The position numbers and the translations under genes were made by a program. A stretch of 41,378 bases of DNA. Origin: a virus. Under the pieces are notes generated by a model. It had not been told where the DNA came from. It did not search any database and saw only the letters and a list, made by a program, of their open reading frames with translations. The stretch spans positions 1 to 41,378 of the IMG/VR virus record IMGVR_UViG_3300013108_000213; one strand, written 5' to 3'. Below, in pieces: positions 1 through 41,378 of this stretch (within the stretch, counting starts at the first letter, position 1; each line of letters starts with the position of its first letter).

Positions 1-2
1 TA

Positions 3-374
3 CTCGAATTGTTCTATAAGAATGATGACTTGCATGACCCACTATGTAGTGAAGCTGTTGCGATTGAAATGGGTTGGTGTGATCCATCACAACTTAGACT
101 TATAAAAGAACAAGCACATATACTCAATTTCCAGATGTTACATTTCTGGGCAAAATATGGACTTACACTAGTCGATCAGAAATTTGAGTTTGGTATGGAT
201 AAGGAAGGAAACCTAATGTTAGCAGATGAGATAACACCCGACTCACAACGTCTTTGGGATAAGGATGGAAAATCCTTAGACAAGGATGTATTTCGTAAGG
301 GTGATAATATGCAAGATGTTTCGGATGTCTATAACTACGTTCACAAATTAATTGGTGCAGACCCAATAGACTAA
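3..374 (+). CDS. purC: SAICAR synthetase (PurC), C-terminal part, cut by window edge
   Basis: Phosphoribosylaminoimidazole-succinocarboxamide synthase joins aspartate to CAIR in purine biosynthesis. The reading frame is open to the left edge, so the true start lies outside the window and the TTG at 9 is not a start. Visible family blocks are FYKNDDLHDPL near the left end, then LTLVDQKFEFG and ADEITPDSQRLWD, followed by LDKDVFRKG; these are the conserved C-terminal half of PurC. About 123 residues are present of the usual 230-300. It is the first gene of a plus-strand auxiliary-metabolism block; the stop TAA overlaps the next start (TAATG). Purine genes are common in T4-like marine phages, where they are thought to boost nucleotide supply for replication. 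Confidence 0.93.
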   Translation, partial: LELFYKNDDLHDPLCSEAVAIEMGWCDPSQLRLIKEQAHILNFQMLHFWAKYGLTLVDQKFEFGMDKEGNLMLADEITPDSQRLWDKDGKSLDKDVFRKGDNMQDVSDVYNYVHKLIGADPID

Positions 375-472
375 TGGACTATTTAGTGTTTTGGATTGCA
401 CCTATAATATGTCTGATAATATTTACGGACAACCCTATAATGAAAAGGATTGACAGATGGATGAAAGAGTAG
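374..472 (+). CDS. Tiny membrane peptide (32 aa)
   Basis: The 32-codon frame starts on an ATG that overlaps the purC stop (TAATG) and ends 16 bases inside the following oxygenase gene. The peptide begins MDYLVFWIAPIICLIIF, a single hydrophobic helix, and ends in a basic stretch (MKRIDRWMKE), so a positive-inside membrane anchor is plausible. There is no strong Shine-Dalgarno, so translational coupling to purC would be needed. No family is recognised. It resembles other tiny membrane peptides in this window (5931, 7087, 8250, 9103, 9930). It could be a chance frame in a short intergenic gap, but the overlap pattern and hydrophobicity favour a real gene. Confidence 0.5.
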   Translation: MDYLVFWIAPIICLIIFTDNPIMKRIDRWMKE

Positions 473-1272
473 TGGACAAGACAAGGATTAATCATTCAGA
501 AGAAACGGATGAGAGATATTGGATAACAAAGGAAATCGCAAAAGTCAAGGTAAATGACAATCTTGGGGAGATATGGACATATCCAGCAGTTCATATTTTT
601 CATGGTAAAATGTCTGCGGATATTATCAGGGATGTAACTGAATACTGTAATATGACTAATGATAACTCGGCCGCAAATAAACTAATTGCGAACATAGAAG
701 GGTTACAAGACAACTTGGACGTAAACCATCCCCTTATGAAAGGGTATGTAGATATAATGATGCGGTCTGCGTGTACATTTGTTGAGAATTGTCAAATGGA
801 TCATGGGGGTAAATCAGAAAAGAGAGTTGAAATACAAGAGATATGGGATGTAAAGATGAAACCTGGCGATTACAACCCAATGCATATACACGGTACTGCA
901 TCAACTGAAGGATTGTCTAGTATATTCTATCTTAAAGTACCGCATCAATTTGCAAAAGCTGCAGACAGAGGTGAGAATGACCCTAAGTATTCATATTCTT
1001 TCAAACGTGATGGATGGTTAAAATTCTTGTGGGGGTTATCAAAATATGAAAATTCAGATCATTTTTCGTGTGCGACTAATGCGTATATACTACCGAGGAT
1101 AGGAGATTTCTACATATTTCCTAAATCACTAAATCACATGGTATATCCATTTCGTGATAAAGAGGATAGGTGGTCTGTACAATGTAACTTCAATGTTTGG
1201 GAAAAGGGTGAGGAAGAAGCATATGAGATAATGAAAGAGAATGGTGTTCTTAGGGGAGGGCTATTTAAGTAA
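457..1272 (+). CDS. 2OG-Fe(II) oxygenase family protein
   Basis: This 271-residue protein belongs to the putative 2OG-Fe(II) oxygenase group common in marine T4-like phages (PF13759 type). These enzymes use Fe(II), O2 and 2-oxoglutarate to hydroxylate a substrate, here unknown. The C-terminal half carries the metal and cosubstrate residues: H143 and H145 in MHIHG, the strand IFYLKVP, H227 in FPKSLNHMVYPF, and R238 in EDRWSVQCNFNVW. The start is supported by AAAAGG eleven to fourteen bases upstream. The stop overlaps the next start (TAATG), and that next gene is a clear paralog, suggesting tandem duplication. The N-terminal 40 residues have no recognised domain. Confidence 0.85.
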   Translation: MDERVVDKTRINHSEETDERYWITKEIAKVKVNDNLGEIWTYPAVHIFHGKMSADIIRDVTEYCNMTNDNSAANKLIANIEGLQDNLDVNHPLMKGYVDIMMRSACTFVENCQMDHGGKSEKRVEIQEIWDVKMKPGDYNPMHIHGTASTEGLSSIFYLKVPHQFAKAADRGENDPKYSYSFKRDGWLKFLWGLSKYENSDHFSCATNAYILPRIGDFYIFPKSLNHMVYPFRDKEDRWSVQCNFNVWEKGEEEAYEIMKENGVLRGGLFK

Positions 1273-1955
1273 TGCATAATGTAACCGAAACAGAAACTAT
1301 GACAGGTTACACTATAGAGAGTCATCCTTCTGTACATATCATGCATGGACGATTATCTGATCTTGCATTAAAGAAAACATTGGATTTCGTAACAACTTTG
1401 TCTGAATCTAACGCAACTACCTATTCACTAGACAATATCAATCCGCCTAGTATACAGACATGGGTGGACTATGGAAATGAAATGATGAAACCCTATGTAG
1501 ATGAAACCGAAAATGCAATAAAGGAATACATCTCACATTGTTGCGATCCACTAAATCCGAAATACCAACAAAAACTGGAAAGAACTATTACCATTCAAGA
1601 CTGTTGGTGTATTAAAATGAACAAGGGTGATTATATGCCCATGCACTCTCATAGGACAACTGCAAAGACAGGAATATCTACGGTACTCTACTTAAAAGTA
1701 CCTGATAAACTCGCAGACCCTAAGAATCAATATGCATCCATTGGTGGTGGACTGACATTATCCTGGCCTTCAAATAACGTATCAGTAATGGAAGATGATG
1801 TTAACCCTTCTAACGCAAGACACATTTATCCAGTAGTAGGTGAGTTTTGGATATTCCCTAAATGGTTATCCCATGTTCTTAATCCATATAGGTTCGAGGG
1901 TGAGAGATGGGGAATGGCCTCTAACTGGAATATCTGGATGGAAGATGGAAGATAA
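1272..1955 (+). CDS. 2OG-Fe(II) oxygenase family protein, paralog of the upstream gene
   Basis: This 227-residue protein has the same architecture as the preceding gene: H125 and H127 in MPMHSHR, the strand VLYLKVP, H201 in FPKWLSHVLNPY and R212 in GERWGMASNWNIW. These are the expected Fe(II) ligands and the 2-oxoglutarate-binding arginine of the family. It starts on a TAATG overlap and is followed after two bases by a third oxygenase. Two paralogs side by side suggest a duplicated and diverged pair with related substrates. The substrate is unknown; protein, nucleotide or small-molecule hydroxylation are all possible. Confidence 0.85.
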   Translation: MHNVTETETMTGYTIESHPSVHIMHGRLSDLALKKTLDFVTTLSESNATTYSLDNINPPSIQTWVDYGNEMMKPYVDETENAIKEYISHCCDPLNPKYQQKLERTITIQDCWCIKMNKGDYMPMHSHRTTAKTGISTVLYLKVPDKLADPKNQYASIGGGLTLSWPSNNVSVMEDDVNPSNARHIYPVVGEFWIFPKWLSHVLNPYRFEGERWGMASNWNIWMEDGR

Positions 1956-1957
1956 CC

Positions 1958-2413
1958 ATGTTGGAGATTCGAGAAAATTTTATCTCACTATATGATTGTG
2001 AGATGATGATAGCATATTACGAAGATAACAAGGACAAGTCATATCATTGGCAACCCAATGACACAAGACCCCTAGACATAATTCACAAGTTCCCCGAACT
2101 GGATGCGAAGATCATGTCATGGGTTACTGAGTTGGATGATGCATATTTGTATATTGCAACAAATGAGATAGTGAAGTGGGTTACAGGGAATAAGATGCAT
2201 TTGCATTTAGACGCACCTTGCGATTTTTGGTCTGCACTTATATATCTGAATGATGATTTCACAGGTGGAGTAACGATACTGGAAGATGGAACACAAATCA
2301 TCCCAAAGACAGGGAAGTGTGTGTTATTTAGTGGTAACAAAATTAAACATGGAGTAACTATGGTTCAAGGAATGAGATACACTCTACCTTACTGGTTAAG
2401 GAGATACGCATAA
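1958..2413 (+). CDS. 2OG-Fe(II) oxygenase, prolyl-4-hydroxylase-like
   Basis: At 151 residues this is a compact double-stranded beta-helix oxygenase of the prolyl 4-hydroxylase type, different from the two preceding genes. The metal site reads HLHLD (H83, D85), followed by SALIYLNDDFTGG, which is the usual strand-turn after HxD. The distal site is GNKIKHGV (H131), and R140 in GMRYTLPYWL would bind 2-oxoglutarate. The ATG lies two bases after the previous stop. All catalytic residues are present, so it is likely active; the substrate is not known. It is the third oxygenase in a row. Confidence 0.85.
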   Translation: MLEIRENFISLYDCEMMIAYYEDNKDKSYHWQPNDTRPLDIIHKFPELDAKIMSWVTELDDAYLYIATNEIVKWVTGNKMHLHLDAPCDFWSALIYLNDDFTGGVTILEDGTQIIPKTGKCVLFSGNKIKHGVTMVQGMRYTLPYWLRRYA

Positions 2414-2607
2414 TGACTGTATATAGTGAGACTGTTATAGAGGATTTGAGAAAACAAGTAGAGGATAAGGATAAAGAGATACAAAGGCTAGAAAAAATTA
2501 TCACTAAGTTTAAGAAATTTTATGATAGTTGGCCTAAATTCATCACTCAACTAGGACTCGAAACCAATGATCCCAAACAACAAGAAACCGATAGAAAGAG
2601 GGTTTGA
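2413..2607 (+). CDS. Small coiled-coil protein
   Basis: A 64-residue hydrophilic protein whose first half (DLRKQVEDKDKEIQRLEKII) has heptad spacing typical of a coiled coil. The start has a good ribosome site (AAGGAG ten bases upstream) and forms a TAATG overlap with the oxygenase before it. Its last 41 bases overlap the start of the pterin dehydratase-like gene. No function can be assigned; small coiled-coil proteins of this kind are frequent in T4-like genomes. Confidence 0.7.
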   Translation: MTVYSETVIEDLRKQVEDKDKEIQRLEKIITKFKKFYDSWPKFITQLGLETNDPKQQETDRKRV

Positions 2608-2947
2608 GGATAATCAATACTATATACCGAGAGAGACATTTAATGAAATACCGAACTGGAAACCGACATTCAATTACGCACATCCCCCACTATTCACGGA
2701 AGGACATAGATACGAACCAACTGAAGCGATTGAACGTCATATCAAACACAACGATTGGGAGACAGGAATCAAATTTGTGAATGAAGTGTCAGAGTGTGCG
2801 ATAAAGTATAATCATCACCCGAAGATCATTATCAACTACGATATTGTAACGGTGCAATACTATACCCATACAAAATCGTGTACTATTACCAATAAAGACC
2901 TATTCATGGCAAAGAAGATAGATGAGATAGTTGCAAAATATGAATGA
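2567..2947 (+). CDS. Pterin-4a-carbinolamine dehydratase-like protein
   Basis: The C-terminal 70 residues match the pterin-4a-carbinolamine dehydratase (PCD/DCoH) fold: W64 and the helix IKFVNEVSECA, then NHHP (H83, H84, P85), INYDIVTVQYYTHT with T100-H101, and a final helix TNKDLFMAKKIDEI. The spacing HHP...Y..V.....TH is the family signature and contains the catalytic histidines. PCD dehydrates 4a-hydroxytetrahydropterin, recycling tetrahydrobiopterin or other reduced pterins, and can act as a dimerisation cofactor in bacteria and animals. The N-terminal 55 residues are extra and unrecognised. The only good start lies 41 bases inside the preceding gene, with a weak ribosome site. Together with the folate enzyme downstream it suggests phage intervention in pterin/folate chemistry. 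Confidence 0.82.
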   Translation: MIPNNKKPIERGFEDNQYYIPRETFNEIPNWKPTFNYAHPPLFTEGHRYEPTEAIERHIKHNDWETGIKFVNEVSECAIKYNHHPKIIINYDIVTVQYYTHTKSCTITNKDLFMAKKIDEIVAKYE

Positions 2948-3266
2948 TATAGACCTATATAACAAGATTGAGGAATACTTCACGGACTTGGTTAGACCCC
3001 TACTCCATGCAGACGGTGGTGATATAACCCTCTTGGAAGTAGCATATCCAAAGGTTATCGTACAATTTAGTGGTGCGTGTGGTACTTGTCCATCCTCAGC
3101 GGGTGGTACACTAAGGGGTATTCAGAGAGGTGTCGAGACTATTGATCCCGAACTCCTGTTAGTACCCATTGAACCCGAAATAACATCCCCGAATACTGGT
3201 CAAGTTCATCCTTTCGGGGGTGAAACATACAATGAAACTCTTAAACGTAAGGAGAATCGTACATAA
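2940..3266 (+). CDS. NifU C-terminal domain (Nfu-type) Fe-S scaffold protein
   Basis: A 108-residue single Nfu domain: IEEYFTDLVRPLLHADGGDI, then VQFSGACGTCPSS with the CxxC pair C47/C50, then GTLRGIQRGVE. Nfu domains bind a bridging [4Fe-4S] cluster in a dimer and deliver it to target proteins. The ATG at 2940 is preferred to an upstream TTG at 2931 because it overlaps the preceding stop and matches the domain start. The last 25 residues are polar and not part of the domain. The gene ends on a TAATG overlap. A possible local client is the radical SAM enzyme at 33036, which needs several [4Fe-4S] clusters, but that link is inference. Confidence 0.9.
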   Translation: MNDIDLYNKIEEYFTDLVRPLLHADGGDITLLEVAYPKVIVQFSGACGTCPSSAGGTLRGIQRGVETIDPELLLVPIEPEITSPNTGQVHPFGGETYNETLKRKENRT

Positions 3267-3652
3267 TGAAAACCATATATCGTGGAAAAGGAGAGGTAAT
3301 AGTCTCCGAAGGTGAAGAAACGGATGATGCATATGTCATACTGGATGGTGAAATTGAGGTATTCAAACACAATCAACTAGTCGCAACTCTCCGAGAGAAC
3401 CAAATATTCGGTGAAATTGCGTTAGTGGATCAACGTCCTAGAACCGCAACGTGTATTGCAAAGACCCCTGTAACACTAGGACAAGTAACACGAAAAAACT
3501 ACTTATCACTACTGAAACACAGACCAGAAGCAATTAACCCTATACTAAGGATAGTTGCAGATCGTATGAGAAACTTAATGGAAATGGTAGAGGAGATCGC
3601 AACTGCAAAGAAAGACTACCATGAACAACCAAGAAAGACAGGACAAGAGTAA
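3266..3652 (+). CDS. Single cyclic nucleotide-binding domain protein
   Basis: The 128 residues form one cyclic nucleotide-binding domain and little else. Visible features are the beta-roll (VIVSEGEETDDAYVILDGEIEVF), the phosphate-binding cassette FGEIALVDQRPRTAT at about residues 48-62 with the expected glycine, glutamate and arginine, and a C-terminal helix. There is no helix-turn-helix, so it is not a complete CRP-type regulator. A stand-alone domain could sense or sequester a cyclic nucleotide. It starts by TAATG overlap with the Nfu gene and overlaps the next gene by 32 bases. Ligand identity (cAMP, cGMP, cCMP, cUMP) cannot be read from sequence. Confidence 0.85.
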   Translation: MKTIYRGKGEVIVSEGEETDDAYVILDGEIEVFKHNQLVATLRENQIFGEIALVDQRPRTATCIAKTPVTLGQVTRKNYLSLLKHRPEAINPILRIVADRMRNLMEMVEEIATAKKDYHEQPRKTGQE

Positions 3653-4088
3653 GGAAATAACCTTACACTTACTACGTTCTGATATGTACACTAAATGCAA
3701 CTCCGTACATATCTTCAATTCCCTCAAGGATGAACCTGATACCCAGTATATCCTAAACCATATCAAGAAATCCTCAAGGGATTACTACACTCCAACTGCA
3801 TTTCCTGAAGATAACCCCAAAACCGATATAGTCCTTGTGCCGGGTACAAAATTCGATAGACATATGAATAGGAAGGGTAGAGGGGGTGGTTACTATGATC
3901 GCTTTTTAAGTGGTGCTTCGGGGATAAAAATAGGAATTGCGTATTATTCTCAATTATACTCTAAATTAACAGCAATTAACGATTGGGATGTAAAAATGGA
4001 CTATATCATTACTGAGAGAGGATTGCTACAAAAAAGGGATGCGAATGAATCACATCCCTTTGGTTATCCTTTCTGGACTTTCTACTGA
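3621..4088 (+). CDS. 5-formyltetrahydrofolate cyclo-ligase-like protein (short MTHFS)
   Basis: 5,10-methenyltetrahydrofolate synthetase converts 5-formyl-THF plus ATP to methenyl-THF, returning a storage folate to the one-carbon pool. The signature block is complete: VLVPGTKFDR (residues 72-80) followed by NRKGRGGGYYDRFL (83-96), the ATP/phosphate-binding loop. At 155 residues it is shorter than the usual 180-200, with a reduced N-terminal and central region, so activity is likely but not certain. The start is inside the cyclic nucleotide-binding gene. The last codons converge with and overlap the minus-strand gene by seven bases, and a minus-strand terminator hairpin lies inside the 3' coding end. 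Confidence 0.87.
   Translation: MNNQERQDKSKEITLHLLRSDMYTKCNSVHIFNSLKDEPDTQYILNHIKKSSRDYYTPTAFPEDNPKTDIVLVPGTKFDRHMNRKGRGGGYYDRFLSGASGIKIGIAYYSQLYSKLTAINDWDVKMDYIITERGLLQKRDANESHPFGYPFWTFY
4030..4061 (-). terminator. Intrinsic terminator of the minus-strand block, inside the MTHFS-like gene
   Basis: A nine-base perfect stem (AAAGGGATG / CATCCCTTT, arms 4033-4041 and 4053-4061, 11-base loop) runs on the minus strand into six consecutive U residues (A4030-A4035 on the plus strand). On the plus strand no T-run follows. It would end the transcript of the 4787-4082 genes just past their last stop, while lying within the convergent coding sequence. Confidence 0.75.
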
Positions 4089-4492
4089 TTTGTAATGGTA
4101 TTAATCATACCCTGTACCATACGAGTCTTTTCTGTTTCGTCTGCATACTTATAGGTAGTGTACTGTCTTAGAAATTCATCCTGTACATGGTCAGGTTCAA
4201 CGATTTCTGCATATTCATAGATTAAATCTTTAACATTTCTCATTGTGAAGGTTTTTGTCATTATATAGTGTCCTTTCGGTTGTTTAGTGATGTATATAGT
4301 GGTTCTGAATGGTGCGAAGTGTTGCAAAGTGTCGAATAGTGGTGTTTCATGGAGAATAGTTGATGTTGAATCGGAATTAGCAGACTTAGTGAGGACGCAT
4401 TTTTCAACGGTGATGCTGTTAATTTCTGCAATCCTCTGAAATTCTCTATGTTTCTCAACGTATTCACGAATAATACTCCAAGTTTTCCACAT
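4082..4492 (-). CDS. Hypothetical protein
   Basis: Unrecognised, about 136 residues. This frame has the strong first-position G bias and Glu/Asp/Lys content of the neighbouring real genes, whereas the alternative frame across 4467-4261 is rich in Ser/Leu/His and looks like a shadow. The start is uncertain: ATG 4492 (AAAGAAG just upstream, overlapping the preceding gene by 29 bases) or ATG 4513. A further in-frame ATG at 4261 has a good ribosome site (AAAGGA) and could give a 59-residue short form. Its stop overlaps the end of the convergent MTHFS-like gene. Confidence 0.6.
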   Translation of the reverse strand: MWKTWSIIREYVEKHREFQRIAEINSITVEKCVLTKSANSDSTSTILHETPLFDTLQHFAPFRTTIYITKQPKGHYIMTKTFTMRNVKDLIYEYAEIVEPDHVQDEFLRQYTTYKYADETEKTRMVQGMINTITNQ

Positions 4493-4787
4493 CAACTTCT
4501 TTAATTGACCCATTATAAGAGTCAATATCCCTACCGTCTTTATCCTTGCGTACCGTAGGATATACAGGAGTACATAGAATGGTTTCCATATTAAACGGTG
4601 CAAATGTTACATGACAGGGATTCCAATAATGACGAGGCCCACCATTCACGATATTATACAGACCCATCAGTTTTTTCTTACGACTCGCACCATAAGAAGT
4701 ATAGATAACATTCGCAATAAAACTCAGAGGCGAGTTGGGTTCTTTCGTCAAACTTCTGTAAATATCTGTTAACTTTCGAGGTATCAT
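4464..4787 (-). CDS. Hypothetical early protein
   Basis: Unrecognised 107-residue basic protein beginning MIPRKLTDIYRSL. The ATG at 4787 is chosen over ATGs at 4817 and 4814 because GGAG lies at the right distance before it (TTGGAGATAAG-ATG). A sigma70-like promoter (-35 at 4852-4847, -10 at 4829-4824) lies just upstream, giving a leader of about 30 bases. It is therefore the first gene of a short early-type operon with the 4082-4492 gene. No domain is visible. Confidence 0.75.
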   Translation of the reverse strand: MIPRKLTDIYRSLTKEPNSPLSFIANVIYTSYGASRKKKLMGLYNIVNGGPRHYWNPCHVTFAPFNMETILCTPVYPTVRKDKDGRDIDSYNGSIKEVDVENLEYYS

Positions 4788-4823
4788 CTTATCTCCAATT
4801 TTGTTATTAATCATCATAGGTAT

Positions 4824-4852
4824 AGCTTACCAAAATGCTACATATTTGTCAA
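4824..4852 (-). promoter_or_regulatory. Sigma70-like early promoter
   Basis: On the minus strand TTGACA (4852-4847) is followed after exactly 17 bases by TAAGCT (4829-4824). The -35 hexamer is perfect consensus and the -10 keeps TA...T. The identical pair with the same spacing occurs at 9246-9218. The predicted start near 4817 places the promoter 30 bases ahead of the first gene. Confidence 0.65.
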
Positions 4853-4871
4853 GTATTATCTGAGGCCCTCT

Positions 4872-4910
4872 GTCGTTTTCTGAGGAACTCGTTATTTTAC
4901 AAGGATTTAG
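4872..4910 (-). repeat. Copy 1 of a 39-base early-region element
   Basis: Reading the minus strand, CTAAATCCTTGTA, 16 bases, then AGAAAACGAC. The plus-strand copy at 9348-9386 has the same two blocks with identical 16-base spacing and matches at about 29 of 39 positions. It lies about 20 bases upstream of the -35 box of the promoter at 4852. It may be an upstream activator or operator site, or a structured leader element. Confidence 0.6.
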
Positions 4911-4955
4911 TCAGGCCACTCAAAGGACAGTATATTGAGAATAGGGGCGGGCTAA

Positions 4956-5001
4956 TTGAGAAACCCTACACCGATAGATATAAATGGGTTCTCAACTTTT
5001 T
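4956..5001 (+). terminator. Possible plus-strand intrinsic terminator
   Basis: TTGAGAAACCC (4956-4966) can pair with GGGTTCTCAA (4986-4995), leaving one bulged A and a 19-base loop, and five Ts follow (4997-5001). It could stop plus-strand transcripts reading out of the purC-MTHFS block across the minus-strand genes. The long loop makes this uncertain. The rest of 4853-5023 holds no convincing gene. Confidence 0.4.
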
Positions 5002-5023
5002 CCCTACGGTTTTCCGAATAACC

Positions 5024-5266
5024 CTATAATATAGTCAATCCGAAAATTTTCCCCAGCAAAAAATCTACTATCATAATCCCGCCAGACGCAACCCAGCAGA
5101 ATACAATAACCAGCAGTATGCATTGGATGCCAACTCCACAGCAGAGACAAGCATACTGCCACATTTTCATATCGTGCTTGAGAGTATTCCAGTTATAAAA
5201 CTCCCCTGTAATTCTCCCTGTCTTTTTTCCCTTACCTACTCTTTTACTAGCATTCTTCATGTTCAT
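5024..5266 (-). CDS. Small membrane protein
   Basis: An 80-residue protein with a basic N-terminus (NASKRVGKGKKTGR) and a hydrophobic C-terminal half (CILLVIVFCWVASGGIMIVDFLL), suggesting one or two membrane helices with the N-terminus inside. The start overlaps the preceding gene by 20 bases and has GAG-rich sequence upstream. No family is recognised. It belongs to a run of small, probably early, membrane-associated genes. Confidence 0.65.
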   Translation of the reverse strand: MNMKNASKRVGKGKKTGRITGEFYNWNTLKHDMKMWQYACLCCGVGIQCILLVIVFCWVASGGIMIVDFLLGKIFGLTIL

Positions 5267-5453
5267 TCTCAGCTCTTTCTAATAGTTCTCTAGGAGTAGT
5301 GATGTTTTTGCATACGTTACATATTAGGACTTCGTTGGGGATGTCGGCCCTGTATTCTATATCTATTGGTGAGTCCATGAAATTGATATAGTTATGGATT
5401 CCTAATTGACAGCGGCGTTCTTGGAATGATTTGTCGAATATGGATTTCTTCAT
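5247..5453 (-). CDS. Small Cys/His protein, possible zinc-binding
   Basis: A 68-residue acidic protein with CQLGIH in the first third and CNVC in the last third, a spacing compatible with a small zinc ribbon (C-x4-H ... C-x2-C). Start and stop are tightly packed: its ATG overlaps the stop of the MORN-repeat gene (ATGA), and AAGGA lies upstream. No family is recognised. Such small zinc proteins in phages are often host-takeover factors, but nothing here proves that. Confidence 0.65.
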   Translation of the reverse strand: MKKSIFDKSFQERRCQLGIHNYINFMDSPIDIEYRADIPNEVLICNVCKNITTPRELLERAENEHEEC

Positions 5454-5941
5454 GCTATTCTATTTCCTTCATAATAAGTTCTTTGGGTTTGAAGCGATCC
5501 ATCTGGATTGTATATTAAATATTCACCGTGGCGCTTACCGTGTTCATAGGTATAGATGTATTCAAGAGAACCGTCTTTTCTCCAGCTCGTTTGTTTCCCA
5601 TGGCGTTTAGCGTCATGGTAGGATAGAGTATAATGCAATTCTCCATTCGGAAACCAGGCGGTTGAAGTTCCATGGCGTTCACCATTCTTATAGTGCTTCT
5701 CGAATTTTTTAAAACCAGTATCAGGATAATACCCTGTACCTAGTCCATGACGTTCACCGTTGACGTATTCGTATTTCCATTGTAGTTTACCTTCCTCGGA
5801 ATACTCTAGTTGTGTACCATGTTTTTCTTCGTTGAGGAACTGGTATCGGGTTTTGATGTTACCGTTTGGCCAATGGGATTCGTGAAGGGTTAAGGAATCT
5901 TTAAAGCGTTGGTATTGGTGATTTAATATTCTATTCGTCAT
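5450..5941 (-). CDS. MORN-repeat protein
   Basis: The 163 residues are five to six tandem repeats of about 23 residues with the pattern NG..HG....W..G.L......., for example NEEKHGTQLEYSEEGKL, NGERHGLGTGYYPDTG, NGERHGTSTAWFPNGEL and HGKRHGEYLIYNPDGSL. This is the MORN_2 variant found in bacterial YwqK-type proteins. Such repeats form a beta-meander used for lipid or protein binding. It starts within the 3' end of a tiny membrane peptide gene (overlap of 11 bases) and ends on an ATGA overlap. Its function is unknown; partner or membrane binding during early infection is plausible. Confidence 0.85.
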   Translation of the reverse strand: MTNRILNHQYQRFKDSLTLHESHWPNGNIKTRYQFLNEEKHGTQLEYSEEGKLQWKYEYVNGERHGLGTGYYPDTGFKKFEKHYKNGERHGTSTAWFPNGELHYTLSYHDAKRHGKQTSWRKDGSLEYIYTYEHGKRHGEYLIYNPDGSLQTQRTYYEGNRIA

Positions 5942-6041
5942 TGTTATTGTTCCAGTAATCGGTGATAACCCATAGGGTTAGAATAATAAACGGCGTGAGT
6001 TGTAATCCCATTATCAATGTTTCTTTGTATGCATCCATCAT
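5931..6041 (-). CDS. Tiny membrane protein (36 aa)
   Basis: A 36-codon gene with an excellent ribosome site (AAAGGAGAAATT-ATG). The peptide has a short N-terminus, a hydrophobic helix (LTPFIILTLWVI) and a polar tail (NNNNDE). It overlaps the start of the MORN-repeat gene by 11 bases, so the two are probably co-translated. No family is recognised. The strong Shine-Dalgarno and overlap are the main evidence that it is real. Confidence 0.7.
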   Translation of the reverse strand: MMDAYKETLIMGLQLTPFIILTLWVITDYWNNNNDE

Positions 6042-6050
6042 AATTTCTCC

Positions 6051-6418
6051 TTTTAGGGTTAGGCAAAGAATGTACTTATCACAGCAATTATTTACGTTCC
6101 TCAAGGGAACATGGCTCCGAACTCTTATCCTACCCCGAAAGGCAGTTTACTTACCACTAAGATACAGGTCTGCATCTCTGGCGTTTCAACTGAAACCCAT
6201 AGGAGCGCCCAATAGGTTATAGGTTAAGAGAAAACTTCCAGAGGCGGAAGCTATCCACTTACCTCGCTGCTGTACATCCTACTAACGACAATGCCGTGCC
6301 GATCTTATCCCCGATAAGGAATCGCTGTTATTAATCAAATAACTTCTCATCATGTGCGACACACTAGGCGCTGACTAAACGCCACGTCTATTTGAAGCGA
6401 AAACCGAGCGAACAAATC
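6051..6418 (-). ncRNA. Candidate structured RNA or long structured leader, minus strand
   Basis: About 370 bases without a credible gene between a 50-codon ORF and a 36-codon ORF. At least eight hairpins are visible: 6367-6383, 6352-6364, 6304-6318, 6233-6252, 6183-6196, 6160-6177, 6130-6145 and 6096-6110. Five of them contain six positions that are G-U in minus-strand RNA but A-C mismatches in plus-strand RNA; none shows the reverse. The 6130-6145 stem closes a UUCG loop in the minus-strand RNA. The ends (AGGGTT in 6424-6430, AACCCT in 6051-6060) could pair. It lacks a tRNA-like T-arm (GTTCRANYC), group I or II intron core motifs and RNase P landmarks. It could be processed from the early transcript or act as a leader for the genes at 6041 and below. 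Confidence 0.6.
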
Positions 6419-6571
6419 TTATTTCAAACCCTGTTTTACTTTTAGTTTATGTACAGCAAGGTTCACTTCATATTTGTTTGCGATACGCAATCGTTTACGG
6501 TTTGCGTTTCTTTCTACTCTTTTTCGATTTAGTTTCGCCAGACGTTTCCTGACTAGGTTTCTCTTATTCAT
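6419..6571 (-). CDS. Small highly basic protein (50 aa)
   Basis: A 50-residue protein almost half Lys/Arg/Asn in its first 30 residues (MNKRNLVRKRLAKLNRKRV...), followed by a less basic tail. The start has AAAGGAGAGC upstream and shares an ATGA overlap with the preceding stop. Composition suggests nucleic-acid or ribosome binding, but no family is recognised. It is immediately followed by the candidate structured RNA, so an interaction with that RNA is possible but speculative. Confidence 0.7.
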   Translation of the reverse strand: MNKRNLVRKRLAKLNRKRVERNANRKRLRIANKYEVNLAVHKLKVKQGLK

Positions 6572-6777
6572 AAGCTCTCCTTTACATAACCGACATACTT
6601 TAATGCTTCTTTAATATCTGTTTCAACATCATCAAGGATGGGTCTGCCCGCACAAACCTTGAGTAAGTCCTTGAGAGTATCTTCAACGTGAATCATCATA
6701 TCCATTGGACTTGGTTCACATTCCCAACCTTCTTTTTTATATTCTTCACCGATTACGTCATCATTATATATAGACAT
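6568..6777 (-). CDS. Small acidic hypothetical protein
   Basis: A 69-residue acidic protein (MSIYNDDVIGEEYKKEGWE...) with a helical C-terminal half. TAATG overlap at its start and ATGA overlap at its end bind it tightly into the operon. AAGGAT lies upstream. No family is recognised. Confidence 0.7.
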   Translation of the reverse strand: MSIYNDDVIGEEYKKEGWECEPSPMDMMIHVEDTLKDLLKVCAGRPILDDVETDIKEALKYVGYVKESL

Positions 6778-7076
6778 TAGTTTAATTTATCCTTATCAAT
6801 TTTAGGTTCACCGAATTCAACTTCATACCCTTGCTCATGTATAAGTTGTTTCACCATCGCTTCCAATACTTCCAATCGTTTGTGCAGACCGATACAAGTT
6901 CCAGCTACTGTATCAATAGCATCCATAACCTGTATACGTTCCTGTTTCTTTTTCTCTGCGACTTCTTCGAGAGACTTTTCAAGTTGCTTCAAAGATTTGT
7001 CTCGGAACTTTCTAATATCTTCCATTGACATACTTTGCATTTCTTCATAGGTAATTTCTACTGGATGTTCTTTCAT
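6777..7076 (-). CDS. Coiled-coil hypothetical protein
   Basis: A 99-residue protein. The ATG at 7076 is chosen because AAAGGAAAG lies just upstream; the longer frame to 7220 would overrun a separate small gene with its own ribosome site. The middle (FRDKSLKQLEKSLEEVAEKK...) is a strongly predicted long helix or coiled coil, followed by a second helix (LHKRLEVLEAMVKQLI). It ends on a TAATG overlap. No function is assigned. Confidence 0.75.
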   Translation of the reverse strand: MKEHPVEITYEEMQSMSMEDIRKFRDKSLKQLEKSLEEVAEKKKQERIQVMDAIDTVAGTCIGLHKRLEVLEAMVKQLIHEQGYEVEFGEPKIDKDKLN

Positions 7077-7086
7077 ACTTTCCTTT

Positions 7087-7224
7087 CTAAAACCAAAGAT
7101 AGATCGCTCCCCAAATAAGACCGCCCAGTAATGTCGCATCTGCGACAATGCACCAAGCGATATAAACTTTGAGAAGCGTTTTGGAATGTTTACTCTTTTT
7201 AATTTTATCAACCAGCCCATACAT
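7087..7224 (-). CDS. Small membrane protein (45 aa)
   Basis: A 45-residue protein with a Lys-rich N-terminus (DKIKKSKHSKTLLK) and a hydrophobic C-terminal half (VYIAWCIVADATLLGGLI, WGAIYLWF), suggesting one or two helices inserted from the cytoplasm. GGAG lies eight bases before the ATG, and the ATG overlaps the preceding stop (TAATG). No family is recognised. Confidence 0.72.
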   Translation of the reverse strand: MYGLVDKIKKSKHSKTLLKVYIAWCIVADATLLGGLIWGAIYLWF

Positions 7225-7358
7225 TATCTCGCTCCAGGCTTTCGATAGATACGAGGCATGGGTACAGGTTTTGGTTTACGCATTTCGTATCGTGTAACCT
7301 TTACACCATTCTCTTTATACTCTTTGATTATTTTTGGTTTTGAATATACTGGTTTCAT
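7224..7358 (-). CDS. Small basic protein (44 aa)
   Basis: A 44-residue Lys/Arg/Pro-rich protein (MKPVYSKPKIIKEYK ... MRKPKPVPMPRIYRKPGAR). GAGGTG precedes the ATG, which overlaps the stop of the upstream gene (ATGA); its own stop overlaps the next start (TAATG). The proline-basic tail suggests an extended peptide binding a partner. No family is recognised. Confidence 0.7.
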   Translation of the reverse strand: MKPVYSKPKIIKEYKENGVKVTRYEMRKPKPVPMPRIYRKPGAR

Positions 7359-7618
7359 ACGTTCACCTCATATTGTTTAATGTTGCGTGGCAGGAAAATT
7401 TGCGTAATGATATGAGTCGCTCTAAACTTTTTAGGTATTGCTTTGTTTTCTTCTTTAGATGCATACTTACTATATCGTAAACGCTGTTCTTCACTCATCT
7501 TAAATGTAACCGTATCTTTCTTGGGATCGAATTTAATAAACCAGACATCATCCCATTCAAAAGCATTCGCCAATCTATCGTATTGGTTTCTCGGTATTTC
7601 TAAAACGTACTCTTTCAT
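7355..7618 (-). CDS. Hypothetical protein
   Basis: An 87-residue protein with mixed charge (MKEYVLEIPRNQYDRLANAF ... FRATHIITQIFLPRNIKQYEVNV), probably a small alpha/beta domain. AAGGT lies upstream of the ATG. The sequence TATAAATA just before the ATG on the minus strand is too close to act as its promoter. No family is recognised. Confidence 0.7.
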   Translation of the reverse strand: MKEYVLEIPRNQYDRLANAFEWDDVWFIKFDPKKDTVTFKMSEEQRLRYSKYASKEENKAIPKKFRATHIITQIFLPRNIKQYEVNV

Positions 7619-7626
7619 TATTTATA

Positions 7627-7830
7627 TTACCTTGTTAAAGTATTGTTGATAATTTGATAATCATAATTGGAAGGTAAACCATTTAGGATATTTTGAAGTT
7701 CATCTTCTTCATAATCCTGTTCCAGTAATGAAATCCGGCGGGTGTTGATTAACTTCATAACCCTGTATATGGGTTTGCCATTTTTAACTCTATTCAATTT
7801 TGATATTACAATTTTTGCTTTTCCGCTCAT
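7627..7830 (-). CDS. Hypothetical protein
   Basis: A 67-residue basic protein starting MSGKAKIVISKLN. The ATG at 7830 is preferred over an upstream in-frame TTG because GGGAG lies at the right distance and the ATG forms an ATGA overlap with the preceding stop. The C-terminal part is acidic then polar. No family is recognised. Confidence 0.7.
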   Translation of the reverse strand: MSGKAKIVISKLNRVKNGKPIYRVMKLINTRRISLLEQDYEEDELQNILNGLPSNYDYQIINNTLTR

Positions 7831-8054
7831 CTTATTAACTCCCAATCAAAGTTTTTATCGTGAAAGCGTTGAATCCAACGCCCGTTTTTAGGATTGTCTA
7901 TCGACTGTAAATCAATCCAATCTTTTCCCTCATCAAACATAACTGTTTCCGAAAACGATTGAACCTTGAAAAGACAGCCATCCCTATGGATGACTTGTTT
8001 CGCCTTTCCAGTTTTCGGATGTAATTTAACTGTATCACCTTCAAGGATTGTCAT
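7827..8054 (-). CDS. Hypothetical small beta-rich protein
   Basis: A 75-residue protein starting MTILEGDTVKLHPKTGKAKQV, a turn-rich start like that of KOW/SH3-type barrels, with later strands (CLFKVQSF, GRWIQRF). It is bracketed by ATGA overlaps on both sides. The SH3-like reading is only an impression from the pattern; no family is firmly recognised. Confidence 0.68.
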   Translation of the reverse strand: MTILEGDTVKLHPKTGKAKQVIHRDGCLFKVQSFSETVMFDEGKDWIDLQSIDNPKNGRWIQRFHDKNFDWELIR

Positions 8055-8257
8055 TTTTCTGCGAGCTCCTTTAATTCTTTAAAGGACATATTATCTACAA
8101 TGTCCATTAGTTCAGCCAGGGTTACAATTTTTCCAGAATAATCTCTCCATGAGATATATCCGTTGGTATAGTTGGGCATACGTTTCATGCCCTGTACCGT
8201 TACCAGTTTATGAACATAACCCATTTGAGTCATCATAGGTGTATAAGAATTATTCAC
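8051..8257 (-). CDS. Hypothetical protein, GTG start
   Basis: A 68-residue protein with a perfect AGGAGG ribosome site seven to eight bases before a GTG start, which settles the start codon. It contains a beta-rich first half (MGYVHKLVTVQGMK) and a helical acidic tail (AELMDIVDNMSFKELKELAEK). It overlaps the upstream small membrane gene and ends on ATGA. No family is recognised. Confidence 0.7.
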   Translation of the reverse strand: MNNSYTPMMTQMGYVHKLVTVQGMKRMPNYTNGYISWRDYSGKIVTLAELMDIVDNMSFKELKELAEK

Positions 8258-8357
8258 TATAGCCTCCTAAATAAAGTACCAATAAAGTTTGAAACAATGC
8301 TCCTGCAAGAGCACAACCGATAAAACTACATATAATAATTTTAAGTGCAGTTAACAT
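8250..8357 (-). CDS. Tiny membrane protein (35 aa)
   Basis: A 35-residue, almost entirely hydrophobic peptide (IIICSFIGCALAGALFQTLLVLYLGG). AGGAGG lies within the end of the preceding gene, nine bases before the ATG, and the two genes share a TAATG overlap. Small-residue spacing (GCALAGA) would favour helix packing. No family is recognised. Confidence 0.7.
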   Translation of the reverse strand: MLTALKIIICSFIGCALAGALFQTLLVLYLGGYSE

Positions 8358-8626
8358 TAGTACATCGCCTCCTTCCGCATCTCCCGCTCATATTCTCTTT
8401 CGAGATACAGTTCCAGATCAGCAACGGTATGAACACCATACTCTGCCCAATGATGAATATCATTAGTCAGCATACCGATAAAAAGATCAGGATTATTATC
8501 CATCTCTTTTTGGGATTCAAGATTGATTGAATCAATATGTTTCACAAGCAGTTCTGCTTGTTCCGCATACCATTCATTAGCGGATTCAATCATATAGTTA
8601 ACGTGTTGTGATTTCATATATCCCAT
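8357..8626 (-). CDS. Hypothetical acidic helical protein
   Basis: An 89-residue acidic, mostly helical protein (MGYMKSQHVNYMIESANEWYAEQ...). The ATG at 8626 is chosen over 8650 because GAGGTG precedes it and it follows the upstream stop by one base. Its 3' end carries the AGGAGG site of the next gene. No family is recognised. Confidence 0.7.
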   Translation of the reverse strand: MGYMKSQHVNYMIESANEWYAEQAELLVKHIDSINLESQKEMDNNPDLFIGMLTNDIHHWAEYGVHTVADLELYLEREYEREMRKEAMY

Positions 8627-8627
8627 A

Positions 8628-8819
8628 TTAACACCTCGCTTCTGCTTCATTAATAAGACGGTTCATCATTTCATCTTCAGAGATTCCAGATTCCCAATCT
8701 CTATCGCCTTTCGTTATAGCAACCCAACCTTTATGACCCCAGCCTTTTTTCTGGCATTTCACAAAGCGGACTTCTATTAATTCTTTTAAAATTGATTCTG
8801 ATTTTTTAGAAAGTTTCAT
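8628..8819 (-). CDS. Hypothetical protein
   Basis: A 63-residue protein (MKLSKKSESILKELIEVRFV...) with a basic first half containing a Gly/Trp-rich turn (KKGWGHKGWVAI) and an acidic C-terminal helix. AGGAG lies upstream, partly formed by the preceding stop region. No family is recognised. Confidence 0.68.
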   Translation of the reverse strand: MKLSKKSESILKELIEVRFVKCQKKGWGHKGWVAITKGDRDWESGISEDEMMNRLINEAEARC

Positions 8820-8829
8820 TATATAGCTC

Positions 8830-9093
8830 CTACCAATTATCGTCAGTTGACATTAATTTAAAATTTTCCTTTGCGATTTTCGCATTAGGATATTTCCAAG
8901 ATTCAAAAGGATTTGAATGTTCACAATGTTTATATTCACCTAATATCCAATTTTCAGAAATCCAATATTTATTTCCATTAGGTTTAACCATATACATTGT
9001 ACAGTTATCCATAATTTTTCGATAATGCTTCGCATTATCTAATAGGGGTTTAACCATCTTTTTTAAATTCTTTTCAGTAGTAGTATCTAACAT
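8830..9093 (-). CDS. Hypothetical protein
   Basis: An 87-residue protein starting MLDTTTEKNLKKMVKPLL. The second ATG (9093) is chosen because AAGGA sits six bases before it and directly abuts the first ATG at 9099. The protein is basic with several aromatic residues (YWISENWILGEY) and a few Cys/His. No family is recognised. Confidence 0.68.
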   Translation of the reverse strand: MLDTTTEKNLKKMVKPLLDNAKHYRKIMDNCTMYMVKPNGNKYWISENWILGEYKHCEHSNPFESWKYPNAKIAKENFKLMSTDDNW

Positions 9094-9102
9094 ATTCATT
9101 CC

Positions 9103-9183
9103 TTATAAACACATCATTAAAATTATTGTTATTGCAAGACCAGCAAAGAGTAGAAGGTCAGTTATTAAGTCCATTAAGTTCAT
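9103..9183 (-). CDS. Tiny membrane peptide (26 aa), first gene of the early operon
   Basis: A 26-residue peptide that is one hydrophobic helix (LLLFAGLAITIILMMCL) with acidic residues at the N-terminal end. AAGGA lies eight bases before the ATG, and the promoter at 9246-9218 gives a leader of about 30 bases. It is the promoter-proximal gene of the long minus-strand early-type operon. The short length leaves some doubt. Confidence 0.6.
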   Translation of the reverse strand: MNLMDLITDLLLFAGLAITIILMMCL

Positions 9184-9217
9184 TTATTAAATCCTTATTA
9201 ATTATTAATACAAGACC

Positions 9218-9246
9218 AGCTTATCAGAAAACCCCATATATGTCAA
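9218..9246 (-). promoter_or_regulatory. Sigma70-like early promoter
   Basis: On the minus strand TTGACA (9246-9241), 17 bases, then TAAGCT (9223-9218), identical in both hexamers and spacing to the promoter at 4852-4824. It precedes the long run of small minus-strand genes reaching down to about 5024. It is probably read by the host RNA polymerase early in infection. Confidence 0.7.
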
Positions 9247-9286
9247 GAGAAAAATGCACTTTTTTTCATTTATTTTTACTATGTCG

Positions 9287-9312
9287 CTAAGTCCTTTAAA
9301 AACAAGGAGTTA
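9287..9312 (+). repeat. Partial copy of the early-region element
   Basis: CTAAGTCCTTTAA followed by AAACAAGGAGTTA resembles the first two thirds of the 39-base element at 4872-4910 and 9348-9386 but lacks the AGAAAACGAC block. It can form TCCTT/AAGGA. The surrounding 9247-9465 stretch holds no other convincing gene. Confidence 0.45.
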
Positions 9313-9347
9313 TCCATTCGCCTTTTATTCTCCCCCCTATAATTCCC

Positions 9348-9386
9348 CTAAGTCCTTGTATCTAAAGGGGTTACGGAGAAAACGAC
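9348..9386 (+). repeat. Copy 2 of the 39-base early-region element
   Basis: CTAAGTCCTTGTA, 16 bases, AGAAAACGAC. Both blocks and the spacing match the minus-strand copy at 4910-4872, and a GGGCC follows in both within five bases. It lies upstream of the small plus-strand genes at 9466 and 9678, so it sits in front of transcription units on both strands of the region. Confidence 0.6.
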
Positions 9387-9465
9387 GGGCCGCCACGATT
9401 TTTCCTTGTATTAATTGGTAGAATAGTATAGGCTGAGTATGTTAATAATAATTGAGGTAATTGAT

Positions 9466-9636
9466 ATGAAGTCTATGGTGAATGTTTTTAGATGGAATGA
9501 AAATCGCAATACCAGTTGTGTCGAAAAACGTGAGTATGATAGTTCTCGAAAAACTACCCTAGAGGATATTGAGAAAAGGCGTAGAATGAGAGATAAGAAG
9601 AATGTACAAAAGAGTTTTGTCGTTACATATAATTAA
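9466..9636 (+). CDS. Small basic hypothetical protein
   Basis: A 56-residue protein starting MKSMVNVFRWNENRNT, chosen because GAGGT lies seven bases before the ATG at 9466; the upstream ATG at 9439 has no such site. The second half is highly charged (DIEKRRRMRDKKNVQKS). It is the first of two tiny plus-strand genes ahead of a strong terminator. No family is recognised. Confidence 0.62.
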   Translation: MKSMVNVFRWNENRNTSCVEKREYDSSRKTTLEDIEKRRRMRDKKNVQKSFVVTYN

Positions 9637-9677
9637 GTATGTAACAATCCCCTGTAACTTAAGCGAAAGGAATTATA

Positions 9678-9806
9678 ATGCAATTAATGAAAGAGATTAA
9701 ACAAGAGGTTTACCCTTTGACTGCTGAAGAATTCAAACAGACTGAGAAGATTACCAATCAGGATGTTTTGATTATCATTAATGAAGCGGATGTTGAAGTA
9801 GAGTAA
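9678..9806 (+). CDS. Small acidic hypothetical protein (42 aa)
   Basis: A 42-residue acidic protein (MQLMKEIKQEVYPLTAEEF ... DVLIIINEADVEVE) with AAAGGA six to eleven bases before the ATG. It is followed by a possible 17-codon GTG frame (9811-9864) that is too short to call, then the terminator at 9883-9927. No family is recognised. Confidence 0.6.
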   Translation: MQLMKEIKQEVYPLTAEEFKQTEKITNQDVLIIINEADVEVE

Positions 9807-9882
9807 ACAAGTGAAATTTACCGAAGTAAAATCCCTTGAGTTGATCGTCAAGGAATGTAGGTAAGCTGAAATCACAAATATA

Positions 9883-9927
9883 GGGAGATGGGGAATTGCA
9901 CACGAGGCCGCCCATCTCCCTTTTTTT
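9883..9927 (+). terminator. Strong intrinsic terminator
   Basis: A ten-base perfect GC-rich stem (GGGAGATGGG 9883-9892, CCCATCTCCC 9911-9920), an 18-base loop and seven Ts (9921-9927). It ends the 9466-9806 transcription unit. On the minus strand the same stem is followed only by a weak U-rich stretch, so it may also slow transcripts from the 11406-9930 operon. Confidence 0.9.
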
Positions 9928-9929
9928 AT

Positions 9930-10016
9930 TTAATGTATTCCTGCCATAGCAGATAACAATTTTAAACCGTAGTATAGAACAACCCCTATTCCTACAATCC
10001 ACAATATAGTTTTCAT
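9930..10016 (-). CDS. Tiny membrane protein (28 aa) after the methyltransferase gene
   Basis: A 28-residue peptide starting MKTILWIVGIGVVLYYGLKLL, a single membrane helix. Its ATG overlaps the methyltransferase stop (ATGA). It is the last gene of a late operon that also encodes a peptidoglycan peptidase. A role in lysis (holin or spanin-like helper) can be imagined from context, but the sequence alone does not show it. Confidence 0.6.
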   Translation of the reverse strand: MKTILWIVGIGVVLYYGLKLLSAMAGIH

Positions 10017-10747
10017 GGACACCCCCATACGTTAAGTGTTATTAACCAGAATTTCCTACCCCCCGAAACATGAGGATTATCCCAACCATCTATAACGTAT
10101 GGTTCTGGACACGGATTCCCTTCTTTATTCATTGGTAATTTAAATCTGTATTTGCTTTTCTTTGTATAGATTAGATTATTGACATTTAAATCTTCATCAT
10201 CATATCTAGTATATTCATAAGGACTTAATATATTTTCTATACTTGATATAGATGGCAAACTACCTACCCCATTCATAGGGCCGTGATATATGTGATGAGG
10301 ATGATAATCTTTTATTTGAAAACAAATGTCGTGGGAGAATTTATTTACAGCAGTTTCAAAAGCAACATATTGTTTAGAACTGTTGATCGTATTAACTAAG
10401 TCTCTTTTCCAGTTCCTTAAATTATAAGACAATCCAAAGTGAATCACTAGGTCATATTGTTCTTTGAATTCCCAATGACCATCTTGGTCGAGAAGTGTTA
10501 TGTTGGCATCGGGGTCTTTATCTAAAATAACTTCTAAACATTCAGCACGAGCATCGGTCATGGTAACGTCTGCACCTAGGCTCTTAAAGTATAATCCTAC
10601 ATTTCCAAATCCAGCACCTAGTTCTAAAATTGACTTTCCTTCAAACCAATCTTTACCTAGAATGTTCTCTAGTTTTTTAACTCTTACTTTTCGCCACTCA
10701 TTAAACCATCCGCCAAAGACTTCATTTTCTTCATCTAGTATATTCAA
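10013..10747 (-). CDS. SAM-dependent methyltransferase (class I)
   Basis: A 244-residue class I methyltransferase with motif I at residues 40-51 (ILELGAGFGNVG), an acidic residue ending the next strand (VTMTDARAE), and a motif IV-like strand (YDLVIHFGLSYNL). It binds S-adenosylmethionine; the target is unknown, and nothing like a DNA methylase catalytic motif (DPPY/NPPF) is seen. The start is a TTG overlapping the preceding stop, with TGGAG upstream. It sits in a late operon with the M15 peptidase, so a structural, lysis or cell-surface role is possible. The C-terminal part is unrecognised. Confidence 0.82.
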   Translation of the reverse strand: MNILDEENEVFGGWFNEWRKVRVKKLENILGKDWFEGKSILELGAGFGNVGLYFKSLGADVTMTDARAECLEVILDKDPDANITLLDQDGHWEFKEQYDLVIHFGLSYNLRNWKRDLVNTINSSKQYVAFETAVNKFSHDICFQIKDYHPHHIYHGPMNGVGSLPSISSIENILSPYEYTRYDDEDLNVNNLIYTKKSKYRFKLPMNKEGNPCPEPYVIDGWDNPHVSGGRKFWLITLNVWGCP

Positions 10748-11151
10748 TAAACAAAAACTCCATTTGGTTTTTCACCATCAACGTCAACGTGGATAAACTC
10801 TTTGTGTACACCTAGTCTTGGAAAATACTTTAAAAGGATTTCTAGTAATTGTTTTCTTTCTTCCATACCGACACAACCCACATCAGCTGCTACACATTTA
10901 ATATGTGAAGATGTATCTCTGCTTCCTATGGAACGATTATGTTCTAAGCATCTTATGCCACTATTAATTCTGATAGGTTGTTTATAATCTCTACGAGCCA
11001 TTTCTAGTTTTTGTACCAGTACCATATTTATTTGACCAGTACCACAGCCACATTGGCAATCGAATTCTTTTTTATTAAAATGCTCAGTTAATCTTCCTTG
11101 CCGTAGTTCTGTTTTGTTTCCTTCCATATCATATACGAAAGCGTTGGGCAT
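10744..11151 (-). CDS. M15-family D,D-/L,D-peptidase, probable endolysin
   Basis: A 135-residue zinc peptidase of the peptidase M15 (PF08291-type) group. Visible features are HFNKKEFDC near the N-terminus, INSGIRCLEHNRSIG at 62-76, then SSHIKCVAAD with H83 and D90, and FIHVDVD with H121 and D123. These are the SxHxxxxxxD and HxD zinc/catalytic motifs that cut peptide bonds in peptidoglycan. There is no signal peptide, so release at lysis would need a holin. Late transcription is suggested by a TATAAATA box upstream of the operon at 11445. It may alternatively be a virion-associated peptidase. Confidence 0.88.
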   Translation of the reverse strand: MPNAFVYDMEGNKTELRQGRLTEHFNKKEFDCQCGCGTGQINMVLVQKLEMARRDYKQPIRINSGIRCLEHNRSIGSRDTSSHIKCVAADVGCVGMEERKQLLEILLKYFPRLGVHKEFIHVDVDGEKPNGVFVY

Positions 11152-11406
11152 TTATCGTGCCTTCTTGGATGCAAGTTCTAATGCTTTACTTGGAGATTTC
11201 TTATCAGCGTATTTGACTTTCTTTCCTGATTTGACAACCCATACCTCATAACCACTAGATGTCAAATTGAACTCCTCTATTTCCCATCCCTTTTTCTGTA
11301 ATTCCTTGACATACTTTTCGTCAGACTTTTCGAGCATACCAAGAGTTACCGCCGCCTTGAAATTGAACTTTGCTTTTTCACTCATTAAATCTTTATACGT
11401 TTTCAT
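11152..11406 (-). CDS. Hypothetical late protein
   Basis: An 84-residue lysine-rich protein (MKTYKDLMSEKAKFNFKAAVTLGMLEK...) with a strand pair in the middle (EVWVVKSGKKVKYA). It has AAAGGAATCC before the ATG and is the first gene behind the minus-strand late promoter, with a predicted leader of about 26 bases. No family is recognised; it precedes the peptidase gene directly. Confidence 0.72.
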   Translation of the reverse strand: MKTYKDLMSEKAKFNFKAAVTLGMLEKSDEKYVKELQKKGWEIEEFNLTSSGYEVWVVKSGKKVKYADKKSPSKALELASKKAR

Positions 11407-11437
11407 AGGATTCCTTTTAAACTATTAATGATACTAG

Positions 11438-11445
11438 TATTTATA
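11438..11445 (-). promoter_or_regulatory. T4-type late promoter, minus strand
   Basis: TATAAATA on the minus strand, matching the T4 late promoter consensus. The predicted start at about 11432 gives a 26-base leader to the gene at 11406. It faces away from the plus-strand box at 11461. Confidence 0.72.
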
Positions 11446-11460
11446 ATCTCGAAAAAGTCT

Positions 11461-11468
11461 TATAAATA
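11461..11468 (+). promoter_or_regulatory. T4-type late promoter, plus strand
   Basis: TATAAATA only five bases before the ATG at 11474. With T4 geometry (box at -13 to -6) the predicted start is the A of that ATG, so the message would be leaderless. The box is divergent from the one at 11438-11445, 15 bases away. Confidence 0.7.
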
Positions 11469-11473
11469 GTTCC

Positions 11474-11923
11474 ATGAAATTATCACAAGCAATCAAACAA
11501 TTTAAATCTGCGGATACTTATAAGAATCAGGGTAGTATTCATTGGTTCGTATGGTTATTAGAAAACCCGAACTCACCTATTGCTATGGCGGGTGCTGTGG
11601 ATTTATATAACCATGATATTATTCATATCTTGCTGGATAGGGGCATGAACACCAAAGATGAAGCTATGGTCATAGGGTTTACAATGGGGAATTCAGATAC
11701 TACCTCAGAATGGGTTAAGCGTTTGTTCTTATTTTGTGCGAAATGGTTATATCCTGATGGGTATAGATTTCTGGAAGATGAGATTATCGAATACGAGAGG
11801 GGCTATGCTTATGGTCAATCTTTGAAAAGGCGGAACATTCATCTAGAAACATTTAACACCAGCGAGGATATTCGGGATATTAGAAAGCGATTTGGGATTA
11901 ATTACATAGAAACAAGGAATTAA
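11474..11923 (+). CDS. COQ4-motif protein
   Basis: A 149-residue protein with NHDIIHILLDRG...KDE: H47-D48-x2-H51 followed after exactly 11 residues by E63. This HDxxH-x11-E arrangement is the metal-ligand signature of COQ4, a protein of ubiquinone biosynthesis. Surrounding text also resembles that family (DLYNHDIIHILL, then a helix AMVIGFTMG). The C-terminal third (FLEDEIIEYERGYAYGQS) is helical. There is no Shine-Dalgarno before the ATG, and the late promoter at 11461 predicts a leaderless transcript; no other in-frame start occurs before residue 38. Remote homology to COQ4 is likely, the biochemical role in the phage is unknown, and a quinone/lipid or structural role are both open. Confidence 0.7.
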   Translation: MKLSQAIKQFKSADTYKNQGSIHWFVWLLENPNSPIAMAGAVDLYNHDIIHILLDRGMNTKDEAMVIGFTMGNSDTTSEWVKRLFLFCAKWLYPDGYRFLEDEIIEYERGYAYGQSLKRRNIHLETFNTSEDIRDIRKRFGINYIETRN

Positions 11924-11956
11924 TTTAAATATGCTATTAAAAATTAAGATAAGTTT

Positions 11957-11964
11957 TATAAATA
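11957..11964 (+). promoter_or_regulatory. T4-type late promoter
   Basis: TATAAATA 15 bases before the ATG of the small basic gene at 11980, giving a predicted leader of about ten bases. It may drive the whole baseplate block that follows. Confidence 0.7.
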
Positions 11965-11979
11965 AGAAGGTAACGTCAG

Positions 11980-12114
11980 ATGAAGGCAAAAGAGTTTACT
12001 AGAAAAGAGAGAATCAGGAAAGTTACATCTATTGGGAATTCTGTTCGCTCATGTCCAAAGAACAAGCATAAGAGAAGATGTTGGAAAAGGTATAGAGGAC
12101 AAGGCAGAAGATAA
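11980..12114 (+). CDS. Small very basic late protein (44 aa)
   Basis: A 44-residue protein with about 18 Lys/Arg and two Cys (SCPKNKHKRRCWKRYRG). AAGG lies before the ATG and a late promoter box immediately upstream. It precedes gene 25. Its composition suggests binding to nucleic acid or to an acidic surface. No family is recognised. Confidence 0.7.
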   Translation: MKAKEFTRKERIRKVTSIGNSVRSCPKNKHKRRCWKRYRGQGRR

Positions 12115-12182
12115 TACTTGACCCAGCCGACAAGCATAAGCTAACATAAATCAAAATCGAATGTAAGGAAAAAGTTAATAAA

Positions 12183-12596
12183 ATGCCTATTTTTACCAAA
12201 CCATTAAGTACGACAAATCGGACTTGGAGCGATATAGATTTAGATTTTACATCCCATCCAGTAACAGGGGATATTAATAGGAAAAGGGGCGTAGAAGCTA
12301 TTAAGAGATCAGTAAGAAATCTGATTTTGACCGATAAGTATGAACGTCCATTTAATCCAGAACTGGGAAGCGGATTGGCTGGATTATTGTTTGAGTTGGT
12401 TACACCGACAACAGCAACTGTTATTAAATTGCAGATTAAGGAATTACTAGAGAATTATGAACCTAGAATTATTCTTGATGATATTAAGATACAAGGTGAT
12501 ATAGACAGAAACGGATATTTCGTTACTTTAAAATTTACACCAATTAATACAATACAGCCAGTCGTATTAGAGCTGTTCTTGGAGAGACTACGATAA
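12183..12596 (+). CDS. 25: Baseplate wedge protein gp25
   Basis: A 137-residue T4 gp25/lysozyme-like baseplate wedge protein. Family marks are the N-terminal SDIDLDFTSHPVTGDI, RSVRNLILTDKYERPFNPELGSGL and the NYEPRI segment (the conserved EPR of gp25-like proteins), ending in a beta-rich LELFLERLR. gp25 sits at the inner wedge and links sheath initiation to gp6 and gp53. The gene overlaps gene 6 by one base (TAATG), the usual T4-like order. Upstream, AAGGAAAA is the ribosome site; a weak sigma70-like pair (TTGACC 12118, TAACAT 12142) is also present. Confidence 0.93.
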   Translation: MPIFTKPLSTTNRTWSDIDLDFTSHPVTGDINRKRGVEAIKRSVRNLILTDKYERPFNPELGSGLAGLLFELVTPTTATVIKLQIKELLENYEPRIILDDIKIQGDIDRNGYFVTLKFTPINTIQPVVLELFLERLR

Positions 12597-14425
12597 TGCC
12601 AATATCAAATAAACTACGGATTACAGATTTAGATTTTGAACAGATTAAAATAAACTTGAAGGAATATCTGAGAGCTCAAACTGAATTTGAAGATTATGAT
12701 TTTGAGGGAAGTGGTCTAGCGATCCTTATTGACCTTCTTGCATACAATACTCATTACATGGGTTACTATGCTAATATGCTTGCGAATGAAATGTTTTTGG
12801 ATTCTTCCGCATTAAGAGAGTCTATCCTATCTCACGCAAAACACCTCAACGTATTTCCAACATCCAGACGTTCCGCATCTGCAATGCTAAACATGACCTT
12901 CTCTCCAAGTGGTGCTCCAACCGCTTTACTAATCGACAAAGGAACAAGATTCACAACAAGTATTAATGGAATTAGATATGGATTTCTGACTCCAACATCT
13001 ACTACTGTTCCGAGATCAGCAACTGGAACTTACTCTGTTACAAATTTAAAAATAGTCGAGGGTCAGATATTACGAAGATCGTATGTTGTAAATGGTGCCG
13101 ATCCAGAACAAAGATTTATACTTCCAAATACAAATGTAGATACCACAACTATTACTGTAACGGTACAAAAATCAGCAAGTGATACTACGTTAACGACATA
13201 TAAAGATGCAACCAGTTTGGATGTTAATACTGTTAAGTCATCAGACAACGTATTCTTTTTAGAAGAAATAGAAGGAAGTACATACGAACTTTTCTTTGGT
13301 GATGGTTCTGTTGGTACACAGGTTGAGGATGGTAATATTATTTTTATTGAATATATTACAACTTTAGGAGCTGCAGCGAATCAAGCAAATGTATTTACTG
13401 CTGTTGGTACTGTTGCATCTTTAACATCTAATCAATATATTTTAGAAACTTCTGTTGCGGCAACTGGTGGGAGTGAGAAACAATCAGATCGTTCTCTTAA
13501 ATTTCAAGCACCTAAACTTTATTCCGCACAAAGACGTGCTACAACAAAAGAAGATTATAAAGCAATTATATTAGAACAAAGACCTGACATAGAATCTATA
13601 ACTGTTTATGGTGGTGAGGATGCAGACCCAGTACAGTATGGAAAAGTTTTTGTTGCTGTCAAACCATCTGGTAATAATACATTTAGTACAACAACAAAGG
13701 ATGAAATCAAAACTACTATTCTTGATAAGGTGAATGTTGTTACAGTACAACCTGAGATAATTGATCCTATATTCTTTTATCTTCTAATAGATGCTACGGT
13801 AAACTATGATCCTGTTAAACTCTTAACTGATGCGGCATCACTTGAAATAAATATTGATACTTCTATCCAAAGTTATTTCCAAACAGATTTGGAAAAGTTC
13901 GATCAGAAGTTTAGATACTCACAGTTAGTTCAAGACATTGATCTTACGGATAGTGCTGTTAGGAATAATAAAACGAATATAAGATACCAACAAAGAATTG
14001 TACCAAATAATTTTAGTGTTGCTCAAACATTTACGCAATACTTTACTAATGCATTGAAGAAGGGAAGTTTTGTTTCAACTTCATTTACAGGTGCTGATGG
14101 TAATACATATTCTTTGGTTGATGATTCTTCAGGAAATATTAAAGCTGCAAGAACAACAAGCGGTGTAGTAGATAGTCCTGCTGTATATTTAACACAACCA
14201 GACGGTACAAAGAATCAGGGAACGATTGATTACGATACTGGAAAAGTAGAATTGAATGGATTGATTATTGCAACGATTTCGGATGGAACACAGACGGTTC
14301 GATTAACCGTTACACCCGAAGTAAACAATTCTGATATTATACCATTGAGGGAACAGGTTTTAACTTATGATGTTACAGATACAGAATCTATTAAAATAAC
14401 CATGAACTCTGAGACAATAATCTAA
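12596..14425 (+). CDS. 6: Baseplate wedge protein gp6
   Basis: A 609-residue gp6-like wedge subunit. The N-terminus (LDFEQIKINLKEYLRAQTEFEDYDFEGSG then LIDLLAYNTHYMGYYANMLANEMF) is the well-conserved start of the T4 gp6/phage J-protein family, with the later YGGEDADPVQYGKVFVAVKP block also typical. gp6 dimers form the iris-like inner ring of the baseplate with gp7 and gp53. It is joined to gene 25 and to the next gene by single-base TAATG overlaps, indicating coupled translation and matched stoichiometry. Confidence 0.93.
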   Translation: MPISNKLRITDLDFEQIKINLKEYLRAQTEFEDYDFEGSGLAILIDLLAYNTHYMGYYANMLANEMFLDSSALRESILSHAKHLNVFPTSRRSASAMLNMTFSPSGAPTALLIDKGTRFTTSINGIRYGFLTPTSTTVPRSATGTYSVTNLKIVEGQILRRSYVVNGADPEQRFILPNTNVDTTTITVTVQKSASDTTLTTYKDATSLDVNTVKSSDNVFFLEEIEGSTYELFFGDGSVGTQVEDGNIIFIEYITTLGAAANQANVFTAVGTVASLTSNQYILETSVAATGGSEKQSDRSLKFQAPKLYSAQRRATTKEDYKAIILEQRPDIESITVYGGEDADPVQYGKVFVAVKPSGNNTFSTTTKDEIKTTILDKVNVVTVQPEIIDPIFFYLLIDATVNYDPVKLLTDAASLEINIDTSIQSYFQTDLEKFDQKFRYSQLVQDIDLTDSAVRNNKTNIRYQQRIVPNNFSVAQTFTQYFTNALKKGSFVSTSFTGADGNTYSLVDDSSGNIKAARTTSGVVDSPAVYLTQPDGTKNQGTIDYDTGKVELNGLIIATISDGTQTVRLTVTPEVNNSDIIPLREQVLTYDVTDTESIKITMNSETII

Positions 14426-16500
14426 TGGCAAAGGTAAATCCGAATCAACCATTTCATCCTACGTTTGATGAACGGATAAGTGTCAAGGTAGAGAATCAGC
14501 TTCCTGCTTTTATTACACAGGATCATCCTACCTTTATATCGTTTATGCAAGCGTATTATGAGTATATGGAACAAAAGGGGAAACCCTATGAGATCATTGG
14601 TAATTTAAATAATTACGCAGACCTCGGAAAAACTACGGATGAATTTTTAAAGTATTTTAAAAGTCAGTTCGCAGTAGATATTCCAGAGATTGCATTTAAC
14701 TCTGCTAACAAACCTCTTGCATTAAAACGATTAAGAGATTTCTATCGTGCAAAGGGTAGTGAGAAATCATTTGATTTTTTCTTTAGGTTATTATATAATC
14801 AGGAAATTGAATTGTACTATCCCTCTGTTGATATACTTAGAACCTCGGATGGTAGATATGATAAAAGTCAAATTGTTAGGTGTGTTGATGCGAGTGGTAC
14901 AGACCAAGTATTTAATTTAATTGGAAAGAAAATTACTGGATCGGTTTCTGGTGCAACTGCTCTTGTTGAATCTATATTAAAAGAGAGTGTTGGTTCTACA
15001 TTGGTTTCAACAATTTATCTTTCTGGAACGATTGGAATTTTTGTAGGTGGTGAAACAATAACAGATGGTAATATTACTTTTGATCTTGGAAAGATGTTAA
15101 CGGAAGTAGAAGTAGTTGTTGCTGGAAATAATTATCCTCTTGGGGCTACAGTTCCCATTAGTGGTGGTGGTGTCGTAAACTCTGGTGCTGTTTGTAAGAT
15201 TGCAGAATTGAGTGAAGGATCAATACTGACTGTTACGATTGCTGATGGTGGAAGTGGTTATATTGTCGGTGATAAGTTTACAGTTGACGATACAAATGTT
15301 CTATCTATTAATGGTAGAAGCGCTAGTGTTATTGTTAAAGCGGTAGATGGTTCTGGTGCAGTTACCGAAGTTGAATTGGAAAATACTGGAAGGGGTTATA
15401 CTGGTATACCAGTTCTTACTGGTGGGAGTGGTGTTGGTTTTATTCCTACTATAGTTGGTTGGGATATTGGTGGTATTAAAAAGATAAGTATAGATAACAA
15501 TGGTTTTGGATTTACCTCAGAACCAGATTTAGACTTAACAGGACTTGGAGATGGAAGTGCATCTGCATTTGCTAGTGTAGGTGCTTATGTTGGAAATTAT
15601 AATGTCGGGTTTACTGGTGATAAAGGATTTTTATCTGCTAATAAATATATCCAAGATAGTAGTTATTATCAACTATATTCTTATGTAATTACTTCTGGCG
15701 AAACAATCGACAAATGGCGTAATTTTGTAAAGAGAGCAATACATCCTGCTGGTTTAGCATTGTTTGGTAGGTATCAATTAATATCAAACTTAAAAACTAA
15801 TTTACGAATTACTGGAATACCACAGACATCTAAATATAAAATTATTTTCCATGATGGTTCGATTGAACCGCCAAAAATATTAAATTTGAAAATAGATTCA
15901 TGCGAAGGTGTAACGTGGGTTGTTGATGGTGAAGATTATGATTTAATAGCTAATGCTGTAACTGAAACCGAGGATGATGGTTTACTAACTGGAATTATAG
16001 ATGATGGTGAAGATTTTGAAACCATCACCGAGTTTGTTGGTGTTTATATTGAACCAACTAAATGTCAGATTTATGAGCAAGACTTAGGTATTCAGAAATT
16101 AGTTGATGGGGGATTTGATGATTATCTTTTTGTCGATATAGTTGCTACGAGGATGGGTAATTTTGGATTGATAGATGAAGCAACTACTAATCCACAAGAC
16201 TATGGTTGGCTTGGACAAACCATGTCTTTTGAATCACAGTTGAGGTTAGGCCCAATCAAACGAAGTTTAGATAGACTGAAATTTAATATGCAAGGTGGAT
16301 ATAGTCAGAAGTGGGGTGTTGTGGTAAATGGGTGGCAACAATCAGGAACATCTATTGAGTCTTTTAAGAATGACAAGGTTTCAGATTATATATTCTTTGC
16401 TGGAAGTAAACATAAGAAAGTAACAAACGCTACAATAACACAGTTCGTAACGGCAGATGAGGCAAGTTGGCCTGCAAATACTACTCTGCCATTTTCATAA
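14425..16500 (+). CDS. Baseplate wedge structural protein, probable gp7 counterpart
   Basis: A 691-residue virion protein in the position of T4 gene 7. The N-terminus (LPAFITQDHPTFISFMQAYYEYMEQKG...) followed by LRDFYRAKGSEKSFDFFFRLLYNQEIELYYP is characteristic of the large baseplate proteins of T4-like marine phages. The middle carries repeated Gly-rich beta modules (IADGGSGYIVGD, ENTGRGYTGIPVL), also found in the two proteins downstream. Assignment as the gp7 equivalent rests on position and on relatives in marine myoviruses rather than clear similarity to T4 gp7, which is larger. Confidence 0.75.
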   Translation: MAKVNPNQPFHPTFDERISVKVENQLPAFITQDHPTFISFMQAYYEYMEQKGKPYEIIGNLNNYADLGKTTDEFLKYFKSQFAVDIPEIAFNSANKPLALKRLRDFYRAKGSEKSFDFFFRLLYNQEIELYYPSVDILRTSDGRYDKSQIVRCVDASGTDQVFNLIGKKITGSVSGATALVESILKESVGSTLVSTIYLSGTIGIFVGGETITDGNITFDLGKMLTEVEVVVAGNNYPLGATVPISGGGVVNSGAVCKIAELSEGSILTVTIADGGSGYIVGDKFTVDDTNVLSINGRSASVIVKAVDGSGAVTEVELENTGRGYTGIPVLTGGSGVGFIPTIVGWDIGGIKKISIDNNGFGFTSEPDLDLTGLGDGSASAFASVGAYVGNYNVGFTGDKGFLSANKYIQDSSYYQLYSYVITSGETIDKWRNFVKRAIHPAGLALFGRYQLISNLKTNLRITGIPQTSKYKIIFHDGSIEPPKILNLKIDSCEGVTWVVDGEDYDLIANAVTETEDDGLLTGIIDDGEDFETITEFVGVYIEPTKCQIYEQDLGIQKLVDGGFDDYLFVDIVATRMGNFGLIDEATTNPQDYGWLGQTMSFESQLRLGPIKRSLDRLKFNMQGGYSQKWGVVVNGWQQSGTSIESFKNDKVSDYIFFAGSKHKKVTNATITQFVTADEASWPANTTLPFS

Positions 16501-16515
16501 ATTTTAAAAAAGTAT

Positions 16516-16523
16516 TATAAATA
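16516..16523 (+). promoter_or_regulatory. T4-type late promoter
   Basis: TATAAATA 33 bases before the ATG of gene 8, in the short gap after the gp7-like gene. The ribosome site AAAGGAAAAT lies between promoter and start. Confidence 0.78.
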
Positions 16524-16556
16524 TACAAAGACAAACATTAAAAGGAAAATGTAATT

Positions 16557-17897
16557 ATGAGTGCTATAATCCATAACAGTTTTAGAAAATACAATGCAGA
16601 TAACTTTATCACATCTATCGGAACAAATAAAGTTTATCTGATGATAGGTAAAGATTCGCCGTGGTCTGGAGCTAGCGCTGGTGAATATTCGGAAACAACT
16701 CCCAATGATGCGTTGATTCCTATTCCTATTGATACAACAATCGCTCCATTCCTACATCACAAGGATATGATTGCAGCTAAATTAATTCCATTGTCAAGTG
16801 CATCTCATGTTATCAAGAGAGTTAACTGGACTAGTGGTACGGTTTACACAGAATACAGTCATACGATTGATGATATTATAGATGAGGACTTCTTTGTTTT
16901 TACAAGTACCTTTAGAGTTTATAAATGTATTAGTAATTTTGATGGAGCTGTTTCTACTGTAGAACCTACTGGTGTTTCAACGGATATTATTGAAACAGCA
17001 GATAACTATAGATGGAAGTTTATGTTTGAAGTTCCACAGGGAGAGGTTTTGAAATTTGTAACAAGTGATTGGATTCCAGTTAAGAAATTACCTGCTGATG
17101 ACACAAGTGAACAATGGGATGTACAGACCGCCGCTGTTGATGGTGCGTTAGATCATATTGACGTAACTAATGGTGGGAGTAGTTATAAGTCAAACACAGG
17201 AACAGCACAAACAGGAACAACGAATACTATTACCTTAGAAGCGGGTGCAGATGCGAATGATGATTATTATAATGGATTGACAGTTTATATTACTCAAGGT
17301 ACTGGTATAAATCAGTTCAAAACAATTACTGGTTATGATGGTACGTCAAAAGTTGCGACAGTTGATAGTGATTGGGCAGCTGGACAAACACCAAACAATA
17401 CTAGTGTTTATATAGTATCACCCGCTGTTACAATTACAAAAGATGCAAGTACAAGTGCTGCTGGTGCTGTTGCAAGAGTTTCAAGTGTTGTTGGTGGAGT
17501 TATTAAAAAGATTGCTATGATTTCCGCAGGCACAGGATATAGGTTTGCGACTGCTGCTATTTCTGGTGGTGGTGGAACTGCTTGCGTACTCGAACCAAGA
17601 ATGTCTCCCTCTGGTGGACATGGTTCAGATGCTGTTGCAGAATTAGGTGGTGCGTATGTTATGTTGAACGCTAGACTGATCGGTGCGGAAGGTGCTGACT
17701 TTCCAGTAGGAGATGATTTTAGAAAAGTACATCTTCTATCTAATCCAACCACAGGTGGAGTACCAGCAACTGCTACAACTTATAACGCTCTTGAAATTGA
17801 TGATGGATCGGGAGAAATGATTTATACAGAATTCAGAACTCCAATTAATAGAGCATCTGATTCTACAGAGGATATAAAACTAGTTGTCGAATTCTAG
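16557..17897 (+). CDS. 8: Baseplate wedge protein gp8
   Basis: A 446-residue gp8-like protein. T4 gp8 features are clear: SIGTNKVYLMIGKDSPW near the N-terminus, HHKDMIAAKLI, VIKRVNWTSGTVYTEYSH, then FRVYKCISNFDGAVSTVEPTG and YRWKFMFEVP. T4 gp8 has 334 residues; the excess here is mainly an inserted Gly/Ser-rich beta region between about residues 200 and 390 (NGGSSYKSNTG, ISAGTGYRFATAAISGGGG) similar to modules in the neighbouring proteins. gp8 forms a dimer in the outer wedge. It has its own late promoter. Confidence 0.92.
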   Translation: MSAIIHNSFRKYNADNFITSIGTNKVYLMIGKDSPWSGASAGEYSETTPNDALIPIPIDTTIAPFLHHKDMIAAKLIPLSSASHVIKRVNWTSGTVYTEYSHTIDDIIDEDFFVFTSTFRVYKCISNFDGAVSTVEPTGVSTDIIETADNYRWKFMFEVPQGEVLKFVTSDWIPVKKLPADDTSEQWDVQTAAVDGALDHIDVTNGGSSYKSNTGTAQTGTTNTITLEAGADANDDYYNGLTVYITQGTGINQFKTITGYDGTSKVATVDSDWAAGQTPNNTSVYIVSPAVTITKDASTSAAGAVARVSSVVGGVIKKIAMISAGTGYRFATAAISGGGGTACVLEPRMSPSGGHGSDAVAELGGAYVMLNARLIGAEGADFPVGDDFRKVHLLSNPTTGGVPATATTYNALEIDDGSGEMIYTEFRTPINRASDSTEDIKLVVEF

Positions 17898-17905
17898 TAT
17901 AAATA
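17898..17905 (+). promoter_or_regulatory. T4-type late promoter
   Basis: TATAAATA directly after the gp8 stop and 24 bases before the ATG of the giant structural gene; AAGGGT between them is the ribosome site. Confidence 0.78.
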
Positions 17906-17929
17906 AAAATAAAACAATAAGGGTAAATT

Positions 17930-20900
17930 ATGTCTGAAAATAATATTACAATTAATACAAACCAAAGTCCTTACTTTGATGATTTTGATGACAATAAGAA
18001 TTTTCATCAAGTCATGTACAAGCCATCTCTGCCTGTACAGGCAAGAGAGTTAACTACTCAGCAATCCATTCACCGAGATCAGATAAAGAAGTTAGGCGAT
18101 CATGTTTTCAAGAATGGTAGTAAGGTAACTGGCGCTGACGTAACATTAAACCTAGATTATGAATTTGTTAAATTACAAAATCAATTAAACGGTGTTGATA
18201 TAAATGTTGCAAACTTTGAAGGTAAAACTGTTGTTGGTAATCAATCAGGTACTAAAGCACTAGTAATAGGTAACGTAGCTGAAGATACAGATGCAGGCGA
18301 TCCTGATACCCTTTTTGTTAGATACCTTACAGGTGGATCAATAACAGATGGTGTACAGGGAATTAAAGTTGATACTAATGGCTCTGGTTATACTAGTATT
18401 CCTACCGTAGTTATTACACCGACAAATGGTGGAAATGGTGCTACTGCTATTGCAAATGTAAACAATGGTGAAGTAACTTCAGTCGATATGCAAACGCCTG
18501 GTTCTGGTTATTTGTCAGCACCAACAATTACATTTACTGGTGGTGGTGGAAGTTCTACAACCGCAACCGCTACAATAGAAACACAACCCGCTTTTCTTGC
18601 AGGAGAGAGAATTAACTCAACCGATCTCGCAGTTGCCGCTTTAGCTGCAACTTCAGCACCAACTGGTAAAGGTAGTTCGGTATCAATCGCAGAAGGTGTC
18701 TTTTATGTTAATGGTAACTTTATTAAAAATGCAAGTCAAACATTAGTTCTAGATAAGTACACAAACGAACCTTCTTATAAAGTTGGTGTAACGGTTACAG
18801 AAAAGATTATAACTTCTGGTGATGATTCAACATTGTTGGATAATGCACAGGGTTCTTTTAACTTCTCTGCTCCTGGCGCAGATCGTTTAATGCTTGCATT
18901 AACATTTGCAAAGAAAACACTTGACTCTACAGATGACACAGACTTCTTTGAAGTATTAAGACTCAAGGATGGTTTGAAACAAGCTGAGATTTTAGTACCT
19001 CTGTATTCCGAATTAGAAAAAACATTTGCACGAAGAACTTTTGACGAATCGGGTAGTTATACTGTAAGACCTTTTAATGTTCAATTAAAAGATGATCCAA
19101 ACGATAGTACAAAATTTATAGTTAGACTTGATCCTGGCAAAGCGTTTATTGAAGGTTTTGAATATGAGACTATTATATCTCAAAACATTACGATAGATAA
19201 AGCAAGAACGATTGTTAATGTAAATAACTTTGATCGTTTAATGCAGTATGGTAATTATGTTATTGTTAATAATCTCAAAGGTTATTATGATATTACTGAA
19301 AACGAAACTGTTGATCTTCATAACGTAGCACATGGTTCGATTAATGTAACAGACCAATCAACTTATATACTTACTAAAATTGGTACAGCCCGTGTTAGAA
19401 GTATCACCCATGTAACAGGTGCTTCTACTGCTATGATTTCTCATTTATATCTTTACGATATAAAAATTACAACTGATAAATTTGAGAATGTTGAATCAGT
19501 TGTTACAATACCTGATGATCTCAATGCAACTCCTGTTGTTCTTAATGGTAGATGTAACATGGATGATAGTGGTAAGTTGCTTGGACAGACTATCGGTGAT
19601 TTAATACTTCAAGAAACGCAAAACAATACTATGTTGTTTAAGTTGCCACAGAATACAATACAAACTATTCGTGATGACCAGAGTGCTATTGACACAAGTT
19701 ATACAACTAAGAGAACATTTGAAAGTGTTTCGTTTACTGCTGGTGTAGCAACGATTGCAAGTGCTGGTTCTACTGAAACCTTTATAGGTACAAGTGATAC
19801 AAGTGATGCTAATAAATTAGATAACTATCTTGTTACTGTAAAGAGTGTTGGTACATCAGGTTTTGCTGTTGGTGATATAGTAGATTTTTCAGACCCCGCT
19901 GATATTATTGTTAATGCACCTTCAAACACGACACTTACTTTTGATCTAAAACAGTCTGTTAATTTTACCGCAGATATTATTGCAACACTTAACATTGATG
20001 GTAAACAAGAGAAAACGAAAGCGATAGTCAAGTCTAGTACAAAAACTATTGCTACACCAAACACAACTAACCTATTGTCTGATTCATTGGAACGTGCAGA
20101 CCTTCATGCTCTCAGAGCAGTATATGATTCTGCTGATGTGAATAATGATCCCGTACTTCCAACATTGGTTGTTACCTCAACCTCAGATACCATGACGCCT
20201 GGTGAAACGATTACTGGTGCAACATCTGCTGCTACAGGATTAGTTATTAGTGGTGCTGGTGGTTCAACGGATTTAACTTACGTTCCTGTTTCTGGAACTT
20301 TTGTTTCAGAGGATATTCTCGGTGCAACATCTGGTTTTACAAAAACAGTTACAAGTGTGATTGTTGGTTCAAATAATATAACAGATCAATATACTATGGA
20401 TAATGGTCAAAGAGATAACTTCTACGATCATGGAAGAATTATATTAAAGGATGGTGGAACTGCACCTACTGGAAGAATTAGTGTTATCTTTGATTACTTT
20501 ACTCATACTGGCGTAGGATATTTTTCTGTTGACTCTTATGCGGTAGTTGGTTTTGAAAACATCCCAACTTATACTTCACCTGTAACTGGTGAGGAAGTTG
20601 AGTTGAGAGATTGTATTGACTTTAGACCAAGACGAATGGATGGTGCAGATACAATTTCAAATGTTGAATTACCAGCACCGAATACGAACTGGTCTGCTGA
20701 TTATAGTTATTATTTACCAAGAACTGATACAGTTTATTTAAGTAGGGAAAGAAAGTTTGGAAGTAATAAAGGTGTACCTTCTTTAATACCAGTACCGCCT
20801 ATTCGTTTAGATGGTACTATGAATTTGTACATACTAGAGATTCCTGCTTATACATTTAAAGCAACGGATGTTAATGCGAAGTATATCGAAAACAAAAGAT

Positions 20901-23308
20901 ATACAATGCGAGATATAGGAAGATTAGAAAAACGAATTGATAATCTAGAATACTATACATCATTATCGTTACTAGAAAGTGAAACGGAAAATCTAACTAT
21001 TAAAGATGCGGCTACTGGTTTGGATAGATTTAAAAATGGAATATTGGCTGATTCGTTTAGAGGTCATAGTGTTGGTGATGTTGCAAGTAGCGATTACAAA
21101 TGTGCTATTGATTTTAACGAAAAGATTTTGCGACCAAGTTTTAATTCCGAAAATACAGATGTTGTTTATGATAGTGGTGATTCTACTGGTGTACAAAAAA
21201 CTGGTGATTTGATTACACTTCCATATAGTACGGTATCATTTGTAGATCAACCAATCGCAAGTAAATCAATTAATGTTAATCCATATGCTGTACTTGCATG
21301 GGTTGGTACTGTTGACTTGACACCGCCAAACGATAACTGGATTGATACTACCACACAACCCGAAGTTGTTGTTAATCTTCAAGGTGAGAATGATGCGTGG
21401 TCAAGATTAGTTGGTTTGGGATTTGGTACACAGTTTAACGATTGGATGGATATTGGTACTGGTAGAAACGAAAGAGTAGTAGGTACACAGGGAAATTTTA
21501 CTTCTGGACGTGCTATCATTCAACGACAAACTGTTGAAGTAGATCAACAACAAACACGAACTGGTATTAGAAATGAAATTACTGGAACGGAAACAGTAAG
21601 AAACAGTATTGGTGAAAGAGTAGTTGATGTTTCTGTTATACCGTTTATTCGTTCAAGGGATGTAGCGGTTTCTGTTACTGGAATGAAACCAAATACAAGA
21701 GTGTATTCTTTCTTTGATGGTGAGGATGTTTCCGCTTTCGTTACTCCTAATGGGGGTGCTTTAGGTGATGCGGTTTATACAGATTCTTCTGGTACTATTA
21801 CTGGATTGGTTTTTACAATTCCCAATAGTGATACGTTAAGATTCAGAACTGGTGAAAGACAATTCTTGTTAGTAGATAATACAACTGGTGATCTGGTAAC
21901 TGCTGGAACTTATGCGGAAGTTGTTTACCAAGCACAGGGATTATTACAGACAAGAGAAAATGTTGTTGTCGCTTCAAGAGTTCCTAGAGTACAACAACTT
22001 GCTATGGGTAGTGCTACAGAGTTTAGAACAACGACAAATCAATTTACCAGAAATGCAGTAGTCGGTTGGTTCGATCCTCTCGCTGAAACATTTTTAGTTG
22101 ATGAAGCATTATATCCAGATGGTATTTTTCTATCGGATATTGATTTGTTTTTCAAAACAAAAGATACGGATGGACTTCCTGTATCAGTACAGATTAGAGA
22201 TACATTGAATGGTTATCCAACTCAAACAATCTTACCATTCTCGGATGTTAGTTTAAATCCTGATAGTGTTACTGTAAGTGAAGATGCGACAAGTGCAACT
22301 AAGTTTACATTCCCATCATTGGTTTATTTACAGCCTGGTGAATATTCAATAGTTGTAATTAGTAATAGTACAAAATACGAAGCATATATTGCAGAGATGG
22401 GTGAAAACATTATTGGTACAAATCGCAAAGTATCTGAACAACCTTATGCTGGTGTATTCTTTAAATCACAGAATGCTTCAACATGGAGTCCAGATCAAAA
22501 TCAGGACTTGATGTTTAAATTGAATCGTGCAGACTTTACTATTGATGGTACTTCTCATGCGGTATTTAAAGATGGAACACTTTCTTCTGAAATCAAAGCA
22601 GACATTATTGATATAATTCCACAAGAAGTTAGAATCAATAATACTGGTATTGATTGGGGTGTTAAGATGACTGGCGTGGATAATAGTAATTTGGATATGG
22701 AGTATTTTAGTGTTACGCCATATACTAATCATATTCTTGATGTACAGAAAAAACTTACTACAGGTGCTGGAAGTTATGTATCACGAGCTACATTGGCATC
22801 AAATAGTAAACATATTTCTCCTGTAATTGATACTGCAAGAAATAGTGTGATTACCATTGAGAATATTATTAATCATTTGACAACAGGTGAAGAAGCAAAA
22901 GAAGGTGGAGATGCACTTGCAAGATACTTGACTCGCCGTGTTACGTTGAAGGATGGTTTTGATGCACAAGATTTAAAAATCTATTTGACTGCTAACAGAC
23001 AAAGTGGAACTGTTGTAACTTGTTATTATAAAGTTCTTTCACAATTTGATCCTGATATTTTTGATGATAAATCTTGGACAGTAATGCAAGAAGTAACAAA
23101 TGTAAATTCAGTTTCTAAAACTGAGGATGATGAAGAATACTTAGAACTTGAATTCACACCAACTACAAATAATATTTCTTATACTGTTGGTACTACAACA
23201 TATTCTAGTTTTAAAACTTTTGCAATTAAAATTGTAATGACAGCATCACAAGGACAGACTACTAGAGTTCCTCTTATTAAAGACTTGAGATGTATTGCAT
23301 TGGCGTAA
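17930..23308 (+). CDS. Giant virion structural protein (DUF4815-like)
   Basis: At 1792 residues the largest gene in the window. The N-terminus (QSPYFDDFDDNKNFHQVMYKPSLPVQARELTTQQS) matches the DUF4815 type found in large tail/baseplate proteins of marine T4-like phages. An early insert repeats the GSGY module (TNGSGYTSIPTVVI, TPGSGYLSAPTITF). The second half contains long beta-rich regions (FIRSRDVAVSVTGMKPNTRVYSFFDG) and a late segment QTRENVVVASRVPRVQQLA, typical of relatives. It probably forms the peripheral baseplate and the attachment point for fibres, replacing T4 gp10 functionally; that role is inferred from position between gp8 and the fibre genes. Confidence 0.82.
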   Translation: MSENNITINTNQSPYFDDFDDNKNFHQVMYKPSLPVQARELTTQQSIHRDQIKKLGDHVFKNGSKVTGADVTLNLDYEFVKLQNQLNGVDINVANFEGKTVVGNQSGTKALVIGNVAEDTDAGDPDTLFVRYLTGGSITDGVQGIKVDTNGSGYTSIPTVVITPTNGGNGATAIANVNNGEVTSVDMQTPGSGYLSAPTITFTGGGGSSTTATATIETQPAFLAGERINSTDLAVAALAATSAPTGKGSSVSIAEGVFYVNGNFIKNASQTLVLDKYTNEPSYKVGVTVTEKIITSGDDSTLLDNAQGSFNFSAPGADRLMLALTFAKKTLDSTDDTDFFEVLRLKDGLKQAEILVPLYSELEKTFARRTFDESGSYTVRPFNVQLKDDPNDSTKFIVRLDPGKAFIEGFEYETIISQNITIDKARTIVNVNNFDRLMQYGNYVIVNNLKGYYDITENETVDLHNVAHGSINVTDQSTYILTKIGTARVRSITHVTGASTAMISHLYLYDIKITTDKFENVESVVTIPDDLNATPVVLNGRCNMDDSGKLLGQTIGDLILQETQNNTMLFKLPQNTIQTIRDDQSAIDTSYTTKRTFESVSFTAGVATIASAGSTETFIGTSDTSDANKLDNYLVTVKSVGTSGFAVGDIVDFSDPADIIVNAPSNTTLTFDLKQSVNFTADIIATLNIDGKQEKTKAIVKSSTKTIATPNTTNLLSDSLERADLHALRAVYDSADVNNDPVLPTLVVTSTSDTMTPGETITGATSAATGLVISGAGGSTDLTYVPVSGTFVSEDILGATSGFTKTVTSVIVGSNNITDQYTMDNGQRDNFYDHGRIILKDGGTAPTGRISVIFDYFTHTGVGYFSVDSYAVVGFENIPTYTSPVTGEEVELRDCIDFRPRRMDGADTISNVELPAPNTNWSADYSYYLPRTDTVYLSRERKFGSNKGVPSLIPVPPIRLDGTMNLYILEIPAYTFKATDVNAKYIENKRYTMRDIGRLEKRIDNLEYYTSLSLLESETENLTIKDAATGLDRFKNGILADSFRGHSVGDVASSDYKCAIDFNEKILRPSFNSENTDVVYDSGDSTGVQKTGDLITLPYSTVSFVDQPIASKSINVNPYAVLAWVGTVDLTPPNDNWIDTTTQPEVVVNLQGENDAWSRLVGLGFGTQFNDWMDIGTGRNERVVGTQGNFTSGRAIIQRQTVEVDQQQTRTGIRNEITGTETVRNSIGERVVDVSVIPFIRSRDVAVSVTGMKPNTRVYSFFDGEDVSAFVTPNGGALGDAVYTDSSGTITGLVFTIPNSDTLRFRTGERQFLLVDNTTGDLVTAGTYAEVVYQAQGLLQTRENVVVASRVPRVQQLAMGSATEFRTTTNQFTRNAVVGWFDPLAETFLVDEALYPDGIFLSDIDLFFKTKDTDGLPVSVQIRDTLNGYPTQTILPFSDVSLNPDSVTVSEDATSATKFTFPSLVYLQPGEYSIVVISNSTKYEAYIAEMGENIIGTNRKVSEQPYAGVFFKSQNASTWSPDQNQDLMFKLNRADFTIDGTSHAVFKDGTLSSEIKADIIDIIPQEVRINNTGIDWGVKMTGVDNSNLDMEYFSVTPYTNHILDVQKKLTTGAGSYVSRATLASNSKHISPVIDTARNSVITIENIINHLTTGEEAKEGGDALARYLTRRVTLKDGFDAQDLKIYLTANRQSGTVVTCYYKVLSQFDPDIFDDKSWTVMQEVTNVNSVSKTEDDEEYLELEFTPTTNNISYTVGTTTYSSFKTFAIKIVMTASQGQTTRVPLIKDLRCIALA

Positions 23309-23309
23309 T

Positions 23310-23516
23310 ATGAAAACTGTAAAAATTGAAAACTCAAAGTTAGAACGTGATATGTATTCTAAAGCGGTATTGAATACTAGTAAAACTGCATTAGAACGAT
23401 ATAAGATGGAACGTATGAAACGGTTGAAAGAAATAGAGGATATAAATAATATGAAAAACGATATTGCTGAACTTAAAGAAATGGTCGCACAACTTTTAGG
23501 AAAACAAAATGGCTAA
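23310..23516 (+). CDS. Small coiled-coil protein between baseplate and fibre genes
   Basis: A 68-residue, very charged, helical protein (MKTVKIENSKLERDMYSKAVLNTSK...ALERYKMERMKRLKEIEDI). The ATG at 23310 is one base after the preceding stop. Heptad spacing in the second half suggests a coiled coil. It overlaps the fibre gene by eight bases. Such proteins in this position are conserved in marine T4-like phages; it may be a minor structural or assembly protein. The string TATAAATA at 23441 is inside its coding sequence and may be chance. Confidence 0.75.
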   Translation: MKTVKIENSKLERDMYSKAVLNTSKTALERYKMERMKRLKEIEDINNMKNDIAELKEMVAQLLGKQNG

Positions 23517-24603
23517 TATTATACAAAGACGAAGGGGTAATACCGCCCAACACGCTACATTCACAGGTGCTGAAGGCGAAATAACTATTGACTTGGACAA
23601 AGAAACAGTTGTTGTCCATGACGGAGCTACTGCTGGTGGATTTCCACTTGCAAGAGAGGACATGACCAATGTTGCAGATCAAGTTGGTATTCCTCAATTA
23701 AAATTATCAGACGGCACAGTAGGACAAGTATTACAAACGGATGGAGCTGGTACAATTAGTTTTACTAGTCAACCTGACGTTACTGGTTCAAGTGTTGGTG
23801 GTGATCTTACAGGAACGGTTGGGAACGCTCACCTTGGCGCTAATACAGTTGGTGTCGTAGAACTTAATTTGTCAGACGGTACATCTGGACAAGTATTAAT
23901 GACAGACGGTGCTGGTAATATAAGTTTTGGCAGTACGGTTGATGTTAGTAGTGCTGTTGTTGGTGGTGATCTTTCTGGTACAGTAGGTAATGCACAATTA
24001 GTTGTGAACTCTGTTACCACTGCTGAATTAGCGGGTGATGCTGTTGAAACAGTAAATATCAAAGACCTTAATGTAACTAATGATAAACTTGCAACGGATT
24101 CAGTAACCGCAATTAAGATAGTAGATGGAGCTGTAACTAATGATAAGATACTTTCATTGTCATCTGCTAAACTAGTAGGCGCTATGCCTGCACTTGATGG
24201 TAATGCATTAACAAATATTAATCCTAATAGTCATACCCATATTAATCCTTATGACGTATCTTTTTTAGCAGGATATGATATTGAAACATTACCAATAGAT
24301 ATAGTTGTTCAAAAGTATGGTGAAATGGTTATGGCAAGAACTGGAACATTTGAAGGTGAACAAGCACACATAGAAGTTGGCCCTGCTGGTTCTGCATTAA
24401 TTATTGACATAGAGAAAAATGGAGCATCAATCTATTCTACCAAACCACAGTATGCAGATGCTGCTGGTGCAGGCGGATTAACTGCTGGTGTATTATCTAC
24501 AACGGATTTCGTTGCTGGTGATAGAGTTACTTTTAGAATAACACAAGTTGGTTCTGGAACTGCTGGTACTGGTTTAAGGTTTATGATGAAATGTAAGGTA
24601 TAG
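23509..24603 (+). CDS. Tail fibre protein A
   Basis: A 364-residue modular fibre. The N-terminal module (MANIIQRRRGNTAQHATFTGAEGEITID...VVHDGATAGGFPL) is shared with the fibre at 26281 and probably attaches to the baseplate. Two copies of a repeat ending GQVL.TDGAG.ISF follow, each with a VGGDLTGTVGNA-type linker, then a coiled stretch (AVTNDKILSLSSAKL). The C-terminal 120 residues (from HTHINPYDVSFLAGYD) form a unique tip. It is followed five bases later by the glycine-rich adhesin, an arrangement like T4-family long fibre plus gp38 adhesin. Confidence 0.85.
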   Translation: MANIIQRRRGNTAQHATFTGAEGEITIDLDKETVVVHDGATAGGFPLAREDMTNVADQVGIPQLKLSDGTVGQVLQTDGAGTISFTSQPDVTGSSVGGDLTGTVGNAHLGANTVGVVELNLSDGTSGQVLMTDGAGNISFGSTVDVSSAVVGGDLSGTVGNAQLVVNSVTTAELAGDAVETVNIKDLNVTNDKLATDSVTAIKIVDGAVTNDKILSLSSAKLVGAMPALDGNALTNINPNSHTHINPYDVSFLAGYDIETLPIDIVVQKYGEMVMARTGTFEGEQAHIEVGPAGSALIIDIEKNGASIYSTKPQYADAAGAGGLTAGVLSTTDFVAGDRVTFRITQVGSGTAGTGLRFMMKCKV

Positions 24604-24608
24604 TCTAA

Positions 24609-25457
24609 ATGGCATTTATTAATCAAGGTAGACATATTGGAACTGTTGGTTTAGGAGAACCCGAAACTCTCGGTGGAACTGAAACCTTCTACGGTAATTT
24701 TAAGATACACACATTTTTAACATCTGGAACATTTGAAGTTAAAGGTAGTAAAGATGTAACTTGTGATGTACTTGCAATCGCTGGTGGCGGGGGTGGAGCA
24801 GGAAACCATGGCGGTGGTGGAGCAGGAGGCATGGTCGAACAACCTTCTACAGTTATTGTTCCTGGCGAATATAATATTGTAGTAGGAAACGGTGGAACAC
24901 AAACTTCATCTGGTTTTGATACTACCACAGGAATTTCTGGTGTACCAACTGCTGTTGGTGGTGGACTTGGACAGAATATAGCTGGAGGTTCTGGTGGCGG
25001 TGGCGGTGTAAATGGTCAGGGTGGCGGTGCTGGAACAGCAGGTCAAGGAAATCAAGGTGGTGGTGGAACAAACTGCGGAGCTGTAACTGGTGGCGGTGGC
25101 GGAGGCGGTGCAGGAGCCGCTGGTAATGGAGCGCCAGGTTTTGGTGGATGTCCAGGCTGTGGTGGATGTAACGGTGGCGGTTCTGGTGCTGGTGGTGTTG
25201 GATTACAAAACGCATATCGTACAGGAGCAGGACAATTCTACGCTGGAGGCGGCGGAGGCGGAGGCGGTAACGTATCTGGTAATGGTGGTGAAGCTGCTGG
25301 TGGTAATGGTGGCGGGGGAAATCCAGGCTCATCGCCAGGAGCTGCTGACGGTGGTGAAAATCAAGGTGGTGGTGGACACGGGCAAGGTAGTGGTTCAAAT
25401 CCAGGCACAGGTGGAAGGGGTATAGTTGTTATTAGAGCACCTTTCCCAATACCATAA
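24609..25457 (+). CDS. Glycine-rich adhesin (receptor-binding, gp38-like)
   Basis: A 282-residue protein. A short leader (FINQGRHIGTVGLGEPETLGGTE) precedes a beta strand segment (YGNFKIHTFLTSGTFEVKGSKDVTCDVLAIAGGGGG). After that about 200 residues are dominated by runs such as GGGGAGG, GGSGGGGGVNGQGG and GNGGEAAGGNGGGG, ending in RGIVVIRAPF. Such Gly-rich sequences form polyglycine-II helix sandwiches in phage adhesins (gp38 of T2/S16 type), with variable loops contacting the receptor. One loop is Cys-rich (GCPGCGGCNGG). Runs of GGN codons make other frames look open; they are shadows. It is likely the main host-range determinant. Confidence 0.8.
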   Translation: MAFINQGRHIGTVGLGEPETLGGTETFYGNFKIHTFLTSGTFEVKGSKDVTCDVLAIAGGGGGAGNHGGGGAGGMVEQPSTVIVPGEYNIVVGNGGTQTSSGFDTTTGISGVPTAVGGGLGQNIAGGSGGGGGVNGQGGGAGTAGQGNQGGGGTNCGAVTGGGGGGGAGAAGNGAPGFGGCPGCGGCNGGGSGAGGVGLQNAYRTGAGQFYAGGGGGGGGNVSGNGGEAAGGNGGGGNPGSSPGAADGGENQGGGGHGQGSGSNPGTGGRGIVVIRAPFPIP

Positions 25458-25467
25458 GGAAATTGAA

Positions 25468-25971
25468 ATGGGAAGTTATGCAAAAGTAATTGATGGTAAG
25501 GTTGTTAATGTTATTGCCGCTACAAAAGATTTCATAGATAACTATGATGATGGTTTGGGTGGTGAGTGGATTAAAACCTCTTACAATACATATGGTGGAA
25601 AACATTACGATCCTAATACTAGTTTGGAAGATGATAAACCAGCAATAAGATATAATTATGCTGGGATAAATTTTACTTATGATTCAGTAAAGGATGCGTT
25701 TATACCTCCGAAACCATTTCCAAGTTTTGTATTAAACGAAACAACTATGAGGTATGAACCCCCTATCCCTTATCCAGAGGGATTAGACGGTGGGCCTAAT
25801 AGATTTGTTTGGGATGAAGATCACTATCAAGAGCATGGTGAGTGGTTTGATCGCTGGGACACTTCTGATTCTCATTCGCAATACAATCCAGATTCAAAAT
25901 ATTATCTGGAAGATTTACCGAAGTATGAAGATGAAGAATATCCTTTTAATGATGTGGGATGGAGATGGTAA
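25468..25971 (+). CDS. Conserved phage fibre-associated protein
   Basis: A 167-residue acidic protein starting MGSYAKVIDGKVVNVIAA; the ATG at 25468 is preferred because AAGGAAAT precedes it, over an ATG at 25426 inside the adhesin gene. Blocks such as EWIKTSYNTYGG, NYAGINFTYDSVKDAFIPPKPFPSF and YEPPIPYPEG are typical of a family found beside fibre genes in marine T4-like phages. It may be a virion protein or a fibre-assembly helper; the function is not known. Confidence 0.75.
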   Translation: MGSYAKVIDGKVVNVIAATKDFIDNYDDGLGGEWIKTSYNTYGGKHYDPNTSLEDDKPAIRYNYAGINFTYDSVKDAFIPPKPFPSFVLNETTMRYEPPIPYPEGLDGGPNRFVWDEDHYQEHGEWFDRWDTSDSHSQYNPDSKYYLEDLPKYEDEEYPFNDVGWRW

Positions 25972-25974
25972 TTT

Positions 25975-26265
25975 ATGAGAACTGGAACTGAAGCAAGACA
26001 AGCACAACGTACTCAAGCAGAAAAAGAAAAGAGTATGACATGGCAGGAAATTCGTGATGACAGTATTAGTAGATTAAGAGACATCACAACAGCGGTAACT
26101 AGTGGTTTTATAGAAAAAGATATACAAGCGGAACGATATGCAGTATGTGAAGATTGTTCTGAATTTAGAAAACTGACAAGACAATGTAATGTATGTGCTT
26201 GCTTTATGCCTGCGAAAACATTGTTTAACAAATCAAAATGTCCTAAAGGTTATTGGAACAAATAA
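25975..26265 (+). CDS. Small zinc-ribbon protein in the fibre cluster
   Basis: A 96-residue protein with a helical basic N-terminal half and a C-terminal Cys cluster: C58-x2-C61, C71-x2-C74-x-C76 and C89 (CEDC...CNVCAC...CPKGYW). This spacing fits one zinc ribbon, or two sites. Relatives with C-x2-C ... CPxGxW occur near structural genes of marine T4-like phages. Its role among fibre genes is unknown; a chaperone or enzyme cofactor protein are possibilities. Confidence 0.75.
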   Translation: MRTGTEARQAQRTQAEKEKSMTWQEIRDDSISRLRDITTAVTSGFIEKDIQAERYAVCEDCSEFRKLTRQCNVCACFMPAKTLFNKSKCPKGYWNK

Positions 26266-26280
26266 AAAGGTGGAAATCTT

Positions 26281-27945
26281 ATGGCTAAACAAGTAAAAAG
26301 ACGAAGGGGTACAACTGTTGAACACGACGCCTTTACAGGTGCCGTTGGAGAAATAACTGTTGATACCACAGCGAATACGGTAGTCGTCCATGATGGAGTA
26401 ACCCTTGGCGGTTATCCATTAGGAAAGGCAGATGCATCTAATATTAATCTTGCGAATAGAATTAATGTTGCAGAACTCGCAACAATAGATGGTAACGCTG
26501 GTTGGGTATTACAAACAGATGGCGCTGGTCAAATAAGTTTCGTTGCAGCTGGTGGGATGTCGCCTAATTCAGTTGGTGTACTTCAACTCCAAACCTCGGA
26601 TGGCCCAGCAGGATCACATTTACAAACTGATGGATCAGGTAACATATCCTTTGCCTTACCAAGTATCGGTATTGATGAATTAGAATTAAGTGATGGTACA
26701 ACTGGTCAAGTAATAACTACGGATGGTGCTGGTACTATTAGTTTTCAAGATGTAAATCAACTTGGGCCCAATTCAGTTGGTATAACAGAAATAAATGTTT
26801 CTGATGGTTCAAATGGTCAAGTCTTATCCACAGACGGTATGGGTAACTTATCATTCGTAACTCAAAGTGGTGTTGGTGGTTCTGGTAGTTCTAATTTTAT
26901 TGAAGATACTTTTTCTGGTGATGGTACAACTGATACATTCACTTTAAGTACAGCTGCACCTTCCGAAGAAAGTCTCATGGCTTTTGTTGATGGTGTTTCT
27001 CAACCAACCAGTTCATATACTTTACCAACAACAACTAGTATTACTTTCACTCCCGCTCCCCCAAATGGTTCTGCAATAAAAGTATTACACTTAGGAATCG
27101 CAAGTACAGTTGCTGATGATAGTGTAACAACTATTAAATTAGCTAATAATTCAGTTACCATAGAGAAACTTGCAGTAGCGGATGGTACAGCAGGACAGGT
27201 ACTTACAACAAACGGTGCTGGTGTATTATCATTCTCAAATGATTCTACGGATGTTGGTGGAACTGCTGTTGGTGGTGATTTGTCGGGTACGGTTTCTAAT
27301 ATTACAATTCCGAATAATACTATTACATCTGCTATGATCGGGAACGGTGTTATTGTTGCACAAGACATCGCTACGAATTCTGTAAACGGAACACATATCG
27401 CTATGGGTTCTGATGCTCTTGGTGATTTGTTACGCTATAATGGTACAGACTTTGAAAGATTACCTATTGGTACTCTTGGACAAATACTATCGGTAGTAGG
27501 AGGCGTACCAGCATGGACAAGTGGTGGTGCGTTACAAGTTCATGTAGACGGTGATATGGGAATAGACCCTAGTAATGCAGGCCCTAGAACTATTACTGGT
27601 ATTGCGTTTGAACCGAAAGCACTTATAGTGATAGGTACTGGTGGAGAAATGAGATGGTCAGTAGGTTTTACAGATGGAACTACTCAATGTGCAATCGCAA
27701 CTGCATTTAATGATAATGTAGGAATTGGTACAGGTGGATTTCCAAAAATTCAAGGATATACCGGCGCTATGAGTAATGAAGCAAATGCTGGCAAGATTTT
27801 AAGTATTGGTGATACACCAACGCTTGGTACTAATAAATTTACTGATTATTCATTTACAAATTTTACTAGTGATGGTTGTGTATTTAATGTTGCTCAAAAT
27901 GCTACAGGTGTTGTGGTACAAGCGTATGGGATATTTTTAGGATAA
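26281..27945 (+). CDS. Tail fibre protein B
   Basis: A 554-residue fibre whose N-terminal module (RRRGTTVEHDAFTGAVGEITVD...VVHDGVTLGGYPLG) is a paralog of fibre A. It contains five copies of the ~24-residue repeat (for example SDGTTGQVITTDGAGTISF and ADGTAGQVLTTNGAGVLSF), an internal beta domain (DTFTLSTAAPSEESLMAFVDGVSQP) related to the C-terminal domain of fibres C and D, then a unique tip ending in GIFLG. The ribosome site is AAGGTGGAAAT. The next gene, an oxygenase, starts immediately after its stop. Confidence 0.85.
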   Translation: MAKQVKRRRGTTVEHDAFTGAVGEITVDTTANTVVVHDGVTLGGYPLGKADASNINLANRINVAELATIDGNAGWVLQTDGAGQISFVAAGGMSPNSVGVLQLQTSDGPAGSHLQTDGSGNISFALPSIGIDELELSDGTTGQVITTDGAGTISFQDVNQLGPNSVGITEINVSDGSNGQVLSTDGMGNLSFVTQSGVGGSGSSNFIEDTFSGDGTTDTFTLSTAAPSEESLMAFVDGVSQPTSSYTLPTTTSITFTPAPPNGSAIKVLHLGIASTVADDSVTTIKLANNSVTIEKLAVADGTAGQVLTTNGAGVLSFSNDSTDVGGTAVGGDLSGTVSNITIPNNTITSAMIGNGVIVAQDIATNSVNGTHIAMGSDALGDLLRYNGTDFERLPIGTLGQILSVVGGVPAWTSGGALQVHVDGDMGIDPSNAGPRTITGIAFEPKALIVIGTGGEMRWSVGFTDGTTQCAIATAFNDNVGIGTGGFPKIQGYTGAMSNEANAGKILSIGDTPTLGTNKFTDYSFTNFTSDGCVFNVAQNATGVVVQAYGIFLG

Positions 27946-28560
27946 ATGAAATTTAAAATATATAATGAATATAATATTTACCCTTACTTGATGGTAGATG
28001 ATTTTTATGATAGGAATCAAGAAGAAGAAATCTTGAAAGAATTAGACTATCTTGAAAGGTATTGTGTTAAGGATAAAATCCCTATTGGTTCTAGTGAAGA
28101 AAATCCAGCAATACTAAGTAGACTTGCATTAGATTATTTTTATAGGGGTCAAAGAGATAAGTCAAGTATATTAAGACATCATGGGAGAGTTTGTTCATTA
28201 CCTGTTGTAGAACAATATCAAAAAACGACTCCTTCATGGAGAACATGGTTATCGTGTAACATAGATCAGTCAATAGTTAGTTATTATGAAAATCAAGATG
28301 AATATAAAACTCATTTTGATACTTTCATGCATACTTGTTTGATATGGTTTTACAGAGAACCAAAGAGGTTTACTGGTGGGGATTTAAAGTTTCCTCAATC
28401 AGATAGTATAGTTGAATGTAAACACAACAGAATGGTTATCTTCCCAAGTTATTATCTACATGAGGTAGATATGGTAAGTATGGATCAGGAGAATGTTGGT
28501 AAGGGTTATGGTAGATGGTGTATTACGCACTTTTATACGCATCAACCAAAAATAAATTAA
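27946..28560 (+). CDS. 2OG-Fe(II) oxygenase (prolyl hydroxylase-like) linked to fibre B
   Basis: A 204-residue oxygenase: WLSCNIDQSIVSYYENQDEYKTHFD with H123-x-D125, WFYREPKRFTGGDLKF, then NRMVIFPSYYLHEV with distal H172 and GRWCITHFYTHQP with R190. The order and residues fit a complete prolyl 4-hydroxylase-type fold. The ATG directly follows the fibre B stop, so the two are co-translated. The substrate is unknown; the context suggests a virion protein, perhaps the neighbouring fibre. It is not a close paralog of the other oxygenases in the window. Confidence 0.85.
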   Translation: MKFKIYNEYNIYPYLMVDDFYDRNQEEEILKELDYLERYCVKDKIPIGSSEENPAILSRLALDYFYRGQRDKSSILRHHGRVCSLPVVEQYQKTTPSWRTWLSCNIDQSIVSYYENQDEYKTHFDTFMHTCLIWFYREPKRFTGGDLKFPQSDSIVECKHNRMVIFPSYYLHEVDMVSMDQENVGKGYGRWCITHFYTHQPKIN

Positions 28561-28599
28561 AATTAAATCCGTTTTAACTAAAACATAAGTAATGAAAAT

Positions 28600-28607
28600 T
28601 ATAAATA
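28600..28607 (+). promoter_or_regulatory. T4-type late promoter
   Basis: TATAAATA 18 bases before the ATG at 28626, with AAAGGACAGG as ribosome site. It starts a new late unit at fibre C. Confidence 0.78.
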
Positions 28608-28625
28608 TTTAAAGGACAGGTAACA

Positions 28626-29501
28626 ATGGCATTAGTAACTGTAAACTTAATAGACACCTTTGATGAGTGGAGAATCAAGACCAATACGATTTCCACAAAT
28701 AGTGGTGATCTAACAGCGTTGACAACTTCAAGTCAAGTCGATTTGGTGTCTGCTATAAATGAATTATCTACTTATATAACTGGTAAATTAGAAAATGTTG
28801 TTGAAGATTTGACACCTCAGTTGGGTGGCGACTTAGATATATTCAATGCAAATATTACTGGTACTGGTAATATTAATATATCAGGGAGTTATACAGGTAC
28901 ACTTCATGCAGATACGGTTGGCGTAACACATTCAACTGGTGATAATTCAACTAAAATAGCAACTACTGCATACGTTCAAAATGAAATACAAATGGCTCCT
29001 GTTGGTGGTGATATTTCAGGTTCAATCGGAAATGCTCAGATTATTGCAAATGTGGTTGGTATTACTGAATTAAATGTTGCAGATGGAACGAATGGACAAA
29101 TACTTTCTACGGATGGTGCTGGAAATTTAAGTTTTATTGATGTTGATTTAACTCTGTCGGGTGATGTAAGTGGAACATTAAGTAATGCTCAAATTAATGC
29201 AAATACAGTTGGTGTTAATGAATTAAACGCATCAGAAGGTTCAATGGGTAATGCCCTAGTTACGGATGGTGCTGGTACTGTTAGTTTTCAACCAGTAGTT
29301 ACAGAAACAACAGTTACGCCAACAGCAAGTCAAACTGAATTTACAATTACATACAATGTTGGAAGAATTGTTGTATTTTTAAATGGTGTTAAACTAGTCA
29401 AAGATTCAGACTTTACTGCTGACAATGGAACAAGTGTAACATTGATTGGTGGTCAGGCGCTTGATACGTCAGATAGGGTAGAATTTCACGTTTATTGCTA
29501 A
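28626..29501 (+). CDS. Tail fibre-like protein C
   Basis: A 291-residue protein. The N-terminus (VNLIDTFDEWRIKTNTIS) followed by DLTPQLGGDLDIFNANITG and DNSTKIATTAYVQNEI is a common fibre-base arrangement. Two TDGAG repeats follow (ADGTNGQILSTDGAGNLSF and a diverged one), and a C-terminal beta domain of about 75 residues (TPTASQTEFTITYNVGRIVVFLNGVKL...) closes it. It is a clear paralog of the protein at 34417. An oxygenase follows ten bases later. Confidence 0.82.
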   Translation: MALVTVNLIDTFDEWRIKTNTISTNSGDLTALTTSSQVDLVSAINELSTYITGKLENVVEDLTPQLGGDLDIFNANITGTGNINISGSYTGTLHADTVGVTHSTGDNSTKIATTAYVQNEIQMAPVGGDISGSIGNAQIIANVVGITELNVADGTNGQILSTDGAGNLSFIDVDLTLSGDVSGTLSNAQINANTVGVNELNASEGSMGNALVTDGAGTVSFQPVVTETTVTPTASQTEFTITYNVGRIVVFLNGVKLVKDSDFTADNGTSVTLIGGQALDTSDRVEFHVYC

Positions 29502-29510
29502 GGTAGGTGT

Positions 29511-30392
29511 ATGGAAACTAAAACGGAAACTGGTTATAGGTTATCCCAAGAAGAACTAGAAAGACAAGATAAGTATCTTGGTGGTCATCCTTTAGACGGT
29601 AATCTACAAATAACTCCTGAGTGGGTTACGCCTATAGGAAGAATAGAATTAAATTTACCTGAAGATATGAGAGTTGGTTTAATAGAGTATATTGCTTCTA
29701 AAGGTTATTGTACGACAATGGGTACTCATAAGAGAACCATGACAATAGAGTTTGAAAGAAATCATTATAATCTTTTTGATGACAGAGACAACAATCCTGC
29801 CATAAAAGGTTATGAAGAAATATCGAGTGAATTAATACGATACTATGTCGCAAACGCTTACAATGTAAAAAATGCTGATCAGTTAGACATTGAGTGTCGG
29901 GGGTTTGGTAATATGCAAACTACTGGCCGCAGAACCTTTCCACACTACCATCACGCTTTTGATGGTGTTATGATTACATACTTAACGCTTGGTGGTGAGT
30001 TTGCTTTAACTACTGACGTTGATGGGGATGATGATTTACAACTTGTAGCTCCTGGCTCGACAATTTGTGAACTTAAATCTGATGATGATAGTGAAGGACG
30101 AAAGGGAACGGTTGCAAATTATGCTGATTTTGATTTAAAGAAGGAAGATATGCCTAATGAAACAGAGGGTGCGTTATTACTGTTAGACCCTAGACCTGCT
30201 ATTAATTATCCGTATAATAGTAAGGCAAAAGATTATGTTCCTAAGATTGGAACGACTTTATTTCATCCTGCTTATGTATGGCACGAATCTAACACTTTTA
30301 GTGGTAGAGGTATAAGAGCAGCGGTGGTGATTAATTATCGTGTCAATACATACAATAATAATGGATTGGTTAAACCATTGATTAAAACATAA
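29511..30392 (+). CDS. 2OG-Fe(II) oxygenase linked to fibre C
   Basis: A 293-residue oxygenase of the PF13759 type. Motifs are H145-x-H147 in FPHYHHAFDG, then MITYLTLGG, DPRPAINYPY, FHPAYVWHESN with H258 and GIRAAVVINYRV with R269. It is a paralog of the enzyme at 32182 (both have PHYH, DPRPAI-YPY, WHE-N). An Asp/Glu-rich insert lies at residues 165-215. Its position right after fibre C suggests it acts on a virion protein. The substrate is unknown. Confidence 0.85.
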   Translation: METKTETGYRLSQEELERQDKYLGGHPLDGNLQITPEWVTPIGRIELNLPEDMRVGLIEYIASKGYCTTMGTHKRTMTIEFERNHYNLFDDRDNNPAIKGYEEISSELIRYYVANAYNVKNADQLDIECRGFGNMQTTGRRTFPHYHHAFDGVMITYLTLGGEFALTTDVDGDDDLQLVAPGSTICELKSDDDSEGRKGTVANYADFDLKKEDMPNETEGALLLLDPRPAINYPYNSKAKDYVPKIGTTLFHPAYVWHESNTFSGRGIRAAVVINYRVNTYNNNGLVKPLIKT

Positions 30393-30460
30393 ATCAACAA
30401 CTATATTTACATCATATCTATATTAACATTATCAATTAATTTTTAAAAAGGAATAAACAA

Positions 30461-31045
30461 ATGACTATAGCAAGACAAATCGCTGATCTTATAGATTCAG
30501 GTGGAGATGTTGTATCTGGTGCTTTGGATAATGTTCCAGCAAGTGATTGGAATACGATTCTAAATAAACCTTCTCTAGTTGCTTCTGCTACGACAGACAC
30601 TACGAATGCTGATAATATTAGTTCGGGTACGTTGCCGAATGCTCGTATATCTAATTTGCCTGCCGGTCAAGTTAGTGGGTTAGCAGCTAGTGCTACGACA
30701 GATACTACAAATGCTGCTAACATTAGTTCGGGAACTATCAACCGAGCACGTTTGGGTTCTGGAACTCAAAACAGTTCAACTTACTTGCGTGGTGATGGAA
30801 CATGGGTAACAAACTGTACAAACCATGCTAACTGTGCTACTGCTGGTGGAACAGGAACGATTACTGGTGGTACTGGTCAGGTTAGTATTTGGGGCCCGAC
30901 AAATCCAGGCTTTGGTGGTACTGCTTGTGGGGGCCGAATTGGGTTGCAAAATACAACGTCAGGTGCAAATGTTCTTCTAGGAGAATATAATTGTCAGACT
31001 GCTTGTGCTTGTGCCTGCGACTGTGCCTGTGCTTGTAATTGTTAA
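30461..31045 (+). CDS. Fibre-like protein with Cys-x-Cys C-terminal tail
   Basis: A 194-residue protein. The N-terminal half has two near-identical fibre repeats (SATTDTTNADNISSGTL and SATTDTTNAANISSGTI) and the STYLRGDGTW motif also present at the end of the protein at 36042. Then come two Cys (NCTNHANC), a Gly/Thr-rich region (GGTGTITGGTGQVSIWG), and the last 18 residues NCQTACACACDCACACNC, giving eight Cys in 17 positions. No known metallothionein spacing is matched exactly. The tail could bind metal, form disulfides, or be a substrate for the radical SAM enzyme encoded 2 kb downstream. The ribosome site is AAAAAGGA. Confidence 0.8.
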   Translation: MTIARQIADLIDSGGDVVSGALDNVPASDWNTILNKPSLVASATTDTTNADNISSGTLPNARISNLPAGQVSGLAASATTDTTNAANISSGTINRARLGSGTQNSSTYLRGDGTWVTNCTNHANCATAGGTGTITGGTGQVSIWGPTNPGFGGTACGGRIGLQNTTSGANVLLGEYNCQTACACACDCACACNC

Positions 31046-31093
31046 TCTTACATATAACTTTATCAAAAATAATTAAATAGGAGAATATGCAAA

Positions 31094-32113
31094 ATGTTTA
31101 GACGATCTTATGACAGTCTTTCCATGCCGACGCATCTGGAATTGTTAGTCAATGATGATTTTATATGTTTGAAAAACTGGATGGAAATAGACGAAGAAAT
31201 GTATGAGAGCGATAGTATGGAAGCTGATATTGGTAGAACTCCTGAAAGAAGTTTGGTTGGAGATTCCAGCGTAGACCATATGGACTGGCCTGGTAATAAT
31301 TCAGGAATTTTTCACACAAAACTTCCAACCTCAAGACTTTATGGTGCTAAAATAACTGGTGAGGAACTTCTTGTTCATATGCCTGATAATATTAAGGGTA
31401 CTTATACCGCTAAAATGGCTGGTAAATATTTCAGATGTGCTTCTTATTCGTGGATTGATCCTACTGATCCTTCTATGGGTGCAGAAAATTCTGATGCTGC
31501 TGTTTGGACTGTTGGTGTTGGTTTTGCTACAGTACCTTCAGTTTGGCCAGTCAGAATGGGTGCCAAAGTAGGTGGATGGCATTATACACAACCCGCTTTT
31601 AATTCTATCGGTAAAACCTATAACACTAAATCACATCCATTGAGAGAATCCAGACATTCTGGAGCTCCGTGTGCTTTACTTTGTTATCGACCATTTACTG
31701 ATACTTCTTTTATGGATGCTTCATATACTATTAAATATAACAAGGCTTATGGTTTTAGTACAAATACCACAAGTGGTTGGGAAAGTGGAACTGGTTATGA
31801 TTATGTTGGACATATGACAGAAGCATTACCTACATTTGTAGTAACAAATGGTGGTGGTGGTATTGATGCTGATGCATACGAAACAGTTGACTTTAAAATG
31901 GTTGATAGTGATGGTTCTACGATTAACCATGCAACTGATGTTTATCTTGAACATACAGGCGGTTATCTACCAAAACAACGTGTTAGTATAACAGACGGTA
32001 CTGGTTCATTTAAAGTCGGTGCTTTGGGAATGTCTGCTGGTGATACATTTAAAGTAAAGATTGGATTTAGGAATTATTCTGGTCTTGCTGATGTTGATTA
32101 TACTGTAGCATAA
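31094..32113 (+). CDS. Virion protein with C-terminal Ig-like domain, otherwise unknown
   Basis: A 339-residue protein with no recognised N-terminal domain (MFRRSYDSLSMPTHLELLV...). The first 250 residues are rich in Trp, Tyr, Gly and Ser (SYSWIDPTDPSMG, VGGWHYTQPAFNS), as in extracellular or virion proteins. The last 85 residues (YETVDFKMVDSDGSTINHATDVYLE ... AGDTFKVKIGF) read like an Ig-like beta sandwich common in phage surface proteins. It follows the Cys-tail protein and is closed by a terminator. It may be a fibre or decoration protein. Confidence 0.72.
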   Translation: MFRRSYDSLSMPTHLELLVNDDFICLKNWMEIDEEMYESDSMEADIGRTPERSLVGDSSVDHMDWPGNNSGIFHTKLPTSRLYGAKITGEELLVHMPDNIKGTYTAKMAGKYFRCASYSWIDPTDPSMGAENSDAAVWTVGVGFATVPSVWPVRMGAKVGGWHYTQPAFNSIGKTYNTKSHPLRESRHSGAPCALLCYRPFTDTSFMDASYTIKYNKAYGFSTNTTSGWESGTGYDYVGHMTEALPTFVVTNGGGGIDADAYETVDFKMVDSDGSTINHATDVYLEHTGGYLPKQRVSITDGTGSFKVGALGMSAGDTFKVKIGFRNYSGLADVDYTVA

Positions 32114-32124
32114 AATATTTGAAG

Positions 32125-32156
32125 ATGGGGGGTAATTATGCCCCCCATAATATTTT
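32125..32156 (+). terminator. Intrinsic terminator after the 31094 gene
   Basis: An eight-base perfect stem (ATGGGGGG 32125-32132, CCCCCCAT 32141-32148) with an eight-base loop, followed by AATATTTTT. It separates the fibre/Ig gene from the oxygenase and radical SAM genes, giving partial termination. This also rules out the upstream ATG at 32119 as the oxygenase start. Confidence 0.75.
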
Positions 32157-32181
32157 TAACAAATATGATGGAAGGATTAAA

Positions 32182-33033
32182 ATGGGAATCTTCAAAACGA
32201 ATGAGTATGAAGCGTATAATGAACAAACACCAGAACACATACAGTATTGGAAAGATTTAGAACCTGAAGCCGAAGATAAAACCGATCATCCCTTTCATAA
32301 ACACGCAAACATAGATCATAAGTGGACTACACCATTTATGGAAATGGATTCGACACTTCCTGATAAAATCAATAAAGACTTGTGTAAAGTCTTAACTGCA
32401 AAAGAATTATCAATGGAAGATATTAAAACTAAAGAACCTGATTTCCATGATATGGCTAAATCAAAAGGATTTTATGCTACTACGCATTATAATCTTTTTG
32501 ATGATAAAGATATGGATGAATTTCCAAATGAAAAAGAATCTATATTAGCATATGAACAGATTGTTTGTCAACAAATTCGTTATTACATTCGTTATGGATG
32601 GGGAATAAGACAAGCAGATGATATGATTATTGAGGGGAGATGTTTTGGTAATGTACAAAGAGATAGTGAGTTGGGTGGAGCACGAACCTATCCACATTAT
32701 CATCAAGACATTAATGGAGTTGTAGTTACCTATTTAGCGATGGGTGATGAGAATGTTGCATTAGAAGATCAGGTTTTAGTTGGTCAGGAACAATCACCTA
32801 GAAATGGAACACATCAGGTTTTGTTTCAAGACCCAAGACCAGCAATTTCTTATCCTTATTGGGAAAAGGTTTACGCTATTACACCTAGAGTTGGATTAAC
32901 AATAATTCATCCAAACTATTTATGGCATGAAACTAATCCTTGGCTGGGTAAAGGAACAAGAGTTTGTATTGTAACTAACTTTAGAATTATATCACATGGG
33001 TATAACGAACTTCTAAAAACATTCCGAGGTTGA
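32182..33033 (+). CDS. 2OG-Fe(II) oxygenase, paralog of the 29511 gene
   Basis: A 283-residue enzyme. The ATG at 32182 has GGAAGG seven to twelve bases upstream; the earlier ATG precedes a terminator hairpin. Key residues are H172-x-H174 in TYPHYHQDING, then VVTYLAMG, DPRPAISYPYWEKVY, IIHPNYLWHETN with H249 and GTRVCIVTNFRI with R260. All expected Fe(II) and 2OG ligands are present. It is followed two bases later by the radical SAM gene, so the two modification enzymes are probably made together. The substrate is unknown. Confidence 0.85.
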   Translation: MGIFKTNEYEAYNEQTPEHIQYWKDLEPEAEDKTDHPFHKHANIDHKWTTPFMEMDSTLPDKINKDLCKVLTAKELSMEDIKTKEPDFHDMAKSKGFYATTHYNLFDDKDMDEFPNEKESILAYEQIVCQQIRYYIRYGWGIRQADDMIIEGRCFGNVQRDSELGGARTYPHYHQDINGVVVTYLAMGDENVALEDQVLVGQEQSPRNGTHQVLFQDPRPAISYPYWEKVYAITPRVGLTIIHPNYLWHETNPWLGKGTRVCIVTNFRIISHGYNELLKTFRG

Positions 33034-33035
33034 TA

Positions 33036-34433
33036 ATGGCTAAATTTAAATTTTATATGTCAAGTGTAAGAAACGCTGATGAAAATAATAATGATGAATT
33101 TTATATGACTTATGATAATATGACTTCTGAACTACGTCAATCCAATGGTGATATTGTTATACCACAAACTAATTTTATGGATTGGAGTAAACAAGATAGT
33201 TGGGGAATGTCTGCTGGTAAAAGAAATTTAAAAAAGATAAAAATAAGTTTAGGTTTAAAGTGTAATTATTCTTGTGATTATTGTTCACAACGATTTGTAC
33301 CAAGAAATAAAGACGATCATTTGGACACATCCGATATGTATCATATTGGAGATGATGAAGTAGAAGCATATGTTAAGAAGTTTGACAACATATCAATTCA
33401 AGACGAACCACATTTTGAATTATGGGGTGGAGAACCTTTCCTTTATTGGAAAACTCTAAAACCTTTAGTCGAACAACTACATGAGAAATATCCAAAATCT
33501 ACTTATAGTATTATAACAAATGGATCGTTGTTTACAGATGAGATAATTGATTTTATTGAGAAACATGATGTTCGTATATCTATTTCGCATGATGGGCCAG
33601 GACAACCAACTAGAGGGCCAGACCCATTTGATGATCCTGAAAAAGCTAAGATGATTCAAAAATTGAAAAACAAATTAGCACCTCTAGGTCATATATCTTT
33701 TAATAGTATGGTTCACAAATATAATGAGAGTCGTGGTGATATTGCAAAATGGTTTGAAAATAAAGTTGGTATTCTTCCGATAGGTGAGGGTGGTACTGTT
33801 GATGCATATGATGAAGGTGGAAAAAATAATTCTTGGAGTACACCCGAAGAACATATTGAATATAGAAAAAAATCAATTTATGAAATTACCAATCAGAAAG
33901 TATCTAGGTTTAATATACTTTCACAGAAAACAGAAAACTTCATTCAAACTTTGCAATCACAAAGACCCGCTGAAGCATTAAATCAAAAATGTGGTATGGA
34001 TAGTCCTGATACCCTTTCAGTTGATTTAAACGGAACTATTACAACTTGTCAAAATGTTACAGCATCATCATCTAATACAGCGGGGATAAGTCATAACATT
34101 GGTAGTCTTGATAATGGTGATGAAGGTTTAGATAAACTTAAAATTAATGCTGGAACACATTGGTCTGATAGAAAAGATTGTTCTAATTGTCCAGTATTGC
34201 AACTTTGTCAAGGATCATGTTTGTTTCTTGAACCCGATTCAGAGTTATGGGATATATCTTGTAATAATGCTTTTAGTGATAATGTTGTTTGGTTGACTGC
34301 TGCTCTATATCAAATAACAGCACATATGGGAGATGCCAAACTTCTTTATAGAATTGAAGGTGAAACGGAAACACCAGAAGATAGAATAAATATATTTGGT
34401 ATAGAGGAAGCGGTACATGATAACAGTAACTAA
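33036..34433 (+). CDS. Radical SAM enzyme with complete SPASM domain (protein/peptide-modifying type)
   Basis: A 465-residue radical SAM protein. The cluster-binding motif is C76-x3-C80-x2-C83 (CNYSCDYC) and the SAM-contact motif GGEP is at 131-134. The C-terminal region has the canonical seven-cysteine SPASM pattern C319-x13-G-x4-C338, then C382-x2-C385-x5-C391-x3-C395 and C409, which binds two auxiliary [4Fe-4S] clusters. SPASM enzymes include anaerobic sulfatase-maturating enzymes and makers of thioether-bridged peptides, so a ribosomally made protein is the likely substrate. GAGG before the ATG at 33036 fixes the start; the last 17 bases overlap the next fibre gene. A nearby Cys-rich fibre tail (30461) is the best candidate target, by inference. 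Confidence 0.9.
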   Translation: MAKFKFYMSSVRNADENNNDEFYMTYDNMTSELRQSNGDIVIPQTNFMDWSKQDSWGMSAGKRNLKKIKISLGLKCNYSCDYCSQRFVPRNKDDHLDTSDMYHIGDDEVEAYVKKFDNISIQDEPHFELWGGEPFLYWKTLKPLVEQLHEKYPKSTYSIITNGSLFTDEIIDFIEKHDVRISISHDGPGQPTRGPDPFDDPEKAKMIQKLKNKLAPLGHISFNSMVHKYNESRGDIAKWFENKVGILPIGEGGTVDAYDEGGKNNSWSTPEEHIEYRKKSIYEITNQKVSRFNILSQKTENFIQTLQSQRPAEALNQKCGMDSPDTLSVDLNGTITTCQNVTASSSNTAGISHNIGSLDNGDEGLDKLKINAGTHWSDRKDCSNCPVLQLCQGSCLFLEPDSELWDISCNNAFSDNVVWLTAALYQITAHMGDAKLLYRIEGETETPEDRINIFGIEEAVHDNSN

Positions 34434-35301
34434 AAAAGATAATTTAAAACTTTGGATTGAAAAGACTAATCTAATACCCATAGATCATGGGGAATTAGAT
34501 AATTTAAACACTACGATTAAATCTTCTTTGGTTGAATCTATTAATGAGAAGAAAGCAGATTTTGACGGATTCCTTAGTACAATCCATGATGACAAGTCGC
34601 CACAACTTGGTGATGACTTAGATGTAAACAACCATGATATTATGGGTGTAGGTAATATTAATATTAATGGTTATATGGATGTAGCATTAACCACAAGTGT
34701 AACTGGTGTAACTACTGGTCAAGGTGATAGTTCAACTAAAATTGCTACAACAGAATTTACTGATTTAAAAATATCAACAGCAATGATTTCTGCAAACTGG
34801 GGCAGTGATCTTTCAGGTACGATTGATAATGCAGACATTGATCCTAATACTATAGGCACACCTGAATTAGATAAGACAACTCAGTATACAAATGGTATAC
34901 AACAATTTCCAGGCACAGATGGTGCTGGAAATTTAATTTTTATAAATATTGCTGGTGGACAAGATTTATCAGGGCCTTGTGAATCATTAGAAATAGAATC
35001 TAATAAAATTGGTATTCCCGAACTTGATATTGTTGATGGTACACAGAATCATATTATGACAACTGATGGTGCTGGAACATTATCCTTTAAACCATCAGTT
35101 ACTTTAAGTTCTATTACTCCGAATGTAGGAGAACAGACATTTAATATTAATTATATTGTTGATAATATTTTTGTATATATGAATGGTATTAAATTAATTA
35201 ATGGACAAGATTTTACAGCTAATAATGGAACAAGTGTAAGTTTAACCAATGCTGTTTCGACAGCGAACACAACTATTGATTTTCAATTACATGGTATCTA
35301 A
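34417..35301 (+). CDS. Tail fibre-like protein D
   Basis: A 294-residue paralog of fibre C: same N-terminal plan (NLKLWIEKTNLIPIDHGELDNL, SPQLGDDLDVNNHDIMG, DSSTKIATTEF), two diverged TDGAG repeats, and the same C-terminal beta domain (TPNVGEQTFNINYIVDNIFVYMNGIKLINGQ). The start lies inside the radical SAM gene (17-base overlap) with GAGGAAG upstream, so it is translationally tied to the modifying enzyme. It may be a substrate or simply the next module of the fibre set. Confidence 0.8.
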   Translation: MITVTKKDNLKLWIEKTNLIPIDHGELDNLNTTIKSSLVESINEKKADFDGFLSTIHDDKSPQLGDDLDVNNHDIMGVGNININGYMDVALTTSVTGVTTGQGDSSTKIATTEFTDLKISTAMISANWGSDLSGTIDNADIDPNTIGTPELDKTTQYTNGIQQFPGTDGAGNLIFINIAGGQDLSGPCESLEIESNKIGIPELDIVDGTQNHIMTTDGAGTLSFKPSVTLSSITPNVGEQTFNINYIVDNIFVYMNGIKLINGQDFTANNGTSVSLTNAVSTANTTIDFQLHGI

Positions 35302-35356
35302 TAACTGAGAAGGATTATATTTACTTAATAACTTATTAAGATAAGGAAAAAAACAA

Positions 35357-35683
35357 ATGGCAACAAATACTTTTAAAAATGCTCAATCAGCTGGTATTAC
35401 TGGTCAAACTACAATTTATACTTCACCTACAGGGAAAGCATCTATTCTTCTTGAAGTTGACGTAGCTAATGTTGGTGCTTCTACTGCCGCAGTTGATGTA
35501 AGAGTTTATGATAATTCTGCTGGTACAAATTGTTATCTTACGAAGGGCGCAAATGTTTTGACAGGTTCTGCTATGAAAGTAGTTTCAGGACAGAAAATAG
35601 TTTTAGATGGTGATGATTATATTTCAGTAACAAGTGATGTAGCGGTAGACGTTGTTTGTTCAGTTTTAGAAGATGTTAATTAA
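35357..35683 (+). CDS. Small beta-rich virion protein
   Basis: A 108-residue protein with alternating hydrophobic strands (ASILLEVDVANVG, AAVDVRVYDNS, VVSGQKIVLDGDDYISVTSD), consistent with a single beta sandwich. It resembles small structural proteins seen among fibre genes of marine myoviruses. AAGGAAAA precedes the ATG. The exact role is unknown. Confidence 0.68.
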   Translation: MATNTFKNAQSAGITGQTTIYTSPTGKASILLEVDVANVGASTAAVDVRVYDNSAGTNCYLTKGANVLTGSAMKVVSGQKIVLDGDDYISVTSDVAVDVVCSVLEDVN

Positions 35684-35738
35684 TATATAATAATCTTTTA
35701 ACTCACTTATAAACAACTTTTAATAAAGGATAAATAAT

Positions 35739-35996
35739 ATGTCATCACATCACGAATTTATAGGGAATCATCCCTTTACAGTTAGGTCTGGTGTTGAAAC
35801 ACCTACTGCTGGACAAACCACTTGGAATGTAGTATATATCCCTGATCGTCTTATGGTTTTTCTAAATGGTGTTAAATTGATTAGTGGTACAGATTATACG
35901 GCAACTAACGGAACAACAGTTGTTCTCGCTTCTGGCGCAGATACTGCTGACAGAATTGAATTCTTATGTTTCGATTTAGGCGAAGCAGACGTATAA
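35739..35996 (+). CDS. Stand-alone fibre beta domain
   Basis: An 85-residue protein that equals the C-terminal domain of fibres C and D: TPTAGQTTWNVVYIPDRLMVFLNGVKLISGTDYTATNG followed by TADRIEFLCF. It is encoded alone, with its own ribosome site (AAAGGAT). It may assemble as a cap or collar on a fibre, or be a reservoir of domain sequence for recombination. Confidence 0.75.
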   Translation: MSSHHEFIGNHPFTVRSGVETPTAGQTTWNVVYIPDRLMVFLNGVKLISGTDYTATNGTTVVLASGADTADRIEFLCFDLGEADV

Positions 35997-36041
35997 ACAT
36001 TTAACATAATTTAAAAATAATTTTAACTTAGGGGTAAACAA

Positions 36042-37811
36042 ATGGCTCAATTAAATGCTTCATTATCAATAAATTCTTCCGAGCATAAAGCCAACTCTAT
36101 GACTTTCACTCGGAACAGCACGGCCACTAGAGTTAATAATATTGGTCATATTGAAAGCGTCGCTGCTGGAACAATTCGTTTCGATCATTATCCTGAACCC
36201 ACAATGATTGGTGTTCACAAAGGATATTTGATTGAACAAGCTTCAACAAATATGTGTTTGCAATCTGCTGATTTCTCAACAACTTGGGCACAAACAGCAG
36301 GATCAAAAACTAACATTGGTGCGGTTAGTGCTAATCAAACAGATTGGATGGATCCAGCAGGCACGTTTACATCTGATACATTGTATGCTGGTTCTACTGC
36401 TAGTGGTATAGTTGCAACTCGACAAACTGGTATGACTTTTACAGATGGTCAAAAATATACTGTATCTGTTTGGGCAAAGAAACCCGCTTCTCAAGGTTAT
36501 GATTATCTAGAAATCTCTAATGAGGATCAAGATAATTCTATGATGGGTGGTGGTTTTACTTTCGCACAGGCATTTAATCTTACCAATGGTACAGTAGGAA
36601 ATTCAGAGGGTACAGTTGATTCTACTGAAATCCAAGAATATTCTGGTGGATGGTATAGGTGTGCAGTAACATTCACAGGTTCTACAAGTGAAGGTCAAAT
36701 CTATTTTGGTGCTCGTAATGATAACGCAGTAAATACAGAAACTGCTCATACATTGAATGACAAAATGTATTTGTGGGGAGCACAAGTAGAAAATACAGAA
36801 ATGATGACTTCCTATATTCCAACTACTACTGCTTCTGCAAACAGAGCTGCTGATTCTGCTTCTGTTACAGACACAGATGCGAAGTGGAACTGGAACTCTG
36901 GACTTTCTTTGTATGTGGATTATGTAGTTAGAAAAGCAGATGGAACACAGACACCTGTTATCCATTATGCTGATGATACTAATGCTAACTATGTAACTAT
37001 ACTGAATGATGGTAAGATGAAAGTTTTAACAAATAGTGTAAGTCAAATGGCAACTAATCCTTTTGATACTGGTTTCGCAACAGTTGCTGGAACACAATAT
37101 CGAAGTATTGTTGCTATGAAAACTAACGATCTCCATTATGCAAACAATGGTGTTCTTTCTGCTAACTTACCTGATACATCCGTTGATGTACCTTTGAAAT
37201 CTAATGCTTCTAATTATAGTATTAAATTCTTTCATGGTACAGGTTATGCTACTTCTGGTAGTGGATGGATCAAAGGTTTCCGTATTTATTCTCAACGTAT
37301 TTCCAATAATGATTTGCAGAATTTATCTGTTGAAGTTAATACAGATATGTCTACACTTCAACTTTCTGAATTGGGAACGGTTGCAGATAATACTATTGGT
37401 GCAGATAAACTTATGGCGGATTCAGTTCTCGAATCTAAGATCATTAATGGTGCGGTAACAATTAATAAAATTGGTGCTGACGCTGTTGATGGAACTAAGA
37501 TTGCTGACGATAGTATTGGATCAGAACATTATGCTGACGATTCAATTCTTGCTGCTCATATTGCTGATAACCAAATTACATCTGCTCATTTGGGAGTTGA
37601 CATTATTCTTGCTGAAGATATTGCTGCTAATGCAGTTACGGTATCTGAAATTCAAGATGGTGCAGTTAGTATTCCTAAGATTAGTGCTGGTGGAACTGCT
37701 GATGCGACAACTTACTTGCGTGGTGATGGACAATGGGCTACGTTTGTAAGTGCGGAAGCTGATCCAACTGCAACATCTAAGGCAATCCCAATGGCAATCG
37801 CTCTTGGTTAA
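36042..37811 (+). CDS. Fibre protein with lectin-like domains
   Basis: A 589-residue protein. The N-terminus (SMTFTRNSTATRVNNIGHIESV ... GYLIEQASTNMCLQSADFSTTW) is the start typical of phage carbohydrate-binding fibre proteins. Two beta-sandwich regions follow (KYTVSVWAKKPASQGYDYLEIS; GLSLYVDYVVRKADGTQTPVIHY), the second concanavalin/LamG-like. The C-terminal 150 residues are collagen-like fibre repeats (IADDSIGSEHYADDSILAAHIADNQ), then TYLRGDGQW and a terminal MAIALG. It probably binds cell-surface glycans. The C-terminal hexapeptide is echoed in the protein at 38257. Confidence 0.8.
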   Translation: MAQLNASLSINSSEHKANSMTFTRNSTATRVNNIGHIESVAAGTIRFDHYPEPTMIGVHKGYLIEQASTNMCLQSADFSTTWAQTAGSKTNIGAVSANQTDWMDPAGTFTSDTLYAGSTASGIVATRQTGMTFTDGQKYTVSVWAKKPASQGYDYLEISNEDQDNSMMGGGFTFAQAFNLTNGTVGNSEGTVDSTEIQEYSGGWYRCAVTFTGSTSEGQIYFGARNDNAVNTETAHTLNDKMYLWGAQVENTEMMTSYIPTTTASANRAADSASVTDTDAKWNWNSGLSLYVDYVVRKADGTQTPVIHYADDTNANYVTILNDGKMKVLTNSVSQMATNPFDTGFATVAGTQYRSIVAMKTNDLHYANNGVLSANLPDTSVDVPLKSNASNYSIKFFHGTGYATSGSGWIKGFRIYSQRISNNDLQNLSVEVNTDMSTLQLSELGTVADNTIGADKLMADSVLESKIINGAVTINKIGADAVDGTKIADDSIGSEHYADDSILAAHIADNQITSAHLGVDIILAEDIAANAVTVSEIQDGAVSIPKISAGGTADATTYLRGDGQWATFVSAEADPTATSKAIPMAIALG

Positions 37812-37832
37812 TTTCACCTAAAGGAGAATACA

Positions 37833-38195
37833 ATGAAAGACTATTATAAAGATGTGTACAAAATGAAAGATGTTTTACTTATGAGTACGCAAGGTGAAAA
37901 AGCTATGATGGAAGGTATGCCTTTTTTAACAATGGCACATATTGATACAGGAGAGATGATATGGCAATTAGCAACTCCTGATTATAATATAAATCCATTT
38001 GGTAAGTTAGTTCGTACTCCTGCTCGTATTTTAAATACTGGGCAGATTTTAACGCATAATAAATATTATCATGGTTTCTTTATTGCCATGAGATGTAGTG
38101 AGGAATTTTATAAATCAAAAGAATGGTTTATGAAAGAATATAACGTAACGGATGAAAAACATTATGCGAGAACACATATGCCTAAATGGGCTTAA
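37833..38195 (+). CDS. Hypothetical protein inside the fibre cluster
   Basis: A 120-residue basic protein (MKDYYKDVYKMKDVLLMST...) with aromatic-rich segments (HNKYYHGFFIAMRCSEEFYKSKEWF) and no fibre repeats. AAAGGAG precedes the ATG. It is unlike its neighbours and may be an assembly chaperone, an enzyme or a small adhesin partner. No family is recognised. Confidence 0.68.
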   Translation: MKDYYKDVYKMKDVLLMSTQGEKAMMEGMPFLTMAHIDTGEMIWQLATPDYNINPFGKLVRTPARILNTGQILTHNKYYHGFFIAMRCSEEFYKSKEWFMKEYNVTDEKHYARTHMPKWA

Positions 38196-38256
38196 CAAAA
38201 AAAGGAACTGTATAATATATAGTTGATTTTAGTAACTAATATTTTATTGACATATT

Positions 38257-38940
38257 ATGGCGAATATAATAAAACTGAAAAGAAGTGAAACAGCAGGGTC
38301 TGTACCCGCCTCTGGTGATTTAGAGGTTGGTGAGATTTGTATTAATATTGCTGATGGAATCTTCTATACTAAAAATGCAAGTGGAAATATTGTAACAGTT
38401 TCAGATAAAACGACAGGACAGGCAGAGTTAGAACTAACATCTACGGATGCTGGTTCCTCTGCCGGGCCTGGTTTAGATTTATTTAGAAATTCTTTTTCTC
38501 CATTCGCTTCGGATGAATTGGGCAAAATTGATTTCTCTGGTGAGAACGATAATAGTGATAAAAAAGTATTTGCAAAACTTGTTAGTAAAATAAATGATGC
38601 AACGAATACGACTGAAGTAGGTGAGTTAGAAATTCACGTTATAAATTCTGGTACTGTTGAAAATGTAGCTACAATTAAATCTGATGGTATACATCTTTCA
38701 ACTGGTAAAGGAGTATTTTTTGCTGATGGTACTTCAATGCTTACTACAGAAGGTTTAGGTAGTAGTGGTGAACACACACATACTGCACTTGCGGTTGATG
38801 GAACAGTTGTACAAACATCCGAAACTGAGGGTCATTCACATACTTTACTCAGTATAGATGGAACAGTTAGTGAAACATCTACAGCGGGTCAACAACTAAC
38901 AACTTCTCATGCAGTAGTAATGTCAATAGCATTAGGATAA
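38257..38940 (+). CDS. Tail fibre protein E
   Basis: A 227-residue fibre. The N-terminal module (IIKLKRSETAGSVPASGDLEVGEICINIADGIFYTKNASG) is the widespread phage fibre start (KR...P..L..GE). A beta region, a triple-helix-like ADGTSMLTTEGL and two HTH.../HSHT repeats (GEHTHTALAVDGT, GHSHTLLSIDGT) lead to a terminal MSIALG tag like that of the 36042 protein. No clear Shine-Dalgarno precedes the ATG, unlike the other fibre genes. Confidence 0.78.
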   Translation: MANIIKLKRSETAGSVPASGDLEVGEICINIADGIFYTKNASGNIVTVSDKTTGQAELELTSTDAGSSAGPGLDLFRNSFSPFASDELGKIDFSGENDNSDKKVFAKLVSKINDATNTTEVGELEIHVINSGTVENVATIKSDGIHLSTGKGVFFADGTSMLTTEGLGSSGEHTHTALAVDGTVVQTSETEGHSHTLLSIDGTVSETSTAGQQLTTSHAVVMSIALG

Positions 38941-38946
38941 ACAATT

Positions 38947-39492
38947 ATGGCATCAACAATATGGAATCAAAATTTAAACGCTGGTGAAGAATGGATAGCA
39001 TCACTTGTACTTGCTGATGCTAATGGAGTAGCACGTAGTTTGAGAGGTTGTGGGTTTGAATCACAAATTAGGAGACATTATAAATCTGCTGAAGCAAAGA
39101 CAACGATTGATGTTACTATTCTAGATGCTGTAGCGGGAAGTATGCAAGTAAAATTAACAGAAGCTCAAACTACTTCTTTAAAAGACGGAAGATATATTTA
39201 TGATATAGAAATGTTTAATGCACCTACATTAACGGTTACGAATCAATCAGGTATATTTGTAGTTGATGAAATAATTACAGGTGGAACATCTGGAGCAACT
39301 GGTACGGTACTTAAACATGAAAACGGTGTAGTAACTTATGCTAGATCACTTGGAACATTTCATCTAGACGAAGTAATAACTGGTGATAGTGGAAATGCAT
39401 ATACTGCTACTATTTCTAGTGCAAATCTTTTAGGAAGGAAAGAAAGAATTATAGAAGGTACAATAGAAATGCGACCAGAGGTAACAAGATGA
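38947..39492 (+). CDS. Virion-associated protein with fibre-type N-terminal domain
   Basis: A 181-residue protein. The first 90 residues (NQNLNAGEEWIASLVLADANGVARSLRG ... GSMQVKLTEAQTTSLKDGRYIYDIEM) resemble the BppU/baseplate-attachment type of domain used by many phage fibres. Two repeated beta units follow (VDEIITGGTSGATGTVLKHENG and LDEVITGDSGNAYTATIS). Its stop overlaps the next start (ATGA). It probably connects the following small protein or fibre F to the virion. Confidence 0.7.
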   Translation: MASTIWNQNLNAGEEWIASLVLADANGVARSLRGCGFESQIRRHYKSAEAKTTIDVTILDAVAGSMQVKLTEAQTTSLKDGRYIYDIEMFNAPTLTVTNQSGIFVVDEIITGGTSGATGTVLKHENGVVTYARSLGTFHLDEVITGDSGNAYTATISSANLLGRKERIIEGTIEMRPEVTR

Positions 39493-39755
39493 TTAAAGTA
39501 ATGTCAAATACGTCAACAAACCCTGTAGTTTTTTCAAGTCCAACTCAAGGTGGACTACAAGTACCAGCAATTCCGCCTGCGACTACTACGGCAGTACAAA
39601 TGACTGTTGATCCTCAAGAGTGGATGACACAATTAGGTGATGTTGATGCTACAGGTTTAAATGATAATGATGTTCTGGTTTACGATCAACTTACTGGTAA
39701 ATTTAAACCAGTAGACGCTGAAGTAATTAACAATAATGATGGTGGTACATGGTAA
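39489..39755 (+). CDS. Short protein ending in the DGGTW tag
   Basis: An 88-residue protein with a Thr/Pro-rich N-terminal half and LGDVDATGLNDNDVLVYDQLTGKFKPVDA, the typical fibre motif for a short repeat, before a terminal NNNDGGTW. The same DGGTW ends the fibre at 39886. GAGGT precedes the ATG, which overlaps the upstream stop (ATGA). It is probably a small virion protein. Confidence 0.7.
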   Translation: MIKVMSNTSTNPVVFSSPTQGGLQVPAIPPATTTAVQMTVDPQEWMTQLGDVDATGLNDNDVLVYDQLTGKFKPVDAEVINNNDGGTW

Positions 39756-39885
39756 AAGAAATTAAAACTTTGTTTGATAGTTAAAAAATCAATGAACATA
39801 TTAAAGATATGAATTACATTATATAAGAATATTATGTTGACAATGAATTAATTGAAATCATTAACATTTTTTTAAGGAATAAAAA

Positions 39886-41112
39886 ATGGCTAATAATATA
39901 CAAATCAAAAGAAAAGGTGATACCTCCGCACCAACTGGATTACTTGCTGGTGAACTTGCATGGTCGGATAACAATGCAGTTGCTGGTAATGGTGGTTCAG
40001 CTGGTTTCTTGTACATTGGTGATCTCACCACAGGTACAGCAGTTAACCGAAAAATCGGTGGCCCAGGTTGGGGATTAGAATTGTTGGACAATTCTGCTCT
40101 TACTGGTAGTCCTACTGCTACAACGCAGAGTCAGTCTGATAACTCTACGAAACTTGCTACAACTGCATATGTTGATTTAGCAGTTGCTAATGCACAGATT
40201 GACTTCCTGAATGACATTGGAGATGTTTCTATTTCTGGTGCTGCTGATGGAGATATGTTGCTTTTCAATTCCGCTACTGGTAATAACTGGGAAAACAAAG
40301 CAATGTCTGGTCATGTATCTATTGGTGCAGATGGTGCTACGGTTGTTAGTGATGTTGCTGCTAACGCTGTTGCTCTTGGTTCTCAGACAACTGGTGCGTA
40401 TGTTGCTACCATTACTGGTGGTGATAACATAGACGTTACAGGTAGTGGTGGTGAGTCTGCTGCTACAACGATTGCATTGAGTTCAAACGTAACAATCGCT
40501 GGTAACTTGGTTGTTAACGGTGCTACAACTACAGTTGATTCCACAACGGTAAGCGTTGCTGATCCTATTTTTGTAATGGGTGAAGCGGGTGGTTCTGATG
40601 ACGGAAAAGATCGTGGTATTGAATTCAATTACTATGATGGTTCTGCCAAGACAGGTTATTTTGGTTGGGATAATAGTGCTGATGCATTTACATTTATCGC
40701 TGATGCGACAAATAATGCTGAAGTATTTAGTGGTTCTGCTGGTAATGTTGCTTTCGGTAACATCGCTGGTACGTTAACAACCGCTTCACAACCGAACATT
40801 ACTGGTGTTGGTACAATCGGAACTGGTGTTTGGAACGGTACAGCAGTTGCTCCTCTATACGGTGGTACAGGTGGAGATTCTTCATCTGCTACTGGTGTTG
40901 CAGTTGTAACTGGTGGAACATGGTCATACGAAAGTAATCTTGACGTTGGAGTTGGTGGTACTGGACTTTCAACTGTTGCTACAGACGGAATCCTCTTGGG
41001 TGCCGGCGCTGGTAACATGACAGTTCTATCTCCTGGCTCTGAAGGACAAATGATGCGTATCGTATCTGGAAGTCCTGTATGGTCTAATAGCTTAGATGGT
41101 GGTACTTGGTAA
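39886..41112 (+). CDS. Tail fibre protein F
   Basis: A 408-residue fibre. The N-terminal module (IQIKRKGDTSAPTGLLAGELAWSDN) is related to that of fibre E. Typical fibre phrases follow: SDNSTKLATTAYVDLAVANAQ, FLNDIGDVSISGAADGDMLLFNSATGNNW, then VNGATTTVDSTTVSVADPIFVMG, a beta domain (IEFNYYDGSAKTGYFGW) and Gly-rich repeats (PLYGGTGG, VGVGGTGLS) before the DGGTW end. It is the last fibre gene in the window and is closed by a strong terminator. AAGGAAT precedes the ATG. Confidence 0.82.
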   Translation: MANNIQIKRKGDTSAPTGLLAGELAWSDNNAVAGNGGSAGFLYIGDLTTGTAVNRKIGGPGWGLELLDNSALTGSPTATTQSQSDNSTKLATTAYVDLAVANAQIDFLNDIGDVSISGAADGDMLLFNSATGNNWENKAMSGHVSIGADGATVVSDVAANAVALGSQTTGAYVATITGGDNIDVTGSGGESAATTIALSSNVTIAGNLVVNGATTTVDSTTVSVADPIFVMGEAGGSDDGKDRGIEFNYYDGSAKTGYFGWDNSADAFTFIADATNNAEVFSGSAGNVAFGNIAGTLTTASQPNITGVGTIGTGVWNGTAVAPLYGGTGGDSSSATGVAVVTGGTWSYESNLDVGVGGTGLSTVATDGILLGAGAGNMTVLSPGSEGQMMRIVSGSPVWSNSLDGGTW

Positions 41113-41150
41113 GATTAGTTTTAATCTAACGGAGTACAGAGTTTGACTGA

Positions 41151-41187
41151 AAGGGGATAAGGGTTATTCCTTATCCCCTTTTTTTTT
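41151..41187 (+). terminator. Strong intrinsic terminator after the fibre cluster
   Basis: A 12-base perfect stem (AAGGGGATAAGG 41151-41162, CCTTATCCCCTT 41169-41180) with a six-base loop and a run of nine Ts. It ends the fibre region transcript. A smaller hairpin (AGATTA/TAATCT) lies just after the fibre F stop. Confidence 0.92.
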
Positions 41188-41191
41188 CCAG

Positions 41192-41199
41192 TATAAATA
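41192..41199 (+). promoter_or_regulatory. T4-type late promoter
   Basis: TATAAATA immediately after the terminator and 18 bases before the ATG at 41218, starting a new late unit. Confidence 0.78.
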
Positions 41200-41217
41200 T
41201 AACTAGGTAGGTGAAGA

Positions 41218-41378
41218 ATGGAATTCGACCAAACCGCAGACCTAATTGAAAAGTTAGGTATGCCGATTGTTGGTTTATTATTGGTAGGGTGGGGTTTCTG
41301 GAAAGTTGTTAAGTGGTTACAAGAATCTATGACAGGAAAAATAAGTTATCAAACGGATATACTTATACAACTTATAGA
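41218..41378 (+). CDS. Small membrane protein, possible holin, cut by window edge
   Basis: The first 53 residues are visible: an acidic N-terminus (MEFDQTADLIEKLG), one membrane helix (MPIVGLLLVGWGFWKVV), then an amphipathic polar stretch (KWLQESMTGKISYQ). This plan resembles small phage holins of the BhlA/UviB-like type. It has its own late promoter, and GGTGAAG precedes the ATG. The 3' end is outside the window, so length and identity are open. Confidence 0.6.
   Translation, partial: MEFDQTADLIEKLGMPIVGLLLVGWGFWKVVKWLQESMTGKISYQTDILIQLI

Follow-up and report, generated by a model that had tools for sequence, protein, structure and literature searches.

A structured RNA family of T4-like phages with a predicted kissing loop and pseudoknot in its 5′ domain

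Structured RNAs near phage tRNA genes

GOLLD and ROOL are structured RNAs that phages encode near tRNA islands, and the function of both is unknown (PMC12286853). GOLLD consists of a conserved and a variable part, ROOL contains pseudoknots and kissing loops, and phage RNAs from tRNA islands assemble into cages via kissing loops (PMC12286853). The tRNA region of T4 encodes two small stable RNAs of unknown role, RNA C and RNA D (rnaC and rnaD; species 1 and 2) (PMC3014915).

We analyzed a stretch of 41,378 nt from a virus (positions 1 to 41,378 of IMG/VR record IMGVR_UViG_3300013108_000213), called “the window” below. It contains a member of an RNA family that we read as resembling GOLLD, ROOL, and T4 RNAs C and D in setting, and as unrelated to them in sequence and fold. 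About seven lineages of the family share the proximity to tRNA genes with GOLLD (RF02032). In contrast, GOLLD is often longer than 800 nt and ROOL has about 660 nt, compared with ~330 nt for the RNA in the window. At the curated Rfam threshold, GOLLD was found neither in the window nor at the RNA in any scanned locus. ROOL had no gathering-score match, and none up to an E-value of 1 in the related loci L026, L034, L050, and L065. One locus, L051, contains GOLLD (7898-8381) as well as the family RNA (at 1041), i.e. as separate loci. In L051, GOLLD is located together with a tmRNA (5476-5870) within a large tRNA array, and a large array in L136 contains a permuted tmRNA (1312-1686).

In the pRNA of phi29, two loops have mutually complementary sequences, and in the aptamer of purine riboswitches a loop-loop contact joins two neighbouring hairpins. 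The family RNA shares the loop-loop complementarity with the former and the two neighbouring hairpins in a predicted loop-loop contact with the latter. However, phi29 belongs to an unrelated phage group, and neither an Rfam match nor any indication of a packaging role was found. Likewise, the family RNA lacks the enclosing P1 of the purine riboswitch aptamer, its downstream gene is not constant, and Rfam gave no match. Together with GOLLD and ROOL, the family brings the structured RNAs in the vicinity of phage tRNA genes to three classes, to the first two of which it is unrelated; a general need for RNAs of this kind is suggested. What is new is the RNA family; the genomic setting was already known from GOLLD and ROOL.

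Location, coding potential, and distribution

A preliminary description had proposed an undescribed structured RNA on the minus strand at positions 6051-6418, between two tiny genes with ribosome sites. The location was closely reproduced, with an element at 6062-6389 on the minus strand (Table 1), the exact termini being predicted positions. The two neighbours, of 50 and 36 aa, have AAAGGAG-type ribosome sites. The gap contains no open reading frames and interrupts a series of small early genes that are read leftward. The 50-aa gene is present in the two closest relatives only. The window virus is a T4-like phage, and gp25-, gp6-, and gp8-like baseplate genes are located further right. No promoter stands out at the RNA in the window, and the sole terminator-like match in the window is internal. 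Two other genes of the window are mentioned in passing: a 163-aa protein with MORN-like repeats (HGxxxxxxxDG..., seen by eye) is encoded at 5450-5941 on the minus strand, and a radical SAM protein (phrog_1802) is encoded at 33030-34433 on the plus strand amid tail-fibre genes.

Table 1. Positions of the RNA element, its parts, and the adjacent genes in the window
Feature	Position	Strand	Remarks
Upstream gene, 50-aa Lys/Arg-rich protein	6419-6571	-	ORF with ribosome site
Whole structured RNA element	6062-6389	-	R1 match 6322-6388; long-range closing stem and 3′ UUUGCC common to L003, L026, L034
Hairpin A (GGCG/CGCC)	6367-6383	-	15 sequences, 86.7% of cells paired, double changes in 4 of 4 pairs
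Kissing strand UAGUCA in the loop of hairpin A	6372-6377	-	
Hairpin P2 (GUGUG UCG CACAU)	6352-6364	-	100% paired
Predicted pseudoknot, 5′ strand (P2 loop UCG)	6357-6359	-	
Conserved single strand GAUGAGAA	6344-6351	-	near-invariant across alignments A2, A4, A7
Hairpin B (GUUAU/AUAAC, 7-nt loop)	6327-6343	-	97.2% paired, double changes in 5 of 5 pairs
Loop bases UGAUUA of hairpin B, predicted to kiss loop A	6332-6337	-	kissing helix (6 bp), 86.5% of cells paired
Predicted pseudoknot, 3′ strand CGA (partner of P2 loop UCG)	6322-6324	-	97.8% paired
Hairpin C (CUUAUC GGG GAUAAG)	6304-6318	-	AGCC/GGCU instead in L026, L034
Invariant block GGCACGGCAUUGUCGUUAG	6282-6300	-	
Long-range closing stem P5/P6, 5′ strand (GGAUGUAC-AGCAG)	6267-6279	-	paired in four relatives, quite different sequences
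Hairpin D (GAG/CUC outer, GUGGA/UCCGC inner)	6241-6265	-	inner GGGAA/UUCCC, GGAAA/UUUCC in L026, L034
Extra closed module, ~110 nt, closed by CUCUUAACCUA/UAGGAUAAGAG, holds the UUCG hairpin	6122-6230	-	inverted repeat; window virus only
UUCG-loop hairpin (CUGCCU UUCG GGGUAG)	6130-6145	-	
GGAGCCA and hairpin E (GUUCC CUUGA GGAAC)	6096-6118	-	
Closing stem P6/P5, 3′ strand (UUGCUG...GUACAUUC)	6068-6087	-	paired in four relatives
Downstream gene, probable 36-aa membrane peptide	5931-6041	-	ORF with ribosome site

The reported lack of a coding signal was borne out, as the conserved part of the RNA contains no minus-strand ORF of at least 40 aa. On the plus strand, no ORF was found in the block common to the window and L003. 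The reported lack of tRNA and tmRNA landmarks also held, with no match from ARAGORN or Rfam.

The minus strand folds with -111 kcal/mol (z -1.55; 7 of 100 shuffles equally good; z -1.12 in a repeat run), and the plus strand with -81.7 kcal/mol (z -0.12). The z-scores of most relatives are not significant, and folding energy by itself says little for an RNA gene. The hairpins that had been noticed are present, including the one with the UUCG loop, which is closed by U-G. The described polarity of wobble pairs was reproduced as a count (seven G-U among 72 pairs in six helices, no A-C). The conclusion drawn from it, that a minus-strand structure is under selection, is circular in part: once a fold has been picked for a given strand, G-U pairs can be included in it, and A-C pairs are left out by definition. 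In the 5′ domain of the family as a whole, G-U cells outnumber A-C cells by 28 to 7, or by 13 to 7 when one invariant G-U is left out.

A nearby conserved protein was used to retrieve two related contigs, the first of which is a near-identical copy of the window virus. The other, L003, is the closest relative; it is 68-86% identical across the region and includes a 153-nt block at 88% identity that matches the proposed RNA's 5′ half in extent. A conserved 16-mer of this block led to L026 and L034, which have different flanks and the same stem shapes with different bases. Further relatives were found with a pattern consisting of the short hairpin and its flanks, and the last group with relaxed patterns and a covariance model; the pattern matches L053, L056, L057, L061, and L062 were discarded as chance or coding.

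Altogether, the RNA was found in 34 IMG/VR contigs besides the window, i.e. in at least 35 uncultured phage contigs, with one copy per contig among those searched whole. Because a single virus group accounts for thirteen near-identical contigs, the independent sampling amounts to ~11 sequence subfamilies. The element comprises about 330 nt in the window and about 190-260 nt in relatives. Among the longest contigs, a T4-type portal is present in G012, G014, and G015, and gp23 in G018; the smaller contigs are fragments that are uninformative on phage type.

The RNA had no match in Rfam 15 at gathering or relaxed thresholds. BLAST searches of INPHARED and plasmids with the element yielded only chance-level matches of 20-30 nt or matches to neighbouring tRNAs, and a 24-mer query in all 64 variants of the P2 loop had no match in INPHARED. 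In bacterial and archaeal genomes, a strict pattern had no matches and a looser one had four, none with the structure. The covariance model R1 (see below) had only chance-level matches in the complete genomes of 20 phage isolates (among them T4, KVP40, Aeh1, RB69, P-SSM2, HTVC008M, and XacN1), in a scan that used stricter filters above 2 Mb and that a very divergent copy could escape. Weak R1 matches in P-SSM2 and Vibrio nt-1 (E-values 0.6 and 1.8) were taken as chance. With respect to Rfam 15 and the open-access literature, the RNA family is new; an unpublished or paywalled description is possible.

In the loci checked, the RNA has the orientation of most neighbouring genes. The window RNA lies outside any tRNA array. 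In about seven lineages, the RNA is located inside tRNA arrays (L047, L051/52/58, L073, L121/132, L136, L153, and L155). The model match begins directly at or after the 3′ end of a tRNA in L047 and L155, and about five bases separate tRNA and RNA in L136. The assignment to the early region thus applies to the window and is not a general trait, as many relatives are in tRNA arrays. In L003, the RNA is followed at a distance of ~1.1 kb by a tRNA (2870-2943, minus strand), which belongs to a stretch missing from the window.

Fold of the 5′ and 3′ domains

The family has a common 5′ domain of 67 nt with the order ACGNG (with few exceptions), hairpin A, UAG, the short hairpin P2 (GUGUG NNN CACAU), UGAUGAGAA, hairpin B (five pairs and a loop of ~7 nt), AG, and N′N′N′. 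The P2 stem UGUG/CACA is replaced by UGCG/CGCA in L073, and by UAUG/CAUA in L155, L121, and L153. The window scores 78.3 bits with R1, with the window being part of the R1 training set, and five of five helices are present.

The loops of hairpins A and B are complementary across subfamilies, e.g. AAUCC/GGAUU, UAAUU/AAUUA, GACUAC/GUAGUU, and UAGUCA/UGAUUA, which is compatible with a kissing helix. Furthermore, in almost all subfamilies the 3-nt loop of P2 is complementary to the bases directly 3′ of hairpin B. The NNN/N′N′N′ variants differ between subfamilies, i.e. UCG/CGA, CUA/UAG, CCC/GGG, CCA/UGG, CUC/GAG, UCA/UGA, and CCU/AGG; in L073, two of the three positions pair.

R1, from which alignment A4 was derived, is a covariance model that contains three hairpins only, and therefore the kissing loop and the pseudoknot played no part in the alignment; both were tested on the same sequences that had suggested them. 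For the whole structure of 23 pairs, 93.2% of the cells are paired, compared with 75.0% in shuffled and 25-46% in slid alignments, and none of 500 shuffles reached the same value. Double-sided changes are found in 18 of the 23 pairs, versus 10.5 in shuffles. The two tertiary helices alone are 90.3% paired, versus 71.3% after shuffling and 13-51% after sliding the partners by at least one column, and their covariation score is 0.66 versus 0.29. The shuffle control loses the relatedness of the sequences, while the slid control keeps it and agrees with the shuffle result.

A model made from 15 sequences recovered L155 (E-value 9e-11) as well as L121/L132, L153, and L136 (1e-5 to 1e-7) out of sample, with E-values that are rough for covariance models, and the P2 stem of the recovered sequences is changed to UAUG/CAUA. 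A recount with 18 rows, i.e. with L155, L121, and L153 added, gave 90.3% pairing for the kissing loop and the three hairpins together. Individual relatives deviate. The L121 group has a longer P2 with a larger loop and retains a 4-bp loop-loop match (UUGC/GCAA), and the pseudoknot is not visible in this group. L155 retains pseudoknot pairing (UCC/GGA) with a shift of one base. In L003, L026, L047, and L063, one or two kissing pairs are broken in each, and the kissing strands of L051 pair only after a one-base shift.

Taken together, the comparisons show a 5′ domain of the minus-strand RNA with three hairpins, which kissing of loops A and B and a pseudoknot of the P2 loop are predicted to lock in place. 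Judged from the pairing statistics, this knotted fold is strongly protected by evolution. The fold drawn initially included the hairpins and lacked both the kissing loop and the pseudoknot. A covariance model of homologs and an Rfam scan had been proposed as checks: the former supports the stems by the double-sided changes, the latter remained empty, and the undescribed minus-strand RNA is thus supported. The original observation is confirmed by comparative evidence rather than by energy or wobble pairs.

The 3′ domain is conserved only among the window, L003, L026, and L034, which share hairpin C, GGCACGGCAUUGUCGUUAG, P5/P6, hairpin D, and GGAGCCA with hairpin E. Traces of it, i.e. the shorter block form UUGUCGU, are also found in L047, L121, and L153. 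Each of the four retains the pairing of P5/P6 and of hairpin E, although the sequences largely differ. For P5/P6, these are GGAUGUAC/GUACAUUC in the window, GGAAUAUA/UGUAUUCC in L003, CAGUAU/AUACUG in L026, and GAUUCU/AGAAUC in L034. For hairpin E, the versions found elsewhere are ACGUC/GGCGU, GCACU/AGUGC, and GCGUA/UACGC, and the loop C(U/A)UGA is retained.

L003, L026, and L034 lack the extra module of the window virus. The last bases of its UUCG hairpin overlap the stem that closes the module, so that both may compete. L063 and L155, which otherwise belong to different subfamilies, have a common 3′ module (GACAACCAUAACAC...UGGAUAAAU...AGGGUGUU), which ends with a T-run in L063. No similarity was seen among the 3′ parts of the remaining subfamilies. 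The constant part is therefore the 5′ domain, and the rest varies. The alignments show a 3′ domain that is more variable and accepts inserted modules.

Proposed role and alternative explanations

The best overall explanation, to which we assign a probability of about 0.78, is a stand-alone, trans-acting noncoding RNA that forms a new family of T4-like phages. That the element is a stand-alone folded RNA is very likely, and a binding role in trans, with an unspecified partner, has roughly even odds. The RNA would be cut out of transcripts of early genes or tRNA arrays. As its first base follows the 3′ end of a tRNA in L047 and L155, tRNA 3′ processing could generate the 5′ end of the RNA. It would then act in trans as a free folded RNA. 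The two tertiary contacts would bring the invariant UAG and UGAUGAGAA strands together and thereby form a candidate binding surface. Its most likely partner would be a factor of the host that binds RNA or takes part in translation, or one that serves in host defence. T4-like phages have a clearly defined, strongly co-varying RNA family, and its one kissing loop and one pseudoknot make a sharp structural hypothesis, testable by point mutants.

The loops A and B might also kiss between molecules, so that rings or cages would form, as with phi29 pRNA, ROOL, and GOLLD. Covariation does not distinguish pairing in cis from pairing in trans, and kissing-loop cages are known for phage RNAs from tRNA islands (PMC12286853). 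However, hairpins A and B are close neighbours for which a contact within the molecule is easy, a second conserved intermolecular element was not seen, and the RNA is far smaller than ROOL or GOLLD. We regard multimers as possible, albeit rather unlikely.

Somewhat more doubtful is a divergent homology to T4 RNA D, the 5′ half of which would have been lost in T4. The best R1 match in the T4 tRNA region, a suggestive one, is exactly the 5′ end of rnaD (14.1 bits, E-value 0.002), with AUGAGAA and a stem of 5 bp with a 7-nt loop. T4 rnaD directly follows tRNA-Arg, as does the L047 copy of the family RNA, which adjoins tRNA-Arg(UCU). Weak local alignments link rnaD to L073 and to the window, the latter with a p of 0.003 in one of 12 tests. 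In contrast, the AUG is not kept across T4 relatives, in most of which the R1 match at the rnaD 5′ end is weak (8-9 bits), and rnaD contains neither hairpins A and P2 nor the kissing loop and the pseudoknot. The similarity is near noise once multiple testing is counted. A blastn search with T4 rnaD matched 704 phage records, mostly of Escherichia and Shigella phages, and in the loci examined it gave no match on the family RNA.

An equally doubtful extension would combine several of these ideas in an ancient RNA class of the T4-like superfamily. It would be released from phage tRNA transcripts in the manner of a tRNA, contain the compact locked domain, and work with or mimic the translation machinery, possibly as a multimer joined by the A and B loops. 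Its target, bound or titrated, might be a translation factor of the host or a tRNA-attacking host defence, and T4 RNA D would be a stripped remnant of the class.

A role of the element in cis, as a leader or riboswitch of the downstream gene for the small membrane peptide, is quite unlikely. About 20 nt separate the end of the RNA from the start codon of the co-oriented 36-aa gene, and compact pseudoknotted folds are frequent in riboswitches. Control of one gene in cis is unlikely, because the neighbours change between relatives. The RNA is followed by a transaldolase gene in L034, by tRNA genes in L047, L073, L121, L153, and L155, and, in L063, directly by a hairpin and T-run that resemble a terminator; even L003, the closest relative, has a different downstream gene. 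We rejected a riboswitch of the downstream gene as a general role on these grounds. The preferred reading of a stand-alone RNA is compatible with variable neighbours.

A self-cleaving ribozyme is less probable still. Hammerhead ribozymes have the features CUGANGA, stem II, GAAA, and an NUH cleavage site. The family RNA has a compact pseudoknotted domain, near-invariant single strands, and a superficially hammerhead-like string (UGAUGA...GAA). However, the essential C of CUGANGA and stem II are absent, the sequences of L026 and L034 have a changed GA, and no Rfam ribozyme matched, so that the hammerhead was rejected. Lastly, the insignificant energy z-scores would fit a decayed coding region or chance folding, which is practically excluded by stems that co-vary across 15 to 18 divergent sequences in which no shared reading frame was seen.

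The T4 region itself has two further features. T4 rnaC (L091, 1409-1547, minus strand), which was rejected as a homolog because it has no similarity, has a tRNA-like T-arm end (CCGGGUUCGAAUCCCGG) and a start (UCGAUUCGA) and is faintly tmRNA-like. In L106 and L110 (T2 and a T4 relative), small annotated ORFs are located between tRNA-Arg and rnaD, while rnaD adjoins the tRNA in other relatives.
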